Shown piece after piece: positions 1 to 64,000 of a stretch of 64,000 nucleotides of DNA. Source of the stretch: Haloterrigena sp. KLK7 (lineage in GTDB: Archaea; Halobacteriota; Halobacteria; Halobacteriales; Natrialbaceae); the NCBI RefSeq assembly GCF_037914945.1, contig NZ_CP149787.1, positions 806,001 to 870,000 on the forward strand, written 5' to 3'. Below the pieces are notes generated by a model, which worked only from the letters and a program-made list of their open reading frames with translations, did not search any database and was not told the DNA's origin. Made by a program: the position numbers and the translations under genes. Position 1 is the first letter of the stretch. Every line of letters starts with the position of its first letter.

Positions 1-1
1 G

Positions 2-722
2 AGCGACGATATTCTCTCGGCGGCGTTCTCCGTCCCGAAAGGCGGCATCGCAAAGACAACCAGCGCTGGGCATATGGCCGTCTCGGGACTCCACGATCAC
101 AATCTCAATACGATCTTGATTGATCTTGCTGGCACGCAGAACGCTCTCGCCACTCAGTTCGGACTCAAAGACGAGGTTGCGGATCCAGATATCCCGATAT
201 CGATCGTCTTCAGTGACAAGTGGGATTCGCTTCGGGACAACGCCGACGAGGTCGTCGACCGGATGGTCTATGAGACCGCTGAAGGCGTCGACCTCATTCC
301 CGCGGACGACAGCCTTTCCGCGGAGGACAACGATCTCGTGAACGTCCCCCTCGAGGATCGGTATGATCGACTCGCATCGTTCATCGACGTGGAGATCACA
401 CCGCGATACGACCTCGTGCTATTCGACCTTCCGGGGAAGGGGACAATATCACGATTAGCGGCCTCCACGCCGCGGAAAACGTGATCGCACCGCTGAAACC
501 CGGCGCGTTCGAACGGTCACAATTGGAGAACCTCGAAGGAGAACTCGAGACGATCGCCGCCGACGACGACCACGATGCCGAACCGGAACTTCAGCTCGTG
601 TTCGCGCGATGGTTGATCAGACGACGAACCTCTCGAGTGAGTTCGTTGACCGACTCGAAGAAGACTATCCGGGAATATTTCGAGCACTGTACTATGGAGT
701 CATGTCCTTAAATATAATATAA
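2..722 (+). pseudogene. Frameshifted ParA/Soj-type partition ATPase, 5' end outside window
   Basis: A ParA-type P-loop (KGGIAKTT) is read at about 38-61 in the frame entering the window at base 2. The frame continues through the DLVLFDLPG segment to about 435, where homology jumps to another frame (GEGDNITISGLHAAENVIAPLKP, read in pieces). A second jump near 605 is needed to continue into VDQTTNLSSEFVDRLEEDYPGIF, which reaches a stop at 722. With two frame changes the gene is probably dead unless the sequence is wrong. ParA proteins segregate plasmids or chromosomes, so this suggests an integrated or decayed plasmid segment next to the transposase remnant. Confidence 0.75.
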
Positions 723-898
723 GCGCCAGCCATCAAAATGAAATATGAAAGTATTCCTCCGAGAAGGAATAATAAAAAATCTGTTGAAATATTAATACTG
801 ATTATGCCAAGGGTATTGAATGTATATGTGAAAAATGGAATGCCAAAAAATAACGCACTGAACATCGCACCTAGCTTTTTAAAATCCTCTTTCTCCAT
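692..898 (-). CDS. Small AT-rich two-helix membrane protein
   Basis: A 68-residue ORF starts MEKEDFKKLGAMF and has two strongly hydrophobic stretches, at about residues 12-32 and 40-62, so it is a plausible two-span membrane protein. Codon use is AT-rich, unlike almost everything else in the window, which suggests recent acquisition from a plasmid or virus. No family is recognised. It overlaps the last bases of the broken parA on the opposite strand. It could also be a chance ORF in an AT-rich patch, but the charged N-terminus followed by two clean helices favours a real gene. Confidence 0.45.
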   Translation of the reverse strand: MEKEDFKKLGAMFSALFFGIPFFTYTFNTLGIISINISTDFLLFLLGGILSYFILMAGAYIIFKDMTP

Positions 899-986
899 AT
901 ATCCTGTATGGATTGAATAATATTAAAAGTTTTGACCAAATTTAGCTAATGATTGTAATCGTCGGGATGAAATTTACCTTGCTTTA

Positions 987-1298
987 GTGGAATTAGCAGT
1001 CTATCCATGCCTAAAGCCTGCGACGCCGCGATCTCTTCGAGCGGGCGCTCGGGTAGGTCGTCTGCAGCTCGAGAACGAGTACAAGAGCATCAAGAACGAC
1101 TTCTTGGCAGAGACCTCCTCGAAAGATTACCAAGTGCGGTTGTTCTACTTCGTGTTCGCGGTGCTGCTGCACAATATCTGGCGGCTCACCGATTTTCTGT
1201 TGAAGGCTGGTGTCGGTGGTGAGATCGATTATGCGCCGGTTCTGACGGCTGGTGAATGTGTCGAGTTGGTTTGCTCACCACTACTCCCACCCGACTAG
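987..1298 (+). pseudogene. C-terminal remnant of an IS4-superfamily transposase
   Basis: The segment contains RLQLENEYKSIK, which fits the R-x3-E-x6-K part of the IS4-family Y-R-E-K signature around the catalytic glutamate. It is followed by a typical transposase tail (VRLFYFVFAVLLHNIWRLTD) and a C-terminal PPD before the stop. The first 25 or so residues do not look homologous, and the N-terminal DDE regions are missing, so this is a truncated insertion sequence. No terminal inverted repeats could be identified. It sits beside the parA remnant and the AT-rich patch. Confidence 0.75.
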
Positions 1299-1728
1299 CG
1301 CTCTACACCAGCTCGGACTGCCTGTTGTGAGTGGCGACACTCTGCGAGTGGTCGAATTTTTGGCTGTTTTCGCGTATTCGATGGCGTCTCACCGAGAACG
1401 GTGGTTGATGCGACACCGATGTGGCCGTCCGAACCACGAAAAGCCCTAGAAAAGCACAAAAATAACCCATCCCCCGAAACTCTGACGGTAACAATCAGCG
1501 ACTCGTGGCCGAACTACTACCGGCGGTTTCAGCAGCCTCGATCGGTCACTCGAGACGAAACCCGGTTGGCACCGCCGCGAACGGGGACCAACGCCCCTTC
1601 GTGGACGGATCCAACGAACAATTAGCGGTCCGCGGCCGCGAGGAACGACGGATTTCGATCGGCGTCATGGCCGATTGCGGAGCGATACGCCGTCCATAAT
1701 AATACCGGCCGTCGGTGGTCATGGGGGT
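1299..1728. other. Intergenic stretch after the IS remnant
   Basis: No convincing gene on either strand. The first part probably includes the 3' flank of the insertion sequence. A run TCCATAATAATA near 1694-1705 could serve as the TATA element of the acetyltransferase starting at 1729. Confidence 0.4.
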
Positions 1729-2607
1729 ATGAGCGCCCAGCCGCGGATGTCGCCCGAGGATCTCGACGACGAACTGGAACGGACGGTCTACGAGTACGTC
1801 GAACGAAACGGGGCCGTCGAGCCGGCCGAACTGGCGCGCGCGATCCGCATCGAATCGGGAACGACCCACTCGAAACCGGCCCGATCCGGCACCTACACCG
1901 AATCGGTCTGCCCGCCCGCCGAGGACCTCGAGTCCTGCATCGAGAGACTCACGGACCGGGGGTACCTGACCGAAACCGACGGGAAGGTCCGCCTCGCGCT
2001 CGGCGCGACGCCGACGGAACTGGACCTCGAGGACGCCACCGTCACGGTTCGACCGGCGCGGGAGGAAGACCGCGAGGGGATCGTCGAGACGATGCGCGAG
2101 GTCGCCGACGAGGGTCCCTACATCGTCGCCGAGAACGTCGCGACGCGACTCGAGCGCGACTCGGCGCTCGTACGGGCCAACGAGGAGCGCTCGCGGGTCT
2201 GTTTCGTCGCGAGTCTCGAGTCGGAATCCGATACCATCGACGACGAATCGGCCGCGGACGCGACCGACGAACCGGGCACTGAGGACGCCGACTCCGACGT
2301 CGTCGGCTGGCTCCACGTCGACGCCCACGAACTGCCGTCGCTGGCCCACACGGCCGAGCTTACCCTCGGCGTCGCACCCGAGTACCGCCGCGAGGGAATC
2401 GGCTCGAGCCTCCTCGAGTACGGCCTCGAGTGGGCCGGCGACGCCGGCTACCGGAAGTGCTACCAGAACCTGCCGGCGACCAACGAGACCGCCATCGAGT
2501 TCCTCGAGGAGAACGGCTGGCAGCGCGAGGGCGTCCACGAGCAGCAGTACCGCATCGACGACGCGTACGTCGACGAAGTGATGCTGGCCAGACACCAGTC
2601 GGCGTAG
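1729..2607 (+). CDS. GNAT-family N-acetyltransferase with N-terminal winged-helix-like region
   Basis: The C-terminal half (about residues 105-290) is a GNAT fold: the acetyl-CoA-binding motif A reads TLGVAPEYRREGIGSSLLEYGL and is followed by the usual N-x-x-A-x-x-F-x-E-x-x-G-W segment (NETAIEFLEENGW). The first 90 residues resemble a small helical or winged-helix domain (LERTVYEYVERNGAVEPAELARAI), which could bind DNA or a protein substrate. An Asp/Glu-rich insertion lies between GNAT strands at about residues 165-190. The start at 1729 is chosen over 1675 because the upstream part overlaps promoter-like sequence and does not look coding. Substrate unknown. Confidence 0.85.
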   Translation: MSAQPRMSPEDLDDELERTVYEYVERNGAVEPAELARAIRIESGTTHSKPARSGTYTESVCPPAEDLESCIERLTDRGYLTETDGKVRLALGATPTELDLEDATVTVRPAREEDREGIVETMREVADEGPYIVAENVATRLERDSALVRANEERSRVCFVASLESESDTIDDESAADATDEPGTEDADSDVVGWLHVDAHELPSLAHTAELTLGVAPEYRREGIGSSLLEYGLEWAGDAGYRKCYQNLPATNETAIEFLEENGWQREGVHEQQYRIDDAYVDEVMLARHQSA

Positions 2608-2683
2608 CGGAATCGAACAGCGAGTACTCGCCGGTTTGATGTCGTCACTCACGAGCGGTAGTCGCGACCATACTCACGATCAC

Positions 2684-2691
2684 ATTTATAA
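2684..2691 (+). promoter_or_regulatory. TATA box of the 2715 gene
   Basis: ATTTATAA lies 24 bases before the ATG at 2715, the spacing expected for a leaderless haloarchaeal transcript. No ribosome-binding site precedes the ATG. Confidence 0.5.
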
Positions 2692-2714
2692 CCAGACACG
2701 ACGTATAGGGAACT

Positions 2715-3095
2715 ATGGCAACGGAATCAGTCCTCCAGACGGGATTCTACGTCGTGACAGGACTGGCCGGGATCACCGTATTCTGCGACGGGTTACTCTT
2801 CCGGCGAACCGAGCGAGGTGGATCGCATCCCGCGCTCGTTCCGATGTTCCTCGGCGGAATCGCACTCGCGGCGATCGGTATCAGCGGCGTCGTCGGACTC
2901 GCGCCGAATTGGATCGGGACAGTGGCCGAGTTCCTGCCTCGGCTGGACCGAGTCGATCAGTTTCATCGACTCGCGACGAGCAGTATGCTCACGCTGTTGC
3001 TGTTCGTCGTCCTACCGAGACGGATCCTCGGAATCGATAACAGCCTCACGATGCGAGCGCTCTCCGACGCCGTCGCCGCGGACGGCAGCGACTGA
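2715..3095 (+). CDS. Conserved-type membrane protein of unknown function
   Basis: 126 residues with three likely membrane segments (about 5-24, 42-63 and 90-108) and a short acidic C-terminus. The first helix contains FYVVTGLAGITVFCDGLLF and the second is glycine-rich. No family recognised. It is transcribed alone from a clear TATA box and is flanked by genes of unrelated character, so context gives no clue to function. Confidence 0.7.
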   Translation: MATESVLQTGFYVVTGLAGITVFCDGLLFRRTERGGSHPALVPMFLGGIALAAIGISGVVGLAPNWIGTVAEFLPRLDRVDQFHRLATSSMLTLLLFVVLPRRILGIDNSLTMRALSDAVAADGSD

Positions 3096-3242
3096 CCGCG
3101 CGGACCGACCGCACGGCAGGCGTATTCCACGGCTCTCGCCGATAGCTCGAGTCGTATCGAGCGTACGCGACACGACGGCTCTGTGGAACGGGACTCGTAG
3201 GGCAGCCGTAGTTTCTTCCCGACCGCGGCCCATACTCGCGGT

Positions 3243-3629
3243 ATGGACGAGATCACACTCGGTGTGCCGAAACCGGTTCTGGAGCGACTGCCCGAGGACG
3301 ACGAGACCGCCGCGGCGGACATGCAGGAGGCCGTCGCCGGCTGGGAACAGCGACTCAACCGCGCGATCGAGGACGCCGACGACGACCGCGAGGCGGCGGG
3401 TCGCGTCCTCGAGGCGATCGAACGGTTCGAGGACCGCCGCGAGACCTACGACGACCTCGTGCCGGAGCTGCGGGCGTGGGGGCAGTCGCCGATCTACGCG
3501 ATCGCGTGGCGGACGCTGTACGCCGACGTCATCGCCCAGCTCTACGACCACGACGACCTCGCCGACCACCTCGAGCGCGAGCGGAACGCCCGGCTGGTCG
3601 AGGACGGCATTCGATTGCAGGATCTGTAG
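3243..3629 (+). CDS. Acidic helical protein of unknown function
   Basis: 128 residues, soluble, strongly acidic and predicted mostly helical, with charged repeats such as ERLPEDDETAAADMQEAV and EAIERFEDRRETYDDLV. No motif recognised. Codon use fits the genome and there is no overlapping better ORF. The upstream 147 bases hold no other gene. Confidence 0.7.
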   Translation: MDEITLGVPKPVLERLPEDDETAAADMQEAVAGWEQRLNRAIEDADDDREAAGRVLEAIERFEDRRETYDDLVPELRAWGQSPIYAIAWRTLYADVIAQLYDHDDLADHLERERNARLVEDGIRLQDL

Positions 3630-3667
3630 GCGGGCCGTACCGATAGCCGCTGCCTCGAGGCGCCCCT

Positions 3668-3691
3668 CCGGAGGGCTATATATCCCTCCGG
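3668..3691. promoter_or_regulatory. Perfect 8-bp inverted repeat around a TATA box
   Basis: Arms CCGGAGGG and CCCTCCGG flank the 8-base spacer CTATATAT. The spacer looks like a TATA element for the gene starting at 3722 or 3782, so the repeat could be an operator where a dimer blocks TBP, or a hairpin ending the upstream transcript. Confidence 0.45.
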
Positions 3692-3781
3692 GAGCGTAAT
3701 TCACGGCAGTCGACGGATGCCGTGCGCCGGATCGCCGGGAGCCACAACGATTTTGCGCTCGCCCGTGACCTGAGACCTACC

Positions 3782-4300
3782 GTGGCCTCGACCGACGACC
3801 GCGACGCCGCCGACGCGATCGATCTGACGACGCGCGTGCGCCGTCGCGTTCTCCCGACGCTTCACCGCATCAAGGAACCGTTCGGTGGGTTCGCGCAGTG
3901 TCTCCAGCACCCCGACGAGTACGTGGGGACGGTCCCGCACGGCCTCGAGGCGTTCCGCGCGGACCTCGAGGCGATGGCGTTCGAACCGGAACCGATCGCC
4001 TCCCTGAAGATCCATCGAGACGGGCGACCGTCGGCCGGCAGCTGGGTCCGACGGCGGTCGCCGCTCTCGTCCTGGCAACTGCACGTCGCGGTGTTTCAGG
4101 ACGGCAACGGGGCGGTCGACGTGTTCGCCCACCGCGAGTACTCGTGGCTGCGCCACCCGTACAGACACTACACGTGCGAAGGATGGGACACCGAGGGCGG
4201 CGTCGAACGGATGCGATCGCTGCTCGCTGACCACGACGTGACGTACCGGATCGACCGCCCGCGGTCCGGAGACGACGATTTACCCCAGTTCGACCACTAA
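3782..4300 (+). CDS. Protein of unknown function
   Basis: About 172 residues from a GTG at 3782. An alternative GTG at 3722 would add 20 residues that look less coding. The protein is soluble, with Trp/His-rich segments (SSWQLHVAVFQ, REYSWLRHPYRHYTCEGWDTEGG) in a likely alpha/beta core. No family recognised. The TATA-containing inverted repeat at 3668-3691 lies upstream. The compact Trp/Tyr/His segment resembles small haloarchaeal proteins of unknown function, but I cannot assign it. Confidence 0.65.
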   Translation: MASTDDRDAADAIDLTTRVRRRVLPTLHRIKEPFGGFAQCLQHPDEYVGTVPHGLEAFRADLEAMAFEPEPIASLKIHRDGRPSAGSWVRRRSPLSSWQLHVAVFQDGNGAVDVFAHREYSWLRHPYRHYTCEGWDTEGGVERMRSLLADHDVTYRIDRPRSGDDDLPQFDH

Positions 4301-4363
4301 CGAGCTCGACGGCGTGTGAATACAGACCAAGGCTTCAAACCCGCGCGGTCGATAGGGATAGGT

Positions 4364-4714
4364 ATGGAGTTTGCAGTTTCGCGGGCCGGAACGACCCGTA
4401 TCACCCTCCACGGGGGAAGCGACACGACCGCCTGCGACGACGCGACCGAGCAACTCGCCGAGAACCTCGAGCGCCTCGCGGCCGAGGGAACCATCGCCGA
4501 CTGGGAGATCGACGACGCCGACGTGTACGAGCACCCGACCGCGCCCTTCGACCCGTACACGATCACCCTCGAGTTCTCCGTGACCGTCGTCGTCGACGCC
4601 GCGGACGCCGACGCGGCGGCGGAGATCGGTGCCAGCGCGATCGCCGACGCGCTCGAAACTGCCGACGTCGACGCCGTCAGCTACACGTCCGCGGCGGCGG
4701 CCTCGGTCGCCTGA
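4364..4714 (+). CDS. Small acidic protein of unknown function
   Basis: 116 residues from the ATG at 4364, which follows GATAGGGATAGGT. The sequence alternates beta-like stretches (MEFAVSRAGTTRITLHGG, YTITLEFSVTVVV) with an Ala/Asp-rich helix repeat, suggesting a small alpha/beta fold. No motif or family recognised. It lies 95 bases before the ubiquitin-like gene on the same strand but probably has its own promoter. Confidence 0.7.
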   Translation: MEFAVSRAGTTRITLHGGSDTTACDDATEQLAENLERLAAEGTIADWEIDDADVYEHPTAPFDPYTITLEFSVTVVVDAADADAAAEIGASAIADALETADVDAVSYTSAAAASVA

Positions 4715-4809
4715 CGACCAACAGAGCGGGCCGACGATCGACGGTCGACCGTCGACCGTCGCCGCGGTCGGCCACCCGAACTTATGCGATTCCGCGACCA
4801 TCACTCGGT

Positions 4810-5100
4810 ATGGAACTCGAATTGCGGTTTTTCGCGACCTTTCGGGAGGCCGTCGGCGAGAAGGAACGGACGGAATCGTTCGACGACGACGCCGCGGTCG
4901 GCGACGTGCTGGCCGCTCTCGAGGCCGAGTACGAGGGCCTCGAGGGCCAGTTGCTCGAGACGGACGGGTCGGACCGCGCGATCAGGGCGCAGTTGAGCGT
5001 GCTGAAGAACGGCCGCGACGTGACCCACATGGCGGGTCCGGAGACAGACCTCGAGGACGGCGATCGGCTGTCAGTGTTTCCGCCGGTCGCGGGCGGGTAG
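4810..5100 (+). CDS. Ubiquitin-like small archaeal modifier (MoaD/SAMP family)
   Basis: 96 residues with the beta-grasp pattern of MoaD/ThiS: MELELRFFATFREAVG at the N-terminus, an ALEAEYEGLEG helix, a VLKNGRDV strand and a C-terminal FPPVAGG ending in the di-glycine that is adenylated and then thiocarboxylated or conjugated to lysines. It closely resembles the Haloferax SAMP1/SAMP3 type as I remember them. Roles would be sulfur delivery for molybdopterin or tungstopterin and protein conjugation. The tungsten enzymes encoded in this window need such a cofactor. A second family member at 58673 lacks a terminal di-glycine. Confidence 0.85.
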   Translation: MELELRFFATFREAVGEKERTESFDDDAAVGDVLAALEAEYEGLEGQLLETDGSDRAIRAQLSVLKNGRDVTHMAGPETDLEDGDRLSVFPPVAGG

Positions 5101-5313
5101 CGGTATCGCGCGTCCGTCGGAACCGTTGGATCCTGACGACGCTGGTCGTCAGTCACCGTCGAATCGGTTTTCGAGGGTCGACCGAATCGTACCGAGACCG
5201 CCCACGCTGGTTACCTGTTAGATTGGTTGGGAAACTTAATTCCGGCACTTGCAGTCTCACGCGACTCTTCTTTCGTCGGTGGTAGCGGAGACGTCACTCG
5301 AGTCTCCAGATAC

Positions 5314-6690
5314 ATGTCTGATCCACTCACTCGCGACTCGATCGTCGTCCCGGCCGTCTCCGTCCCGAGTTCCGACTGCTGTCTCCGCTCGCTGTCGCCG
5401 ACCGGCGTTCACACGATCGTCGTCTCCGAGGAGCCGACGGCGAAATCGTTCTGCTCGAGACACTGCGACGAAGCCGTGCTGGTTCCCGACCCGACGACGG
5501 ACCTCGAGGGGTACGCCACGGCCCTGTTCGCGCTCGCTCGGCGCGAGGACGTTCGGACCGTCGTTCCCACCCGCGAGCCGGACGCGTTCGTCCTCTCGAA
5601 GTACCGGGACGCCTTCGCCGAGCACGTCGCGACGCCGTGGCCGACCCTCGAGACGCTCCGCCGCGTTCACGATCGGGTCCGGCTGGCCGAGGCGGCCGAG
5701 GCCGCCGGCGTCCCGGTTCCCGAGACGCGGCCGCTCGAGGCGGTCGACACGATCTCTCGACCGTCGGTCGTCAAGTCCCGGTACAACATCCTCGTCGACG
5801 AGTACGTCGAATCGGTTCCGCCGGGGCGAGTGCGACGGAGCAAGACCGTCGAACACCTGCAGCCGGGCGCGGCGGTGGAGCCGGCGTCGCTGCGCGAGAC
5901 GTTCGGCCACGATCCGATCGTCCAGGAGTTCGTCCCGATCGACGAGGAGTACATGGTCGGGGCCCTCTACGAGCGCGGCGAGCCCGTGGCGACGGTCCAG
6001 CACAGACAGTTCCGCGGGACGTCCTACACCGGCGGCGGCGGCGTCTACCGCGAATCGATCCGCGACGACGACCTCGAGGACGTCGCGCTGTCGTTGCTCG
6101 ACGAACTCGAGTGGCACGGCCTCGCCTGCATCGAGTACATGCGCCACCCCGGGACGGGCGAGTTCTACCTCACGGAGATCAATCCCCGCCTGTGGACCTC
6201 GCTCGCCGCGAACGCGCGGATGGGCGCCGACTTCCCGCGGTACTACTGGCGGCTGGCGACCGACCGCGCCGACGAGATCGACGCCGGCTACGACGTCGGC
6301 GTCGGCTGTCACTACCTCAAGGGCGAACTGGCCCACGTCTTGAGCCACCTCCACGACGACTCCGACCTGGTCGATCGCCCGTCGATCGCGGACACGCTTC
6401 GGGCGATCGGCCGCTCCTGTTACGACCAGCCCAACTTCGATCTCCTGAGTCGCGACGACCCCTGGCCCTTCGTACAGGACGTCCTCACCGAACTCGACCG
6501 GGGCGTCCTCGAGGGAGTTGGACCGGCCGACCTCGGCTATCGCGCCAGCGGCGCCGAGCGACCGGTCGACTGGCGCGAAGCGGCGCCCGCCGACGCGGTG
6601 ACGGACGCGAACGCCGACGTACACGCGTCCTCGGGGCGAGACCGACGGCCGCCGCTGCGCGAGTCAGCCGAGGACCGGGGCTCCCCGTGA
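5314..6690 (+). CDS. ATP-grasp carboxylate-amine ligase-type enzyme
   Basis: About 458 residues from the ATG at 5314. The N-terminal domain resembles a pre-ATP-grasp fold (VVPAVSVPSSDCC). The central region is an ATP-grasp with PSVVKSR, IVQEFVPIDEEYMVGALY and the metal-binding EINPRLWTSLAAN, in which Glu and Asn would hold magnesium. Members form C-N bonds between a carboxylate and an amine through an acyl-phosphate; the substrate here is not evident. The C-terminal 150 residues contain GCHYLKGELAHVLSHL and a less conserved acidic tail. It is a single-gene unit. Confidence 0.8.
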   Translation: MSDPLTRDSIVVPAVSVPSSDCCLRSLSPTGVHTIVVSEEPTAKSFCSRHCDEAVLVPDPTTDLEGYATALFALARREDVRTVVPTREPDAFVLSKYRDAFAEHVATPWPTLETLRRVHDRVRLAEAAEAAGVPVPETRPLEAVDTISRPSVVKSRYNILVDEYVESVPPGRVRRSKTVEHLQPGAAVEPASLRETFGHDPIVQEFVPIDEEYMVGALYERGEPVATVQHRQFRGTSYTGGGGVYRESIRDDDLEDVALSLLDELEWHGLACIEYMRHPGTGEFYLTEINPRLWTSLAANARMGADFPRYYWRLATDRADEIDAGYDVGVGCHYLKGELAHVLSHLHDDSDLVDRPSIADTLRAIGRSCYDQPNFDLLSRDDPWPFVQDVLTELDRGVLEGVGPADLGYRASGAERPVDWREAAPADAVTDANADVHASSGRDRRPPLRESAEDRGSP

Positions 6691-6789
6691 GCTGATCGGC
6701 TCCGAGTCGAACGAGAACGAGACACAACCCGACGCCGGTTCCGAGAACGTTTAGGCGGCGATCCGCCGAGAGTGAAACAGAACGACGCG

Positions 6790-7560
6790 ATGGCGACGGA
6801 CACCGAATCGGACGCGGCCGCTCGAAGCACCGCGAGCGACGCGACTGGCGACGACGGACCGGATTCGGACCCGGAGCGCGTCACGTTCGGCTGGGACGGG
6901 CTTCGCGCCGGCTTTCTGGCCTGTCTGCCCGTCGCCGTCGGCGTCGGCGGCTACGGGGTCGCGTTCGGCGTCCTCGCGAATCAGGCGGGGCTGAGTCTCG
7001 CGGAGGCGGCGCTGATGAGCATGACCGTCTTCGCGGGCGCCTCCCAGATCATCGCCGTCGAACTCTGGGCGGATCCGATCCCGATCGCGGCGATCGTCGC
7101 CACGACGTTCGCGGTCAACGTGCGCTACTCGCTGATGGGGGCGGCGCTGCAGCCGTGGTTTCGCCACCTCTCGCCGAGCCAGATCTACTCGAGTCTCGTG
7201 TTGATGGCCGACGAGAACTGGGCGCTGTCGATGCAGGAGCTCGCGTCGGGGAGTCGCCGCGGCGCCTTCCTGCTGGGCAGCGGCGTCGCGCTCTGGCTGT
7301 GCTGGGTCGGATCGACGATCCTTGGCGTCCTCGCCGGGGAGTCCGTCGGCGATCCGGCGCAGTACGGCGTCGACTTCATCCTCGCCGCCGTCTTCGTCGC
7401 GCTCGCCGTCGAGCTCTGGGACGGGCGGTCGACGCTGGCGCCGTGGCTCGTCGCGCTGGCCACGAGCGTCCTCGCGGCGAACGCCCTCCCGGGCCAGTGG
7501 TACATCCCCCTGGGCGGGTTCGCCGCGGCCGTCGTCGAGGTGGTGAGACACGATGGCTGA
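6790..7560 (+). CDS. azlC: AzlC-family branched-chain amino acid exporter, large subunit
   Basis: 256 residues from ATG 6790 (a GTG at 6772 is possible). The first 35 residues are hydrophilic and acidic; then come about five membrane segments typical of AzlC: AGFLACLPVAVGVGGYGVAFG, the MTVFAGASQIIAVELW segment and TTFAVNVRYSLMGAAL, which are family signatures. AzlC works with the small AzlD subunit to export branched-chain amino acids or analogues. The stop overlaps the start of azlD by 8 bases, so they are co-translated. Confidence 0.9.
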   Translation: MATDTESDAAARSTASDATGDDGPDSDPERVTFGWDGLRAGFLACLPVAVGVGGYGVAFGVLANQAGLSLAEAALMSMTVFAGASQIIAVELWADPIPIAAIVATTFAVNVRYSLMGAALQPWFRHLSPSQIYSSLVLMADENWALSMQELASGSRRGAFLLGSGVALWLCWVGSTILGVLAGESVGDPAQYGVDFILAAVFVALAVELWDGRSTLAPWLVALATSVLAANALPGQWYIPLGGFAAAVVEVVRHDG

Positions 7561-7867
7561 CGTCCTCTCGCTGGAGCCGCTGGTCGTCGGCGTCATCCTC
7601 GCGATGACCGTCGTCACGGTCATCGCGAAGGTCGGCGGCATCTGGCTCGTCCGCCACGTCGAGGTGAGCGACCGGCTGCAGGCGGGGCTCGACGTCCTGC
7701 CGGGCGCGATCGTGATCGCCGTCCTCGGACCGGAGCTGGCGGCCGGCGGGCCGGCCGAGTGGGGCGCGGCCGCGCTCGTGCTGGTGGTGATGTGGCGGAC
7801 CGAGAGCATCGTCCTCGCGCTGGTGACCGGCGTCGTCGCCGTGGTCTCGCTCCGGACGCTGCTCTGA
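7553..7867 (+). CDS. azlD: AzlD-family small exporter subunit
   Basis: 104 residues with four hydrophobic segments, matching AzlD in size and position directly after azlC with overlapping frames. It contains MTVVTVIAKVGGIWLVRHVEV and LDVLPGAIVIAVLGPELAAGG, characteristic of the family. It is required with AzlC for export of branched-chain amino acids. No unusual features. Confidence 0.88.
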   Translation: MADVLSLEPLVVGVILAMTVVTVIAKVGGIWLVRHVEVSDRLQAGLDVLPGAIVIAVLGPELAAGGPAEWGAAALVLVVMWRTESIVLALVTGVVAVVSLRTLL

Positions 7868-7948
7868 TCGACGAGAACGGCGAACGAACAGCTCCTCTGA
7901 GACATCACGGCTGCGAGTACTCGAGGCGAAAGTGGACGCAGACGGCAG

Positions 7949-9598
7949 CTACGTCCGGAGATACCGATGTCCCAGCGCGGTGCCGAGCGCGACCAACCCG
8001 ACGGCACCGAACAGCAGCGGCGTCGCGGTACCGACGGTTTCGGTCGTCGCCCCGGCGAAGTCGATTGGAGCGACGCCGTTCAGCGGGCCGGCGTACCAGA
8101 GCGCGAGATAACCGAGTTCGAACACCCGTCGCGTCCGGCTCCAGAGGCCGAACGCCTGGGCGACCGAGGGGACGAACAGCACCGCACCGACGATCACGAG
8201 CAGTCCCTCGAGACCCGCCTCGAGGACGGTCGGCCAGATGGCGACGCCCAGAAACGCCGCCGTCACGGCCGCGCCGGCGGCCCACTCCGCGAGGAGTTGT
8301 CGATACGGCTGTTTCGAGGAAACGATGAAGGGCGTCATCCGGTGGGCGACCGACCGGTAGCCCATCCCCGACCAGACGAACAGCGGCCAGATCGCCGCGG
8401 CCGAGACGATCGCCTCGGGCGGCGCGGCACTGGTGAGTCCGATGATAGCGATGACCGCTGCTCCGATATACCACCAGCGGGCGTGGCCGCGAGTCAGGAG
8501 CTTGAGTTCCTGAACGAACAGCCGTCCGAATCCGCCGGCCGAGCGGTCGGTAACCGGCGTCAACGAGACGTCCGCGGGATCGGTCGCGTCGGACCCGTCC
8601 GCGTCCTCGCGGGAGAGGACGGACGGAACGAACCGACCGAGCCGGTCGCCGAAAGTACGACCCGGCGATTCGTCGCGCGGTGCGTATCGGTCATACGGCA
8701 GGGTCGCCGCGAGCGCCAGTCCGGCGCCCGCCAGCGCGAGCCCGAGGCGATTCGCGTAGAACCACGCGGGCCAGGAGCCGCCGTTCCACTCGTACGTGAC
8801 GACTTCGCCGTCGATCGTGCCGGTCCCGTAGTTCGCGACCGGTGGACCGTCGTAGTCGGGAGCGACCGCGAGCAACGCGTCGAACGTCATCTCGCCGGCC
8901 GCGACGAGCCCGATCGAGTCGACGGCCCGAATCCAGACCGGAATCGATGACGTTGCACCATCGTCCCCCGCGAACGCTGCCGCTACCAGCGACAACAGCG
9001 CGACCGCGCCGAAGAAGTACGTCACGTTCCCGGCCGTGCCGCGCAGCCGGTCGGTCGACTGAAAGACGAGCGTCACGCCGGCGACGAAACAACCGATCGG
9101 AAACCCGACCAGAAAGACCGCACCGACGATCCAGACCGGGTCGGTCGAGCCGACGCCGTGAACGGCGTGATTGACGAGCGCAGCCGCGGCCAGCGTCGCG
9201 AGGACCGCCGCGACGACGCCGACGTGACTGAGCCACTTGCCCAAGAGATAGGTGCGGTCGCTCACGGGCGTGCTCGCGAGGAGTTCGTCGAACCCCGTCG
9301 ATCGATCGCGCTCGAGCGAACTCGCGAGAACGTAGTAGCCGAAAAACAGCAGGAACGTCGCCCCGGTGAGCCCGGTCGTCAGCCCGACGTACGGTGCGGT
9401 CGGCTCGCCTCGGTAGTCGACGGTGGCTCCGTCGACGGTATCCTGGTACAACAGCTCGAACGTCCCGACGTTCAGCTGGTGGCCGACGTACGCGACGATC
9501 GCCAGGACGAGCAGAAACCGCCGGGATCGGGTCCGCTGAAGGAAATCGGCTCGAGCGATACGGATCGCGGTCGGAACCGTCTCGAGGACCGGGGCCAT
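7949..9598 (-). CDS. ABC-2 type transporter permease
   Basis: 549 residues with an N-terminal ARADFLQRTRSRRFLLVLAI segment and two blocks of about six membrane helices, separated by a hydrophilic loop (residues 320-360) rich in Asp and Ser. The double-block layout, with QELKLLTRGHARWWYIGAAV opening the second half, suggests a full-size two-domain ABC-2 permease. Its start codon follows the stop of the ATPase gene without a gap, so the two form one exporter or bacitracin/drug-type efflux pump of unknown substrate. Confidence 0.85.
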   Translation of the reverse strand: MAPVLETVPTAIRIARADFLQRTRSRRFLLVLAIVAYVGHQLNVGTFELLYQDTVDGATVDYRGEPTAPYVGLTTGLTGATFLLFFGYYVLASSLERDRSTGFDELLASTPVSDRTYLLGKWLSHVGVVAAVLATLAAAALVNHAVHGVGSTDPVWIVGAVFLVGFPIGCFVAGVTLVFQSTDRLRGTAGNVTYFFGAVALLSLVAAAFAGDDGATSSIPVWIRAVDSIGLVAAGEMTFDALLAVAPDYDGPPVANYGTGTIDGEVVTYEWNGGSWPAWFYANRLGLALAGAGLALAATLPYDRYAPRDESPGRTFGDRLGRFVPSVLSREDADGSDATDPADVSLTPVTDRSAGGFGRLFVQELKLLTRGHARWWYIGAAVIAIIGLTSAAPPEAIVSAAAIWPLFVWSGMGYRSVAHRMTPFIVSSKQPYRQLLAEWAAGAAVTAAFLGVAIWPTVLEAGLEGLLVIVGAVLFVPSVAQAFGLWSRTRRVFELGYLALWYAGPLNGVAPIDFAGATTETVGTATPLLFGAVGLVALGTALGHRYLRT

Positions 9599-10480
9599 CT
9601 ACGTCACCTCTATCGCTCGCGGTCCAACGTGGTTGAGATAGGCGTCCTCGAGCGTCGGGGTCACCGGTTCGGCGTCGGGAGTCGGGCGCTCGTCAGCGAC
9701 GAGTCGCACACGGACGCCGTCGGCCTGCTGGACGGTACTCGAAACCCGGTACCGATCGCGCAGTCGTTCGAGGTCGTCGCGGGGAGCCAGCAGTTCGTAG
9801 ACCTTGCCGTCGGTGGCGTCGATGAGCGATTCGGGATCGGTGTGGGCCAACAGCTCGCCGTCGTCGAGCAGCGCGACTCGCTTGGCCGTCGCCTCGACGT
9901 CGGGAACGATGTGCGTCGAGAGGAGAACGACGCGGTCGCTGGCCACCGAGGACAGCAGGTTCCGAACCTGCACCCGCTTTTCGGGATCGAGTCCGACGGT
10001 CGGTTCGTCGACGACCAGCAGGTCGGGGTCGTTGAGCAGCGCCTGTGCGATGCCGACGCTCTGGCGCATCCCGCCGGAAAAGGTGCGGAGCTTCCGATCC
10101 CGCGCGTGCTCGACGCCCGTCAGCGCGAGCAGTTCGTCGATTCGAGCGTTGGCCGTCTCCCGATCCAGCCCGCGCAGCGCGGCCACGTACTCGAGAAACT
10201 CCGCGGCGGTCAGATCAGGATAGACGCCGAAGTCCTGCGGGAGATAGCCGAGCACCTCCCTGACGACGTCCGGCGACTCGGCGACGTCGGTTCCGTTCCA
10301 AGTGACGGTTCCCGTGGTCGGCTCCGCGACCGTCGTAATAATGCGCATCAGCGTCGACTTGCCGGCCCCATTCGGTCCGAGCAGTCCGTGGATGCCCGTA
10401 TCTAACTCGAGATCCACGTCCCGGACGCCCCACAAGCCGTCTCCGTAGCGCTTTCCGACGGAGTCGAGATGGAGACTCAT
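9599..10480 (-). CDS. ABC transporter ATP-binding protein
   Basis: About 293 residues from the ATG at 10480, preferred over the upstream start because MSLHLDSVGKRYGDG begins the ABC domain. Walker A is GPNGAGKST, the Q-loop region LGYLPQDFGVYPDLTA, the signature FSGGMRQ (atypical LSGGQ), Walker B LLVVDEPTVGLDP, and the H-loop LLSTHIV. A C-terminal extension (about residues 220-293) is typical of ABC-2 exporters. Energises the permease encoded directly downstream. Confidence 0.92.
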   Translation of the reverse strand: MSLHLDSVGKRYGDGLWGVRDVDLELDTGIHGLLGPNGAGKSTLMRIITTVAEPTTGTVTWNGTDVAESPDVVREVLGYLPQDFGVYPDLTAAEFLEYVAALRGLDRETANARIDELLALTGVEHARDRKLRTFSGGMRQSVGIAQALLNDPDLLVVDEPTVGLDPEKRVQVRNLLSSVASDRVVLLSTHIVPDVEATAKRVALLDDGELLAHTDPESLIDATDGKVYELLAPRDDLERLRDRYRVSSTVQQADGVRVRLVADERPTPDAEPVTPTLEDAYLNHVGPRAIEVT

Positions 10481-10622
10481 TGACAGAAATATTGTATCCG
10501 AATGACAAAACGGTGGCGCTATTTTGACACTCCGGTCGCTGGCCGAGATCGACGAGGACGACGCGGTCCACGGGCTCGGAGTCAACACGCGAGTTTATCC
10601 GATCGGCCGCCGTATTGCGAGT

Positions 10623-10883
10623 ATGGCAACGCGCGTCGAACGCTCCTTTCGCGGCATCTCGGAACGGCTGGCGATCCGCTACCTGACGAACCTCGGCGGC
10701 GAGCAGGTCGACGACGATACCGTCGCGGGCGAGGACTGGACGGCCACCCTCTCGTCGGAGCAGGTCGGCATCGGCCCGTCGCTGAAGCTGACCGAAGTGA
10801 CGGTCGTCTTCGAGGGCGACGAGGACCGCCTCGAGCCGCTCGTCGACGACTTCGCGCAGAAGGCGATGCGCGCGGGTGGCTGA
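10623..10883 (+). CDS. Small conserved-type protein, possibly MoaD-related C-terminal domain
   Basis: 86 residues from ATG 10623. The sequence (FRGISERLAIRYLTNLGGEQVDD, then EVTVVFEGDEDRLEPLVDDF, ending QKAMRAGG) resembles from memory the small domain annotated as MoaD-related C-terminal (DUF1952); this was not verified. The C-terminal AGG is reminiscent of ubiquitin-like proteins but the rest is not a clear beta-grasp. It overlaps the next gene by one base (TGATG), so the two are translationally coupled. Confidence 0.65.
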   Translation: MATRVERSFRGISERLAIRYLTNLGGEQVDDDTVAGEDWTATLSSEQVGIGPSLKLTEVTVVFEGDEDRLEPLVDDFAQKAMRAGG

Positions 10884-11326
10884 TGGCGGGGGAGCCGATC
10901 GAGGGCCAGATCCTCGTGCTCACGGCGGCGAAGGCCAGCGTCGCGCCGACGCGACTGCCGGAGCTCGTCGACCGGGCACAGGGCCGCCTGGCGGCCGAGC
11001 GCGAGCGCTACCGGCGGGAGTACGAGCGGGTCCACGCGGACGACCGGCGCGAGGCGTTTCTGGTCGAGTGGGGCCACTGGGAACGGGTGGGCGACGAGCT
11101 CGGCCTGACCGATCGCGAGCGATCGGCCGTCCGTCGCGCACACGAGGAGCAACTGCTGCGGATCGGGCGCCGAACCGACCGCGAGGACGCGTTCGAGACG
11201 GCCCTCGAGATCCGGGAGCCGGTCTGTATCGGAACGAACGATGCGAACGGCGCGAACGAGGACGAACCGGCGGACGCGGACGGGAGCGAACCGAGCGGTG
11301 GGGCCGCCGACGAAACGAGTCAGTGA
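10883..11326 (+). CDS. Unknown protein coupled to the MoaD-related gene
   Basis: 147 residues, starting at the ATG that overlaps the preceding stop. The N-terminal half is a charged helix pair (LVDRAQGRLAAERERYRREYE, EAFLVEWGHWERVGDELGL), followed by a helical RRTDREDAFETALEIREPVCIGTN segment and a low-complexity Asp/Glu/Gly tail. No family recognised. Translational coupling suggests joint function with the 86-residue partner, possibly in cofactor or sulfur transfer, but that is inference only. Confidence 0.65.
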   Translation: MAGEPIEGQILVLTAAKASVAPTRLPELVDRAQGRLAAERERYRREYERVHADDRREAFLVEWGHWERVGDELGLTDRERSAVRRAHEEQLLRIGRRTDREDAFETALEIREPVCIGTNDANGANEDEPADADGSEPSGGAADETSQ

Positions 11327-11350
11327 ACCGCGGTCGACGGCGATGGCAAC

Positions 11351-11358
11351 TATAAAGA
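11351..11358 (+). promoter_or_regulatory. TATA box of the flavin-binding protein gene
   Basis: TATAAAGA lies 33 bases before the ATG at 11391, consistent with a short or absent leader. Its position argues against the in-frame start upstream of 11391. Confidence 0.5.
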
Positions 11359-11390
11359 GCGTGTTCGCCCTTGCTCAATGCACTGAGACG

Positions 11391-11843
11391 ATGGCTATCG
11401 ATCAGGAGACCGACATGGCCGACGCGGAGATCGACGACTTCCTCGGTCAGCACGAGACGGGGGTGTTATCGCTCGCGCGCACGGACGACCCCTACGCGAT
11501 TCCGATCTCGTACGGGTACGACGACGCCGAGCGAGTGTTCTATATGCGGCTGGTATCGACGCCGGAGAGCGAGAAGCGGGAGTTCCTCGAGTCCTCGCCG
11601 GCGGCGCGGCTCGTCGTCTACGACGAGCAGGATTCGACCTATCGGAGCGTCATCGCGACGGGGAATTTAGAGGACATTCCGCCCGCGGAGTTGACGCCGG
11701 ACCAGATCGCCCAGTACGGGGAGGCGAAGCGACCGCTGTTCGAGATCTGGGCGCAGGGCAAGGAAGATCTGGATATCGAACTCTACCGGCTCGATCCGGA
11801 CTCGCTCGACGGACGGCGAACCGAAGTCGATCGCGAGGGGTGA
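11391..11843 (+). CDS. Pyridoxamine 5'-phosphate oxidase-family flavin-binding protein
   Basis: 150 residues. The split-barrel pattern of the PNPOx-like family is clear: DDFLGQHETGVLSLARTDDPYAIPISYGYDD, then a SEKREFLESSPAARLVVYD strand pair and YRSVIATGNLE. Members bind FMN or F420 and often act as reductases or heme-degrading enzymes; the exact activity is unknown. It has its own TATA box at 11351. Confidence 0.85.
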   Translation: MAIDQETDMADAEIDDFLGQHETGVLSLARTDDPYAIPISYGYDDAERVFYMRLVSTPESEKREFLESSPAARLVVYDEQDSTYRSVIATGNLEDIPPAELTPDQIAQYGEAKRPLFEIWAQGKEDLDIELYRLDPDSLDGRRTEVDREG

Positions 11844-11882
11844 CGTCGGTCGGGCGGTGCCATCGGCGTGTGAGATCGAGCG

Positions 11883-12032
11883 TCAGTTCGTCTGTTGCTC
11901 GGCGGCGAAGTCCGCGGTCGTGACGTCGGCACCGCAGACCGGACACCCGTGTTCGAGCGTGGCCTCGCGCATCTCCTCGTTGACCTCGATCGCTTGGCCG
12001 CATTCGGGACAGTTGAATTCGTATCTGCTCAT
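11883..12032 (-). CDS. 49-residue zinc-ribbon microprotein
   Basis: Reading the minus strand from the CAT at 12030-12032 gives MSRYEFNCPECGQAIEVN followed by a helix and a second knuckle HGCPVCGADV, ending AEQQTN. Two CPxCG pairs make a single zinc site, a common haloarchaeal microprotein type. A TATA-like TATATATAGG on the other strand at 12091-12100 could drive it. Function unknown; such proteins are often regulators or protein-interaction modules. Confidence 0.8.
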   Translation of the reverse strand: MSRYEFNCPECGQAIEVNEEMREATLEHGCPVCGADVTTADFAAEQQTN

Positions 12033-12170
12033 GAGGGTGGCGTAATCCGTGTGTCTCGTGGGTCGTCTACGTTCATAGCTGTGCGTCCACTATATATAGG
12101 GTTGCGGTTCGACGCCGAACCGCAGTAGGTCCCGAAGCGTTTTTGAATCACGAGCGAACGGTCGGCGCGA

Positions 12171-12839
12171 TCAGTCGTCGTACTCGAGGATCGCATCGAG
12201 CAGTTTCGTCTGCGCGGCCGCGAGGTGCTCGGTGAACGTCGTGCTGGTGATCCCGAGTTCCTCGGCGACCTCGCCGGCGTTGGCTCGCTTCGGGTGCTCG
12301 AAGTAGCCCATCCGGTGGGCCGTCTCGAGGACCTCGAGCTGCCGGGCGGTCAGCGTGCTCCGGTCGACGAAGACGAGGTTGCGCTCGTCGTGGTCCTGCT
12401 GGGACTGCAGCAGCCGCTGGACGTCGAGGTTCGCGTACCGCTCCTTGAGATCGCCGATGATCGCCTGTAGGCCGTGCATGTCCGACGCGTGGAAGGTCAG
12501 GTACAGCGACGCCCCCTTCGTGCGGACGTCGACCAGCGGCGAGTCGTGGCGTTCGATACACTCGCAGGGACAGCCCCGGCCCAGTTCGCGACTGAACCGA
12601 TACACCTCGCTCGAGCCGTAGGAGAAGACCGGCGCGATGTCGACGTCGGCGTCCACGTCGAACGCGTCGGGATACTCTTCGGCCTCGAGCATGAACTCCT
12701 CGGTCACGCGCTCGGGCGCGTCCGGGTTCGTGCTCCTCGAGACGGAGAGGACGCGACCGCTCGCCGCCGCCGAGGCCGCCGTGACGACGCAGTCGGCCGG
12801 ATCGTCGATCTTGATCTCCGCTCGAATCCCCGAGGGCAT
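12171..12839 (-). CDS. Bacterioopsin-activator-type HTH-10 transcriptional regulator
   Basis: 222 residues. The last 55 residues form the HTH-10 domain (LTARQLEVLETAHRMGYFEHP, then AGEVAEELGITSTTFTEHL). The N-terminal 150 residues are a sensor-like domain with a GRGCPCECIE cysteine cluster, which could bind metal or sense redox. It is divergent from the small HTH gene at 13067 and lies close to the first aldehyde oxidoreductase, so it may regulate local oxidative genes, similar to DmsR-type activators. Confidence 0.85.
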   Translation of the reverse strand: MPSGIRAEIKIDDPADCVVTAASAAASGRVLSVSRSTNPDAPERVTEEFMLEAEEYPDAFDVDADVDIAPVFSYGSSEVYRFSRELGRGCPCECIERHDSPLVDVRTKGASLYLTFHASDMHGLQAIIGDLKERYANLDVQRLLQSQQDHDERNLVFVDRSTLTARQLEVLETAHRMGYFEHPKRANAGEVAEELGITSTTFTEHLAAAQTKLLDAILEYDD

Positions 12840-12997
12840 AGCTACTGGTGGGGGAGCCGGCCTCGTAAAGCCTGTGTCTGGCCGGGAGACCGCGTCCGCG
12901 CGGCTCCGCCCGTCTCCCGCCGGTGAGCGAGCGACCCGTCATTCGTCCCCGCTGGGAACGCGTGTCAGGCTGCCTCACGCGCCGATTTTCGCATCCG

Positions 12998-13005
12998 TAT
13001 ATAAA
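12998..13005. promoter_or_regulatory. TATA element between divergent regulators
   Basis: TATATAAA lies in the 228-base region between the HTH-10 gene (minus) and the winged-helix gene (plus). It is about 62 bases before the plus-strand ATG, leaving room for a leader with the GGAG at 13052-13055 as a possible ribosome site. Confidence 0.4.
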
Positions 13006-13066
13006 GGACCCAGATTTAGTGGGACTCATTTGGAGGGGGTCGGGCCAGTAGGTAGGAGTGAAGACG

Positions 13067-13450
13067 ATGTCCGCTACGAACTCACCCAAGCGAGGATGGC
13101 CCGCAACCGACGACGCGATCGACGCCGGCGCAGTGCTCGGCGCGTTAGACGACGACGCCTGCCGCGCCATCCTCGAGGCGACGAGCGAGGAGTCGCTGAC
13201 CGCGACGGAACTGTCCGAGCAGTGCGACATCCCGATGTCGACGGCCTACCGGAAGGTCGAGAAGCTGACGGAGGCCGAACTGGTCGAGGAGCGCGTCCGG
13301 ATCAACACCTCCGGCAAGCACGCGACCGAGTACCGCAAGTCCTTCGACGACGTCCACGTCTCGATCGACGACGGCGAGGTCGCCATCGAGATGACGAAAC
13401 CCGACGCCGAAACCGACGCCAGCGCGAACTACGCCGTCGCCGACGACTGA
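13067..13450 (+). CDS. Winged-helix transcriptional regulator (ArsR-like)
   Basis: 127 residues from ATG 13067 (GTG at 13058 is possible). The core is a winged helix: ALDDDACRAILEATSEE, the helix-turn-helix SLTATELSEQCDIPMSTAYRKVEKL, and a wing with ELVEERVRINTSGKHATEYRK. A short acidic beta segment and tail follow. The pattern is common among haloarchaeal ArsR/DUF-type regulators. It lies between the HTH-10 gene and the first AOR. Confidence 0.85.
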   Translation: MSATNSPKRGWPATDDAIDAGAVLGALDDDACRAILEATSEESLTATELSEQCDIPMSTAYRKVEKLTEAELVEERVRINTSGKHATEYRKSFDDVHVSIDDGEVAIEMTKPDAETDASANYAVADD

Positions 13451-13885
13451 ACGTCCCCGACGTGACCGGACGAGCCGCTGGGAACACCACTGCTCGGATC
13501 ACGTCGTAGCGGACGTCCCGACGGCCCGCGGATCGATCTTTTGAACCGACCGGACCCGACCTGAGCCGCGCGAGTCGTTTCGCTCGTTCCGACCAGACCA
13601 AGAGCGAGGGCTCACTCGGCCGTCCGCTCGAGGTCGTCCTCGAGGGGAGCGGCCGCTCCGGCACGATCGAGCGGACGGCGTTCGGCGCGCTCGAGGAGCC
13701 GACCGGCGACGCGGACGAGCGGTTTTCGGGTTCCCCTTCAGCTCGCGGACCCTGACGACGGACCGTTCCGTCCCCATACGAGTGGTTCAGCAGTCACGTC
13801 CTTGGCACCGGGGCGTTCGCTCGGTCAGTCGAGTATCTACTGATCGGCTACCAGTTCGTCGCGAAAGAGGGAGGACGGACGCTCG
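13451..13885. other. Intergenic stretch before AOR1
   Basis: No supported gene. A plus-strand frame open from about 13512 to 13755 has genome-like codon use (GRPLEVVLEGSGRSG) but no start codon, so it may be a gene remnant or chance. Confidence 0.35.
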
Positions 13886-15811
13886 TCAGTCGTCGGCCGC
13901 CGCCGGCGAGTCGCCCGCGGAGACGCCCGTGCCGGGGCCGATGTCGATACCGAGATCGTCGAGTTTCTCGTCGGGAACGACGCCGTCGACCCAGCCGCGG
14001 TGGTCGTAGTACTCCCCCTTCATCTCCTCGAGTTCGCAGTACTCGCCTTCGGAAGCGCCCTGGCCGTGGATCCCGTCCTCGAGGAAGCGCTCGGGCAGCG
14101 AGTCGTCACTGCCGTCGAAGCCGACGAGGTTGTTGTAGTAGCGCTCCAAGTTGTAGATGCGCTCGCCGGCCTCGAGGAGTTCGTCCTCGTCGACGTCGCG
14201 GCCGGTCATCCCGTTGTACTGGGCGACGTACTCCTCGATCCCCTCGGCGAAGGCGTTGAACTTGCAGATGTCGAAGCTGTCCGAGATGGCGTGGAGGTCC
14301 TGGAACTGGGCGGTGAGCTCGCCTTTGCCCTCCCACTCGTAGGGGTCGACCTTCTCCGGGATCCCCAGGATCTCCGCCGCGGGCGTGTAGCCCCGCAGGT
14401 GACAGGCCCCGCGGTTGCTGGTCGCGTAGCCGATCCCCATCCCCTTCAGACAGCGGGGGTCGTAGGCGGCGATGGTTTCGCCTTTGACGTCCAGTCGGCA
14501 GTCGTGGGCGTCGAACCGCTCGGCCGCGCCCTCGGCGCCCTCCGCGAGCGCGTCGGGGAGTTCGCCGTCGCGGCGGGCGATCCGCTCGATCATCTCGACC
14601 ATCTGCTCGGTGTCGCCCCAGTCGATCGTCTCGTCGACGTACCCCTTCTCGCTCATCTCCATGGCCATCGCGAGCATGTTGCCCGTGTCGATGGTGTCCA
14701 TCCCGAAGTCGTTACAGCGGTCGATCATGAGGGCGATCTGGTCTCGGTCGTCGTTGGCCGAGTTCGTCCCGAGCGCCCAGGCGGACTCGTACTCGTAGGA
14801 CTCCATCCGGACGTTCAGCTCCTCGCCCTTGTGCATCACGTCGACTTCGACCTCCTTCTTGCAGGCGACCGGACAGGAGTGACAGGTCGGCTCGTCGACG
14901 AGGATGTTCTCACGGACGTTCTCGCCGCTGATCCGGTCGGCGTCAAGGTCGTGCGGTCGGTCGGGTTCGCTCTCGTTGTAGGCGTTCCCCGAGGTGTAGA
15001 CCCCGTTCTTCGTCGGATGGCCGTCCATCTCCTCCGTGACGTTCATCAGGACGTTCGTCCCGTACATCGAGAGGCCGCCCTCGTTCGGTGCGGTGACCTC
15101 CGACTCCTGGATGGCCTGCATCGCCTGCTGGTGGCCCTCCATGAACGTCTCCTTGTCCGCCGGTTTGGGCATCTTCGTCCCCGATTTCACGACGACCGCC
15201 TTGAGATTCTTCGACCCGGCGACACAGCCCGTGCCGCCCCGGCCGGAGGCCCGATCGTCCTCGTTCATGATGTTCCCGAAGCGAACGAGGTTCTCGCCCG
15301 CGGGACCGATCCCCATGATCGAGAGGTTCTTGCCGAAGGCCCCCTCGACTTCGTCCTCGATTATATCGCGGGTCTCGTGGACGCCCTTCCCCCAGAGGTG
15401 GGAGGCGTCCCGGAGTTCGACCTCGCCGTCCTCGACGACGGCGTAGACCGGTTCGTCGGCCTGTCCCTCGAACAGCAGGCCGTCGAAACCCGCCCACTTC
15501 AGCCGAGCACCGGACCAGCCGCCGTGGTGGCTGTCCGTGACGGTCCCCGTCAGGGGCGATTTCGTGCAGACGGCGATCCGGCCGCTCATCGTCACCTGCG
15601 TTCCCGACAGCGGTCCGTTCATGAAGGCAAGGAGGTTGTCCGGCCCGAGCGGATCGACGTCGGGGCCCTGTTCGAAGACGTACTTCACCCCGAGACCGCG
15701 CGCTCCGATATACTTCTCCGCGTCCTCGTCGTCGATCGACTCGTAGTTCACCTCCTCGTCGCTCAGATCGATACGTGCGACGTTGTCTTGGAATCCACCG
15801 AGTTCAGTCAT
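13886..15811 (-). CDS. aor: Aldehyde:ferredoxin oxidoreductase (tungsten enzyme), copy 1
   Basis: 641 residues, full length for the family. The N-terminal domain carries ARGLGVKYVFE and SGRIAVCTKSPLTGTVTDSHHGGWSG (pterin binding). The ferredoxin-type cluster ligands are C310, C313 and C317 in CHSCPVAC, with a fourth in DSFDICKFNAF near residue 527. The pterin-contact segment DTIDTGN and GIGYATSNRGACHLRGY are present. The enzyme oxidises aldehydes to acids with ferredoxin reduction in the cytoplasm. A near-identical copy lies at 37122, so a recent duplication is likely. A GTTAC/GTAAC inverted repeat precedes the gene. Confidence 0.93.
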   Translation of the reverse strand: MTELGGFQDNVARIDLSDEEVNYESIDDEDAEKYIGARGLGVKYVFEQGPDVDPLGPDNLLAFMNGPLSGTQVTMSGRIAVCTKSPLTGTVTDSHHGGWSGARLKWAGFDGLLFEGQADEPVYAVVEDGEVELRDASHLWGKGVHETRDIIEDEVEGAFGKNLSIMGIGPAGENLVRFGNIMNEDDRASGRGGTGCVAGSKNLKAVVVKSGTKMPKPADKETFMEGHQQAMQAIQESEVTAPNEGGLSMYGTNVLMNVTEEMDGHPTKNGVYTSGNAYNESEPDRPHDLDADRISGENVRENILVDEPTCHSCPVACKKEVEVDVMHKGEELNVRMESYEYESAWALGTNSANDDRDQIALMIDRCNDFGMDTIDTGNMLAMAMEMSEKGYVDETIDWGDTEQMVEMIERIARRDGELPDALAEGAEGAAERFDAHDCRLDVKGETIAAYDPRCLKGMGIGYATSNRGACHLRGYTPAAEILGIPEKVDPYEWEGKGELTAQFQDLHAISDSFDICKFNAFAEGIEEYVAQYNGMTGRDVDEDELLEAGERIYNLERYYNNLVGFDGSDDSLPERFLEDGIHGQGASEGEYCELEEMKGEYYDHRGWVDGVVPDEKLDDLGIDIGPGTGVSAGDSPAAADD

Positions 15812-15853
15812 CGTCGTTCACAATCGTTCTCTTCCCGCCGAAGTGTGTTAGGT

Positions 15854-15872
15854 GTTACCACACATTCGTAAC
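15854..15872. promoter_or_regulatory. Inverted repeat upstream of AOR1
   Basis: GTTAC and GTAAC arms are separated by 9 bases, 43-61 bases upstream of the AOR1 start. The second AOR has a related GTAACC/GGTTAC repeat at a similar distance. Possible operator, though 5-base arms are short. Confidence 0.35.
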
Positions 15873-16027
15873 GAACGACCGGTATTCGTGGCACTATCAA
15901 TAACGATCGAGTCCGAAATCATACCCGAAAGCTGTCGAATCTAGCGAGGGTCGGCGGCTCAAGTCGACGCCGCGGAAGGGAGACGAGCGGCGGCCTTTTT
16001 TCGCCGTTCGGCGCGTAGTCGTCGACG

Positions 16028-16891
16028 GTGTCCCCGGTGATCGACGTTCCGGCCATCGTCGCGCGACTCGAGCGGCCCGAGTACACCGGAGAGAATCGGT
16101 GTCTCCCCTGTACGGTCGCGAACGTCGCGATCGCAGCCCTCCTCGCGGTCGGGCTCGGCGTCGCGACCTCCACGCTCGCCGGCGCGCTCGCGTTCGCGTG
16201 CGCTCTGCTCCTCGTCTACCTCCGGGGGTATCTGATTCCGGGAACGCCGACGCTCACGCGACGGTATCTGCCCGACCGCGTCCTCTCGTGGTTCGGCAAA
16301 GCCGACGCCCCGGAGCCCGAACGACGGCCGACGATCGAGACGGCAGACCTCGAGGCCGCCGTCGAGACCCTCTCAACGGCCGACGTAGTGCGCTCGACGG
16401 CGAACGGTGACGGGCTCCGCCTGACCGACGACTTCCGAGAGCGATGGACCGACCGCCTCCCGGCCGGCGGTGCGGTGGAATCGCCCGCCGACGCCGTTGC
16501 GTCCCTCGTCGACGCCGACGAGATCGACTCGTGCGGCGAGGCCACCGTCGAACTCGACGGGACGAAGCGGCTCCGATGGGAGTCGGACGCGGCGCTCGCG
16601 GCCGACGTCGCCGCGGACCGAGAGCTCCGGACCCGACTGGACGGCTGGGAGACGCTCGAACCGGCGGATCGCCGCGACGTGCTCGCGGGGCTGCGACTGC
16701 TCCGGGAGCGCTGTCCCGCCTGCGACGGCCGCCTCGAGACGCGCTGCGAGCGCGTCGAACACTGCTGCCGACGGCCGCGGGTGGCCCTCGAGACCGACTG
16801 CGAGAGCTGCGGGCGATCGATCGCGGCGCTCGCCGTCGGCGAGTCCAGTCCGCTCCTCGAGTGGGTGCCAGCGGGGGACGGCGGGGCGTGA
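16028..16891 (+). CDS. Membrane-anchored protein with C-terminal zinc-ribbon region
   Basis: 287 residues from a GTG. After ENRCLPCTVAN (a CxxC) come two membrane segments at about residues 33-70. The middle is a soluble acidic region (ETADLEAAVETLSTADVVRS). The C-terminus has cysteine pairs RCPACDGRL, a cysteine-rich ERVEHCCRRPR and DCESCGRS, a likely zinc ribbon. The family is unrecognised but the layout recurs in haloarchaea. No operon partner. Confidence 0.75.
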   Translation: MSPVIDVPAIVARLERPEYTGENRCLPCTVANVAIAALLAVGLGVATSTLAGALAFACALLLVYLRGYLIPGTPTLTRRYLPDRVLSWFGKADAPEPERRPTIETADLEAAVETLSTADVVRSTANGDGLRLTDDFRERWTDRLPAGGAVESPADAVASLVDADEIDSCGEATVELDGTKRLRWESDAALAADVAADRELRTRLDGWETLEPADRRDVLAGLRLLRERCPACDGRLETRCERVEHCCRRPRVALETDCESCGRSIAALAVGESSPLLEWVPAGDGGA

Positions 16892-17061
16892 CCGCCGGCG
16901 ACGATTCCGACCACCGGATCGTCGCTCCCCTCCTCGCCCTCGATACTGGCCGTCGACGGACCGTCCAGTACGTATCCGATCTGGGTGTTCTCGCGATCGC
17001 TTCCAGAAGCGTCGCTCCCGGTTCGATCCGCCAGTAGAGCACCCTCGTCCGTCGAGCGGGA

Positions 17062-17472
17062 TCAGTTCCCGGTCCGACTGCTGTCGTACGCCTCGCGGAA
17101 GTCCCGTTCGCGTCGGATGAGCTCCTCGACGCCGTGCTCGAGGATGACGTCGCCCAGAATCGTCGATCTGTAGTACGTGTACAGTCCGTCGCGGTCTCGC
17201 TCCGTCCGAACGCGCTTCTCGACGAGCCCCACGTCGCGGAGTTCGTTGAGATGGTAGTGAAGCGTGCTGTCGTCGACGTCCATGACCGCATCGAGTTCTG
17301 TCGGCGTCAATTCGTCCGCGTGAGAGAGCCGATAGACGATCTCGAACCGCGTCCGGTTCGAGATCGCGGCCTGCATGTCGAGATACTCCTCGAGAGAGAG
17401 TACGCTCCGCTCCGGGAGGAGATCTTCCGGATCCTCCGGTGCGTCGTCGCCGATCCTTGGGCGAGTCACCAT
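17062..17472 (-). CDS. Winged-helix transcriptional regulator
   Basis: 136 residues. The winged helix reads NRTRFEIVYRLSHADELTPTELDAVM, then DDSTLHYHLNELRDVGLVEKR and a wing ending YTYYRST. The motif LHYHLN in the recognition helix is typical of ArsR/HTH_20 proteins. A C-terminal helix follows that could mediate dimerisation. It lies just beyond the truncated formate dehydrogenase on the same strand. Confidence 0.85.
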   Translation of the reverse strand: MVTRPRIGDDAPEDPEDLLPERSVLSLEEYLDMQAAISNRTRFEIVYRLSHADELTPTELDAVMDVDDSTLHYHLNELRDVGLVEKRVRTERDRDGLYTYYRSTILGDVILEHGVEELIRRERDFREAYDSSRTGN

Positions 17473-17615
17473 CGTCTCTCGAGAGGGACGGCTTCGACTT
17501 AGTTTTTGAGTGTATCGTCCCTAACGGAAATATTCGAACGTCGCAACTGGATGAACCGCGAGCGGTTCGGCGACCTCGAGTTCCCGGACTGACGACACCC
17601 CGCTGTGAGCGCCGA

Positions 17616-18545
17616 TCAGTCGTCGGCCACCGGATCGGCCGTCTCGCCGAGCGGTTCGACGTCGACCTCGATCTCGGCGGCCGCGGCCTTGTACTCGGGG
17701 ATCTTCGCTCGCTCGTCGAGGACGTGATTGGTGAGTCGGTTGGCGGAAGCGGCCGCGAAGTGCGGCGTCGTCCAGACGACCCCCTCCTTGGTGTCCTCGG
17801 TGACGCGGGCCTCGAGCGTGATCTCGCCGCGCCTGGACTGCAGCCGGACGTACTCGCCGTCCTCGATCCCGTAGCGCTCGGCGTCGTCGGGATGGACGTC
17901 GACGAAGTTCTCCGGCGTCTGGCGGTTGAGCGTCGGCGAGCGGGTGCTCATCGTGCCCGTGTTGTAGTGTTCCTCGAGGCGCGCCGTCGTGAGGATCAGC
18001 GGGTACTCGTCGTCCGGGGTTTCGGCGGGCGGGGTGTGCTGGACCCCCTCGATGTGGCCCAGTCCGCTCTCGGTCTCGAACTCCTCCTCGTAGAGGAACG
18101 GGTCACCCTCGTCGCCCGGTTCGTAGCAGGGCCAGTGGACGCCCTCCTCGCCGAGCCGGTCGTAGGTCATTCCGTGATAGCTCGGACACACCTGCCGGAG
18201 TTCCTCGAAGACCTCCTCTGGATCCTCGAAGTCGAACAGGTCGTCGCCGTCATCGAACAGGCGCCGACCGACCTCGCACAGGATTTCGAGGTCGTGCTTC
18301 GTGTTCTCGTGGACCTTCTCGACGCCGCGCATGCGCTGGACGCGACGATCGGTGTTAGTGACGGTGCCGCCGCGCTCGGCCCAGGTCGTCGCCGGGAGGA
18401 GCACGTCGGCGAACTCCGCGGTCTCGGTCGGGAAGATGTCCTGAACGACGGTGAACTCGAGGTCCGCCAGCCGCTCGGCGACGGCGTTGGCGTCGGGTTC
18501 GCTCATCACGGGGTTCTCGCCCATGATATACAGTCCGTGAATCGA
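17616..18545 (-). pseudogene. 5'-truncated formate dehydrogenase-type molybdopterin oxidoreductase
   Basis: About 310 C-terminal residues of a molybdopterin oxidoreductase alpha subunit: HGLYIMGENPVMSEPD, PATTWAERGGTVTN, TDRRVQRM, and the dinucleotide-binding tail TARLEEHYNTGTMSTRSP and VHPDDAERYGI. The N-terminal [4Fe-4S] and catalytic Cys/SeCys region is absent: homology starts abruptly near 18545. The frame stays open upstream but the extra residues do not resemble the family and overlap another gene. The breakpoint abuts a remnant on the opposite strand. In bacteria and archaea this enzyme would oxidise formate to CO2. Confidence 0.85.
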
Positions 18546-18561
18546 ACTGCGCGACTGCGGA

Positions 18562-18708
18562 GAGCTGACGGAACCGTACCCGGCCCCGCCGTCGACCGCG
18601 GAGTACGAGGCGTACCTCGAGACCTGACGGTCGCTCGGGGATCGATTCGACTGCGAGCTGTGGACGCTGTACCGTGCGCTCTGGCGACTGTGGAAGGACC
18701 GGAACTGA
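18562..18708 (+). pseudogene. Short C-terminal gene remnant opposite the fdh breakpoint
   Basis: On the plus strand one frame reads GELTEPYPAPPSTAEYEAYLET, an in-frame stop at 18625, then RSLGDRFDCELWTLYRALWRLWKDRN and a stop. The amino acid pattern is clearly protein-like although family is not recognised. It begins where formate dehydrogenase homology on the minus strand ends, so the two fragments look joined by a rearrangement. Confidence 0.5.
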
Positions 18709-18721
18709 ACCCCGCCAGTGG

Positions 18722-19024
18722 TCAGCGGACGGAGAGATCCGACCCGTCGCCCCGCTCGGTGAACTCGAGTTCGATCTCGAGTTCGCGCTCGCGCTTGCTC
18801 GCGAACTCGATCTCGACCTCGATCGGATCGCGGTACTCGAAGGGGATCTCCCACGTCGACCCCGCGACCGTCACCGTCGTGTCCGCCTCGAGCTGATCGG
18901 CGAGCTCTCGGAGGAAGGCGGCCGTCTCCTCGCGCGAGAGGTACACCTCCCGTTCGAAGAACCCGTCGGTGATCGTCCGGCGTTCGCGATCGCGGTCCTC
19001 CGGAAGGGTGACTCGGTCAGACAT
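18722..19024 (-). CDS. Amphi-Trp domain-containing protein
   Basis: About 100 residues from ATG 19024. It contains YLSREETAAFLRELADQLEADTTVTVAGSTWEIPFEYRDPIEVEIEFASK, matching the amphi-Trp pattern of a helix and alternating beta strands, with charged beta repeats at the end (ERELEIELEF). The function of this family is unknown; it is widespread in haloarchaea. Alternative upstream starts at 19051 seem too early. Confidence 0.8.
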   Translation of the reverse strand: MSDRVTLPEDRDRERRTITDGFFEREVYLSREETAAFLRELADQLEADTTVTVAGSTWEIPFEYRDPIEVEIEFASKRERELEIELEFTERGDGSDLSVR

Positions 19025-19137
19025 GCCATTTGATACCATGCGCGGTGGCATAAACCTGGACCAACGTCCTTCGAATCCTGTATGTAGGGTGACCGTACCT
19101 GCGAAATCCTTCTTGGGACGGCGACCGACGTGGGACC

Positions 19138-19431
19138 ATGTCGCTGATCGAGGTACTGGGGAACGGGACGCGACTCGAGATCCTCCGCGAACTCTCTCGG
19201 GAGCCGAAGTACGTCTCCGAACTCGCCGAGGCGGTCGGCATGGACGGGACGAGCGCCGTCCACCACCTGTCGACGCTCGAGGACGCGGACTTAGTCGAGT
19301 GGTACATGCGCGGCAATCGGAAGTACTACCGACTCACGAGTTCGCTCGAGTTGCGGATCGCGCCGCCGCCGGAGCGGACGTTCGTCCTGCAGGCCGACGA
19401 TCTCGACGCGTCCGATCCGTCCGATCAGTGA
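19138..19431 (+). CDS. ArsR-family regulator
   Basis: 97 residues forming a compact winged helix: GNGTRLEILRELSREPKYVSELAEAVGMDGTSAVHHLSTLEDADLVEWYMRGNRKYYRLT. No Cys or His metal-binding motif typical of metal-sensing ArsR proteins is evident, though the C-terminal part has a few acidic residues. It lies 77 bases upstream of the CobW gene on the same strand and could regulate it. Confidence 0.85.
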   Translation: MSLIEVLGNGTRLEILRELSREPKYVSELAEAVGMDGTSAVHHLSTLEDADLVEWYMRGNRKYYRLTSSLELRIAPPPERTFVLQADDLDASDPSDQ

Positions 19432-19508
19432 ACCGTCACGGGGCCGCTACTGTCGGCGGATTCCGACCGGTCACTTAGTACCGTTCCCGTTGTGAGAAGA
19501 GATATCAT

Positions 19509-20612
19509 ATGACAGAGAACGGCGCAATCCCCGTCACCGTCGTCAGCGGCTACCTCGGTGCGGGAAAGACGACGCTGATCAATCACGTGCTATCGAATCC
19601 GGGGGAGCGGCGGGTGGCGGTGATCGTCAACGACATGGGCGAGATCAACGTCGACGCGGAGCTCATCGCGCGGGAAAACGACGATGAGGGGATCGTGGAC
19701 CTCTCGAACGGCTGTATCTGCTGTCGGCTACAGGGAGACCTCCTCGCGGAAGCGGCCCGGCTGGCGGAGAGTCGCGCGTTCGACTACCTGATGGTCGAGT
19801 CCTCAGGGATCAGCGAACCGATCCCCGTCGCACAGGTGTTCACCGAGGGGACCGACGAGAGCGACGTGGATCCGACGACGCTGTTCCGACTGGACACGAT
19901 GGTGACCGTCCTCGACACGTACGGGTTCTGGAAGGAGTTCGACGCCGGAGAGCGGCTTCCGGAGGGCGCTCAACCCGACGCCGACCGACCGTTGAGCGAG
20001 GTCCTCGTCGAGGGGATCGAGTTCTGCGACGTCTTGCTGCTCAACAAGTCCGATATGGTCCCCGAAGACGTCCTCGAGGAGATCGAAGCCGTCGTCGAGA
20101 CCCTCCAGCCGCGAGCGAACCGACTCCGAACGAGCTACTGCGAGGTGGATCCGGACGTCGTCCTCGACACCGATCGGTTCGACTTCGAGCGGGCGAAGCG
20201 CTCCCAGGGGTGGAAACGTCACCTGCGCGGGGACGCGGACGGACACGATCACGAGGGGCGAAGCGCTGCCGAAACCCACGGCGTCTCGTCGTTCGTCTTC
20301 CGGTCCGATCGACCGTTCCACCCGGAGCGACTCGCCGACTGGCTCGAGGACTGGGACGGCGCGATCGTCCGCGCCAAGGGCGTCTGTTACGTCGCGGACC
20401 GCGAGGAGGTGATCGGCGTCAGCCAGGCGGGTCCGTCCGTCAGGGCCGGCCCGATCGGCGAGTGGCGGCCCGACGACGATCGGCGCACGCAACTGGTGTT
20501 TATCGGCCGAGAGATGGACGAAGAGCGGATTCGCGAGGAACTCGAGGCGTGCGTGATCGAGGGCGACGAAGCGGCGGCGACGGATGCGATGGCCGATCCG
20601 TTCCCGCTATGA
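19509..20612 (+). CDS. CobW/COG0523 GTP-dependent metallochaperone, copy 1
   Basis: 367 residues. G1 is GYLGAGKTT (residues 14-22), the metal-binding motif GCICC places Cys at 69, 71 and 72, and the NKSD element (LLLNKSDMVPE) gives GTP specificity. The C-terminal CobW_C domain begins near HGVSSFVFRSDRPFHPERL. A histidine-containing HDHEGRS loop at about 240 may bind metal. Members deliver zinc, cobalt or other metals to target enzymes. It follows an ArsR-type regulator and precedes two zinc-binding microproteins and a zinc dehydrogenase, a coherent metal context. A second copy lies at 51308. Confidence 0.9.
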   Translation: MTENGAIPVTVVSGYLGAGKTTLINHVLSNPGERRVAVIVNDMGEINVDAELIARENDDEGIVDLSNGCICCRLQGDLLAEAARLAESRAFDYLMVESSGISEPIPVAQVFTEGTDESDVDPTTLFRLDTMVTVLDTYGFWKEFDAGERLPEGAQPDADRPLSEVLVEGIEFCDVLLLNKSDMVPEDVLEEIEAVVETLQPRANRLRTSYCEVDPDVVLDTDRFDFERAKRSQGWKRHLRGDADGHDHEGRSAAETHGVSSFVFRSDRPFHPERLADWLEDWDGAIVRAKGVCYVADREEVIGVSQAGPSVRAGPIGEWRPDDDRRTQLVFIGREMDEERIREELEACVIEGDEAAATDAMADPFPL

Positions 20613-20626
20613 CCGCTCCCCGGTCC

Positions 20627-20785
20627 CTACGACTCCAGTTGGTCGCTGAGTTCGTCCCAGGACTCGTGGAAGCCGTGGGTCGACCGGTCCGTCGCTCGGT
20701 CGGGGAGCGCGTCCTGGTAGACGTCGTCGTACTCGAGCAGCCGCGTCCAGCCGTCGTGGAGGGAGTAGCTGCAGTACTGGCACAT
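20627..20785 (-). CDS. 52-residue CxxC microprotein
   Basis: The ORF from ATG 20785 begins MCQYCSYSLHDGWTRLLEYDD and ends in a charged helix (ESWDELSDQLES). One CxxC near the start could share a metal site in a dimer. The gene ends 14 bases beyond the convergent CobW gene. Function unknown. Upstream in-frame starts would add non-protein-like sequence. Confidence 0.7.
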   Translation of the reverse strand: MCQYCSYSLHDGWTRLLEYDDVYQDALPDRATDRSTHGFHESWDELSDQLES

Positions 20786-20934
20786 GCGTCGGGCTACGCC
20801 GGCCGGCGGTATACCCGTTTCTCCGCTCGAGTTCGCTCCGGCCGATCGCGACAACGGAGCGAAGTCGCGGCGGCATCGAACGCGAGTGACCGTCGAACGA
20901 GCCGGACGCGCTCTGCGATCGCGAGGGAGCGACG

Positions 20935-21102
20935 ATGAACACGAATCGGAAGGGCGGATACGTCAGTAGCGCGGACGATACGGTCGAACGGGCGTGCGAG
21001 CACTGCGAGTGGCACGTGATCGCGGGATCCTATCCGGAGCTGATCGAACGGTATCAGGATCACCTCCGCGACGAACACCCGACGGCGTGGATGCGAAGCT
21101 GA
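20935..21102 (+). CDS. 55-residue zinc-finger-like microprotein
   Basis: Not long enough for most ORF callers but clear: MNTNRKGGYVSSADDTVERACEHCEWHVIAG, then a helix ELIERYQDHLRDEHPTAW. CEHC with the H-x3-H in DHLRDEH forms a C2H2-like zinc site. Such fingers occur in many haloarchaeal microproteins. It lies between the CobW microprotein and the zinc dehydrogenase. Confidence 0.8.
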   Translation: MNTNRKGGYVSSADDTVERACEHCEWHVIAGSYPELIERYQDHLRDEHPTAWMRS

Positions 21103-21193
21103 CGTCGGGGCTCGCCCGCGGACCGCGGTGAGGACCCGGTCCGATCGGTCGCTTCGAGACGACCGCTACCGACCGGAACCGACGGCGAGACGG

Positions 21194-22360
21194 CTACGGC
21201 TCGAGCAGGACCTTGATGACGCCCTCCTCGCGCTTGTCGAACTTCTCGTACATCTCCGGAGCGCGATCGAGGTCGACGCGGTGAGAGACGACCCAGCTGG
21301 GATCGGCCCGCCCCTCGATGATCATGTCGCGCAGCTGCCGGTTGTACTCCTTGACGTTACACTGGCCGGTGCCCACCTTCAGCCCCTTCTCGAAGAGTTT
21401 CCCGAAGTCGATACCGAGTCGGCCCTGGGCCGCCATCTCGTCGGGCGCGCCGGGGTCCGACGGGACGTACAGTCCCGGAATACCGAGTTCGCCAGTCGGG
21501 CGGACGGTCTGGATGAGCTGGTTGAGCACGACCGCCGGGTTTTCGCGGGCCGGATCGTAGGCGTCGTCGGTCGGATCCGTCTCGGGGTCGATCGCCTGAT
21601 AGCCCACGGCGTCGACGCCCGTGTCGACGCCGCCGCCGTGGAGGTCTTTGATCTGTTCGACGGGATCGCTCTCCTCGAAGTTGATCGGGCGAGCGTCGCA
21701 GTGGTCCTCGGCCAGATCGAGGCGACTCTCGACGCGGTCGACGACGTAGATCTCGGACGCGCCCTGGATCTTGGCGCTGTAGGCGGCCATCAGCCCGACC
21801 GGGCCGGCCCCGAAGATGGCGATCGACTCGCCGGGTTGCAGGTTCGCGAGTCGGGTGCCGTGCCATCCCGTCGGGAAGATGTCCGCGAGGAGCGCGAAGG
21901 CGTCCTCGTGCTCGTCGCCCTCCGGCAGCTTCAGCGCGTTGAAGTCGGCGTAGGGTACTCGGAGTTTCTCGGCCTGACCGCCCTTGTACGGTCCCATCGC
22001 GACGTACCCGTACGCGCCGCCGGCGAAGCCGGGATTGACGTTGGTACAGAACCCGGTATAGCCGTTCTCACAGTTGCGGCAGAACCCGCAGGCAACGTTG
22101 AACGGCATCACGACGCGGTCGCCCTCCTCGAGCGACGTGACGGCGTCACCGGTCTCGATCACGTTGCCCATGTTCTCGTGGCCGAAGACGATCCCCGGAT
22201 CGGCCGAGGTCCGCCCCTCGTACATGTGGAGGTCCGACCCACAGATGCACGTCGTCGTGATATCGACGATAACGTCGTTCTCGTGTTCGATCTCGGGCTC
22301 GTCGACCTCCTCGATGGCTACGTCCTGTGGTCCCTGATAGACGACGGCGTCCATTGACAT
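21194..22360 (-). CDS. Zinc-dependent dehydrogenase, glutathione-independent formaldehyde dehydrogenase type
   Basis: 388 residues, medium-chain dehydrogenase fold. Catalytic zinc ligands C40 (CICGSD) and H61 with E62 (FGHENMG); structural zinc cysteines C91, C94, C97 and C105. The NAD-binding motif is AIFGAGPVGLMAAYSAK. The LPEGDEHEDAFALLADIFPTGWHGT segment is characteristic of glutathione-independent formaldehyde dehydrogenases, which dismutate or oxidise formaldehyde and other small aldehydes with bound NAD. It sits between the CobW region and the GlcG/HbpS-type gene. Exact substrate unproven. Confidence 0.85.
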   Translation of the reverse strand: MSMDAVVYQGPQDVAIEEVDEPEIEHENDVIVDITTTCICGSDLHMYEGRTSADPGIVFGHENMGNVIETGDAVTSLEEGDRVVMPFNVACGFCRNCENGYTGFCTNVNPGFAGGAYGYVAMGPYKGGQAEKLRVPYADFNALKLPEGDEHEDAFALLADIFPTGWHGTRLANLQPGESIAIFGAGPVGLMAAYSAKIQGASEIYVVDRVESRLDLAEDHCDARPINFEESDPVEQIKDLHGGGVDTGVDAVGYQAIDPETDPTDDAYDPARENPAVVLNQLIQTVRPTGELGIPGLYVPSDPGAPDEMAAQGRLGIDFGKLFEKGLKVGTGQCNVKEYNRQLRDMIIEGRADPSWVVSHRVDLDRAPEMYEKFDKREEGVIKVLLEP

Positions 22361-22699
22361 TGTGTATCAAACCTCGATGAACGGACCACGAACTGCGTTG
22401 TAAACCTTCGCGTGGTCGCTGTGCTCGAGGGGGATCGTCGCGCGCCCGTCGGTTCCGAGGGGAAGACACGCCGGTACGGTCCATCCGGTCACAGCCGGAG
22501 CGTTCCATCGACTGCACCGGACTCACTCATCGAGGGCGCACGACTACCATCGTCACGGGGACCGCATATCGCGACACGTGCCGGAACCCCCAGTGAGAGC
22601 GATAATTCAGCCGCTCGATGTCCCATTTATCACCGGCAGTATAGCGTCGGTTTTCCACGACGGGTATTTATGAACCCTGGTGATGTGGTAGTACCCCGC
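22361..22699. other. Divergent promoter region, zinc dehydrogenase and GlcG/HbpS gene
   Basis: 339 bases without a supported gene. ATTTATCA at about 22626-22633 is a possible TATA element for the plus-strand gene at 22700. Confidence 0.4.
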
Positions 22700-23119
22700 A
22701 TGGTTGAGTCAGTACAGCTCGAAACGGCGAAGGAGGTCATCGAGGCAGCCGAACAGCGAGCGGAAGAGATCGACAATCCCATGGTGATCACGGTCGCGAA
22801 CTCGGAGGGAAATCTCGTCGCCCAACATCGAATGGACGGCGCGTGGCTGGCGTCGGTCGACATTTCGCGGAACAAGGCCTACACGGCGGCCGCGCTGGAC
22901 ATGCCGACGCACGAACTGGCCGATCCGACCCGGCCGGGCGAATCGCTGTACGGCCTGCAAAACACCAACCAGGGGCGGATGGTCATTTTCGGCGGCGGAT
23001 ATCCGCTGATGCGAGACGGCGACGTCGTCGGAGCGATCGGCGTCAGCGGCGGCGCGGTCGAGCAGGACATGGACGTCGCGGAGTCGGGGGTCGACCGCTT
23101 CGAAGAAACCTCTCCGTAA
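22700..23119 (+). CDS. GlcG/HbpS-family (DUF336) protein
   Basis: 139 residues from ATG 22700; an in-frame ATG at 22670 is possible. Signature elements: ANSEGNLVAQHRMDGAWLASVDISRNKAYTAAALDMPT, and the C-terminal GGYPLMRDGDVVGAIGVSGGAVEQDMDVAESGVD. Family members bind heme or corrinoid-like ligands or act as small ligand-binding subunits, and in bacteria are often found near PQQ- and glycolate-type oxidation genes. It lies 4 kb from the PQQ dehydrogenase operon here, but has its own promoter. Confidence 0.88.
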   Translation: MVESVQLETAKEVIEAAEQRAEEIDNPMVITVANSEGNLVAQHRMDGAWLASVDISRNKAYTAAALDMPTHELADPTRPGESLYGLQNTNQGRMVIFGGGYPLMRDGDVVGAIGVSGGAVEQDMDVAESGVDRFEETSP

Positions 23120-23347
23120 CGAGTCACGGCGGTCGGCGTTCGTCGCGCGCCGACCCGAACGGCGGATTTCACGTCGAAAACGGACAGAACTAGCTCCACC
23201 GACGACGTCGCGGTTCACTCGACGGCCGGCGGTTCGTCAGTCCCGACGATCGCGCCGCCGGCCGATCCGCGACGCGTGTATAGATTTCCAACGGAATTCC
23301 CTCTCCGGGTTGTTAGTTATATGTTGGCAGATAGCATGCAGTGGGCT

Positions 23348-24445
23348 ATGGTAGAAGATCTCCTCGAGAGCGCCATCGAGGGCCAGGGGCCGTGGGCCGC
23401 ATACGTCGTCCTCGTCGTCGGCGCAGTTGTACTCACCTACAGCGTCGAGAAACTCATCAGCTACCTCACTCGGGCCGCGATCGGTCTCGGCGTCTCGATC
23501 TTCACGCTCGCGATCATCTTCACGGGGTTCGAGTTCGACGACACCGTCGTCGCGCTGGTGTTCGGCGCGGGCGGCCTCGAGCGCGTCGCGCTCGGCACGG
23601 CGTTCGGAACCGCGCTCGCGATCACCGGGATCACGCTGGCGGTCGCGGCGATCGTTCGGCCGTTTCCCGTCGAGGTTCCCCGGGATTACCTGGCGCTGTT
23701 CGTCCTCTCGCCGTTTCTCCTGGTTCCGTTCGTCCTCGCGGGCACGCTCGGCGTCGTTCACGGCCTCGTCCTCGTCGCGGCGTTCGTCGCCCTCCTCGGC
23801 TACGTCGTCGGTCGGGAGTACCAGCGCGACGTCCCGGTGTTCAGGGACTCGGAGATCGCGGAACGCATCGAGGCCGACGGCGGCGTGCCGATCGACCGAC
23901 TCGACCTCGCGAACATCGACCGCGGAACGGTCCTCGAGGAGATTCCCGAGGACCGGTTCGTCACCGGATCGGGTCACGAAGGGGCGTTCTGGCTCGGCCT
24001 GTCGCTGCTCGCGCTCGTCGGGGTCGCCGCGGGCGCGCTCCTGCTCGAGGCGGGGTCGGAAGCGATCGTCGCGTCGTGGGGGATCGAGGAGACGGTCTTC
24101 GGGGCGACCGTGCTCACGCTGGTCCTGACGTTCGAGAACCTGCTGTTGACGATCGAACCGGTCCGACGGGGGATCCCGGAGATCGGGATCGGTCACGTCG
24201 TCGGCAGCGTGATGTTTTCCGTCACGGCGAACGTCGGTGTCATCTCGCTCGTCGCCGACGTCGTGATTCCGTCGTCCGTGCTCGTCTTCCACCTCCCGGC
24301 AGTGATCGTCCTGACCGCGGTCGCCGCCGCCGCCATCGCCACGGGGCGACTCCGACGGGGACACGGCTACCTACTGATCGGACTGTACGTCGCGTACTGG
24401 CTCGTCGCACTCCTCGTCTTCGGCGGCGTCCCGGTTCCGGACTGA
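23348..24445 (+). CDS. CaCA-type (sodium/calcium exchanger-like) membrane protein, copy 1
   Basis: About 365 residues from ATG 23348 with ten or so membrane segments in two halves. Repeat 1 contains TGFEFDDTVVALVFGAGGLERVALGTAFGTAL and repeat 2 FGATVLTLVLTFENLLLTIEPVRRGIPEIGIGHVVGSVMFSVTANVG, fitting the alpha-repeats of cation/Ca exchangers, including acidic residues. A cytoplasmic loop of about 60 residues (EYQRDVPVFRDSEIAERIEADGG) separates them. A paralogue follows at 24527. Confidence 0.8.
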   Translation: MVEDLLESAIEGQGPWAAYVVLVVGAVVLTYSVEKLISYLTRAAIGLGVSIFTLAIIFTGFEFDDTVVALVFGAGGLERVALGTAFGTALAITGITLAVAAIVRPFPVEVPRDYLALFVLSPFLLVPFVLAGTLGVVHGLVLVAAFVALLGYVVGREYQRDVPVFRDSEIAERIEADGGVPIDRLDLANIDRGTVLEEIPEDRFVTGSGHEGAFWLGLSLLALVGVAAGALLLEAGSEAIVASWGIEETVFGATVLTLVLTFENLLLTIEPVRRGIPEIGIGHVVGSVMFSVTANVGVISLVADVVIPSSVLVFHLPAVIVLTAVAAAAIATGRLRRGHGYLLIGLYVAYWLVALLVFGGVPVPD

Positions 24446-24526
24446 GCGTTCGGATCGGCGACGGTCGTCTCGAAACGCCGAACGCGGCTTCGGGAATTAA
24501 GTTCGCCGGCGCCGTTCGGCCTCCGT

Positions 24527-25669
24527 ATGAGCGCCGCGGAGCTCGTCGGTCTCGTCGCCCTGTTCCTGACGGGCGTCGTCCTCGTGATCTGGTGCGTCGA
24601 GGTCTTCATCGAGGCCGTCGCCCGGAGCGCCGTCTCGCTCGGTATCTCCGGGTTCTTCCTCGCGGTCGTCCTCGCCGGGATCGACCTCGAGAACGCGATC
24701 CTCGGCGTCACGGCGGCGTTCGTCGACCTCCCGACCCTCGCGCTCGGGACGGTGTTTGGCGAGTCGCTGTTCGTCCTCGCGGTCGCCGTCGGCGTCGCGG
24801 GGCTGGCCGTCCCCTTTCGGATGGCCGTCCCGCGGATCTACCTGCTGTTGCTCGTCCTGGTACCGCTTCCGGCGTTCCTCCTCTCTATCGACGGGACGCT
24901 CGACTGGACGGACGGCGCGCTCCTGACGGCCCTGTTCGTCCCCCTGCTCGCCGGCATCTTCTGGCGCGAGCGGCGGTCGGAGACGACGTTCCTGCTCTCG
25001 GGAGAGGTCGAGGAGGTCGTCGACCTCGAGGCGGACGCGGAGACGGCCGGAGCGTCGGGAACGACGGCGAACGCGGATGCGGGAGCGGAACCCAACGGCG
25101 GCGATCGAGCGCCCGCGCCCGACCGCGACCCCGAGCGCGCGGCGGACCGGCACGCGCGTTCCGACCGCGACGCCGATCTCGATCTGGACCTCGACCTCGA
25201 CGAGTTCGTCCCCGACCTCGAGGGGAAGAGCGGTCGGTTCAGCCTCGCCGTCGCCCTCCTCGCGATCGTCGGCATGACGGTCGGCTCCGGACTCACCGTG
25301 GTGAGCGCCGAGGGGATCTTCGTGGCGCTGGGCATCTCGGGGCTCGCGTTCGGCGCGACGGTGCTCTCCTTCATCGCCTCGATCGAGGAGTTAGCGCTCA
25401 CCGTCGAACCGGTCCGACAGGGTCGGGCGCACCTCGCAGTGGGGAACGTCGTCGGGAGCACGGTGTTCTACGTGACGGCCAACGTCGGCGTCATCGCGCT
25501 GCTGCGCCCCGTCGATACCGCGGGCGCGGTGATGACGGTCCACTGGCCGTTTCTCGCCGCGTGCCTGCTCGTCGTCGCCGGACTGTTCGCTCGCGGTCGC
25601 GTGACGCGGGCGGGCGGCGCGGCGCTGCTCGCGCTGTACGTCGGGTACTGGATCGCGAACTACGCGTGA
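24527..25669 (+). CDS. CaCA-type exchanger-like membrane protein, copy 2
   Basis: 380 residues in the same two-half layout as its neighbour. Alpha-repeat 1: GIDLENAILGVTAAFVDLPTLALGTVFGES; repeat 2: GATVLSFIASIEELALTVEPVRQGRAHLAVGNVVGSTVFYVTANVG. The middle loop (about residues 165-235) is very acidic, with alternating Asp and Leu near its end, and could bind divalent cations. The two genes probably arose by tandem duplication and may transport sodium against calcium, though neither substrate is proven. The second copy has its own start 81 bases after the first stop. Confidence 0.8.
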   Translation: MSAAELVGLVALFLTGVVLVIWCVEVFIEAVARSAVSLGISGFFLAVVLAGIDLENAILGVTAAFVDLPTLALGTVFGESLFVLAVAVGVAGLAVPFRMAVPRIYLLLLVLVPLPAFLLSIDGTLDWTDGALLTALFVPLLAGIFWRERRSETTFLLSGEVEEVVDLEADAETAGASGTTANADAGAEPNGGDRAPAPDRDPERAADRHARSDRDADLDLDLDLDEFVPDLEGKSGRFSLAVALLAIVGMTVGSGLTVVSAEGIFVALGISGLAFGATVLSFIASIEELALTVEPVRQGRAHLAVGNVVGSTVFYVTANVGVIALLRPVDTAGAVMTVHWPFLAACLLVVAGLFARGRVTRAGGAALLALYVGYWIANYA

Positions 25670-25801
25670 CGGAGCGCGGCTTCGCTCGCGAATGCGCGAA
25701 CGCGGAGGGCGACGCGCTCGAACGGGTTTCGACCCGGCGGACGCGCTCTGCGCATCGGAGCCACACCGAAAAAACGTACGGCGCCGGACGGACGACCGTC
25801 G

Positions 25802-27325
25802 TCAGTCGTCGTCGCCCGTCTCGTTGCCGGGGGCCTCGAGCGTGTCGTTGCCTTCCGTCTCGTTACCGGTCGTCTCGAACGTCTCGTTGCCGGCGGTCTC
25901 ATTGCCGGCCGTCTCGTTGCCGGCGGTTTCGACCGTTTCGTTGCCGACGGTCTCGTTACCGGCCGTCTCGTTACTCGCTATGTCGGTCGTTTCGTTACCA
26001 GACGTCTCGTTGCCGTCCGTCTCGGCGGTCACGTCGTCGGGGGCCGCCTCGTCGTCGGTCGCGCCGCCGACGGAGATCTCGCCGACCGCGTCGAGTTGCG
26101 ACTGATCCAGGTAGACGCCCATCTGCTCGTTCGCGACGAACTCGACGGTCTGGGTGGCGCCCTCCTCGCTCGTGAAGTCCGAGCGGACGTAGGTGTTCCA
26201 GTCCATGGTGTCGCCGTCGCTGGCGATCACGAAGTTGTGGCCAGGGAGGGGTTCGAACACCCGGTTCTCGCCCTCGGGCTGGAGGCGACCGATCGCGTTC
26301 TCCCACTCGATCGCGTAGCTCTCGCCGGCCTCGAGTTCGAGCGTCGGATTCGTTTGATCGGCGATCGCGTCGGGTCCTTGGCCGACCCACTGGCCGTCCT
26401 CGAGACGCATCGAGAAGGTCTCGGTCGGTTCGCCCGGATCGATGGCGGGCAGCGTGACGGTGAGCTCCCGGTCCTCGCCGTCGATCGTCACCGTGTCGGT
26501 GACCCGCTCGTGGCCGTAGGTCCAGACCTCGAGGTCGTACTCGCCGTTCTCGAGCATGTCGAAGCGGGCGATCGCGGGCGGTTGCGTCTGTTCGCCTTCG
26601 ACGTCGCCGTCGCCACCGCCGCCACCGCCGTCGCTCTCGTTACTAGCGTTACCGCCGTCGCTGTCGCTGGCGTTACCCGGCTCTTGGGACTCCGACTCTT
26701 CGCTCTGTCCCTCCTCCGCGAACGGATCCGGCCGGGCGGCGAGGTCCGAGTACGAGTGCATGTCGTCGACGAAGACCTCGGCGCCGAGGGGCTCGCCGTT
26801 CTCGTCCTCGACGTGCACTACCAGTTCGTGGACGTCGCCGGGATCGATCAGTTCGACCGGACCGCGCATCTGGGCCGGGTGCGGCTGGCAGTAGTACTCC
26901 TCCATCTCCTCGGTGGCGGTGAACTGGAGGGTGGTGAACTCTCCCTGTTCGGTCACCGTCTCCGTGACCTCGAGCACCTCGACGTCGTCGCCGACGGCGC
27001 TCCCGGCGGCGATGTTGAAGTTGTGGGTCGATCCGTCGCCGTTGACCCAGATGACCTCGTGTTCTTCGCCTTCGACCAGTCGCAGCGGCGGGTTGGACTT
27101 GCCGTCGATTTCGTGCGGCGCGACGCCGAGCCAGCCGCCGACGATGCCGACCAGTGTGAGCGTCCGAGCCATCTCGCCGTTCTGCGCGACCGGGAGGGGG
27201 AAATCGAACGCGTCGCGATAGGCGCCCGCCTCGCCGGTGAGCGCGGCCGTACTCGCGAGCGCCGCGGTCCCCTTCAGCACGCCGCGACGGGATACGTCTT
27301 CGCGTGAGGGTCGTTCGTTCGTCAT
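25802..27325 (-). CDS. Tat-exported two-domain cupredoxin with glycosylated C-terminal tail
   Basis: 507 residues. The N-terminus VSRRGVLKGTAALASTAALTGEAGA is a Tat signal. Domain 1 (about 55-165) is a type-1 copper cupredoxin: ligands H101, C146, H149 and M153 in the CQPHPAQM arrangement. A middle domain (165-325) has a carboxypeptidase-regulatory-like fold segment. Domain 2 (about 335-430) has the same layout but lacks the Cys, second His and Met ligands. The last 75 residues hold 11 N-glycosylation sequons (ten NET and one NDT), a likely stalk or S-layer-associated tail. It lies 40 bases after the PQQ dehydrogenase gene and is its probable electron acceptor. Confidence 0.85.
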   Translation of the reverse strand: MTNERPSREDVSRRGVLKGTAALASTAALTGEAGAYRDAFDFPLPVAQNGEMARTLTLVGIVGGWLGVAPHEIDGKSNPPLRLVEGEEHEVIWVNGDGSTHNFNIAAGSAVGDDVEVLEVTETVTEQGEFTTLQFTATEEMEEYYCQPHPAQMRGPVELIDPGDVHELVVHVEDENGEPLGAEVFVDDMHSYSDLAARPDPFAEEGQSEESESQEPGNASDSDGGNASNESDGGGGGGDGDVEGEQTQPPAIARFDMLENGEYDLEVWTYGHERVTDTVTIDGEDRELTVTLPAIDPGEPTETFSMRLEDGQWVGQGPDAIADQTNPTLELEAGESYAIEWENAIGRLQPEGENRVFEPLPGHNFVIASDGDTMDWNTYVRSDFTSEEGATQTVEFVANEQMGVYLDQSQLDAVGEISVGGATDDEAAPDDVTAETDGNETSGNETTDIASNETAGNETVGNETVETAGNETAGNETAGNETFETTGNETEGNDTLEAPGNETGDDD

Positions 27326-27365
27326 GAGTGTATCGTGTGTGAGTGATTTCGGTTGTCCGTTCGGT

Positions 27366-29075
27366 TCAGGCCTCCATCGAGAACACGGCGAGCGTGTCGC
27401 CGCGGGTCCCCTGTCGGAGCCAGCCGCTGCCGCCGACCTGCACGGCGACGTACTGCTTCTCCTCGCCGGGATCGTACCAGCTCATCGGCGAGGCGCTGAT
27501 CGGGACGTCGAACTCGTACTCCCAGAGGCGCTCGCCGCTCGCGCCGTCGTAGGCGACGAGGTTTCCGTTCTGGGTCCCGTTGAAGACCAGTCCCGTCGCC
27601 GTCGACATCGAGCCGCCCCACATGTAGAACTCGTCCTCGCTCTGGATCCAGTCGCGCCAGACGCGCTCGCCCGTCGCGGGATCGACCGCGGCGAAGGCGG
27701 TGATGTTCTCGTTCCACTCGTCGGGCATCTCCGAGGCCGGATCGTCGAGGCCGCCGCCCCAGTAGGGGTTGCCCTCGCTGTACTCCTCGTACCGCCAGTA
27801 GAGGTCCTGCGGGAAGTTCTGGTGGACGACGTAGACGTACCCCGTCTGGGGGTTGTACGACGGCGGCTGCCAGTCGTTACCGCCCGGTGCGCCGGGGACG
27901 AACGGGATCCGCTCGTCCGAGCTGATGTGGGGAATCATCTCCCACATATTGATGTGCTGGCAGATCTCCTGGCTGCGCTCGTGGAGCTGCCCGGACTCGG
28001 CGTCCAACATGTAAACCCACCCGGCCTTGTCGGAGCCGACGACCATGTCCATCGACTCGCCGTCGACCTCGACGTCGCGGAGCAGGACCCGCGGTGCCGC
28101 CGCGTCGTAGTCCCAGACGTCGTGCGGGCTGCTCTGGAACCCCCACACGTGCTCGCCGCTCTCTAAGTCCAGCGTGAGCGTCCCGCAGGTGGGGAAGTTC
28201 GGACCCGGACGGACGGTCCCGTCGAAGTCGGGGCCCGGGTTCGCGACCGGCGAGTGGAGCACGCCGCGCTCCTCGTCGATGGTCGGCGTCATCCAGCTGG
28301 TCCCGCAGCCGTGCGTGCGGCTCTCGCCGACCCACTCGTCCTCCGGGAGCGTGGAGGTTTGCCACATCATCTCGCCGCTCTCGGCGTCGAGCGCGGCGAT
28401 GAACCCGAGGACGCCGTACTCGCCGCCGGCGCTGCCCGTGTAGATCGTTCCGTCGTGGACCACCGGCGCCCACGTCGCGGAGTAACCGACCTCGTGGTCG
28501 GCGGTCTGCGTGTACCACTCCTCCTCGCCGGTGTACCGATTCAGCGCGACGACGCCCGAGTCGAGCGTCGTCATGTACACCTTGTCGCCGAGGACGGCTG
28601 CACCGCGGTTGTTGTCGTCACAGCAGAGTTCGACGCCGATCGGCGGCGCGTACGTGTAGCTCCAGAGGACCTCTCCCGCGCGGGGATCGATCGCCTTCAT
28701 GTGGTTCGGCCCGTTGGTCTGGTACATCACCGGCGGATCGCCGGGTACCACGATCGGCGTCCCCTCCATGCTCGAGCCGGTGCCGACCGACAGCTCGTAC
28801 TCGAGCTCGAGGTCGCCGACGTTGTCGGGCGTGATGACGTCGGCGGTCGTGACCCGGTGTTGCTCGTAGTTGCCGCCGTACATCAGCCAGCCTTCGGGCA
28901 TCTCGCCCGAGTTGCTCAGCATCTCCTGTGTGACGTCGCCCTCCGGAATGCGGTCGCTGTCGTGTTGCTGCGTGATCGATTCCTCCGGCCCACCGACCAG
29001 CGTATAGCCGTCTTCGATCTCTACCAGTTCGATGTCGCGTGCGGCCTGAACGGCCCTGTCGTTGCGAAGTGCCAT
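27366..29075 (-). CDS. PQQ-dependent alcohol dehydrogenase with lanthanide-type motif
   Basis: 569 residues, eight-bladed propeller. Aligned by motif with methanol dehydrogenases: vicinal cysteines C151-C152 (ELCCDDNNRG), metal ligand E219 (GGEYGVLG), N279 (VANPGPD), catalytic-type D322 and D324 (DVWDYDAAAP), and K350 in SDKAGW. The Asp two residues after the catalytic Asp is what separates lanthanide- from calcium-dependent enzymes in bacteria. No signal peptide: the residues before and after the start are not hydrophobic, and an in-frame stop lies directly upstream. The SD GAGGTGATC precedes the ATG. PQQ synthesis genes are not seen here. Confidence 0.9.
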   Translation of the reverse strand: MALRNDRAVQAARDIELVEIEDGYTLVGGPEESITQQHDSDRIPEGDVTQEMLSNSGEMPEGWLMYGGNYEQHRVTTADVITPDNVGDLELEYELSVGTGSSMEGTPIVVPGDPPVMYQTNGPNHMKAIDPRAGEVLWSYTYAPPIGVELCCDDNNRGAAVLGDKVYMTTLDSGVVALNRYTGEEEWYTQTADHEVGYSATWAPVVHDGTIYTGSAGGEYGVLGFIAALDAESGEMMWQTSTLPEDEWVGESRTHGCGTSWMTPTIDEERGVLHSPVANPGPDFDGTVRPGPNFPTCGTLTLDLESGEHVWGFQSSPHDVWDYDAAAPRVLLRDVEVDGESMDMVVGSDKAGWVYMLDAESGQLHERSQEICQHINMWEMIPHISSDERIPFVPGAPGGNDWQPPSYNPQTGYVYVVHQNFPQDLYWRYEEYSEGNPYWGGGLDDPASEMPDEWNENITAFAAVDPATGERVWRDWIQSEDEFYMWGGSMSTATGLVFNGTQNGNLVAYDGASGERLWEYEFDVPISASPMSWYDPGEEKQYVAVQVGGSGWLRQGTRGDTLAVFSMEA

Positions 29076-29080
29076 GGGGT

Positions 29081-29089
29081 GATCACCTC
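29081..29089 (-). promoter_or_regulatory. Strong Shine-Dalgarno for the PQQ dehydrogenase
   Basis: GAGGTGATC precedes the ATG by a few bases and overlaps the stop codon of the upstream gene, so the dehydrogenase is translated within an operon. This fixes the start and rules out an N-terminal extension. Confidence 0.7.
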
Positions 29090-29985
29090 AGTTCGCTCGG
29101 CGCACGCATCTCGTCCGTGATGTAGAAGACGGCGTGCAGCAGCTCTTCCTGACTGACGATCTGTACGGCCGTCCCCGCGGTGAGCGCGGCGGTCAGCTGT
29201 TCGTCCGTGAACCGTTCGGCCGCGGCGAGATCGTGAGCGGCGGTCGCCGTGACGAACAGGCCGCCCAGCATCGCCTTGACGTACCACGCCGCGTCGTCGA
29301 GGATCTCCTCGGTGACGAGCACCTCGTTCTGCCAGAGGTGTCTGTCGAGGCCACGGATCCACAGCAGCGCTCCGCCCATCGCCCGCTGATGTAACGGGGG
29401 TATCGTCGACGTCTCGAACTCGACGTCCTCCGGGATCTGATTCGACGGTACCCACCGGGAGAGCCGTTCGCTGTCGTTGGCGACCGCGGAAAGCAGCGCC
29501 GTCTTCTCGCCCTCGTCGAAGCCCGCGTCGTCGAGGGCCGACGAGAGCCGATCCGTCAGGACCAGTTCGCGCGCCGTCGTCTCGACGTGGTCGGCCGTGA
29601 ACCGCGGCAGGGTCTCGTCGAGGCGCTCGAAGAACCCCACCTCGAGGAGGTGATCGTAGAGGCGCCAACCGGGTTCGGCGACCTCCGTATACAGTCCCTC
29701 GGGCTCGTCCGGAACGCCCGCCGCGCGGACGTCCGGCAGACGACCGATCTCGTCCGCGATTCGCCCGCGCTCCCGCTCGAGCAGGTCGGGATCGAGCCGG
29801 TCGCCGAGGTCGGCCCGGATCGTCGCCCCGCTCGAGGCGAACGTCGAGTCCGGTCGCGGTTCGACCTGCCCCGCGAGGTTCGTCCACGTTACGTCCTCCT
29901 CTCCCACTGTATCGACGCCGAGCACCGTCGCCAGATCGCCTCGTTCTGCGAGTTTCGTGTTCGACGCGGTTGGTGTCTGACTCAT
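29083..29985 (-). CDS. Unknown helical protein, first gene of the PQQ dehydrogenase operon
   Basis: 300 residues from ATG 29985, which starts MSQTPTASNTKLAERGDL. No signal peptide and no recognised domain. Predicted largely helical: LYDHLLEVGFFERLDETL, EGEKTALLSAVANDSERLSRW, IPPLHQRAMGGALLWIRGLDRHLW, and ILDDAAWYVKAMLGGLFVTATAAHDLAAAERFTDEQL. It lies 7 bases upstream of the dehydrogenase gene with SD overlapping its stop, so it is co-translated with it. A role in cofactor insertion, assembly or export of the dehydrogenase is plausible but only inferred from context. Confidence 0.7.
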   Translation of the reverse strand: MSQTPTASNTKLAERGDLATVLGVDTVGEEDVTWTNLAGQVEPRPDSTFASSGATIRADLGDRLDPDLLERERGRIADEIGRLPDVRAAGVPDEPEGLYTEVAEPGWRLYDHLLEVGFFERLDETLPRFTADHVETTARELVLTDRLSSALDDAGFDEGEKTALLSAVANDSERLSRWVPSNQIPEDVEFETSTIPPLHQRAMGGALLWIRGLDRHLWQNEVLVTEEILDDAAWYVKAMLGGLFVTATAAHDLAAAERFTDEQLTAALTAGTAVQIVSQEELLHAVFYITDEMRAPSELR

Positions 29986-30273
29986 GCTACCACTACACAC
30001 GAAAGGGCACCACCCGTTTGGATAATACTTGTCAATGGAATCGGTATCAAAATATAATATCTAAATCAACATGAGGGCAGTAGAAATGAATGTCCAATTG
30101 AACGCGCTGTTTTGCGGTAGTAGAACCCTACAGTTACGCGAGCGTAGTCCGTGCGTGCCGGTTCACCGGTGGCGTCTCCGAGACGGACCTAGTGCGTCGC
30201 CGCCGCGTTCGGTGTCGCTTCCCTCGCGTAGTGCTAGCCTTATGCAGTAGGAAGTCGATCGGTAGCACATCCC

Positions 30274-31548
30274 ATGCGAACGCGTTCCGTCTGGGAACTC
30301 GACGACGAGGACGAACCGGTCGTCGACAGCCTCGCGGCCGGACTCGGACGGACGCCGGCTCGGCTCCTCGCGTATCTGCTCTTGCGGGCCGAGCGCGAGG
30401 CCGATCCGACGACGACCGTTCACCTGCAGGTCGGTACCGGGGCGAACCGGACGGCGATCAGCGAGGCGATGTCGCGACTCGAGTCTCGAGAGCTCGTCGA
30501 ACGAACGACGGTCAGCGCGGTCGAATCCGGCGGTCGGCCCCGGACGGCGTGGCGACCGACCGCCGACGTCGAGTCGACGATCGAAGCGACATACGAGAGC
30601 CACGCCCGCGCCCTGCTCGAGCGCGCCGAGACCGTCCGCGTCGGCACGGCGACGGAATCGCGGTCCGGACCGGCAGCGCCGCCCGACTCTCCGATCGAAC
30701 TCGCCCTGAACTGGCGGCCGAACGCCCTCCACGTCCCGATCTACGCGGCGCTCGCGGCCGAGTGGTACGACGCGTTCGGGGTCGACGTCCGGATCGATCA
30801 CTGCGACGGCTCCCGGCGAGCGCTCGAGCGGGTGCGTTCGGGAGCGGCCGACCTGGCCGTCGTCGGCGCCGCGACGGTCGTCCGCGCCCGCGCGGCCGGC
30901 GAACCGATCGTGCCGCTCGCCATCTGCTACCAGCGGGCGATGACCGTCCTCTACACCGTCCGAGAGGCGTTCGGCGAGCCGCTGCGGAGCGTCGACCAGC
31001 TCGAGGGTCGGCGGCTCGGAATGCCGCCGGACTCCGAGACGCGACTGCTCGGCAGACTCTTCCTCGCCCAGACGTCGTTCGACGAGGACGTCACCGTCGT
31101 CGACACGAACGGCGAGGAACGGGACGCCCTCCGGCGCGGCGAGGCCGACGTCGTGACCGGCTCGTTCGCCGATCCGCGACAGCTCGAGCGCGACGGACTG
31201 ACCGTCGACGCGTTGCACCTCACCGACCACTTCCCCATCTACGGGCCGACGATCGTCGTCCCCGAGCGGACGCTCGACGAGCGACCGACGGCGCTCGAGG
31301 GCGTGCTGGCGGGAACGACCGGCGGCTGGGCCGCGGCGCGTCGGGATCCCGGTCCGGCGGCCGAACGGATCGCGGCGGTCAGCGACGATCCGCCGGAGCG
31401 GATCCGCCGGACCTTCGAGCGGGCCGCGTCGACGTTCGGCGAGAGCGACGCCGTCCGCGAACGCGGCTGGGGCTGGCAGCGACCGGAGATGTGGGATCGC
31501 CTCCGAACGGCCCTCGAACAGGGAGCGGTGCTCGGTGATGCCGCGTGA
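30274..31548 (+). CDS. Winged-helix regulator fused to an NMT1/THI5-type substrate-binding domain
   Basis: 424 residues with no signal peptide. Residues 15-110 form a winged helix (ARLLAYLLLRAEREADPTT, GANRTAISEAMSRLESRELVERTTV with a PRTAW wing end). Residues 140-424 match substrate-binding proteins of the NMT1/THI5 type: LALNWRPNALHVPIYAALAAEWY, QLEGRRLGMPPDSETR, and a C-terminal VRERGWGWQRPEMW. Similar blocks occur in the lipoprotein at 35061. This arrangement would make it a cytoplasmic sensor of the transported ligand. It overlaps the ATPase gene by 4 bases. Confidence 0.85.
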   Translation: MRTRSVWELDDEDEPVVDSLAAGLGRTPARLLAYLLLRAEREADPTTTVHLQVGTGANRTAISEAMSRLESRELVERTTVSAVESGGRPRTAWRPTADVESTIEATYESHARALLERAETVRVGTATESRSGPAAPPDSPIELALNWRPNALHVPIYAALAAEWYDAFGVDVRIDHCDGSRRALERVRSGAADLAVVGAATVVRARAAGEPIVPLAICYQRAMTVLYTVREAFGEPLRSVDQLEGRRLGMPPDSETRLLGRLFLAQTSFDEDVTVVDTNGEERDALRRGEADVVTGSFADPRQLERDGLTVDALHLTDHFPIYGPTIVVPERTLDERPTALEGVLAGTTGGWAAARRDPGPAAERIAAVSDDPPERIRRTFERAASTFGESDAVRERGWGWQRPEMWDRLRTALEQGAVLGDAA

Positions 31549-32339
31549 TCGATCTCGCGGACGTCACGGTTCGGTTCGACGACGTCACCGCGATCGAAGA
31601 CGTCGACCTCCGGATCGACGACGGCGAGTTCGTCACGGTCGTCGGCCCGTCGGGCTGCGGGAAGACGACGCTGCTGCGGACGATCGGCGGCCTCCAGAAG
31701 CCGACGACCGGCCGCGTGCGCCTCGACGGGAGGCCGCCCGCGGCCGCACAGGCCAGTGCCGATCTCGGCTTCGTCTTCCAGCGCCACACCCTCTTTCGAT
31801 GGAAGACCGCCCTCGAGAACGTCACCTTTCTCCGGCGACTGGCCGGCGAGGAGCCCGACGAGGCCGACGCGCGGGCGCTGCTGGAGACGATGGGCCTCGA
31901 GGGGTTCGAGGACGCCCGGCCCGCGGCGCTCTCCGGCGGGATGCGCCAGCGGGTCGCGATCGCTCGCGCGCTCCACCTCGGCGCGGACGTGCTCCTGATG
32001 GACGAGCCGTTCGGCGAACTCGACGAGATCACGCGCGACGAACTCGGGGTCGAGATCCGGGACGTCTGGCGCCGCGAGCGGAAGACGGTCGTCTTCGTCA
32101 CCCACAGCGTTCCCGAAGCGGTATTTCTCGCCGATCGCTGTCTCGTCGTCTGCGGGCGACCGGGCCGGATCGAGGCCGCCTACGAGATCGACCTGCCCGA
32201 ACCGCGGGACGCGGACGTCTTCGGCTCACGGGCGTTCCAGGAACAGGTCGCGACCGTCCGACGGACGCTCCACGAGGCCCACGACCGAGACCGGGAGCGG
32301 GATCGAGAACGAGAGCGAGATCGGGGGCAAGGTCGATGA
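31545..32339 (+). CDS. ABC transporter ATP-binding protein (SsuB/TauB/ThiZ-like)
   Basis: 264 residues. Walker A GPSGCGKTT, signature LSGGMRQRVAIARAL, Walker B LLMDEPFGELDE, H-loop VFVTHSV. The sequence FVFQRHTLFRWKTALENVTFL is typical of the nitrate/sulfonate/taurine/HMP ATPases. The acidic-basic DRERDRERERDR C-terminus is low complexity. It overlaps both neighbours (4-base frames), so regulator, ATPase and permease form one operon. Confidence 0.9.
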   Translation: MIDLADVTVRFDDVTAIEDVDLRIDDGEFVTVVGPSGCGKTTLLRTIGGLQKPTTGRVRLDGRPPAAAQASADLGFVFQRHTLFRWKTALENVTFLRRLAGEEPDEADARALLETMGLEGFEDARPAALSGGMRQRVAIARALHLGADVLLMDEPFGELDEITRDELGVEIRDVWRRERKTVVFVTHSVPEAVFLADRCLVVCGRPGRIEAAYEIDLPEPRDADVFGSRAFQEQVATVRRTLHEAHDRDRERDRERERDRGQGR

Positions 32340-33112
32340 CGACGCGAATCCGGACGCTCGCGGGCGACGTTTTCCTCCCGACCGCCGCGCTGGCCGTCGC
32401 CGCGCTGTGCTGGTGGGCGGTGACGATCGTCGGCGACGTGCCGTCGTTCGTCCTGCCCTCGCCGGGCGCCGTCGTCGCTCGACTGACGGGGAATCCGACG
32501 CTGTACGCGCACAACGCCTGGTATACCCTCGAGAAGGTGGTCTACGGCGGCAGCGTCGGGATCGCCGCCGGGTTCCTACTGGCAGTGCTCGTCGCCTCCC
32601 TCCCCTGGTTCCGGACGGCGGTCTACCCCTATCTGGTGACCGTCAGAGTCCTGCCGAAGATCGCCGTCGCGCCGCTGCTGTTGATCTACCTCGGGACGGG
32701 AACGGAGACGGCCGTCATCTTCGTCGCGCTCATCACGTTCTTCCCGCTCGTGCTGAACACCGCCGCCGGCCTCGAGCGCGCCCCGTCGGCCCACCGCGAC
32801 CTGCTGCGGTCGGTCGACGCCGGCCCGCTCGAGCGGATCGTCTACGTCGACCTCCCGTACGCGCTGCCGGACGTCTTCGCGGGGCTCAAGCAGTCGGTTA
32901 CCCTCGCGGTGGTGGGCGCGGTCGTCGCGGAGTGGGTGATCGCGGATCGCGGACTGGGGTTTCTGATCCTGATGGGCTCGGAGAACGTCCGCCCGGACGT
33001 CATGCTCGCGGCGCTCGCGGTGTTGCTGGCGCTGGGGCTGGCGCTGTACGGGACGGTTGTGCTCGTTCAGCGTGGTGTGAAGCGGTGGCTGGGGCTCGAG
33101 GCGTCGGGTTGA
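32336..33112 (+). CDS. ABC permease of the NMT1/THI5-associated family, copy 1
   Basis: 258 residues starting at the ATG that overlaps the ATPase stop. About six membrane helices, with the ABC permease EAA-like loop at ERIVYVDLPYALPDVFAGLKQSVTLAVVGAVVAEWVIADRGLGFLI. The N-terminal VLPSPGAVVARLTGN stretch and YLVTVRVLPKIAVAPLLLIYLGTGTE are characteristic of SsuC/TauC-type permeases. It partners the ATPase upstream. A second permease lies at 34044. Confidence 0.9.
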   Translation: MTTRIRTLAGDVFLPTAALAVAALCWWAVTIVGDVPSFVLPSPGAVVARLTGNPTLYAHNAWYTLEKVVYGGSVGIAAGFLLAVLVASLPWFRTAVYPYLVTVRVLPKIAVAPLLLIYLGTGTETAVIFVALITFFPLVLNTAAGLERAPSAHRDLLRSVDAGPLERIVYVDLPYALPDVFAGLKQSVTLAVVGAVVAEWVIADRGLGFLILMGSENVRPDVMLAALAVLLALGLALYGTVVLVQRGVKRWLGLEASG

Positions 33113-33348
33113 TTACGGCAAGTAGCAGTCCTCGGTGGTCGGTTTCTTTCTCCATCATCGCTCGCGAATCCCACGACTGGTACAGAAAACTCACGTACCG
33201 GTCAGTGTCGTTCTCATCGCAGTTCCAGTTTTTCTCACGATCGGCCGCCTGATGCGCGACTATTCGTTCTCCTGGGGCACTCCGCCTAAGTAAAATGGAC
33301 GTGACACCTTGTCGGATTCTTTTAAATGTCGGCAGAGTAGACGCCGTC

Positions 33349-33861
33349 ATGAGACGACGAAAATATATTGTAGTACTCGGCGCGAGCATCCCCGTCGCTG
33401 GGTGTCTGTCGGAGATCAAAGCCGCCGGTCCGAACGCGAACGAATCGAGGCCGGACGGTACTGAGACGGACACGAACACGAGGGATGACTCGGACACCGA
33501 AACGTCCGACGAAGCGTTCGGCGTTGGCAATACGACCGGTGAGGCCAACCCTCATAAGCTGACCGTCCAAAACGACGGCGATCGCTCGTGGACAATAGCC
33601 CTCCGTATCACCGACGCCGAAACTGACGAAACGCTCGTGGAGCGGTCGTATTCCCTCGGCGGCAGAGAGGACATCAACGGCGAACTTCGAGGGCCAGCCG
33701 AGTACAGGGTGACGGTCACCGTACCCGATACTGGAACGGAACACGTCAGGAAGGTCGGATACTTCGACACCTGTAACGACTACCGGACGACCGTAACGAT
33801 CTCCCCCGACGGAACGGTCACGAGTGACTCTATTCGGACAGAGGCCGGATGTGGCGTCTGA
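33349..33861 (+). CDS. Small haloarchaeal lipoprotein
   Basis: 170 residues from ATG 33349, preferred over an upstream start because MRRRKYIVVLGASIPVAGC is a signal with lipobox ending at Cys. A Ser/Thr/Asp/Glu-rich linker (residues 25-65) precedes a beta-rich domain (HKLTVQNDGDRSWTIALRITDA). No family recognised; the fold resembles immunoglobulin-like domains. It lies between the two halves of the ABC uptake locus but is probably unrelated to it. GC content is slightly lower than neighbours. Confidence 0.75.
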   Translation: MRRRKYIVVLGASIPVAGCLSEIKAAGPNANESRPDGTETDTNTRDDSDTETSDEAFGVGNTTGEANPHKLTVQNDGDRSWTIALRITDAETDETLVERSYSLGGREDINGELRGPAEYRVTVTVPDTGTEHVRKVGYFDTCNDYRTTVTISPDGTVTSDSIRTEAGCGV

Positions 33862-34043
33862 ACACCACCGAATCTCGGCACCTCAAAACAAGGGAGTCAC
33901 TGGGACTCTATTCTCCTCGACCAACCGCAAACACGCAGTACAGGTGAAGCACAGAATAGCAAACGTAGCAGCTGATTTGTACTATCGCAGATAGACTACG
34001 GGGTTCGAGCGTTCCGTGCAGGTGCGCCTTCGAATGCCACCGT

Positions 34044-34949
34044 TCACGACTCTCGTTCGGAAGCCGACCACAGCAACCGCTCGAGCGCCACCGGCACCAG
34101 ATAGAACCCGATACCCAGCGCCGAGAGGACGACCAGCGCGGCGTAGGTCTCGGCCGTCTCGAGGTACGTCGCCGTGTCGAACACCCGGTAGCCCAGTCCG
34201 GCCCGGAGCGTGACGAACTCGGCGACGACCGCGCCGATGACCGACAGCGTGGCCGCGATCTTGAACCCGGCGACGACGCTCGGCGCGGCGGCCGGCACGC
34301 GGACGAACAGGAAGGTCTCGAGCCGCGACGCGCCCACGGAGTCGGCGAGGTCGAGGTACGCCGCCGGCGTCTCCCGCAGTCCGTCGAGCGCGGCGATCGT
34401 CATCGGGAAGACGGTCAGCGTCGCGACGAGCAGCGCCCGCGCCGGGATTCCGCGGCCGAACCAGAGGAACAGCAGCGGCGCGACGGCGATCAGCGGCGCG
34501 ATCCGTAAGGCGACGACGTAGGGCACTAGCGTCCGCGTCGCCGTCCGCGAGTAGGTCATCGCGAACGCGAGCGCGAAGCCGACGAGGCCGCCGGCGAACA
34601 GCCCCGCTGCGGCGGTGACGCCCGTCACGACCGCATCGCCGAGCAGGGTCGGATACGTCTCGAGCAGCGCGGTCGCGACGTCGGTCGGCGACGGGAGCAG
34701 CAGCGTCGGGAGCCCGGTGACGACGACGGCCGCCTGCCACGCGGCGAGCAGAACGACGAGGACGAGCGCCGGCGGTCCGACGCGTTTCCCGACGGGCGCG
34801 ACTCGATCGCGGACGGATCGCGATCGCCCGATCGACGGCGTCCGGACCGAGCGATGGCGGCGGGAGTCGGTTCGCCCGTCGGACATCGCTTCCGCTCCCG
34901 TTCTCGGTCCGTCACCGTCGGGCATCGACTCGCTCCGTCCGTCGCTCAT
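34044..34949 (-). CDS. ABC permease of the NMT1/THI5-associated family, copy 2
   Basis: 301 residues, with a hydrophilic 55-residue N-terminus, then six or so helices. The permease motif is TFLFVRVPAAAPSVVAGFKIAATLSVIGAVVAEFVTLRAGLGYRVF. It has the SsuC/ThiX-like segments LLLPSPTDVATALL and VVALRIAPLIAVAPLLFLWFGRGIP. It is read 111 bases after the substrate-binding protein gene. No ATPase lies next to it, so it probably uses the one at 31545. Alternative starts in the N-terminal repeat (two MSDGR/MPDG starts) are possible. Confidence 0.88.
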   Translation of the reverse strand: MSDGRSESMPDGDGPRTGAEAMSDGRTDSRRHRSVRTPSIGRSRSVRDRVAPVGKRVGPPALVLVVLLAAWQAAVVVTGLPTLLLPSPTDVATALLETYPTLLGDAVVTGVTAAAGLFAGGLVGFALAFAMTYSRTATRTLVPYVVALRIAPLIAVAPLLFLWFGRGIPARALLVATLTVFPMTIAALDGLRETPAAYLDLADSVGASRLETFLFVRVPAAAPSVVAGFKIAATLSVIGAVVAEFVTLRAGLGYRVFDTATYLETAETYAALVVLSALGIGFYLVPVALERLLWSASERES

Positions 34950-35060
34950 CGATTTCGCTCCGTTTCCGGCGTCGGTTCGGTGCCGTTCCGTCGGCTCCGT
35001 CGAATCCGCTGCCCCTCGGTCGGCCGCCGGTTCGCAGCGGTCCTCGAGGCCCGCGGTCGG

Positions 35061-36137
35061 TTACGATTCGACTCGTGCAGCGTAGTCGGCGATGTGTTCG
35101 GAGTCATCGTCGAGGTAGTCGTTCGTCCACACCGCCTCTGGATCGACGTCGTCCTCGAAGACGTCGGCCGCCGCGAGCGTCTCGTAGGTGGTTTCCCACG
35201 GACCCGACTCGCTGTACCCCCAGCCGCGCTCGCGGACGGTCTCCGAGAACATGTACTCGGCGTGCATCCGGCCCCACTTGTCGGCCTGGTTCTCGCGGAC
35301 TTCCTCGAGTTCGGGCTGAACGTCGACGAGGAGGTCGATCGCGTCAGCAGGGTTGGTGCTCGCCCAGGCTGCGCCCCGCGCGGTCGCGCGGAGAAACGAC
35401 CGGACGGTCGCCTCGTTGGATTCGGCGAAGTCCGCGTCGGTCGCGACGAGGTGGCCGTACGAGCGGATCGTCTCGTCGATCGAGAGCACGTCGACCGTCG
35501 CGCCCTGCTGTTCGGCGTCGACGACGTCGCCGAACACGCCGCCGGCGGCGTCGAGGTCGCCTCCGAGCAACTGCTGGACGGTGTCGAAGCCGGCGTCGAC
35601 GTAGTCGACGCTCTCGAGGACGCCGTGGTGCTCGAGGTACGCCTCGGTCATCTGGCGGACCATGCCGGGACCGCTGCCGACGGTCGTTCCCTCGAGCTGC
35701 CCGGGATCAGTCAACTCGCCGAACCCCTCGCGGGTCGCGAAGACCACGTTCGGGTTGCGCTGCATGACGACCGCGACGCAGCGCGGCGAGAGGCCGCGGC
35801 TGTTGACGTTCAGCAGTTGATCGGCGCTCGTGATCGCGAACTCGACGTTTCCCAGTCCGGCCTGGTTTGCGGCGAAGTCCGAGCCGTCCCCGCTCTCGAT
35901 ATCGACGCTCTCGAACCCCTCGTCCGCGTAAAACCCGTTCTCACGGGCCGCGACGTAGGGCGCGTGCAGCCCGCTGATCCGCCAGTTGAGCAGCAGCGAG
36001 ACGTCGGTGACGGCGGGCTCGCCGTCGGCGCCGGTCGAGCCCTCGTCACCGGGACCGCCGATACACCCCGCGACGGTCGCGGTCGCGGCCCCCGCAGCGG
36101 CGAGGAACCGACGCCGATCACATCGTGCGTTTGTCAT
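35061..36137 (-). CDS. NMT1/THI5-type substrate-binding lipoprotein
   Basis: 358 residues. The signal is a Tat-lipoprotein type (CDRRRFLAAAGAATATVAGC). The binding domain has LLLNWRISGLHAPYVAARENGFYADEGF, GDGSDFAANQAGLGNVEFAITSADQLL and QLEGTTVGSGPGMVRQM, characteristic of NMT1/THI5-like proteins that bind pyrimidine, sulfonate, taurine or nitrate-type ligands. A C-terminal VRERGWGYSESGPWETTYETL is shared with the fused regulator at 30274. The ligand is unknown. It lies upstream of permease copy 2. Confidence 0.9.
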   Translation of the reverse strand: MTNARCDRRRFLAAAGAATATVAGCIGGPGDEGSTGADGEPAVTDVSLLLNWRISGLHAPYVAARENGFYADEGFESVDIESGDGSDFAANQAGLGNVEFAITSADQLLNVNSRGLSPRCVAVVMQRNPNVVFATREGFGELTDPGQLEGTTVGSGPGMVRQMTEAYLEHHGVLESVDYVDAGFDTVQQLLGGDLDAAGGVFGDVVDAEQQGATVDVLSIDETIRSYGHLVATDADFAESNEATVRSFLRATARGAAWASTNPADAIDLLVDVQPELEEVRENQADKWGRMHAEYMFSETVRERGWGYSESGPWETTYETLAAADVFEDDVDPEAVWTNDYLDDDSEHIADYAARVES

Positions 36138-36269
36138 TGTCTCCCACGGAAAGGGCTAACCACGAACGACGAAATAAAGGATTTGTCCGTTCCGTTAAGT
36201 AGTCCGTCTCCGATGACCGTCTCGAGGCGACGCCGGCCGCCCGCCGGACGAAGGAGCGCCGCGAACGGC

Positions 36270-37034
36270 TCAGCCGTCGGTCTCGGTCCGCGGGGTCGCG
36301 ACGATCGCGATGTACGGCTCCCGACCGTCGCGCTCGAGGCGGTCGAACGACTCGATCCGGAATCCCGCCGCGGTGACGCGATCCGCCCAGTAGGATTCGG
36401 GATCGCGCGCGACACCGTCGGGCGTCAACGGCAACTCGAGGACGCCGAGCGCGCCGTCGGGCCGACAGACGCGTCGCGTCTCGCGAAGCGTTCGATCCGC
36501 GGCCGCCGCCTCGAGGTCGTGGAGGACGCGACAGGCGGTGACGACGGGGATCGAATCGTCGGCCAGCGGGAGCGCCGCCGCGTCGCCGACGATCGGGGTC
36601 GCCGCGAGACCGGCCCGGTCGGCGTTCCGTCGCGCGAGCGCCGGCCCGTTCCCGAGAACGACGCGGTCGTCGAAGACATCGAGACCGATGGCGTCCGCGT
36701 CGGGCGGCACGTGCGGGGCGAGGCCGACGAGCGACCGTCCCGTGCCGCAGCCGACGTCCAGAACGCGATCCGCGTCGGCCAGCGGGAGTCGGTTCGCCAG
36801 CGCGTCGTACTTCGCCCGCTCGAGCGCCCACGGCGGCGGCGACAGGAGGCGGCGCAGCACGCGGACGGCGTGGACGACCGCACCGATCGCCGCCCCGCCC
36901 GCGGCGAGTCGAACGCGCGGGTCGTCCGTCCGCCGTCGAACGGCGACGCCGAGCACGGCCGCGAGGAGCGCGGCGGCTATCGAGCGGAACCGCCGTCGCC
37001 AGTGATAGACGCCGAAGTCGTACCGGGGAGCCAT
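36270..37034 (-). CDS. SAM-dependent methyltransferase with hydrophobic N-terminus
   Basis: 254 residues. The first 65 residues contain two short hydrophobic runs (AALLAAVLGVAV, LAAGGAAIGAVVHAV), possibly membrane association. The methyltransferase domain has motif I VLDVGCGTGRSL at about residues 90-101 and later GLDVFDD, IVGDAAALPLADDSI and HDLEAAAADRTLRETRRVCRPDG. No operon partner is certain: it ends 132 bases before the substrate-binding protein gene. Substrate unknown. Confidence 0.85.
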   Translation of the reverse strand: MAPRYDFGVYHWRRRFRSIAAALLAAVLGVAVRRRTDDPRVRLAAGGAAIGAVVHAVRVLRRLLSPPPWALERAKYDALANRLPLADADRVLDVGCGTGRSLVGLAPHVPPDADAIGLDVFDDRVVLGNGPALARRNADRAGLAATPIVGDAAALPLADDSIPVVTACRVLHDLEAAAADRTLRETRRVCRPDGALGVLELPLTPDGVARDPESYWADRVTAAGFRIESFDRLERDGREPYIAIVATPRTETDG

Positions 37035-37121
37035 AGTCGAAACGCGATGAGCTGAAACCCTACCGTCCGAAAAACCGACGTTCGAACGACGACCCGACGG
37101 CCGGGTCGCCCGCGTCGGCGA

Positions 37122-39044
37122 TCAGTCGTCGGCCGGTGCCGGCGAGTCGCCCGCGGAGACGCCCGTTCCGGGCCCCACGTCGATGCCCAGTTCGTCGAGC
37201 TTCTCGTCGGGGACGACGCCGTCGACCCAGCCGCGGTGCTCGTAGTACTCCTCCTTCATCTCCTCGAGTTCGCAGTACTCGCCCTCGCTGGCGCCCTGAC
37301 CGGGGATGCCGTCCTCGAGGAAGCGCTCGGGCAGCGAGTCGTCGCTCCCGTCGAACCCGTTGAGGTTGTTGTAGTACCGTTCGAGGTTGTAGATGCGCTC
37401 GCCGGCCTCGAGGAGCTCGTCCTCGGTGACGTCCCGGCCGGTCATTCCGTTGTACTGGGTGACGTACTCCTCGATGCCCTCCGCGAAGGCGTTGAACTTG
37501 CAGATGTCGAACGAGTCGCTGATGGCGTGGAGGTCCTGGAACTGGGCGGTGAGTTCGCCCTTGCCCTCGTACTCGTAGGGGTCGACCTTCTCCGGGATGC
37601 CGAGGATCTCCGCCGCGGGCGTGTAGCCCCGCAGGTGACAGGCGCCGCGGTTCGAGGTGGCGTAGCCGATGCCCATCCCCTTCATGCAGCGGGGATCGTA
37701 GGCGGCGATGGTCTGGCCCTTGACCGCCAGCGAGTTCTCGTGGGCGTCCCGCCGGTCGGCGACGCGGCGGGGGCCCTCGGCCAGCAGGTCCGCGAGGTCG
37801 TCCTCGCGGCGGGCGATCCGCTCGATCATGTCGATCATCGTCTCGTAGTCGCCCCAGTCCAGTTCGCCGACGCCCTCGAGTTTGCCCTCCTCGGACATCT
37901 CCATGGCCATCGCGAGCATGTTGCCAGTGTCGATGGTGTCGACGCCCATGTCGTTACAGCGGTCGATCATGAGCGCGATGGCGTCGCGGTCGGTGTGGCC
38001 GGAGTTCGGGCCGAGCGCGTAGGCCGACTCGTACTCGTAGGACTCGGTGCGGACGTTCATCTCCTCGCCCTTGTGCATCGCCGTCACCTCGACCTCCTTC
38101 TTGCAGGCGACCGGACAGGAGTGACAGGTCGGCTCGTCGACGAGGATGTTCTCCCGGACGTTCTCGCCGGAGACGCGCTCGGCGTCGATGTCGACGCCCT
38201 CGGCCTCGCGCATGCTCTCCGTCGAGGTGTACCGACCGTTCTTCGTCGGGAGGCCGTCCATCTCCTCGCCGATATTCATGAGGACGTTGGTGCCGTACAT
38301 CGAGAGGCCGCCCTCGTTGGGGGCGGTGACTTCCGACTCCTGGATGGCCTGCATGGCCTGCTGGTGGCCCTCCATGAACGTCTCCTTGTCCGCGGGTTGT
38401 GGCATCTTCGTCGAGGACTTGACGACCACCGCCTTGAGGTTCTTCGACCCCATGACGCAGCCGGTGCCGCCGCGGCCGGAGGCCCGGTCGTCCTCGTTCA
38501 TGATGCAGGCGTACTTGACGCCGTTCTCGCCGCCGGGGCCGATCCCCATGATCGAGAGGTTCTTGCCGTAGGCCCCCTCGACCTCCTCCTCGATCGCGTC
38601 GCGGGTGTCGTGGAAGCCCTCGCCCCAGAGGTGGGAGGCGTCCCGGAGTTCGACCTCGCCGTCCTCGACGACGGCGTAGACCGGCTCGTCGGCCTCCCCT
38701 TCGAACAGCAGGCCGTCGAAGCCGGCCCACTTCAGTCGAGCGCCCGACCAGCCGCCGTGGTGGCTGTCCGTGACGGTGCCGGTCAGCGGCGACTTCGTAC
38801 AGACGGCGATCCGGCCGCTCATCGTCGTCTGCGTCCCCGACAGCGGTCCGTTCATGAAGGCCAGGAGGTTGTCCGGCCCGAGCGGGTCGACGTCGGGACC
38901 CTGTTCGAAGACGTACTTCACCCCGAGGCCGCGCGCTCCGATATACTTCTCCGCGTCCTCGTCGTCGATCGACTCGTACGCGACCTCCCCATCCGAGAGA
39001 TCGATGCGGGCGACGTGATCTTGGAATCCACCGATATCAGTCAT
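37122..39044 (-). CDS. aor: Aldehyde:ferredoxin oxidoreductase (tungsten enzyme), copy 2
   Basis: 640 residues with nearly the same sequence as the 13886 copy throughout, including ARGLGVKYVFE, the SGRIAVCTKSPLTGTVTDSHH block, cluster ligands in CHSCPVACKKEV and the DSFDICKFNAF cysteine. The differences cluster in two loops, at about residues 264-292 and 395-450, which in this fold lie near the substrate channel entrance, so substrate range may differ. The two copies frame the alcohol-oxidation island. A GTAACC/GGTTAC inverted repeat lies 57 bases upstream of its start. Confidence 0.93.
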   Translation of the reverse strand: MTDIGGFQDHVARIDLSDGEVAYESIDDEDAEKYIGARGLGVKYVFEQGPDVDPLGPDNLLAFMNGPLSGTQTTMSGRIAVCTKSPLTGTVTDSHHGGWSGARLKWAGFDGLLFEGEADEPVYAVVEDGEVELRDASHLWGEGFHDTRDAIEEEVEGAYGKNLSIMGIGPGGENGVKYACIMNEDDRASGRGGTGCVMGSKNLKAVVVKSSTKMPQPADKETFMEGHQQAMQAIQESEVTAPNEGGLSMYGTNVLMNIGEEMDGLPTKNGRYTSTESMREAEGVDIDAERVSGENVRENILVDEPTCHSCPVACKKEVEVTAMHKGEEMNVRTESYEYESAYALGPNSGHTDRDAIALMIDRCNDMGVDTIDTGNMLAMAMEMSEEGKLEGVGELDWGDYETMIDMIERIARREDDLADLLAEGPRRVADRRDAHENSLAVKGQTIAAYDPRCMKGMGIGYATSNRGACHLRGYTPAAEILGIPEKVDPYEYEGKGELTAQFQDLHAISDSFDICKFNAFAEGIEEYVTQYNGMTGRDVTEDELLEAGERIYNLERYYNNLNGFDGSDDSLPERFLEDGIPGQGASEGEYCELEEMKEEYYEHRGWVDGVVPDEKLDELGIDVGPGTGVSAGDSPAPADD

Positions 39045-39100
39045 GATAACTCCTCACCGTTCAATTCATCGTCTATACTGTTAGTCGTTCTCACCCGGAA

Positions 39101-39118
39101 GTAACCGAATCCGGTTAC
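39101..39118. promoter_or_regulatory. Inverted repeat upstream of AOR2
   Basis: Perfect 6-base arms GTAACC and GGTTAC around GAATCC, 57-74 bases upstream of the AOR2 start. AOR1 has a weaker related repeat in the same relative place, so the two may share a regulator. Confidence 0.45.
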
Positions 39119-39273
39119 GGTCGCGTCCGCGGCGTCGGACGAGCGATCGCTGGACGGTCAGACGAGACCGTGACGTCCCGAGCCGAGTGAGGGGCGAAAA
39201 TACTGCGCCCTCGTAACTGAAACTACTCGAGGCGAAGGACCGAAGCCGTCGATTCCGCGCCGAGCGCCGCCCG

Positions 39274-39465
39274 CTACAGCAGCAGGGAGACGATCGCGAG
39301 GATGATGAAGATCAGCACGAAGATCCGTGCGACCTCCATCGAGATGCCCGCGACCCCGCGAGCGCCGACCGCGGCCGCGACGATCGCCAGGACGAAGAAG
39401 ATCACTGCCCAGTACAGGAGCCCGCCGCCCGTCTGAAGCGGTATCGACGTTGCGAGTTGGAGCAT
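39274..39465 (-). CDS. DUF1328-type small membrane protein
   Basis: 63 residues from ATG 39465. Two membrane helices: [27 protein letters not shown] and [18 protein letters not shown], with [15 protein letters not shown] between them, matching the DUF1328/YtjA pattern. Earlier in-frame starts would add charged non-membrane residues and are less likely. Function unknown; these proteins are small integral membrane proteins expressed in many bacteria and archaea. Confidence 0.85.
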
Positions 39466-39563
39466 ACGTCGGCCTATCACGGAGACACAGATAAACCTCG
39501 GCGACCGTCCAACGGCTAGCGCCGGGCTACAGTCCGTTAAGAGGGGCATTCGGCCCTGCAGTG

Positions 39564-41489
39564 TCAGCCCGAAGACTCAGTGTCTCCGAAGAACGCCCGA
39601 CACAGCTTCGCTTCGGCCGTTCGAAGGTGTTCGTGGAACGTCGGCCGCGAGACGCCCATCGACTGGGCGAGTTCCTCGCCGGTCGTCGGCCGGGGCCACT
39701 CGAAGTAGCCGCTCAGATACGCCCGCTGTAACGCGGCGAACTGGCGGTCGGTGAGTTCGCGCTCGAGTCGCGCCGCGAACTCCTGGCGCGTCTCGCCCTC
39801 GCGCTCGCGCTGCCGGAAGGAGATGACGTCCGTGCCGGCGTACCGGTCCTCGAGGGCCTCGACGATCGATCGGACGTTGGCCGAGCGCGGGATCTCGAGG
39901 GTCACGCGGGCCTGACCATCGTCGCTCTCGATGGCCTCGAGCCGGACGCCCCGCTCGGAGAGCCAGCCGACGAGGTCGTCGCCGCCGGCGAGTTCGACCA
40001 GACACTCCCCCTCGCGCTCGACGACGACCCGGCAGTCCAGATCGACGGCGTCGGCCGCGTCCGCGAGGGCGGCCGCGGTGGCGTCGGACCCCGTGACGGT
40101 GAACATCGACGTCGTCTCGTCGTCGGTGCGGTGGACCGAGCGGCGGTACTCGAGTCGGCAGTCGGCCGCGGCCGAGAGGGCGACGGGCGCGACCGATCGA
40201 TCGGTCAGCGCGACCTCGACGGCGACGACGGCGTCGGTCTCGAGCACGCGGCTGGTCTCGCGGGCGTTGACGCCGCTGGCGACCGCGCGGGCCAGCGCCG
40301 AGAGGATCACCCGCTCGCGCTCGTCGACCTCGCGGTCGCGATCGATGCGAACGGTGAGCACGCCGTACTCGATACCGTTGTACGAGAGCGGGAACGCGGC
40401 GCGAGTTCCGCCCTCGAGCGCGTCGGTCGCGGCGGCGTTCTCCGCGAGCGCGGCGGCGGCCGGGTGGTCGGTGTCGATCGGCGTCCCGTCCGCGTCGTCG
40501 CACGCGCCGGCGCTCGCCCGGACGTCGACGATCCCCGTCGCGGGGTTGCGCTCGCCGATCCACGCCCCGTCGTAGCCCGCCTCCGCGGCGATCCGCTCGC
40601 AGACCGCGGTCTCGAGCTCCGATCGGTCGGTCGAGCCCGCGACGACGTCCGTGACGTCCTGAATCAGTCCCTCCACGCGCTCGAGGAGGTCGTCGAGTTC
40701 CTCGGTGCGCCGCTCGAGGGCGATTTCGGCCTCCTTGCGCGCCGTGACGTCGTTCTGGAAGCCGACGTAGTTGGTGACCGTTCCGTCCGCGTCGCGGACG
40801 GGCGCGATCGTGACCTCGTTCCAGAACTCGGTGCCGTCCTTGCGGTAGTTCTTCAGTTCGACGGTGACCGGACGGTCCTCGTCGATGGCCGCGGCCATCT
40901 CGGCGATCGCCTCCTCGTCGGAGTCCTCGCCCTGCAGGAACCGGCAGTTCCGGCCGACGACCTCGTCGTAGCCGTAGCCCGTGATCTCCTGATAGGCGTC
41001 GTTGACGTAGACCAGCGGGTTGTCCTCGCGGTCCGGATCCGAGATGGTGATCCCGACCGGCGCCTCGTTGATCGCCCGGTCCTTGACCGTGCGGTCGCTC
41101 TCGCCGATCGCCGTCTCCGCCCCGGTCTCGGCCGCCGCAGCGTCGTCCGCGTCGCGGTCGAACGTGACCGTCGCCACCGCCGCGTCCCGGTGGATCCGCG
41201 CGTCGTACGGCTCGTCCTCGAGGGGGACCCGGCGGGCCGTTCCAACGGTCGTCTCGTCGATGGCGGCCTCGAGTCGCGGCCACGACTCGAGTTCGCTCGC
41301 CGCGTCCCACTCGTCGGCCCCGGGCTCGCCCTCGGTCGACGCCGTCAGGTCGAGGGCCGACCGCGCTGCACCGTTCGCGTACGTGATCGTCCCGTCGGCG
41401 ACGGCGACGACGGGGTCGACGACGGCCTCGAGCGCGCTGGCCGCGGGCCCGATCCGACCCTCGTTCTCCGCCGCATCGGCGTTCTCCAT
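39564..41489 (-). CDS. LOV/PAS-GAF-HTH bacterioopsin-activator regulator
   Basis: 641 residues from ATG 41489. Domains in order: PAS (about 17-112), LOV/PAS (135-250), GAF (275-420), a bacterioopsin-activator-type domain, and C-terminal HTH-10 (585-640; [22 protein letters not shown], then [21 protein letters not shown]). The LOV region contains the blue-light photoreceptor signature GRNCRFLQ, with C182 as the adduct-forming cysteine, [12 protein letters not shown] before it and [12 protein letters not shown] after it. It should bind flavin and be light-responsive. Targets unknown. It sits beside two other regulators and the AOR2 gene. Confidence 0.9.
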
Positions 41490-41599
41490 AGCCCTCCTTG
41501 GGTCGGCAGCGCCGTAAGAACCGCGGTGCCCGATCGAACGGGTCAACGATCGGACGGGTATCCTAGATTGTTATGTAATGCCATACCATAACTAGACGT

Positions 41600-41791
41600 A
41601 TGTCAACCTATCGGTCACCCTTCGAGCGACTCAAGGCGAAATTCGACGAGTCGGATCCGAAATGCCCGGCGTGTGGCTACGTCGACACCGAAGGCGGCTG
41701 GCGCGTTCGGACGAGCGGGAGCCGCGTCACCTACCAGTTCGTCTGTCCGACCTGTGACGCCATCGAAACCCGGGAGATGCGACTCGGATAG
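41600..41791 (+). CDS. 63-residue zinc-ribbon protein (HVO_0649-like)
   Basis: The sequence has two CxxC pairs, CPACGYVDTEG and CPTCDAIETREMRLG, forming one zinc site, and begins MSTYRSPFERLKAKFDES. It resembles the small zinc-finger family represented by Haloferax HVO_0649 as I remember it. It starts 110 bases from the LOV regulator's divergent start, so the two promoters face each other. Confidence 0.8.
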   Translation: MSTYRSPFERLKAKFDESDPKCPACGYVDTEGGWRVRTSGSRVTYQFVCPTCDAIETREMRLG

Positions 41792-41839
41792 GCCGATCGG
41801 GACCGAACGGGTGGCAGTGCGTCGCTTCGAGGGAGATCG

Positions 41840-42508
41840 ATGACACGGAATTTCATCGCCGAGATGATCATCTCCCACCCCGATCTCCCACTGACGCCGA
41901 CGATTCGAACCGTTGACGGCGTGGAAATAGCAGTGGAATCTGAGCCGTTGACCTATCCGGATCGATCCGGATCGATCCTCTTCTATTCGGTAACGAACTG
42001 TGACTTTCGAGCGTTCGACTCCGCGCTCGAGACCGATCACACGGTAGACGAATGGGAAGTGACGATGGAGTTTCGAGACCACCGCGTCTACCAGATCTAT
42101 CACACCCGCGAGACGAAGTTCACGAGCCCCGAAATCGCCGATCTCGGGTTACAGGTGCTTTCCAGTCGGACCGTCGACCGGGACTGGGAACTGCGATTAC
42201 ACGCGCCCGATCGAGAACGGCTCGGCGACTACTGGGAGTTCTGTCGCGAGGAGGACATTCGATTCGATCTCGAGAAGATCTACAGCACCGAATCGCAAGC
42301 GAGCGCGGTCTCCGTCGGTCACGCCGAGGTCGCTCTCACCGAACGCCAGCGAGAGGTCGCCCGGACCGCGGCTCGAATGGGCTATTACGAACCCGAGGGC
42401 GCGAGTGCGGCCGAAGTCGCCGACGAACTCGGTATCTCACAGTCGACGCTATCGACGCATCTGCGGCGAATCATGGCCAAAGTGTTCCGCCACCTGTTCG
42501 ACGACTGA
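41840..42508 (+). CDS. Bacterioopsin-activator-type HTH-10 regulator
   Basis: 222 residues. The N-terminal 150 residues are a Bat-like sensor domain (MIISHPDLPLTPTIRTVDGVEIAVESE, VLSSRTVDRDWELRLHAPDRERLGDYW). The C-terminal HTH-10 reads LTERQREVARTAARMGYYEPE, then AAEVADELGISQSTLSTHLRRIM. A HalOD1 gene follows on the same strand. It may act together with the divergent LOV regulator 240 bases away. Confidence 0.88.
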   Translation: MTRNFIAEMIISHPDLPLTPTIRTVDGVEIAVESEPLTYPDRSGSILFYSVTNCDFRAFDSALETDHTVDEWEVTMEFRDHRVYQIYHTRETKFTSPEIADLGLQVLSSRTVDRDWELRLHAPDRERLGDYWEFCREEDIRFDLEKIYSTESQASAVSVGHAEVALTERQREVARTAARMGYYEPEGASAAEVADELGISQSTLSTHLRRIMAKVFRHLFDD

Positions 42509-42607
42509 CGGCTCCGAAGGAGGAATCGACCCCGATCATCCGCCCCGGTATAAATAACGGAAGAATACGACAGTAGATACGAGGCCATCGAAGGAGACCA
42601 TTCGGTA

Positions 42608-42865
42608 ATGAGTGAACCAATCTTCTCTGCAGAGCCATCGAGCGAGACACCGAGTCTGGAGATCATCGAACGGGTCGCCTCGCTCGAGGAAACCGATCCG
42701 GTGGCGTTACCCCCGCTCTACGACACCATCGATCCCGACGCGTTGAATTCGCTCGTTCAGTCGTCGACTGCCGACGGCGCACGGACCGAATCGACGGTCC
42801 GCTTCACGTACTGCGGATACGACGTTCGCGTCGGCGCAGACGGCAGTATCGTCGTCTCCGAATAA
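42608..42865 (+). CDS. HalOD1 output-domain protein
   Basis: 85 residues, with the pattern IIERVASLEETDPVALPPLYDTIDPDALNSLV, then TESTVRFTYCGYDVRVGADGSIVVSE, which is the HalOD1 domain named from haloarchaeal signalling proteins. It is a stand-alone output module, so it may bind a partner regulator or DNA. It follows the HTH-10 regulator on the same strand after 99 bases. Confidence 0.85.
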   Translation: MSEPIFSAEPSSETPSLEIIERVASLEETDPVALPPLYDTIDPDALNSLVQSSTADGARTESTVRFTYCGYDVRVGADGSIVVSE

Positions 42866-42942
42866 CGCCGGCCGATATCGTAGCGGTGCGCTCGTGCCCC
42901 CAGACGAAGGCGCTTTACGCGCCGGACTGCTTCCCCCTCGTA

Positions 42943-44043
42943 ATGAGTAAACCGAGCCCCGACGTCTACGAGCAGGGCAAGGGCATGGACGCCCACAATC
43001 AGGTCATGCGCGAGATCCGCTCGCGCAAGGAGGCCAGCTACGATCCCCACGAGCCGACCCGCGTCTGGCTCGACGAGGACAACACCCCCGGCGGCGTCAA
43101 GCGGAGCCTGACGATCATCCTGAACACGGGGGGCTGCCGGTGGGCCCGCGCCGGCGGCTGTACGATGTGTGGCTACGTCGCCGAGAGCGTCGACGGCGGC
43201 AGCGTGAGCCACGAGGCCCTGATGGACCAGATCGACGTCTGCCTCGAGCACGAGTCGGAAAACGCCGACGACACCGCGGACCTCATCAAGATCTACACCT
43301 CCGGCTCCTTCCTCGACGAGCGCGAGGTCGGCGCCGAGAGCCGGCGGGCCATCGCCGAGACGTTCGCCGACCGCGACCGGATCGTCCTCGAGTCGCTGCC
43401 CGACTTCATCGACCGCGAGAAGATCGGCGACTTCACCCAGCACGGGCTCGATACGGACGTCGCGATCGGCCTCGAGACGGCCACGGACCGCGTCCGTCAC
43501 GACTGCGTGAACAAGTACTTCGACTTCGCGGACTTCGAGGACGCCTGCGCGGAGGCCGCCGCGGCCGACGCGGAGGCGGCCGGCGACGCCGACGCGGGGA
43601 TCAAGGCCTACCTCCTGATGAAGCCGCCGTTCCTCACCGAGTCCGAAGCCGTCGAGGACATGATCTCGTCGATCGAGCGCTGCGCCGACGTGGAGGGGTG
43701 TCACACCGTCTCGATGAACCCCTGTAACGTCCAGCGCTACACCATGGTCGACGAACTCTACTTCAACGACGGCTACCGCCCGCCGTGGCTCTGGTCGGTC
43801 GTCCACGTCTTAGAAGAGACCGCCGACGTCGACGCGATCGTCGTCTCGGACCCGGTCGGTCACGGCTCCGACCGCGGCCCGCACAACTGCACGGAGTGCG
43901 ACGACCTCGTCCAGAAGGCGATCAAGGACTTCGACCTCCGGCAGGATCCCTCGGTCTTCGAGCAGGTCTCCTGTGAGTGCGAACTGACCTGGGAGACCGT
44001 GATGGAGCGCGAGCGGAGTTTCAACCAGCCGCTGACGCGATAG
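42943..44043 (+). CDS. Archaeosine biosynthesis radical SAM protein RaSEA
   Basis: 366 residues from ATG 42943. The [4Fe-4S] cysteines are C65, C73 and C76 (GGCRWARAGGCTMCGY, a C-x7-C-x2-C spacing). Other family features: IKIYTSGSFLDEREV, VLESLPDFIDREKI, IGLETATDRVRHDCVNKYF, and a C-terminal SCECELTWE. RaSEA works with ArcS to convert the lysine adduct on tRNA G15 to archaeosine. Single gene; no tRNA-guanine transglycosylase nearby. Confidence 0.9.
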   Translation: MSKPSPDVYEQGKGMDAHNQVMREIRSRKEASYDPHEPTRVWLDEDNTPGGVKRSLTIILNTGGCRWARAGGCTMCGYVAESVDGGSVSHEALMDQIDVCLEHESENADDTADLIKIYTSGSFLDEREVGAESRRAIAETFADRDRIVLESLPDFIDREKIGDFTQHGLDTDVAIGLETATDRVRHDCVNKYFDFADFEDACAEAAAADAEAAGDADAGIKAYLLMKPPFLTESEAVEDMISSIERCADVEGCHTVSMNPCNVQRYTMVDELYFNDGYRPPWLWSVVHVLEETADVDAIVVSDPVGHGSDRGPHNCTECDDLVQKAIKDFDLRQDPSVFEQVSCECELTWETVMERERSFNQPLTR

Positions 44044-44201
44044 GTTGACTCAGTCGTTGACGCGTAGCTGGCCCAGGACGAAGGTTCTCTGAGGTCCCGC
44101 GACCTTCCCAGTCGATTTCGTCACTCGCGTGGCTCGGTGCGTCGCATCCTCGAGAGAACGGTGTAAAACGAAGCGTCCTGCTATCGTGGCGACAGGGAAT
44201 C

Positions 44202-44427
44202 GCCACGCCCTCCCCAGCCGATTCGCTCGGTCGCTTCGCTCCCTCACGCATCCAACGGAAGGCGCGGAGCGTCTTCCGAGCCGTTCGCTCATTTCATCTG
44301 CTCACGGGCTTCGCGCCGTTCGCACGGTATGCGAGACCTCCTGTCTCGCACTATTCGCGAAGACCTCGCACGTACTCGTCGGTCGACCTCACTCCCGTTC
44401 GGTCGACCGACAGCGCGCGCCGCCGCA
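44202..44427 (-). repeat. Dispersed intergenic repeat, copy A
   Basis: In the convergent gap between RaSEA and the histidine kinase. On the minus strand it has, in order, TGCGGCGGCGCGCGCTG, CGTGCGAGGTC and a 27-base block with core GCTGGGGAGGGCGTGGC. All three occur in the same order in copy B at 58475-58624, which also lies in a convergent gap. The element has no coding potential. Confidence 0.55.
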
Positions 44428-44501
44428 CGTCGAGCGGTCGTCTCGAGCGCGGGTCCTTCGCTGGTCTCGCCGGCAACGAGAGCCGCGCACCGAAACCGGC
44501 A

Positions 44502-46832
44502 TCAGTAGTCGCTGGTCACCGTCGAGTCGCCCGTCGAACGGGCCAGTTCGGCGTCGGCCCGCGGAATCTCGAGCGTGACGACGGTGCCCCGCGGCTCGTT
44601 CGCGTCGAAAGTGAGCTGGCCGCCCGCCTGCGTGACGACGAGGTTGACCAGCCAGAGCCCGAGACCGCTCGCGTGGCGCAGCTGGGTGATCTCCCGGTCG
44701 CCCTGGAGCAGTTCCCGCTCCTCGTCGGGCATTCCGGGCCCGTCGTCGGCGATCGACAGCGAGAGCATCCCGTCGTCGCGCCGATCGCAGACCGAGACGT
44801 CGATCGTCGGCGCCGACCGGTCGTGGTGTTCGACCGCGTTCTCGAGGACCTGATAGAGCGCGGTCCGGAGCGAGGCGTCGATCCGGGCGAACAGTCGGTC
44901 GGGGACCGAACGGGTGACGGTGACGCCGGGATAGTCGGTCTCGAGGCGGTCGAGGGCCTCCTCGATCGTCTCGGTGACGTCGATCGGGCCCGTCGTCACC
45001 GACTCGCGTTCCAGGACGCGCTCGACGGCGCGGGTCTTCTCGGCGAGCGAGACGAGTTCGCCGGCCCGCTCCTGAATGGTGGTGGCGTACTCGATATCGT
45101 CGTCGTCGACGGCGTCGGCGAGCATCTCGGCGCAGCCGTCGATGATGTTCATGCCGTTTCGCATGTCGTGGCGCAGGACGCGGTTGAGGATCTCGACGCG
45201 CTTCTGTCGCTGTTTCCGGTCGGTGATATCGGTGTAGAGGCCGAACGTGTGGTCGGTCGACTCACCGCGGTCGACGGGAACGACTCGCATCATGAAATCG
45301 CGCAGTCCGTCGGCAGTCCGTCGCTTGACCTCCGTCTCGATGGTCTCGCCGTTACCGCCGCGGCGGGTGAACGTTTCCGCCTCCGCGGTCCTGTTGGCGG
45401 GCACGATGATCCGATCGAGCGGCCGACCGACGATCGCCGACTCGTCGTAGCCGAACATCCGTTCGAACGCCGGGTTGACTGCCTCGACGATCGCTTCGTC
45501 GGCGGTCTGGCGCGCGCTGACGACGGCATCGGGGACGTTCTCGAACAGCGCCGCGAACCGATCGCGTTCCGCCCGCAACTGCTCCTCGAACGCGAGCCGA
45601 TCGAGCGCGGCTTCGGCCGTCGCGGCCAGAACGTGGGTGAGGTGAATCTCCGCGAGATCGAAATCGGCGTCGTCCGCCGGCGCCACCGACAGCAGACCGT
45701 GGTCGCCGAGCGGGTAGAGGACGGCGTTACTGACGGCGACCCCGATCTCGTACGGGATCAGCTCGGTCCTGACGTCCTCGATGACGAACGGCTCGCCGTC
45801 CTCGTAGATCTGCCAGAGCGCCCCGCCGTCCGGTCCGATCGAAGAGATGTCGCCCGTTACCTCGTCGAGCGTCTCGCTGATCGCCGCGAGCTCGAGCGCC
45901 TCGCGGTCCTCGTCGCGGATCCGGACCGCGGCGAGCGGACGATCGATGACGTGTTCGGTCGCGTCGGTCACGATCGCGGCGATCTCGTCGGCCGACCGGG
46001 CGCGCATCAGTTCGCGGGTCGTCTCCTGAAGCGCCTCGAGCGCGTTCGCGCGCTTGCGTTCGGGGGTGACGTCTTGAACGAACGAGAGGACGCCGACGAT
46101 CTCGCCGTCGTCGTCGGTCAGCGGCGTGTTGACCCACTCGCAGGTGATCGTCGTCCCGTCCTTGCGAACGTTCTCGTTGACTCGCCACGCGGTGTTCCCG
46201 TCGAAATCCCCATCGAGCAGCTGCTCCCAGTGTTCGAGGACCTCCCCCCGAACGTCGGCGGGGACGATCAGTTCGGTCGCGGACCGGCCGCGTGCCTCCG
46301 ACGCCGCGTAGCCGAACAGCTCCGTCGCCGCCGGATTCCAGCACGCGACGTCGAAGTCGAGCGACCACTCGATAATGGCGAGCGGCGATTGGTCGATCAG
46401 TAACTCGAGACGGTCCGAGAGATCGGTCGTCGAACCGGACGCGGAGGGAGTCACAGCGGTCGACGACGCGGTGTCGTCGTCCTCGAGGAGGGCGTCGAGA
46501 CGGGTCGCGAGCGTGTCGACGCCGTCAGCGCGGGGAACGTAGCCGTCGGCGCCGGCGGCGACGGCCGCGCCCGCCAGCGACTCGCTGCCGTCGGTCGGGA
46601 AGACGACCACCGGGAGCTCGGGGCGGTACGCTCGGAGTCGCCGACAGCACTCGATCGGATCGGTATCGGACAGTCCGTCACCGACGACGACGCAGTCGGC
46701 GCTCGAGAGGGCCGTCGGACGGTCGGCGACGGCGTCGACGGTCGTGACCCGACCGACGCGTTCGCGCAGTTCCCGAACGGTCCCGTCGGCGCCGTCGGGG
46801 CAGACGTAGACGACCTCCGTTTCAGATCCCAT
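44502..46832 (-). CDS. Multi-PAS/GAF sensor histidine kinase
   Basis: 776 residues from ATG 46832. Order: receiver-like domain (1-125; TEVVYVCPDGADGTVRELRERV), PAS (about 145-265; IIEWSLDFDVACWNPAATELFGYAASE), GAF (270-425), PAS (435-545; FENVPDAVVSARQTADEAIVEAVNPAF), the HisKA dimer domain with phospho-acceptor H in ILNRVLRHDMRNGMN, and ATPase motifs VLENAVEHHD (N box), IADDGPGMPDEE (G1) and ASGLGLWLVNLVV (G2). Soluble, so it senses internal cues. No dedicated response regulator next door. Confidence 0.9.
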   Translation of the reverse strand: MGSETEVVYVCPDGADGTVRELRERVGRVTTVDAVADRPTALSSADCVVVGDGLSDTDPIECCRRLRAYRPELPVVVFPTDGSESLAGAAVAAGADGYVPRADGVDTLATRLDALLEDDDTASSTAVTPSASGSTTDLSDRLELLIDQSPLAIIEWSLDFDVACWNPAATELFGYAASEARGRSATELIVPADVRGEVLEHWEQLLDGDFDGNTAWRVNENVRKDGTTITCEWVNTPLTDDDGEIVGVLSFVQDVTPERKRANALEALQETTRELMRARSADEIAAIVTDATEHVIDRPLAAVRIRDEDREALELAAISETLDEVTGDISSIGPDGGALWQIYEDGEPFVIEDVRTELIPYEIGVAVSNAVLYPLGDHGLLSVAPADDADFDLAEIHLTHVLAATAEAALDRLAFEEQLRAERDRFAALFENVPDAVVSARQTADEAIVEAVNPAFERMFGYDESAIVGRPLDRIIVPANRTAEAETFTRRGGNGETIETEVKRRTADGLRDFMMRVVPVDRGESTDHTFGLYTDITDRKQRQKRVEILNRVLRHDMRNGMNIIDGCAEMLADAVDDDDIEYATTIQERAGELVSLAEKTRAVERVLERESVTTGPIDVTETIEEALDRLETDYPGVTVTRSVPDRLFARIDASLRTALYQVLENAVEHHDRSAPTIDVSVCDRRDDGMLSLSIADDGPGMPDEERELLQGDREITQLRHASGLGLWLVNLVVTQAGGQLTFDANEPRGTVVTLEIPRADAELARSTGDSTVTSDY

Positions 46833-46974
46833 GCGCTCGTCCCCACCGGTTGGATATACCGGCGTCAACGAACTGCCGTCTCATTACTGTTCGACTCGAC
46901 TCAGAAACTGAGTCGTGGCTCGATCGGCAGTCTGGCGGCGCGGTCGGACGATCGATAGCGGGAGCAGCGGACGT

Positions 46975-47667
46975 CTACGCCTCCGTCTCGGACAGTTCGA
47001 ATCCGCGGAGGATCCCCTGGCCGTCCGTCGGGCCGACGTCGGGTAGCGTCGCCCGTTCGGGATGGGGCATCAACACCGCGACGGTCTCGCGCTCGCCGAG
47101 GACGCCAGCGACGTCGTGTTTCGAGCCGTTCGGGTTCACGTCCGGCCCCGTTTCGCCGTTCTCGTCGCAGTAGCGGAAGAGAACTCGGTCGTCGTCCTCG
47201 AGGGCGTCGAGTCGGTCGTCACCGATCTCGTAACGGCCCTCGCCGTGGGCGATAGGGATCTCGATGACGTCGCCCTCGTCGTAGGCGGCGGTCCAGGGCG
47301 TGTCCGCGCGTTCGACGCGCAGGTAGACGCGTTCACACTGGAAGCGGGCGCTCTCGTTTGTGGTGAACGCCCCCTCGGTGAGCCCCGACTCGCAGCCGAT
47401 CTGGGCACCGTTGCAGACGCCCAGAACCGGCGTCCCCTCGGCCGCGGCCTCGCGAACCTCGGCCATGATCGGCGAGCGCGCGGCCATCGCGCCGGCACGC
47501 AGGTAGTCCCCGTAGGAGAACCCGCCCGGGAGGACGATCCCCGAGGTGTCGGCGGGTAGGCCGTCCTCGTGCCAGACGATCTCGGCGTCGATATCGAGGT
47601 GCTCGAGGGCGCGCTCGGCGTCCCGGTCGCAGTTCGAGCCGCCGAAGCGAATTATTGCAACGGTCAT
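46975..47667 (-). CDS. purQ: Phosphoribosylformylglycinamidine synthase glutaminase subunit
   Basis: 230 residues, class I glutamine amidotransferase. Nucleophile C85 in VLGVCNGAQIG, oxyanion segment PGGFSYGDYLRAGA, and catalytic His/Glu near the C-terminus in MPHPERA. It releases ammonia from glutamine for the purL-encoded subunit, not in this window. Its start follows the purS stop with no gap, so the pair is translated together. Confidence 0.93.
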   Translation of the reverse strand: MTVAIIRFGGSNCDRDAERALEHLDIDAEIVWHEDGLPADTSGIVLPGGFSYGDYLRAGAMAARSPIMAEVREAAAEGTPVLGVCNGAQIGCESGLTEGAFTTNESARFQCERVYLRVERADTPWTAAYDEGDVIEIPIAHGEGRYEIGDDRLDALEDDDRVLFRYCDENGETGPDVNPNGSKHDVAGVLGERETVAVLMPHPERATLPDVGPTDGQGILRGFELSETEA

Positions 47668-47919
47668 CTACCGCTCGTCGACCTCCACGTCGTAGTCGTG
47701 GATGGTCGGGTTCGCCAGCAGGCGCTCTGCCATCTCGCTCGCGCGATCGTGGGCGTTCTCGGTCGATTCGGCCTCGAGGTCGATCTCGAAGCGGTCCGCC
47801 GAACGCAGGTCCTCGAGGTCGAAGCCCAGCCGCTCTAAGGCCTGCTGGGTCGTCTCGGCCTCGGGATCGAGGACGCCGTGTTTGAGCCGAACGGTCACCG
47901 TCGCGGTGTAGGCGGTCAT
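47668..47919 (-). CDS. purS: Phosphoribosylformylglycinamidine synthase subunit PurS
   Basis: 83 residues from ATG 47919. Pattern TVTVRLKHGVLDPEAETTQQALERLGFDLEDLRSADRFEIDL, then the helix ERLLANPTIHDYDVEV, is the PurS fold. Structural scaffold that links PurQ and PurL. Upstream in-frame starts are rejected because they would overlap the flavoprotein's end. Directly abuts purQ. Confidence 0.93.
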   Translation of the reverse strand: MTAYTATVTVRLKHGVLDPEAETTQQALERLGFDLEDLRSADRFEIDLEAESTENAHDRASEMAERLLANPTIHDYDVEVDER

Positions 47920-47942
47920 TACCTGAATCCCCGTATCCGTGC

Positions 47943-49253
47943 TCAAAAACGCTTTCGACTCGGATTCGTAATACACGTTCGTGGATATCCGCACGTATCA
48001 AGCCGGAACGGCCGGTCGGCGCGCCTCGAGCGTGCGTGCGATCCGGTCGGCCGCGCGCCGGCGACGTTGCCCGCCAGCGGACCGACGGTTCCCGCCGCGA
48101 GCGCGCCCGTAACGAACAGCGGCGTCTCGTCGCCGGTCGCGTCGCGCCAGGCCAGCGTCTCGTCGTCGAGTATCGGCATCCCGCGGTAGCCGCGCGCGAG
48201 GTCGAGCGACGCGGCGACGCGCTCGACGAACGGATGCTCGAAGACGGGAGCGAACCCCGTCGCCAGGACGACGCGCTCGGCCGAGCAACAGCCGCCGTTC
48301 TCGAGCAGCAGCCGAACCCGATCGTCGATCTCGCGTGCGGAACGGACGTCGCCGGTTCGAACCACCAGATCGCCGTCGTCGACGGCCGACTCGAGGCGCT
48401 CGAGCAGTCGCGGCGGAACAGTGCCGTCGTTGCGCGCCTCGCGGACGGTCTCGAATCGCACCCGCGATCCGGGCGGGTACCGATGAAGGTGTTTCTCGAT
48501 GTGGTTCCAGTTGATCCAGCGCGGATCGGCCTCGATCGTCGCTTCCGCGATGTCGTCGCGGGGACACAGCGTCACCGGTTCGCGCTCGGCCAGCGCGGTC
48601 GCGAGCTGGACCGCGGTGATCCCGCCGCCGACGACGACCGTCTCCTCGGCGCGGCGCCCGGGATCGAACCCGTCCCAGACGTGGGTGATCGCGTCGACGC
48701 CGTCGGCCCACGGCGGATACCGGTAGCGACCGCCGTGACCGATCGCCAGCACGCAGCTCCGCGTTCGGATTCGCCCTCCACTCGAGTCGCCGTTCCCGGT
48801 TTCGTCTCCGTCCTCCGCTCCGTCTCCGTCGCCTGCATCCGTCTCGAGGACCAGCGAGCCGTCGCCCTCGGTCGATCGGCGAATCGACTCGACGGCGGCT
48901 CGCCGGTGGCGGTCGGCGAGTCCCTTGCGTTCGATCGCGTAGTCGGCGAAGTCCAGGAACAGCGACAGCGTCGGACGCGGCGGATACCCCGGCGTCGGCC
49001 GGAGTTCCCCCTCGCGACCGCGGCTCTCGGCGAACGACTCCAGACCGAACGGTTCGGTGCCGACGTGCTGGACGAACGTCGATCGGAGTTCGTCCATCCC
49101 GCAGGCCGCCGCCTTCCGACGAAACGACGCGAGCAACTGGTCGTGCGGATCGACGAGCAGGAGGTCCTCGCGCTCGAGGGCGGTGTCCTCGAGTAGGCGC
49201 TGACAGCAGTAGGTCCCGTGAACGCCGCCGCCGACGATGACGCAGTCGTACAT
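47943..49253 (-). CDS. FAD/NAD(P)-binding oxidoreductase, frameshifted near the C-terminus
   Basis: 436 residues from ATG 49253. N-terminal FAD motif YDCVIVGGGVHGTY; second nucleotide motif ETVVVGGGITAVQLATAL; a GRRAEET linker between. The sequence has the features of the lysine N-hydroxylase/FAD-NAD(P) superfamily. Homology shifts frame at about 48055: the predicted tail ADRIARTLEARRPAVP is read in the other frame to 47998, in a GGCGCGCGG run. The encoded product therefore has an altered C-terminus. A TTAAYAAT-type motif lies 18 bases upstream. Probable metal or siderophore context, unproven. Confidence 0.8.
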   Translation of the reverse strand: MYDCVIVGGGVHGTYCCQRLLEDTALEREDLLLVDPHDQLLASFRRKAAACGMDELRSTFVQHVGTEPFGLESFAESRGREGELRPTPGYPPRPTLSLFLDFADYAIERKGLADRHRRAAVESIRRSTEGDGSLVLETDAGDGDGAEDGDETGNGDSSGGRIRTRSCVLAIGHGGRYRYPPWADGVDAITHVWDGFDPGRRAEETVVVGGGITAVQLATALAEREPVTLCPRDDIAEATIEADPRWINWNHIEKHLHRYPPGSRVRFETVREARNDGTVPPRLLERLESAVDDGDLVVRTGDVRSAREIDDRVRLLLENGGCCSAERVVLATGFAPVFEHPFVERVAASLDLARGYRGMPILDDETLAWRDATGDETPLFVTGALAAGTVGPLAGNVAGARPTGSHARSRRADRPFRLDTCGYPRTCITNPSRKRF

Positions 49254-49270
49254 CGAACCGCGGTACACCC

Positions 49271-49300
49271 TATTATTACTTTAGTGCTTTGTATTATTAA
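49271..49300. promoter_or_regulatory. AT-rich spaced motif upstream of the flavoprotein
   Basis: Read on the minus strand, TTAATAAT, 14 bases, TAATAATA, ending 18 bases before the ATG at 49253. It is one of three copies in the 47-55 kb region with identical 22-base spacing. Confidence 0.65.
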
Positions 49301-49439
49301 CTACAGCTATTCTTCACCGATAGATTCACACCTTTGCCGAAACTCGAGCGACTCCGCGTGCGGGACCTCGAGGGCGAACGCAGCCGCGACCGCAAGCGGT
49401 CTCCGGGTGAGTGCCGTCGACGTTGGGACGGAATTGCGA

Positions 49440-51135
49440 TCAGTACAGAAGCCGTCCCGTCCACGCGATGACGAACGCGAACCCGACCGCCGCGGCGGCC
49501 TGTCGCGCGAGCATCGCGGCGACGAACCGCACCGAGACCTCGCGGGCGACCGTGATCGCCGTGACGAGACAGGGCAGCAAGACGCCGGCCAGATAGACGG
49601 CGACCAGCACCTCGACGGGCGAGAGGGCCTCGATCGCGGTCGACTCGGCCGTCAGGAGCGCGATTCCGTCCTTCCGGATCGCCGCGAGGACGATCGGCAG
49701 CGCCGCCTCCGATGGGAGGGCAAAGGCGGCCATCGCCGGCTCGAGGACGGTTCCGAGACCCTCGAGCGCACCGACGTAGTCGAGCAGCGCGGCGACGACG
49801 CAGATAGCGGCGAAGACGGGGAGCGCCGTCGTAACGAAGCCGTCGAGCGAACTGCGGGCCTCGCGCCAGACAGCGCGAGGACGGGGCCGCTCGAGGAACG
49901 TCCGACGGGCGACCGCCAGATCGGTCGTGCGCGCTTCGGGAGGCGCGATCAGGCGGACGTAAACGAGCGTCGTCGCGGCGAGAACCGCGAGATACGGACC
50001 GACGAGCCAGGGCATGCCCACCGCCGCGAAGACCGCGAGCGTCGCGGGGAACTGGTAGGAACACGCCGAGCCGAACGAGATCGCCGAGATGGTCGTACAG
50101 CGCGTACAGTCCGAACAGCCGCGCGTGCTCGTGACCGCGGGGACGTTACAGCCGAAGCCCATGACGATCCGGACCAGATCGCGACCGGCGAGACCGACGC
50201 GGCGCATGGCCGGATGGAGCGCCGTCGTGACTCGCATCGTGAGCCCGCTGGCCGAATACGCGCCCGTGAAGAGGGCGAAGATCAGCAGCGTCGGCAACGC
50301 CCAGACGAAGAGGAACGGCCCCATCGAGAGCAAGCCGTAGTCGCCGGCCGAGACGGCCGCCAGCGGACCCGGCAGCGTCCGGCCCCAGGATACCGCGGGC
50401 TCGAGGGCGGCCCCGACGAGCGGATCGAGGTCGTCCGCGACGGCGTTGGCGAACCAGACGGCGACCGCGGCGGGCGACAGGAGGACGAGGGCGCTCACGA
50501 CGGGGCCGAGGTACGGGCGCTCGAAGACGCGCGCCGGCGGTTCGACCGCCCAGCCGGCCCGCACCGCGGTCCCGCCGGGGAGTTCGTCCGCGTACCGCAG
50601 CGCGGCGCGGACGTCGCGACCGTCGGCCGCTCGAGGCGCCGTCGCTCGTCGGCGTGGCGCCGTCCGCCGCGACGCGCTCGAGGGTCCGCGCGTCGACCGG
50701 CACGACGGGGACGCCCAGATCCGCCTCGAGGTCGGCGATCGTTCCGCGCGCCTCGCCGGTCGCCTCGACGCGGTCCCAGTGGGTGACGATCACCGCACCG
50801 GTCCGGCCCTGCACGAGCGGCAGGAGGTCGGCGAGATCGCGATCGAGGTCGGTCGCCGGCACGACGGGGACGACCGTCTCGGCGTCCGCGAGCGCTGTCA
50901 GCGCCTCGCGGGTCGTCTCGGTGTCGGCCTCGAGGGTGATCCCGGGCGTGTCGATCACCTCGAGGTCGCCGCTCCGGTAGACCTCGCTCGAGACCGTCGC
51001 CCCCGCGACGTTCTCAGCGGCCGGCGCCGCGCCGGTGAGTCCCGCGGCCAGCGCCGACTTGCCGACGCTCTCCTTGCCGATCAGGACAACGCGGTCGGGT
51101 CTCGAGCCGTCCCGAGCAGGATCTGCGTCGATCAT
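49440..51135 (-). pseudogene. feoB: FeoB-type ferrous iron transporter with a frameshift
   Basis: The GTPase part runs from ATG 51135: G1 GKESVGKSAL, G3 DTPG, a G4-like THWD. At about 50630 homology changes frame (GTPase frame ends around TSDGASSG; the continuation DGRDVRAALRYADELPGG is in the frame ending at 49440). The membrane part has Gate-type segments, MGFGCNVPAVTSTRGCSDCTRC, CSYQFP and two hydrophobic blocks. FeoB imports Fe2+ across the membrane. The frame change sits in a GC-rich run and could be a sequencing error or real inactivation. No FeoA nearby. Confidence 0.85.
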
Positions 51136-51245
51136 TCGGCCCCGATCACCTCGTCGCGTCGTGCGGTTCGGTCAGCGGACGGTACACTCTGCGCCGGCCC
51201 CAGCGATGATCCTCGCATGCTCGAGTCGGCTATGGTGCCACTGAT

Positions 51246-51275
51246 TTAATAATCCTACTGCATAAGATAATAATA
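51246..51275. promoter_or_regulatory. AT-rich spaced motif upstream of CobW copy 2
   Basis: TTAATAAT, 14 bases, TAATAATA, on the plus strand, ending 32 bases before the CobW2 ATG and 110 bases from the feoB start. Second of three copies. An ATTGG-AG-CCAAT repeat lies just after it. Confidence 0.65.
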
Positions 51276-51307
51276 TCTATTACATTGGAGCCAATATTGT
51301 TAATTGA

Positions 51308-52612
51308 ATGCCCGACAACTCGACTCCCGTCACGGTACTCTCCGGCGTCCTCGGAGCCGGAAAGACGACGACGCTCAACTACGTGCTGGGCGAGACCGGC
51401 CGCGATCTCGCCGTCCTCGTCAACGATATGGGCGAGGTGAACGTCGACGCCGAACTCGTCGCCGAGTCCTCCGACATCACTGACGAGGACGAGGAGCTGA
51501 TCGAGCTCTCGAACGGCTGTATCTGCTGTGAACTCCGGGGAGACCTGCTCGACGCCGTCGGCGAGCTCACCGCGTCGGACCGGGAGTTCGACGCGATCGT
51601 CGTCGAGTCGACCGGCGTCGCCGAACCCCTGCCCGTCGCCCAGACGCTGACGCTCGGCTTCGACCAAGCCGATCTCGATCCCACCGAGTTCTACGAGGAG
51701 ACCGGCATCGAACCGCTCGAGGGCTGTCACCTCGATACGACCGTTACGGTCGTCGACGCCCACCAGTTCCGGACGGCGATGGAGTCGGACGAGTTGCTCG
51801 ACGACGACGGCACTACGAAACATCTCGGCGACCTCGTCGTCGAACAGATCGAGTTCTGCGACGTCCTCCTGTTGAACAAGTGCGACCTCGTCGACGAGGA
51901 CACGCTCGCGGAGATCGAGGCGACGCTCGAGGTGCTCCAGCCCCGCGCCGAGATCGTCCGCACCGAACACGGCCGGGTCGATCCCGACGACATCGTCGAC
52001 ACCGATCGGTTCGACTTCGAGGCAGCCAGCCAATCCGCGGGCTGGATTCGGGAACTTCAGCAGCCCCACGAGTCGGCCGAGGAGGAACACGGCGTCTCCT
52101 CGTTCGTCTTCGAGGCGCGCCGTCCGTTTCACCCGGAACGCTTCGCCGATCTGCTCGACGAGTTCCCCGACGCCGTGGTCCGCGCGAAGGGCCACTTCTG
52201 GATCGGCAGTCGTCGGGACGAGGCGTTCACCCTCAACGTCGCCGGCCAGTCGATTCGCGTCGGTCCCGGCGGGACGTGGGTTGACGCGCTACCCGAGGAC
52301 GAGCGCCGCGAACGACTCGCCGAGGAGCCCGAACTCGAGTCCGTCTGGCACGACCGATGGGGCGACCGCGGCGTTCGCCTCGTCCTGATCGGCACCGAGA
52401 TGGACCGCGAGTCGCTGCGAGCGAGCCTCGAGGACTGCCTGGCGACCGACGCGGAACTCGCGGCCGATCCGGACGCGTTCGAGGACCGATTCCCGACGTT
52501 CGAAGCGCCCGAGGACGCAGAGGTAGCGGCGGCCGACGAGGACGATCCGGACACCGCCGATGCGTCCGAGGACCGCGACGACCACGCGGAGGAACTCGGC
52601 ATTGCGGACTGA
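51308..52612 (+). CDS. CobW/COG0523 GTP-dependent metallochaperone, copy 2
   Basis: 434 residues. G1 GVLGAGKTT, metal motif GCICC with Cys at 71, 73 and 74, NKCD element LLLNKCDLVDE. C-terminal CobW_C domain starts near HGVSSFVFEARRPFHPERF. The last 60 residues are Asp/Glu/Ala-rich and unlike copy 1. COG0523 proteins deliver metal to apo-enzymes, often under metal limitation. Near FeoB and the two flavoproteins, with the shared upstream motif, a metal-stress role is likely. A hypothetical protein and a zinc-finger microprotein follow on the same strand. Confidence 0.9.
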   Translation: MPDNSTPVTVLSGVLGAGKTTTLNYVLGETGRDLAVLVNDMGEVNVDAELVAESSDITDEDEELIELSNGCICCELRGDLLDAVGELTASDREFDAIVVESTGVAEPLPVAQTLTLGFDQADLDPTEFYEETGIEPLEGCHLDTTVTVVDAHQFRTAMESDELLDDDGTTKHLGDLVVEQIEFCDVLLLNKCDLVDEDTLAEIEATLEVLQPRAEIVRTEHGRVDPDDIVDTDRFDFEAASQSAGWIRELQQPHESAEEEHGVSSFVFEARRPFHPERFADLLDEFPDAVVRAKGHFWIGSRRDEAFTLNVAGQSIRVGPGGTWVDALPEDERRERLAEEPELESVWHDRWGDRGVRLVLIGTEMDRESLRASLEDCLATDAELAADPDAFEDRFPTFEAPEDAEVAAADEDDPDTADASEDRDDHAEELGIAD

Positions 52613-52624
52613 CACTGCACCGCG

Positions 52625-52852
52625 ATGACCGACCGAGACACAGACGCCGAGACCGCGAGCGAAGCGCCACTGCGCCCGGATCCGCAGCCGGCCGACGGAG
52701 AGATATCGCCGTGCTACAAGGCCTACGTCGAGCGAAACGAGCACCGACCGGACGTCTGTACGATCTACTCGGACGTGACGCCGGGCGACGTCGAGGAGAC
52801 GTGGATCCGCGCCGTCGGATCGGCGTTCGTCTCTCGAGACGAGATCCGCTGA
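52625..52852 (+). CDS. Small protein of unknown function
   Basis: 75 residues starting 12 bases after the CobW2 stop. It contains ISPCYKAYVERNEHRPDVCTIYSDVTPGDVEETWIRAVGSAFVSRDEIR. From memory the pattern VCTIYSDVTPGDVEETW resembles small haloarchaeal DUF7511-type proteins; not verified. Close spacing implies co-transcription with CobW2. Confidence 0.7.
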   Translation: MTDRDTDAETASEAPLRPDPQPADGEISPCYKAYVERNEHRPDVCTIYSDVTPGDVEETWIRAVGSAFVSRDEIR

Positions 52853-53013
52853 CGACCCATAACTCGAATCAGAGGCCGACTGCGCTCGAACGGGGCGGAA
52901 CTCGAGCCGCGCCCGATACGCGCGTCCGGGTGCCCCGTCGACCACGTCGTCTCGGTGCCGGCGATATCTCGGCCCCTATTTTTGTGATCGGCCGTGGGAG
53001 GGCAACCCGAACC

Positions 53014-53166
53014 ATGACATACAGCTGTTCGAACTGTGACGACTCGTTCCAGTCTGCCGCCGGCGTCACCCAGCACGTCGCGCTCCACCACAACACCTGT
53101 GCCGTCTGTGACGACTCGTTCGACGAAACCGACGAATTGCGCGAACACATCCACTCGAGTCACTGA
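53014..53166 (+). CDS. 50-residue C2H2 zinc-finger microprotein
   Basis: Two C2H2 fingers in 50 residues: CSNCDDSFQSAAGVTQHVALHH and CAVCDDSFDETDELREHIHSSH, with the classic hydrophobic positions. Likely a DNA- or protein-binding module. It lies between CobW2's unknown partner and the second flavoprotein. Confidence 0.85.
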   Translation: MTYSCSNCDDSFQSAAGVTQHVALHHNTCAVCDDSFDETDELREHIHSSH

Positions 53167-53214
53167 CGCGAACTCGGAACCGCTCGAGTCCGTTTTTTCT
53201 GCCCGATCGCTCCC

Positions 53215-54510
53215 TCAGCAGTCGCAGTAGTCCGGCTCGCAGCACTCGAGGTCTTCGAGGAACATCCGCTTCTCTCGGTACTCCTCGAGCGGATCGGTGT
53301 CGACGCCGAGTCGGTCGCCGACGGTCTCGGCGACGACGGCGAACCGCTGGCGGAACTTGTAGATGAAACAGAACTGCTGACCGTCGTGGGCGACCTGTGG
53401 CCCGACCAGAAAGAGGCCAGGTGTCTCGGTCGACTCGTCGCGGTCGGTCAGCGCCGGCGCGCCGCCGTCGAACGCGAAGAGGTCGTCGACGACGGCGAGA
53501 CTTCCCTCGAACCCGGTCGCAAGTAGCGGCGGCGCCCGCGAGCGGAACGCGTCGCCGTCGGCCGTCCGGACGACGTACTCGTCGCCGTCGGCCCTGACCG
53601 GACCTCGTCGCTCGCGCTCGATCGCCTCGACGCGCGCGTCGGTGACGAGATCGATCGGCCGCCCCTCGGTGAGCGCCGACTCGAGCCGATCGCTCGTTCG
53701 CGGCGAGAGCACCTCGCTGGGGTCGGAACTGCGGTACTGCCAGGGGCCGTCACCGTCGAGAACGGTGACCGAGCAGCCGGTATCGGCGAGCCCGAGCGCC
53801 GCGTCGATGCCGCTCTCCGCGCCGCCGACGATGACGACGTCGTCGGTGATCGGCCCGGCCGCGCCGGCGCCGTCGGCCGCGATCCGCGCTGGCTCGCGGT
53901 CCGCGTCGCTCGCAGCGCGCTCGGCTTCGGCGTTCCGTTCGTCCTCGTCGATCGACCACTGGCCCGCGTAGGACGCCCACGAATCGACGGTCGAGACGTG
54001 GACCGCGTGGTCGGCGCCCGAGAGGGAGCCGTCGGACGGATACTGGTACTGGCCCGCCGCCCAGACGACGTACTCGGCCTCGATCGGCCCCTCACTCGTC
54101 TCGAGAGTGAAGCCGCCCGCCTCGTCGCCAGCGGCCGATCGATCGGCCGTCTCGTCGTCGGGAACGACGCGGTCGACTTCGACGCCGCCGTAGATCGGCA
54201 ACTCGTGGAACGTCGCGACGGCCTCGAGGTAGTCGGCGTACTGCTCCCCCGTCGGGTGTTCGCAGTCCAGCGCGAGCGCGGGCGAGGTGTCGGTCGTGAC
54301 CGCGTTCAGATCGCGCACTCCGAAGGCGTTAGCGGGGAACGACGGCGTCAGGAGCCGCATCTCGTCGGGCCACTGCCGGAACGAGGCGCCGATGCAGTCG
54401 CGCTCGAGGACGACGTGTTCCGTCTCGAGGGCGTCGAGTGCGACCGCCGTGCCGATTCCGGCGGGACCGGCGCCGACGATCGCGACGTCGATCGTACGTG
54501 GGAGTGTCAT
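53215..54510 (-). CDS. FAD-dependent oxidoreductase with C-terminal cysteine cluster
   Basis: 431 residues. FAD motif VDVAIVGAGPAGIGTAVAL; the following GASFRQWPDEMRLLTPSF resembles flavin-containing monooxygenases. The NAD(P) motif is VVIVGGAESGIDAALGLAD. An unusual tail reads LECCEPDYCDC, four cysteines that could bind metal or form redox disulfides. AT-rich spaced motif 28 bases upstream of the start. A linked metal-stress oxidoreductase is plausible given the neighbours. Confidence 0.85.
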   Translation of the reverse strand: MTLPRTIDVAIVGAGPAGIGTAVALDALETEHVVLERDCIGASFRQWPDEMRLLTPSFPANAFGVRDLNAVTTDTSPALALDCEHPTGEQYADYLEAVATFHELPIYGGVEVDRVVPDDETADRSAAGDEAGGFTLETSEGPIEAEYVVWAAGQYQYPSDGSLSGADHAVHVSTVDSWASYAGQWSIDEDERNAEAERAASDADREPARIAADGAGAAGPITDDVVIVGGAESGIDAALGLADTGCSVTVLDGDGPWQYRSSDPSEVLSPRTSDRLESALTEGRPIDLVTDARVEAIERERRGPVRADGDEYVVRTADGDAFRSRAPPLLATGFEGSLAVVDDLFAFDGGAPALTDRDESTETPGLFLVGPQVAHDGQQFCFIYKFRQRFAVVAETVGDRLGVDTDPLEEYREKRMFLEDLECCEPDYCDC

Positions 54511-54537
54511 CTGTTGCTAGTACTTGTCGGTCCGCTA

Positions 54538-54567
54538 TTAACAATACCTATAGTTATCTTACTAATA
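54538..54567. promoter_or_regulatory. AT-rich spaced motif upstream of the second flavoprotein
   Basis: TTAACAAT, 14 bases, TACTAATA on the plus strand, in the 54510 promoter but inverted relative to gene direction compared with the other two copies. Third of three, same 22-base spacing. Confidence 0.6.
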
Positions 54568-54697
54568 TATCATAACTAGGCCTCCTTCTTTATTATGACC
54601 GGCCTCAGAGACATCCGCGGAAAGCAGGACTTTTGGCGGCAGGTAGATTGAAACACGTAGTGATGAATCCAATTTCGCTCGAGCGGAGGTGGTCCCG

Positions 54698-55648
54698 ATG
54701 ACGACCGATATCACCGAAATCACCGTGATCGGAGACGACGACACGGGACTGGTCGCCAACGTGACCAGCCTCCTGTTCGAGCGCGGAATCAACATCGAGG
54801 ACCTCGATCAGGCGGTCCGCGACGGCGTCTTCCGGATGTATCTCGCCGTCGATACCGCTGAGATGGTCTGTACCGAGGAGACGCTCCGCGAGGACCTCCA
54901 CGAGCTGGGCGACGACCTCGGACTCGACGTTCAGGTTCGGTTCCCCGCCGACCGCGAGACTCAGCAGATCGCCGTTCTCGGAACGAAGGAGAGCCACTGT
55001 CTCGAGGCCATCTTCGAGGCGTGGGCCAACGACGAACTCGGCGCCGACATCGGCGTCGTCATCGGGAACCACGACGACCTCCAACCGCTGGCGGAGCACT
55101 ACGACGTCCCCTTCCACGACATCGGCGACGAGAAGGGCCAGCAGAACGAGGACGAACTGCTCGAGTTGCTCGCCGAGTACGACGTCGACCTGATCGTGCT
55201 CGCGCGGTACATGCGCATCCTCTCGCCTAACGTCGTCTTCCGCTACGAGGACCGCATCATCAACGTCCACCCCTCCCTGCTGCCCGCGTTCCCTGGGGCC
55301 GAAGCGTACCGTCAGGCCCTAGAGGAGGGCGTCCGCGTCGCGGGCGTCACCGCCCACTACGTGACGACCGATCTGGACCAGGGGCCGATCATCACGCAGC
55401 GCGCGTTCGACGTCCCCGACGACGCCGACTTGGACGACATGAAACGTCGCGGCCAGCCCCTCGAGGCCGACGCCCTCCTCGAGGCGGTCAAACTCCACCT
55501 GAACGGCGACGTCTCGGTCCACCGCGGCCGGACCTCGGTCCGGGAGAACGGCACCGACTACCAGCTCGGCCTCCCCGAGGAGATCGACGAGGTCACGCCG
55601 GACCGTCCGGTCGACGGCATCGGCGACGTCGTCGCGAAGGAGCAGTAG
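54698..55648 (+). CDS. purU: Formyltetrahydrofolate deformylase PurU
   Basis: 316 residues from ATG 54698. Residues 5-85 are an ACT domain (ITVIGDDDTGLVANVTSLLFERGINIEDL). Then the formyltransferase-fold catalytic domain: IAVLGTKESHCLEAIF, NHDDLQPLAEHYDVPFHD, the catalytic region LARYMRILSPNVVFRY, INVHPSLLPAFPGAEAYRQAL and DLDQGPIITQ. Hydrolyses 10-formyl-tetrahydrofolate to formate. In archaea it can balance C1-folate pools and supply formate for purine synthesis. No regulator evident. Confidence 0.93.
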   Translation: MTTDITEITVIGDDDTGLVANVTSLLFERGINIEDLDQAVRDGVFRMYLAVDTAEMVCTEETLREDLHELGDDLGLDVQVRFPADRETQQIAVLGTKESHCLEAIFEAWANDELGADIGVVIGNHDDLQPLAEHYDVPFHDIGDEKGQQNEDELLELLAEYDVDLIVLARYMRILSPNVVFRYEDRIINVHPSLLPAFPGAEAYRQALEEGVRVAGVTAHYVTTDLDQGPIITQRAFDVPDDADLDDMKRRGQPLEADALLEAVKLHLNGDVSVHRGRTSVRENGTDYQLGLPEEIDEVTPDRPVDGIGDVVAKEQ

Positions 55649-55733
55649 CGAGTCGGACCGGTCGAGCGCCGATCGGGAGCGTTCCGCACTGCCGTCTCGC
55701 AGTGCGATTCGCGGTTTTCGAGTCCGCGTCGAA

Positions 55734-55892
55734 CTACGACTCCCAGCTCTCGAGGCAGTCGTCGCTACAGAAGTGTTCGTAGACCGTCTCGCCGTCCTCG
55801 ACGGTTGTCACGACGCGGTGGTCGGAAGACGATGCAACGGGGTCGCCACACGCTCGGCACTCCTGTGAGTCCTCGTCCGTCGAATCAGCCAT
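55734..55892 (-). CDS. 52-residue zinc-ribbon microprotein
   Basis: Reading the minus strand from 55892: MADSTDEDSQECRACGDPVAS, then VEDGETVYEHFCSDDCLESWES. Two CxxC-like pairs (CRAC and CSDDC) form a zinc site similar to DUF7576-type haloarchaeal microproteins. Convergent with purU. Confidence 0.8.
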   Translation of the reverse strand: MADSTDEDSQECRACGDPVASSSDHRVVTTVEDGETVYEHFCSDDCLESWES

Positions 55893-55998
55893 TAGGTGAG
55901 TGAAGGGACAAGACCCACTTCAACGCACCTATCGCGGCTGATACGGCCACCGGCCGACGAATCCGCCCGCTGAGCGGATCTGACGGCGAAAACCGCGC

Positions 55999-56406
55999 TC
56001 AGAGCTGCTCGGGATCGACCGTCACGTCCTCGAACAGCGGGTGGAGGTCGTCGTCGAGCTGGGACGTGAGATCCCGGACCTCGCCGTCCGTGAGCGCGGC
56101 GGCGACGGCGTCGGTGACCGCCTCGGCGAACTGCTCGGCGTCGTCGGGTTCGACGTCGGTGTCGCGGAGGTGTTCACCCACGCGGTCGACGAACGCCTCG
56201 CGGTCGTAGCCGGCGCCGTCGTGGTCGGCGTCCTCGAGAGTCCGCGCCAGCTCATCGGGCAACTGGGCGGCGACGTCCTCGGCCTCGCCGCCGGTCAGGG
56301 TCTCGCCGAGGGTCGCGAGGACGGCCTCGCTGGCCGCCTGCGCGCGATCCATCGACTCGAGGTGGCCGGCCTCCTGTACGAGCGAGTAGAACTCGTTTTC
56401 CTGCAT
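55999..56406 (-). CDS. DUF2267-family protein, copy 1
   Basis: 135 residues, acidic and all-helical, containing ASEAVLATLGETLTGGEAEDVAAQLPDELARTL and the second repeat AVTDAVAAALTDGEVRDLTSQLDDDLHPLF. DUF2267 proteins contain this duplicated helical pattern and are often stress-related; function is unknown. A paralogue lies 134 bases away on the same strand. Confidence 0.85.
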   Translation of the reverse strand: MQENEFYSLVQEAGHLESMDRAQAASEAVLATLGETLTGGEAEDVAAQLPDELARTLEDADHDGAGYDREAFVDRVGEHLRDTDVEPDDAEQFAEAVTDAVAAALTDGEVRDLTSQLDDDLHPLFEDVTVDPEQL

Positions 56407-56540
56407 ACGCGGGCGTTCGACGGTGATCAGTTTCGAAATTAGGCACGCAGATACAAGGACGGCGAAGCGACACCTCGAGCGGGCGACGGCGCGACCTGAC
56501 GGGGTAACGGCGCGGCCTCGGTGGACGACTGCCGACGGCG

Positions 56541-56981
56541 CTACCGGCCGCTCTCGCCGCCGGTGAACAGCGATTCGACGTCTTCGGGGAGCTGTGAGCG
56601 AACGCCGCGTTGCTCCTCGCGGGGGATCGTCTCCTGCAGCGCCTCCGTGACGGCTTCGACGCGGGGCCGGAGTTCGTCCGTCTCGTCGGGGATTCCGCCG
56701 CCCGCGTAGTCGGCCGCGCGGTCGCGGACGCGTTCGACGAACGCCGCTCGAGAGATCGATTCGGCGGCCTCGCCGTCGGTGTCGCTCTCGTCATCGCCGG
56801 CGCGCTCGCTCGCGTCGGTCAGCGTCGACGCGTACTCGCCGGGGAGGTACTCGGCGACGTCTTCGGCCTGCCCGCTCGAGAGCGTCTCGCCGAGGGTCTC
56901 GAGGGTCGCCGCGGTGATCGGTTCCGGGTCGTCGATCTCGCCGGCCCGCGTGACGCGGTCGTGGAAGTCGGATTCGTCCAT
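56541..56981 (-). CDS. DUF2267-family protein, copy 2
   Basis: 146 residues with the same two helical repeats as copy 1: TLETLGETLSSGQAEDVAEYLPGEYASTL and VEAVTEALQETIPREEQRGVRSQLPEDVESLF. An acidic linker separates them. Overlaps nothing and probably shares a transcript with copy 1. Confidence 0.85.
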   Translation of the reverse strand: MDESDFHDRVTRAGEIDDPEPITAATLETLGETLSSGQAEDVAEYLPGEYASTLTDASERAGDDESDTDGEAAESISRAAFVERVRDRAADYAGGGIPDETDELRPRVEAVTEALQETIPREEQRGVRSQLPEDVESLFTGGESGR

Positions 56982-57141
56982 CTCGACTCACCGTCGAACC
57001 CTAGAACGTTCCCGCCACTACCGGCGTTGCCATCGATTGCAAGCGTGGCTCGAGACTGTCAAAATCAAGGAGCAACGCGCTCGAAACGCGGGTTCCGGCG
57101 ACAGTAGGCTTATCGACGACGACGGCGTAGTGTGCTATGTC

Positions 57142-58449
57142 ATGGCACAACGAGAGGTTCAACAGGAACTGTCCGTCGACCAGTACACGCTCGGTCTCGT
57201 CGGTCCGGATCAGGAGTGGGCGGGCACCGTCGCGGACGGCGGGACGATCGAGACGTACACGCCGCCGGGCTGTTGGGGTCCGATGGTGACGCCCGAGTTC
57301 CGCGGCGGCCACGAAGTCACGCGGCCGATCCGCGTCGAGGGCGCCGAGGTCGGCGACGCCGTCGCCTTGCACATCCGGGACGTCGAGGTGACGAGCATGG
57401 CGACCAGCACGGGCTCGATGGCCGAGCGCGAGGACGCCTTTTACGACGACCCGTTCGTCGATCACCGCTGTCCCGAATGCGGGACCGAATGGCCCGAGAC
57501 GACCGTCGAGGGCACGGGCGAGGAAGCGATCAAGTGCGCCGAGTGCGGCGCCAACGCCTCCTCCTTTGGCTTCGAGTACGGCTACACCGTCGCCTTCGAC
57601 GACGACCGCACCGTCGGGATCACGCTCGACGAGGACGGCGCCCACGAACTCGCGAAAAACGCCGACGAGGTGATGGACATCCCCGAGAACTCGCGCCAGC
57701 ACCCCATCCTGCTGTACGAACCAGGCGAGATGCCCGGCACGCTGGGTCGTCTGCGACCGTTCATCGGCAACGTCGGAACGACGCCGTCGATCACGATGCC
57801 CGACTCGCACAACGCGGGCGACTTCGGCCAGTACCTCATCGGCGCCGAGCACGACTACGGCCTCGAGAGCGAGGACGAACTCGAGGCCCGCACCGACGGC
57901 CACATGGACATTCCCCAGGTGCGGCCGGGCGCGACCCTGCTCTGTCCGGTCGAGATCGACGGCGCCGGCGTCTACGTCGGTGACCTGCACGCGAACCAGG
58001 GCGACGGGGAACTCTCCCTGCACACGACCGACGTGAGCGGCACCGTCCGGATGGACGTCGAGGTCATCGACGACCTCGAGCTCGACGGTCCCGTCCTGCT
58101 GCCGCCCGAGGAGGACCTGCCCTTTATCAGCAAACCCTACAGCGAGGACGAACGCGAGGCGGGTCGCGAACTCGGCGCCGAACACGGCGTCGATATCGAG
58201 GACGACATGGGCCCGATCCAGGTGATCGGCTCCGGCGCGACGGTCAACGACGCGACACAGAACGCCTTCGACCGCGCCACGAAACTGCTGGACATGAGCG
58301 AAGGGGAGGTCCGCTCGCGGTGTACGTTCACCGGCGGCGTCCAGATCGGTCGGCTGCCGGGCGTCGTCCAACTCGACATGCTCGCGCCGCTGGACGTGCT
58401 CGAGGACCGCGGCATGGCGCATCTGGTGCGCGACCAGTACGGGCTGTAG
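57142..58449 (+). CDS. Acetamidase/formamidase family amidohydrolase with zinc-ribbon insertion
   Basis: 435 residues from ATG 57142. Family signatures: TYTPPGCWGPMVTPEFRGGHEVTRPIRVEGAEVGDAVALHI, IGNVGTTPSITMPDSHNAGDFG, ATLLCPVEIDGAGVYVGDLHANQGDGELS. It hydrolyses amides, releasing ammonia and a short acid. Four cysteines (C110, C113, C132, C135) in CPEC and CAEC pairs form an inserted zinc-ribbon that I do not recall as typical of the family. Convergent with the SAMP-like gene at 58673 across a repeat. Confidence 0.88.
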   Translation: MAQREVQQELSVDQYTLGLVGPDQEWAGTVADGGTIETYTPPGCWGPMVTPEFRGGHEVTRPIRVEGAEVGDAVALHIRDVEVTSMATSTGSMAEREDAFYDDPFVDHRCPECGTEWPETTVEGTGEEAIKCAECGANASSFGFEYGYTVAFDDDRTVGITLDEDGAHELAKNADEVMDIPENSRQHPILLYEPGEMPGTLGRLRPFIGNVGTTPSITMPDSHNAGDFGQYLIGAEHDYGLESEDELEARTDGHMDIPQVRPGATLLCPVEIDGAGVYVGDLHANQGDGELSLHTTDVSGTVRMDVEVIDDLELDGPVLLPPEEDLPFISKPYSEDEREAGRELGAEHGVDIEDDMGPIQVIGSGATVNDATQNAFDRATKLLDMSEGEVRSRCTFTGGVQIGRLPGVVQLDMLAPLDVLEDRGMAHLVRDQYGL

Positions 58450-58474
58450 GCGAGAAACGGCTCGGCGGTCGTAA

Positions 58475-58624
58475 TGCGGTGGCGCGCGCTGAATCGGGGT
58501 GAGGCGTGCGAGGTCCTCCCGTCAGTTGGACCTCGGTAAGCGAGCGGTGATCGAAGGGAACCGCGAGTCACTGACGAACCCCGATTCGATATCGTGCGAG
58601 CGAATCGGGTGGGGAGGGTGTGGC
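58475..58624 (+). repeat. Dispersed intergenic repeat, copy B
   Basis: Carries the same ordered blocks as copy A (44202-44427): TGCGGTGGCGCGCGCTG at 58475, CGTGCGAGGTC at 58505 and a block matching 25 of 27 bases at 58598-58624. Copy A is inverted and has longer spacing. Both lie in convergent intergenic gaps. Confidence 0.55.
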
Positions 58625-58672
58625 CTTCCTAGCTGCCGCGTGAGCAGTGCCTCGATCGCCCAATTACCCGGA

Positions 58673-58954
58673 TCATAGCGAAACGTCTCGAGAGCCGCCC
58701 TGAACCGCGGGCATTAGCGCCAGCGACGCGTCGCTCGGAACCGGTTCGTCGAGGCCCGCGCGCTCGTCGTCGACCGTCACCCTGACGCTCGGCCGCACCG
58801 TCTCACCGTCGTAGAGCTGTGACTCCGCTCGCGGATACGCGTCGACGAACGCCGCGATGGCGTCCGCGGCGGTGCCGCCAGACCACTCGAGCGTGACCGT
58901 CTTCTGGCCGGTCGCGCTCCGGAGCGGGCCGTAGACCGTGATCTCGGTTTCCAT
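58673..58954 (-). CDS. Ubiquitin-like (MoaD/ThiS-type) protein with residues after the di-glycine
   Basis: 93 residues. Beta-grasp pattern: METEITVYGPLRSATGQKTVTLEWSGGTAADAIAAFVDAYPRAESQLY, then ASLALMPAVQGGSRDVSL. The GG is followed by six residues, unlike the first SAMP copy which ends in GG. Either a protease matures it, as for some ubiquitin-like proteins, or it has another role. Flanked by unrelated genes. Confidence 0.75.
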   Translation of the reverse strand: METEITVYGPLRSATGQKTVTLEWSGGTAADAIAAFVDAYPRAESQLYDGETVRPSVRVTVDDERAGLDEPVPSDASLALMPAVQGGSRDVSL

Positions 58955-59039
58955 ACTACCCGTTCGGTGACGGAAGACATATAGAACGTGACGCGGGTCG
59001 TTGTTCGTCTGATCGCGAAAATCGAAACCGAATCGGTCG

Positions 59040-59246
59040 TCAGTCGTCGCTGGGTTCGGCGCCGGCCGCGTTCGTCGCCGTCGCGTCTTCCCGGCCGGAC
59101 CAGTCCGAGGAGAACGCCGACGCGAGCGTGAAGTAGAGCATCACGAGGACGAACAGCCCCAGCACGGCGCTCGCGACGGTCCCGATCCCGGACGTGAGGT
59201 TGAACAGGACGATACCCGCTGCGATTCCGCTGGCGGTGAGAGACAT
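59040..59246 (-). CDS. Small membrane protein of unknown function
   Basis: 68 residues from ATG 59246: MSLTASGIAAGIVLFNLTSG starts the first helix, followed by VASAVLGLFVLVMLYFTLASAFSS, then an acidic Ala/Asp tail. Two membrane segments. No family recognised. Earlier starts add charged residues and are unlikely. Confidence 0.7.
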   Translation of the reverse strand: MSLTASGIAAGIVLFNLTSGIGTVASAVLGLFVLVMLYFTLASAFSSDWSGREDATATNAAGAEPSDD

Positions 59247-59401
59247 TTGCGCTCGTTCGAATGTGGTTCGGCCCTCAATATGAGGGTTACTTCTCCGGAT
59301 CCGGGTGCTGATCGCTACCACAGCGCTCACTTCGGTGGCGGTCTCGCTCGACGAGTCGGTCGTCGGTCCGAGAACTGCCGGTCAGTCGCGGTCCGGTCGA
59401 A

Positions 59402-60421
59402 CTAGAGGCGTCTGACCGCGCCGATCGCGCTCGAGAGCGGCGGCGCGTCGAACAGTTCTCTGCCGGTGTAGGCGTTGGCGCCGGCGCAGTAGAGGTCGCG
59501 GGCGGTCTCGACGACCTCGTCGTCGAGCGGTTCGGGTTCCTCGTCGCACAGCGACTTCCAGTCGGCGACGTCGGTCCGTTTCGCCTCGGCCTTGGCCTCG
59601 TCGACGGCCTCGACCCAGTCGGGCTGGGTGCGCTTGTGGTACTGCCGGAGGACCTCCTTCGAGAGCTGCGTGCCCTCGTAGCTGAAGCGGTTCTCGTCGA
59701 ACGTGCCGACGACGTCCGCGACGCGGATCTCGCCCTGATAGTAGCAACACTCGATCTTCCCGTCTTCGTGGGTCAACCCGGCCGACTCGGCCTGCTCGGT
59801 GACGATCCGGTTGACCTCGCGAGCGACCGACTCGAGCTCCTCGATATCGGCCCGGCCGGCGATCTCGTCGGCCTCCGCGCGGTCGAGTTGCCGGTCGCTC
59901 TCCTCGTACTTCGTCGTGAACTCGACGATCGGCTCCTCGAGGTCGACGGCCTCGTCGGGCCACTCGTCGAAGGCGAGACCGTGGTCTTCGGGCTCGGTCC
60001 GACGGCGCAGACTCGAGCCGACGGGAACTCGGTTCCGGAAGACGATCTCCAGCGGGACGAGGTAGTTCTCGCCCGCATCGGCGTGGTAGCTGTCGTACTC
60101 GTACTCTCGACCCTCGTGGGGGAGGTCGGGGACCTGCGTCAGCTCGATGGCCATCTCCCAGGGCGGACTGGAAGTCTCCTCGAGCGGGACGACCTCGCCC
60201 GACTCGACGACGCCGCGGTAGTGGGTCGAGACGCCTTCCGACTCGAGCAGTTCGAAGTTGAACGCGCCCATCGTACAGAGGCTCGCGCCCTTGTCGGGGA
60301 TGCGATCGGGCATCTGGCCCCAGTCGAAGACGGAGTAGGCGTCGGTGAAGACGAACGACCCCTCGCCGAGTTCCTCGTCGGTCGCTTCCTGCTCGATCCG
60401 GAACTCCTTGACGCTCGTCAC
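59402..60421 (-). CDS. purC: Phosphoribosylaminoimidazole-succinocarboxamide synthase
   Basis: 339 residues from the GTG at 60421, which has a Shine-Dalgarno 6 bases upstream; the 60430 GTG overlaps that SD. Signatures: GSFVFTDAYSVFDWGQMPDRIPDKG, FELLESEGVSTHYRGVVESGE, IVFRNRVPVGSSLRRR, and EDGKIECCYYQGEIRVADVVGTFDENRFSYEG. Longer than the bacterial enzyme by an insert around GREYEYDSYHADAGENYLV. Ligates aspartate to CAIR in purine synthesis. Same pathway as purS/purQ and purU but not clustered. Confidence 0.9.
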   Translation of the reverse strand: MTSVKEFRIEQEATDEELGEGSFVFTDAYSVFDWGQMPDRIPDKGASLCTMGAFNFELLESEGVSTHYRGVVESGEVVPLEETSSPPWEMAIELTQVPDLPHEGREYEYDSYHADAGENYLVPLEIVFRNRVPVGSSLRRRTEPEDHGLAFDEWPDEAVDLEEPIVEFTTKYEESDRQLDRAEADEIAGRADIEELESVAREVNRIVTEQAESAGLTHEDGKIECCYYQGEIRVADVVGTFDENRFSYEGTQLSKEVLRQYHKRTQPDWVEAVDEAKAEAKRTDVADWKSLCDEEPEPLDDEVVETARDLYCAGANAYTGRELFDAPPLSSAIGAVRRL

Positions 60422-60427
60422 GTGAGA

Positions 60428-60434
60428 CACCTCC
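60428..60434 (-). promoter_or_regulatory. Shine-Dalgarno that fixes the purC start
   Basis: GGAGGTG on the minus strand ends 6 bases before the GTG at 60421 and contains the GTG at 60430 within itself. It therefore favours the shorter protein. Confidence 0.6.
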
Positions 60435-60631
60435 GACGGGGGCGTACGTGACGTTCGAACGGTTTCGCTGTGAGAGCAGTCATACGCGACACCTCAGGAC
60501 GTGTCCGCCGCCGCAGTTCATACCCCAGTTGCCGTGGTCGGCCCCTAAGAAGGTTTCAGTATCGCGCAGGGGACTCCGGTCGGCGAGGCCGCGTCTCGAA
60601 CCGGAGTCCGAATCGATCGCTGGATTCCCGC

Positions 60632-60922
60632 TCACTCGCCGTCGACGGTCTCGAGCAGTTCTTCCGCGTCCCGCTGGAGCGGGTCCTCGAGGGCCGCGTC
60701 GTCGACGAGGTGGCGAAGGGCCGAATCGCACTGGGACGTCGCCATCGCTTCGAGCGCCTGCCGTCGATACCGGTCGGCGATGTCTCCTTCGCGGACGAGC
60801 GCCGCGAGCTCGTCGCACTCGTTGGCCGTCTTCAGTTCGCGGATCGCACCCGCGCGTTGCTCTTCGTCGGCCCCCTCGTCGAGGGCGAGGTCGATACACT
60901 CTTCCGGTGTCCGTGAGCTCAT
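60632..60922 (-). CDS. HEAT-repeat-like helical protein
   Basis: 96 residues from ATG 60922. Two to three alternating helix pairs: CIDLALDEGADEEQRAGAIRELKTANECDELAALVREGDIADRYRRQALEAMATSQCDSALRHLVDDAALEDPLQRDAEELLET, the pattern of short HEAT/ARM-like proteins. No further assignment. The upstream extension seen in frame is not protein-like. Confidence 0.75.
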   Translation of the reverse strand: MSSRTPEECIDLALDEGADEEQRAGAIRELKTANECDELAALVREGDIADRYRRQALEAMATSQCDSALRHLVDDAALEDPLQRDAEELLETVDGE

Positions 60923-61112
60923 AGACGACCGTTCGCGGTCACTGCCGATAACTTCGGGACCTGCGATCGACGGACGGGCAGCGGAACCGTTCGACGACGA
61001 CGGGCCGGGGAACTGACGTGACGCCGGCCCGTCCGCGAGTCCGCAAATTTTCGCGCTCTTCCTGTCCGTATCGGTGCAAAAGTCCGACACGGCTGGCGCT
61101 CCTTCGACGCGT

Positions 61113-61910
61113 ATGGAGCTGAATCACATCCGTCGCGGCGACGGCGAGCCGTTGCTCCTCGTTCACGGGCTCGGCGGCAGCTGGCGGACGTGGACGCCGG
61201 TGCTCGACGGGCTGGTCGCCGAGCGGGAGGTGATCGCGGTGGACCTCCCCGGTCACGGTGAAACGCCGCCGTCGTCCGGCGAGGCGTCCGTCGACACCCT
61301 CGCTGATGACGTCGCCTCGTTTCTGACTGCGAACGATCTCGAGGGGGTCGACGTCGTCGGGAACTCGATGGGCGGGCGGCTCGTCCTCGAACTCGCGCGT
61401 CGGGGCGACGTCGGCGCGACCGTCGCGCTCGATCCCGGCGGGTTCTGGACGGGCTGGGAACGGTACTTCTTCTACGCGACGCTGGCCCCGTCGATCCGCC
61501 TCGTTCGCGGGCTTCAGCCCGTGATGGATCGACTCATGGACAGCGCCGCGGGCCGGACCCTGCTGCTGGCGCAGCTTTCGGCTCGTCCCTGGGACCTGCC
61601 CGCCGACGTCGCCCGCGAAGAGATGCGGACCTTCGCCGACTCGCCGTCGTTCGACGAACTGTTGCGGCGATTGGCGTTCGGACCCGGCCAGCCCGGGACG
61701 GAGTCGACGCCGGGACCGGTCGTGATCGGCTGGGGCCGCAAGGATCGGGTCACGCTCCCTCGACAGGCCAAGCGCGCCGCGAACCGATTCCCCGGCGCGC
61801 GATTCCACTGGTTCGAGGAGAGCGGTCACTATCCCCACTGGGACGCTCCCGAGGAGGCCACGCGGGTGATCCTCTCCGCCACGGCCCGCGAGGCGTTCGA
61901 CGAGTCGTGA
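61113..61910 (+). CDS. Alpha/beta hydrolase
   Basis: 265 residues from ATG 61113. Oxyanion-hole segment LLLVHGLGGSWRTW, nucleophile elbow VVGNSMGGRL (Ser), acidic residue near GWGRKDRV, and the catalytic His in ESGHYPHWDAPEE. It contains a lid region after ALDPGGFWTGWERYFF. Members are esterases, lipases or dehalogenases; no specific substrate clue. Monocistronic upstream of cofH. Confidence 0.88.
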   Translation: MELNHIRRGDGEPLLLVHGLGGSWRTWTPVLDGLVAEREVIAVDLPGHGETPPSSGEASVDTLADDVASFLTANDLEGVDVVGNSMGGRLVLELARRGDVGATVALDPGGFWTGWERYFFYATLAPSIRLVRGLQPVMDRLMDSAAGRTLLLAQLSARPWDLPADVAREEMRTFADSPSFDELLRRLAFGPGQPGTESTPGPVVIGWGRKDRVTLPRQAKRAANRFPGARFHWFEESGHYPHWDAPEEATRVILSATAREAFDES

Positions 61911-62052
61911 GGACTGGACTCCGCGACCGCTGGCGTGGAACGCGGTCGCGACCGAAACGACTCGAACCTCGCTCCGACCGAGACGTCTCCTCCGAGCGGA
62001 CGAAAGGAAGGATCCATCACCCTTTTCTCGCTGTGCTGGTATCGTTACGTCG

Positions 62053-63432
62053 ATGGAGCGACCGGTGACCGAGGCAGACCTCGCGTTCGAACACACCCCC
62101 GAGACCGACCAGTCCTTCGAGAACGCACTCGAGAAGGCGCGCGACGGCGACCGACTCACGGTCGACGACGCCGTCGAGTTGCTGACGACGGGAACCGACG
62201 GCGAGGGCATCGACCAGCGGCGCAAGGAGCAGGTCCTCGAGGCCGCCGACCGCCGGCGCGCCGAGGTCGTCGGCGAGGAGGTCACCTTCGTCGCCAACCT
62301 GAACAACAACGTCACGACCGCGTGTAACGTGGGGTGTCTGTTCTGTAACTTCAAGGACGCCGCCCACACCTTCGAGAGCGACGCCGAGGTCGAGACCGCC
62401 GGCTTCACGAAGACGCCCGCGGAATCCCGCGAGATCGTCGCCGACGCCGTCGATCGGGGCATCTACGAGGTCACCTCGGTCTCCGGTCTCCACCCCGCCT
62501 TCGCGCTCGACGCGGAACACCGCGAGATCCTCGAGGCCCACCCCGAGCCGAAGGAGATCAACTACAAGTCGCCCGAACGCTACGACACGAGCCCCGGCAC
62601 CTACACGGATCAGATCGCGGCGATGAGCGTCGACGGGGTGCACGTCCACTCGATGACCCCCGAGGAGGCCTATCACGCCCGCCGCGGGACCGACTGGTCC
62701 TACGAGGAGGTGTTCCGACGGCTGAAGGACGCCGGCCTCGACACCGTCCCCGGAACCGCTGCCGAGATCCTCGTCGAGGAGGTCCGCGACGTGATCTGCC
62801 CCGGCAAGATCGGCACCGAGGAGTGGCTCGAGGCGATGGAGGCCGCCGCAAACGTCGGCCTCGGCATGACGGCGACGATCATGTACGGCCACGTCGAGAA
62901 CGAGGCCCACCGCGCGCTACACCTGAAACGGATCCGCGATCTGCAAGACCGGACCGGGAACATCACCGAGTTCGTTCCGCTGTCCTTTATTCACCAGAAC
63001 ACGCCGCTGTTCGAGCACGACGTCGTCTCGAGCGGCGCGAGCATCGACGAGGACGAACTCATGATCGCCGTCGGTCGACTCTTCCTCGACAACGTCGATC
63101 ACGTCCAGTCCTCGTGGGTCAAGTACGGCGACGAACAGGGACTGAAGATGCTCTCCTGTGGCGCCGACGACTACATGGGGACGATCCTCTCCGAGGAGAT
63201 CACGACCCGCGCCGGCGGCGAGCACGGCGAGTTCCGCTCGTTCGAGGACTACGTCGAGATGATCTCCTCGATCGGCCGCGTGCCGGTCGAGCGCTCGACC
63301 GACTACGAGAAGCGCCGCGTTATCGATCCCGAGAACCCGCCCTTCGGCCCGCAGTTAGGACCGAAGGCCGACGGCACGCCGCTGCTGACTCGGGAGGAGC
63401 GGGAGTCGCAGACCGCGATCGCGGACGACTGA
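62053..63432 (+). CDS. cofH: 7,8-didemethyl-8-hydroxy-5-deazariboflavin synthase subunit CofH
   Basis: 459 residues. Radical SAM cysteines C91, C95 and C98 in TACNVGCLFCNF, preceded by VTFVANLNNNVTT. Other family segments: VHVHSMTPEEAYHARR, ILVEEVRDVICPGKI, TATIMYGHVENEAHRA, LSFIHQNTPLF. CofH joins 4-hydroxyphenylpyruvate-type tyrosine derivative to 5-amino-6-ribitylaminouracil, making the F420 precursor with CofG. CofG is not in this window. Single gene with an upstream promoter region of 140 bases. Confidence 0.93.
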   Translation: MERPVTEADLAFEHTPETDQSFENALEKARDGDRLTVDDAVELLTTGTDGEGIDQRRKEQVLEAADRRRAEVVGEEVTFVANLNNNVTTACNVGCLFCNFKDAAHTFESDAEVETAGFTKTPAESREIVADAVDRGIYEVTSVSGLHPAFALDAEHREILEAHPEPKEINYKSPERYDTSPGTYTDQIAAMSVDGVHVHSMTPEEAYHARRGTDWSYEEVFRRLKDAGLDTVPGTAAEILVEEVRDVICPGKIGTEEWLEAMEAAANVGLGMTATIMYGHVENEAHRALHLKRIRDLQDRTGNITEFVPLSFIHQNTPLFEHDVVSSGASIDEDELMIAVGRLFLDNVDHVQSSWVKYGDEQGLKMLSCGADDYMGTILSEEITTRAGGEHGEFRSFEDYVEMISSIGRVPVERSTDYEKRRVIDPENPPFGPQLGPKADGTPLLTREERESQTAIADD

Positions 63433-63480
63433 GATCGACCACGAGTCGAGGGCCGTCGTCTCGAGCGTTGGGTGGCATAC

Positions 63481-63650
63481 TCATTCCACGTCACTGACGC
63501 CGACCGCCCGAGCCGGTGCGCCGTCGCTGTCGAGCGCGATCGGATACGCTCGGAGGTCGAACCGATCTCCGAACGCGTCGAGGTTCGTGAGGTTCTCGAG
63601 GATCAGCAGGTCATTGCCCAGCGCGTGGTGGGCTGCGAACCCGTCCGGTT
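63481..63650 (-). pseudogene. 5'-truncated cyclase-family (kynurenine formamidase-like) remnant
   Basis: The C-terminal 57 residues match cyclase-family proteins (PF04199): DGFAAHHALGNDLLILENLTNLDAF, then the tail DRFDLRAYPIALDSDGAPARAVGV. Homology stops near 63650; the open frame beyond (VNRLRGGLEVHREHRNV) is not family-like and is antisense to a ureohydrolase fragment. Only the last fifth or so of the protein remains. Confidence 0.7.
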
Positions 63651-63675
63651 CGTCCTCAGTGGCGTTTTCCGTCGG

Positions 63676-64000
63676 CGTCGGATCGGGGTTGAGGTCGCCG
63701 ACTGCGGCGACGTTCCGGTGTTCCCGATGGACCTCGAGACCACCGCGGAGTCGATTCACGGTCCACGTCGCGACCGTCGCTGCGCAGGGGACCATGCCCG
63801 TCCTCGTCGGCGGCGATCACTACTGTACGTTCCCGGCGTTTCGAGGCTTCGCGGAGGGGTCTGACCACGAGACGATCGGGCTGGTCCAGATCGACGCCCA
63901 CACCGACACCGCCTCCGAGAGCCCGCTGTTCGGCGAACACTTCCACGGCTCGCTGACCACCACATCGCGGACTCGCCACACACCGACTTCGAACACGTCG
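63676..64000 (+). pseudogene. Broken ureohydrolase (agmatinase/arginase-like), 3' end beyond window
   Basis: Three frames are needed: IGVEVADCGDVPVFPMDLETTAESIH (63682-63759), then VHVATVAAQGTMPVLVGGDHYCTFPAFRGFAE and IGLVQIDAHTDTASESPLFGEHFHGS (about 63763-63950), then HHIADSPHTDFEHV from about 63958. GGDHYCT and DAHTD are manganese-binding motifs of agmatinase. Two frame changes and a missing 5' end make it a pseudogene. Its 5' side abuts the cyclase remnant on the other strand. Confidence 0.75.

Follow-up and report, generated by a model that had tools for sequence, protein, structure and literature searches.

The stretch of DNA analysed here (the window) spans 64,000 nucleotides of the Haloterrigena sp. 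KLK7 genome. It carries three consecutive genes for an all-helical protein, a PQQ-type alcohol dehydrogenase and a blue-copper protein, with an ABC importer and several other genes close by (Table 1).

Table 1. Features of the quinoprotein locus, in window coordinates.
Feature	Position	Strand	Basis
Aldehyde ferredoxin oxidoreductase and formaldehyde-dehydrogenase-like zinc alcohol dehydrogenase	37122..39044 and 21194..22360		
Two Na+/Ca2+ exchanger-family genes	23276..24445, 24527..25669		
Blue-copper (halocyanin/plastocyanin-like) protein, Tat signal, CxxHxxxxM copper motif	25802..27325	-	Pfam PF00127, Tat motif SRRGVLKGT
PQQ-type alcohol dehydrogenase, 569 aa, without signal peptide	27366..29075	-	ORF, Pfam, NCBIfam and PDB matches
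D322-Y323-D324 codons (catalytic Asp and +2 Asp)	28104..28112	-	Alignment with PedH, XoxF, ExaA, 1kb0, 1kv9
Metal-ligand N279 codon	28239..28241	-	Alignment
Metal-ligand E219 codon, preceded by G218 as in XoxF/PedH	28419..28421	-	Alignment
Vicinal cysteines C151-C152 codons	28620..28625	-	Alignment
Obligate partner, 305-aa all-helical protein, first operon gene, putative descendant of a Tat-carrying subunit	29083..30000	-	Gap, co-occurrence, AlphaFold
NMT1/Ssu-type ABC importer: HTH-NMT1 fusion, ATPase, two permeases, NMT1 lipoprotein	30274..36137	both	Families
HTH domain fused to NMT1 substrate-binding domain	30274..31548		
UbiE-like methyltransferase	36270..37034		

The enzyme matches Pfam PF01011 (PQQ) with 180.6 bits and TIGR03075, the NCBI family of methanol/ethanol PQQ dehydrogenases, with 367 bits. 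Because the latter score falls below the curated cut-off of 480, the protein is a relative of the methanol/ethanol subfamily, not a member by the NCBI rule. Its match to the membrane glucose/quinate dehydrogenases (TIGR03074) reaches 131 bits against a cut-off of 833, and its N-terminus is not hydrophobic. The closest PDB entries, by sequence and by fold alike, are PedH (6zcv) and XoxF (6dam). The AlphaFold model is a beta-propeller (pLDDT 87.4, pTM 0.91) that Foldseek matches to 6zcv, 6dam and 1flg with TM-scores of ~0.8, and the gene evolves under purifying selection (dN/dS ~0.16-0.21, NG86, against three relatives). The nearest relatives are Natrialbaceae, which agrees with the archaeal host named by the original prediction. 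The window gene thus encodes a genuine haloarchaeal quinoprotein, as its residues and fold show, and its predicted identity as a PQQ alcohol dehydrogenase is backed by the fold and by a complete metal site with an extra Asp; alcohol is its putative substrate. We considered that an earlier start might hide a signal peptide. The N-terminus MALRNDRAVQAAR is conserved among homologues and an in-frame stop lies five codons upstream of the ATG, which together exclude this possibility.

C151-C152, E219, N279, D322 and D324 were all found at the predicted numbers, the two aspartates lying within HDVWDYDAAAP. In the comparison with PDB sequences and in the 48-sequence alignment, they fall, as do R157 and W261, on the matching PQQ/metal-site residues of PedH (6zcv) and XoxF (6dam). 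E219 corresponds to the Glu of GGEFG in XoxF/PedH, N279 to the Asn of GNPS/GNPA and C151-C152 to the vicinal cysteines; K350 of the PQQ site is present as well. The WDYD segment aligns with WDYD in XoxF and WDFD in PedH; elsewhere the position of D324 is occupied by Ser (ExaA, 1flg, WDFS) or Thr (1kb0, WDYT; 1kv9, WDFT). All 31 haloarchaeal rows (the window protein and 30 loci, one of which is the window itself) keep the Glu, Trp, Asn and both aspartates unchanged, so the site is no chance match. Across 33 rows reaching down to 33-40% identity, D322/D324 remain invariant and E219/N279 nearly so, and the vicinal cysteines are absent from a second, more distant haloarchaeal group.

A stronger and more unexpected finding than the lanthanide motif is the obligate helical partner. 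Its gene lies 7 bp upstream of the PQQ gene in the window. Of 20 relatives examined, 19 have a gap of 2-7 bp and one has a gap of 79 bp. Profiles of the partner and of the enzyme match the identical 51 of 292 haloarchaeal genomes, and a partner gene lies within 200 bp for 74 of the 77 enzyme matches. One genome (G291) holds two partner matches without an enzyme match among the matches listed. In another (G254, counted in the 51), fragments of both genes sit side by side on contig 1 (1281453-1282341), as if they had decayed jointly. AlphaFold predicts an all-helical protein (pLDDT 91.9). The window partner has no match in Pfam or NCBIfam, and no PDB fold matches it with an E-value below 0.4. 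It is a previously undescribed putative quinoprotein subunit, seen in the sampled genomes wherever the enzyme is present, and we infer that the two form a physical complex. Two other identities for the partner were rejected: a PqqC/TenA-like PQQ-making protein (no Pfam match, no PDB fold match), and a Gluconate_2-dh3 or FAD-GDH gamma-type subunit (no such Pfam match in 39 members, no PDB fold below 0.4).

The partner's N-terminus points to its origin. In 14 of 50 loci it bears a Tat signal, with RRxFL followed by a nearly uncharged stretch (for example DRRDFLKALGVVAGGAVAGATL), and Pfam TAT_signal matches eight members. None of the enzyme homologues examined has a signal peptide. This arrangement recalls FAD glucose dehydrogenase (PMC6719666) and PaoABC (PMC4273604), whose small hitchhiker subunit carries the Tat signal for a catalytic subunit that has none. 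The partner has no Foldseek or Pfam match to any of these subunits (one member reaches only E=0.08 to FAD-SLDH), and its own Tat signal has disappeared from most loci. In the window it reads AERGDLATVLGVDTVGEED, without a Tat signal; neither the twin arginines nor the hydrophobic stretch survives in the clade of the window, in the sister clade or in one additional lineage. Should Tat be the ancestral state, the signal must have been lost at least twice on the tree. In the simplest reading, the partner was at first a hitchhiker carrier and, once its signal had gone, stayed on in a different role. The signal is present in some lineages and lost in others (the window partner; loci L084, L096, L097, L105, L109, L111-L113 and L118-L123). 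In the Tat clade, the L109 enzyme has at its C-terminus a linker of Ser, Gly and Asp followed by a hydrophobic tail, a pattern characteristic of surface proteins in haloarchaea.

The blue-copper gene lies directly downstream of the enzyme and is operonic in all relatives of the window's clade (clade 1). This speaks for halocyanin as the acceptor in the window, with the blue-copper protein as the probable recipient of the electrons. The gene is likewise annotated as blue-copper on a Natrononativus plasmid. By contrast, the sister clade has no copper protein, and a [2Fe-2S] ferredoxin and a coiled-coil protein are encoded nearby. The two arrangements do not overlap (ferredoxin in 18 loci, copper protein in 14). 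Ferredoxin and coiled-coil genes were seen near the enzyme in L064, L066, L067, L080, L085, L094 and other loci of the 56-66% clade.

With the Tat signal lost in the window's clade, the enzyme is either exported together with the blue-copper protein or cytoplasmic. We lean slightly towards joint export. The Tat-exported copper protein is retained in the clade 1 operon, and a low-potential ferredoxin, as in the sister clade, would be a thermodynamically awkward acceptor of electrons from PQQ. The known PQQ dehydrogenases work outside the cytoplasm. The alternative has a substantial, though less than even, chance of being right: enzyme and partner of the window's clade would form a cytoplasmic quinoprotein complex that has lost Tat export and imports its PQQ, perhaps through the adjacent NMT1-type ABC importer, and the sister clade may use the [2Fe-2S] ferredoxin. 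It would account for the repeated loss of the Tat signal, for a clade in which neither protein carries one, for the sister clade's use of a ferredoxin gene in place of the copper-protein gene and for the synteny with the importer. Cysteine content points the same way. Tat-type partners contain none (14 of 14) and other partners 0-3; non-vicinal cysteines number 0-2 in enzymes whose partner has a Tat signal and 2-7 in the rest (Mann-Whitney p 2e-7, uncorrected for relatedness), a comparison that draws on few independent events. Enzymes of the window's clade have 3-4 of these cysteines, which together with the lost signal favours a cytoplasmic enzyme; such an enzyme would not reach the exported copper protein.

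The metal is a separate matter. Good et al. 2020 reportedly showed the essential Asp, and the original prediction had read D324 as a marker of lanthanide use. D324 does match PedH and XoxF, and the site is complete with its second Asp; D-x-D, however, has diagnostic value only for enzymes closely related to XoxF, ExaF and PedH, and the motif proved less selective than supposed. In a 48-row tree (IQ-TREE, LG+C20, midpoint root only), the haloarchaeal enzymes form one clade (100/100) apart from the XoxF clade and the PedH/ExaA clade, and we did not find the enzyme within the XoxF or the PedH/ExaF clade. An Asp occupies the +2 position in 14 of the 20 non-haloarchaeal rows of the alignment, including two membrane glucose/quinate-type dehydrogenases; Ser, Thr or Asn replaces it in ExaA, quinohemoprotein alcohol dehydrogenase and the Sphingobium/Croceicoccus rows. 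A biochemically characterised membrane glucose dehydrogenase carries D-x-D, its known metals being Ca, Mg, Zn and Sr, and the ocean survey of lanthanide enzymes itself only predicts facultative lanthanide use (PMC11996626). Because D-x-D occurs in membrane glucose dehydrogenases and on most deep branches, it may be the older state, lost by the Ca-type enzymes. And because Mg/Ca-type enzymes share it, D324 permits lanthanide use and does not establish it.

A haloarchaeal counterpart of XoxF and PedH, that is a lanthanide-dependent alcohol dehydrogenase with D324 as a lanthanide ligand, is thus a tentative reading of the sequence, and we doubt that a lanthanide is the physiological ion. The reading concerns the metal alone and is compatible with the rest of our preferred explanation. 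D322/D324, E219, G218 and N279 are as in XoxF and PedH, the second Asp is absent from the Ca-type ExaA, 1kb0 and 1kv9, and the top fold matches of the predicted model are PedH and XoxF. Against it stand the occurrence of D-x-D in Mg/Ca membrane glucose dehydrogenases and most bacterial rows (PMC11996626), the branching of the haloarchaeal clade outside XoxF and PedH, the fact that no known lanthanide accessory gene was noticed beside the enzyme gene (neither XoxG nor XoxJ was seen in its neighbourhood), and the presence of two Na+/Ca2+ exchanger genes nearby. Exchanger homologues also lie near modules of the distant clade (L064, L068, L069), a mild hint at calcium.

Comparison with known enzymes places the haloarchaeal system apart from each. 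PedH/ExaF (the lanthanide-dependent ethanol dehydrogenase, 6zcv) has the same fold, vicinal cysteines, Glu/Asn/Asp/Asp site and Gly before the Glu. Identity over the fold alignment is ~27%, however, and the haloarchaeal enzymes form a separate clade, with Lys for Arg at K350, no signal peptide, and a helical partner and copper protein in place of cytochrome c. XoxF (6dam, 4mae) shares D-Y-D and the remaining metal site and differs in clade. The membrane glucose/quinate dehydrogenases (mGDH, Gcd) also have D-Y-D (Klebsiella plasmid Gcd, Rhizobium), but they carry Asp for Glu219, no vicinal cysteines and, as a family, a membrane anchor, and their reported metals are Ca, Mg, Zn and Sr (PMC11996626). 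The quinoproteins of Thaumarchaeota (HMT) are likewise archaeal, have D-Y-D or D-x-D in some members and a proposed blue-copper acceptor; by their published description they differ in lacking vicinal cysteines and in mostly having signal peptides or transmembrane segments (PMC7300363). Aylward and Santoro 2020 drew the same lanthanide hint from these D-Y-D proteins (PMC7300363), which weakens the predicted novelty for archaea as a whole. For haloarchaea, the literature searched yielded no published report of such enzymes.

How the host obtains PQQ is suggested by what its genome lacks. PqqC was found above cut-off in none of the 292 haloarchaeal genomes, while the positive control (an Azospirillum plasmid) scored 360 bits, and PqqE in none of 21 genomes (control, 537 bits). 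In the host, PqqE gives only ~110-bit matches, far below cut-off and of a weak kind also seen in 14 of 14 control genomes, and PqqB reaches 40 bits, so we rejected synthesis by the host through these enzymes. With the PqqC control working, the absence from 292 genomes indicates that PQQ is apparently scavenged, and the host seems to depend on an outside supply, though a pathway not yet recognised may make it. Hosts of mGDH/Gcd may similarly be without PQQ synthesis, and E. coli is likewise described as reliant on external PQQ (PMC12124388). Thaumarchaeal genomes, in turn, are reported to encode a PQQ synthase (PMC7300363). The missing synthesis genes, and a second-best NCBIfam match to the acido-empty-quinoprotein group (267 bits, below the cut-off of 650), might suggest an 'empty' propeller that has lost PQQ binding, but this is highly improbable given that all tested PQQ and metal ligands are kept under purifying selection across haloarchaea.

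We consider it reasonably probable, as a whole, that the locus encodes a haloarchaeal quinoprotein-halocyanin system with a hitchhiker-derived subunit, an explanation that builds on the observed residues, fold, operon, co-occurrence, Tat pattern and missing PqqC. The enzyme would join the helical product of the gene just upstream in a complex, act as the catalytic subunit and oxidise an alcohol with PQQ over a hard metal ion bound by E219, N279, D322 and D324. In the window's clade, the most likely recipient of the electrons would be the Tat-exported blue-copper protein, where bacteria use cytochrome c. PQQ would be scavenged, the known pathway not making it in the cell. The partner would derive from a subunit with which the dehydrogenase passed through Tat as a hitchhiker, and it has lost its own signal in this clade; the enzyme would now leave with the blue-copper protein or remain cytoplasmic. 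Very improbable, by comparison, is the boldest combination: a cytoplasmic, lanthanide-using archaeal complex with a new helical subunit whose export role is lost, imported PQQ and rare earth, and a change of electron acceptor, from blue copper to ferredoxin or the reverse, between the sister clades.

If the metal is a lanthanide, demonstrated rare-earth biochemistry would extend to archaea in culturable hosts, and an idea so far raised only for uncultured Thaumarchaeota would gain a direct test; Natrinema, Natrialba and Halorubrum relatives carry the enzyme. If it is Ca or Mg, genome and metagenome surveys that apply the popular D-x-D rule predict lanthanide use too often. Whichever the metal, a partner with a lost export signal raises the testable question of whether PQQ enzymes work intracellularly.

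Several neighbouring genes recur. Genes of the ABC importer flank the module here, and most relatives keep them next to it; a role in the uptake of PQQ or substrate is speculative. Its HTH-NMT1 fusion is likely a one-component regulator of the adjacent importer. Runs of two or three genes for NMT1/THI5-like proteins, in many cases accompanied by a gene of the VOC family, lie near the module in L057, L060, L063, L064, L066, L080, L088 and L110, the proteins of L064 starting without an obvious signal peptide; this cluster is possibly a cofactor or substrate pathway. The UbiE-like methyltransferase gene is kept near the module in both main clades. Finally, an aldehyde ferredoxin oxidoreductase and a formaldehyde-dehydrogenase-like zinc alcohol dehydrogenase are encoded near the quinoprotein, and could plausibly handle aldehydes in an alcohol-to-acid route.
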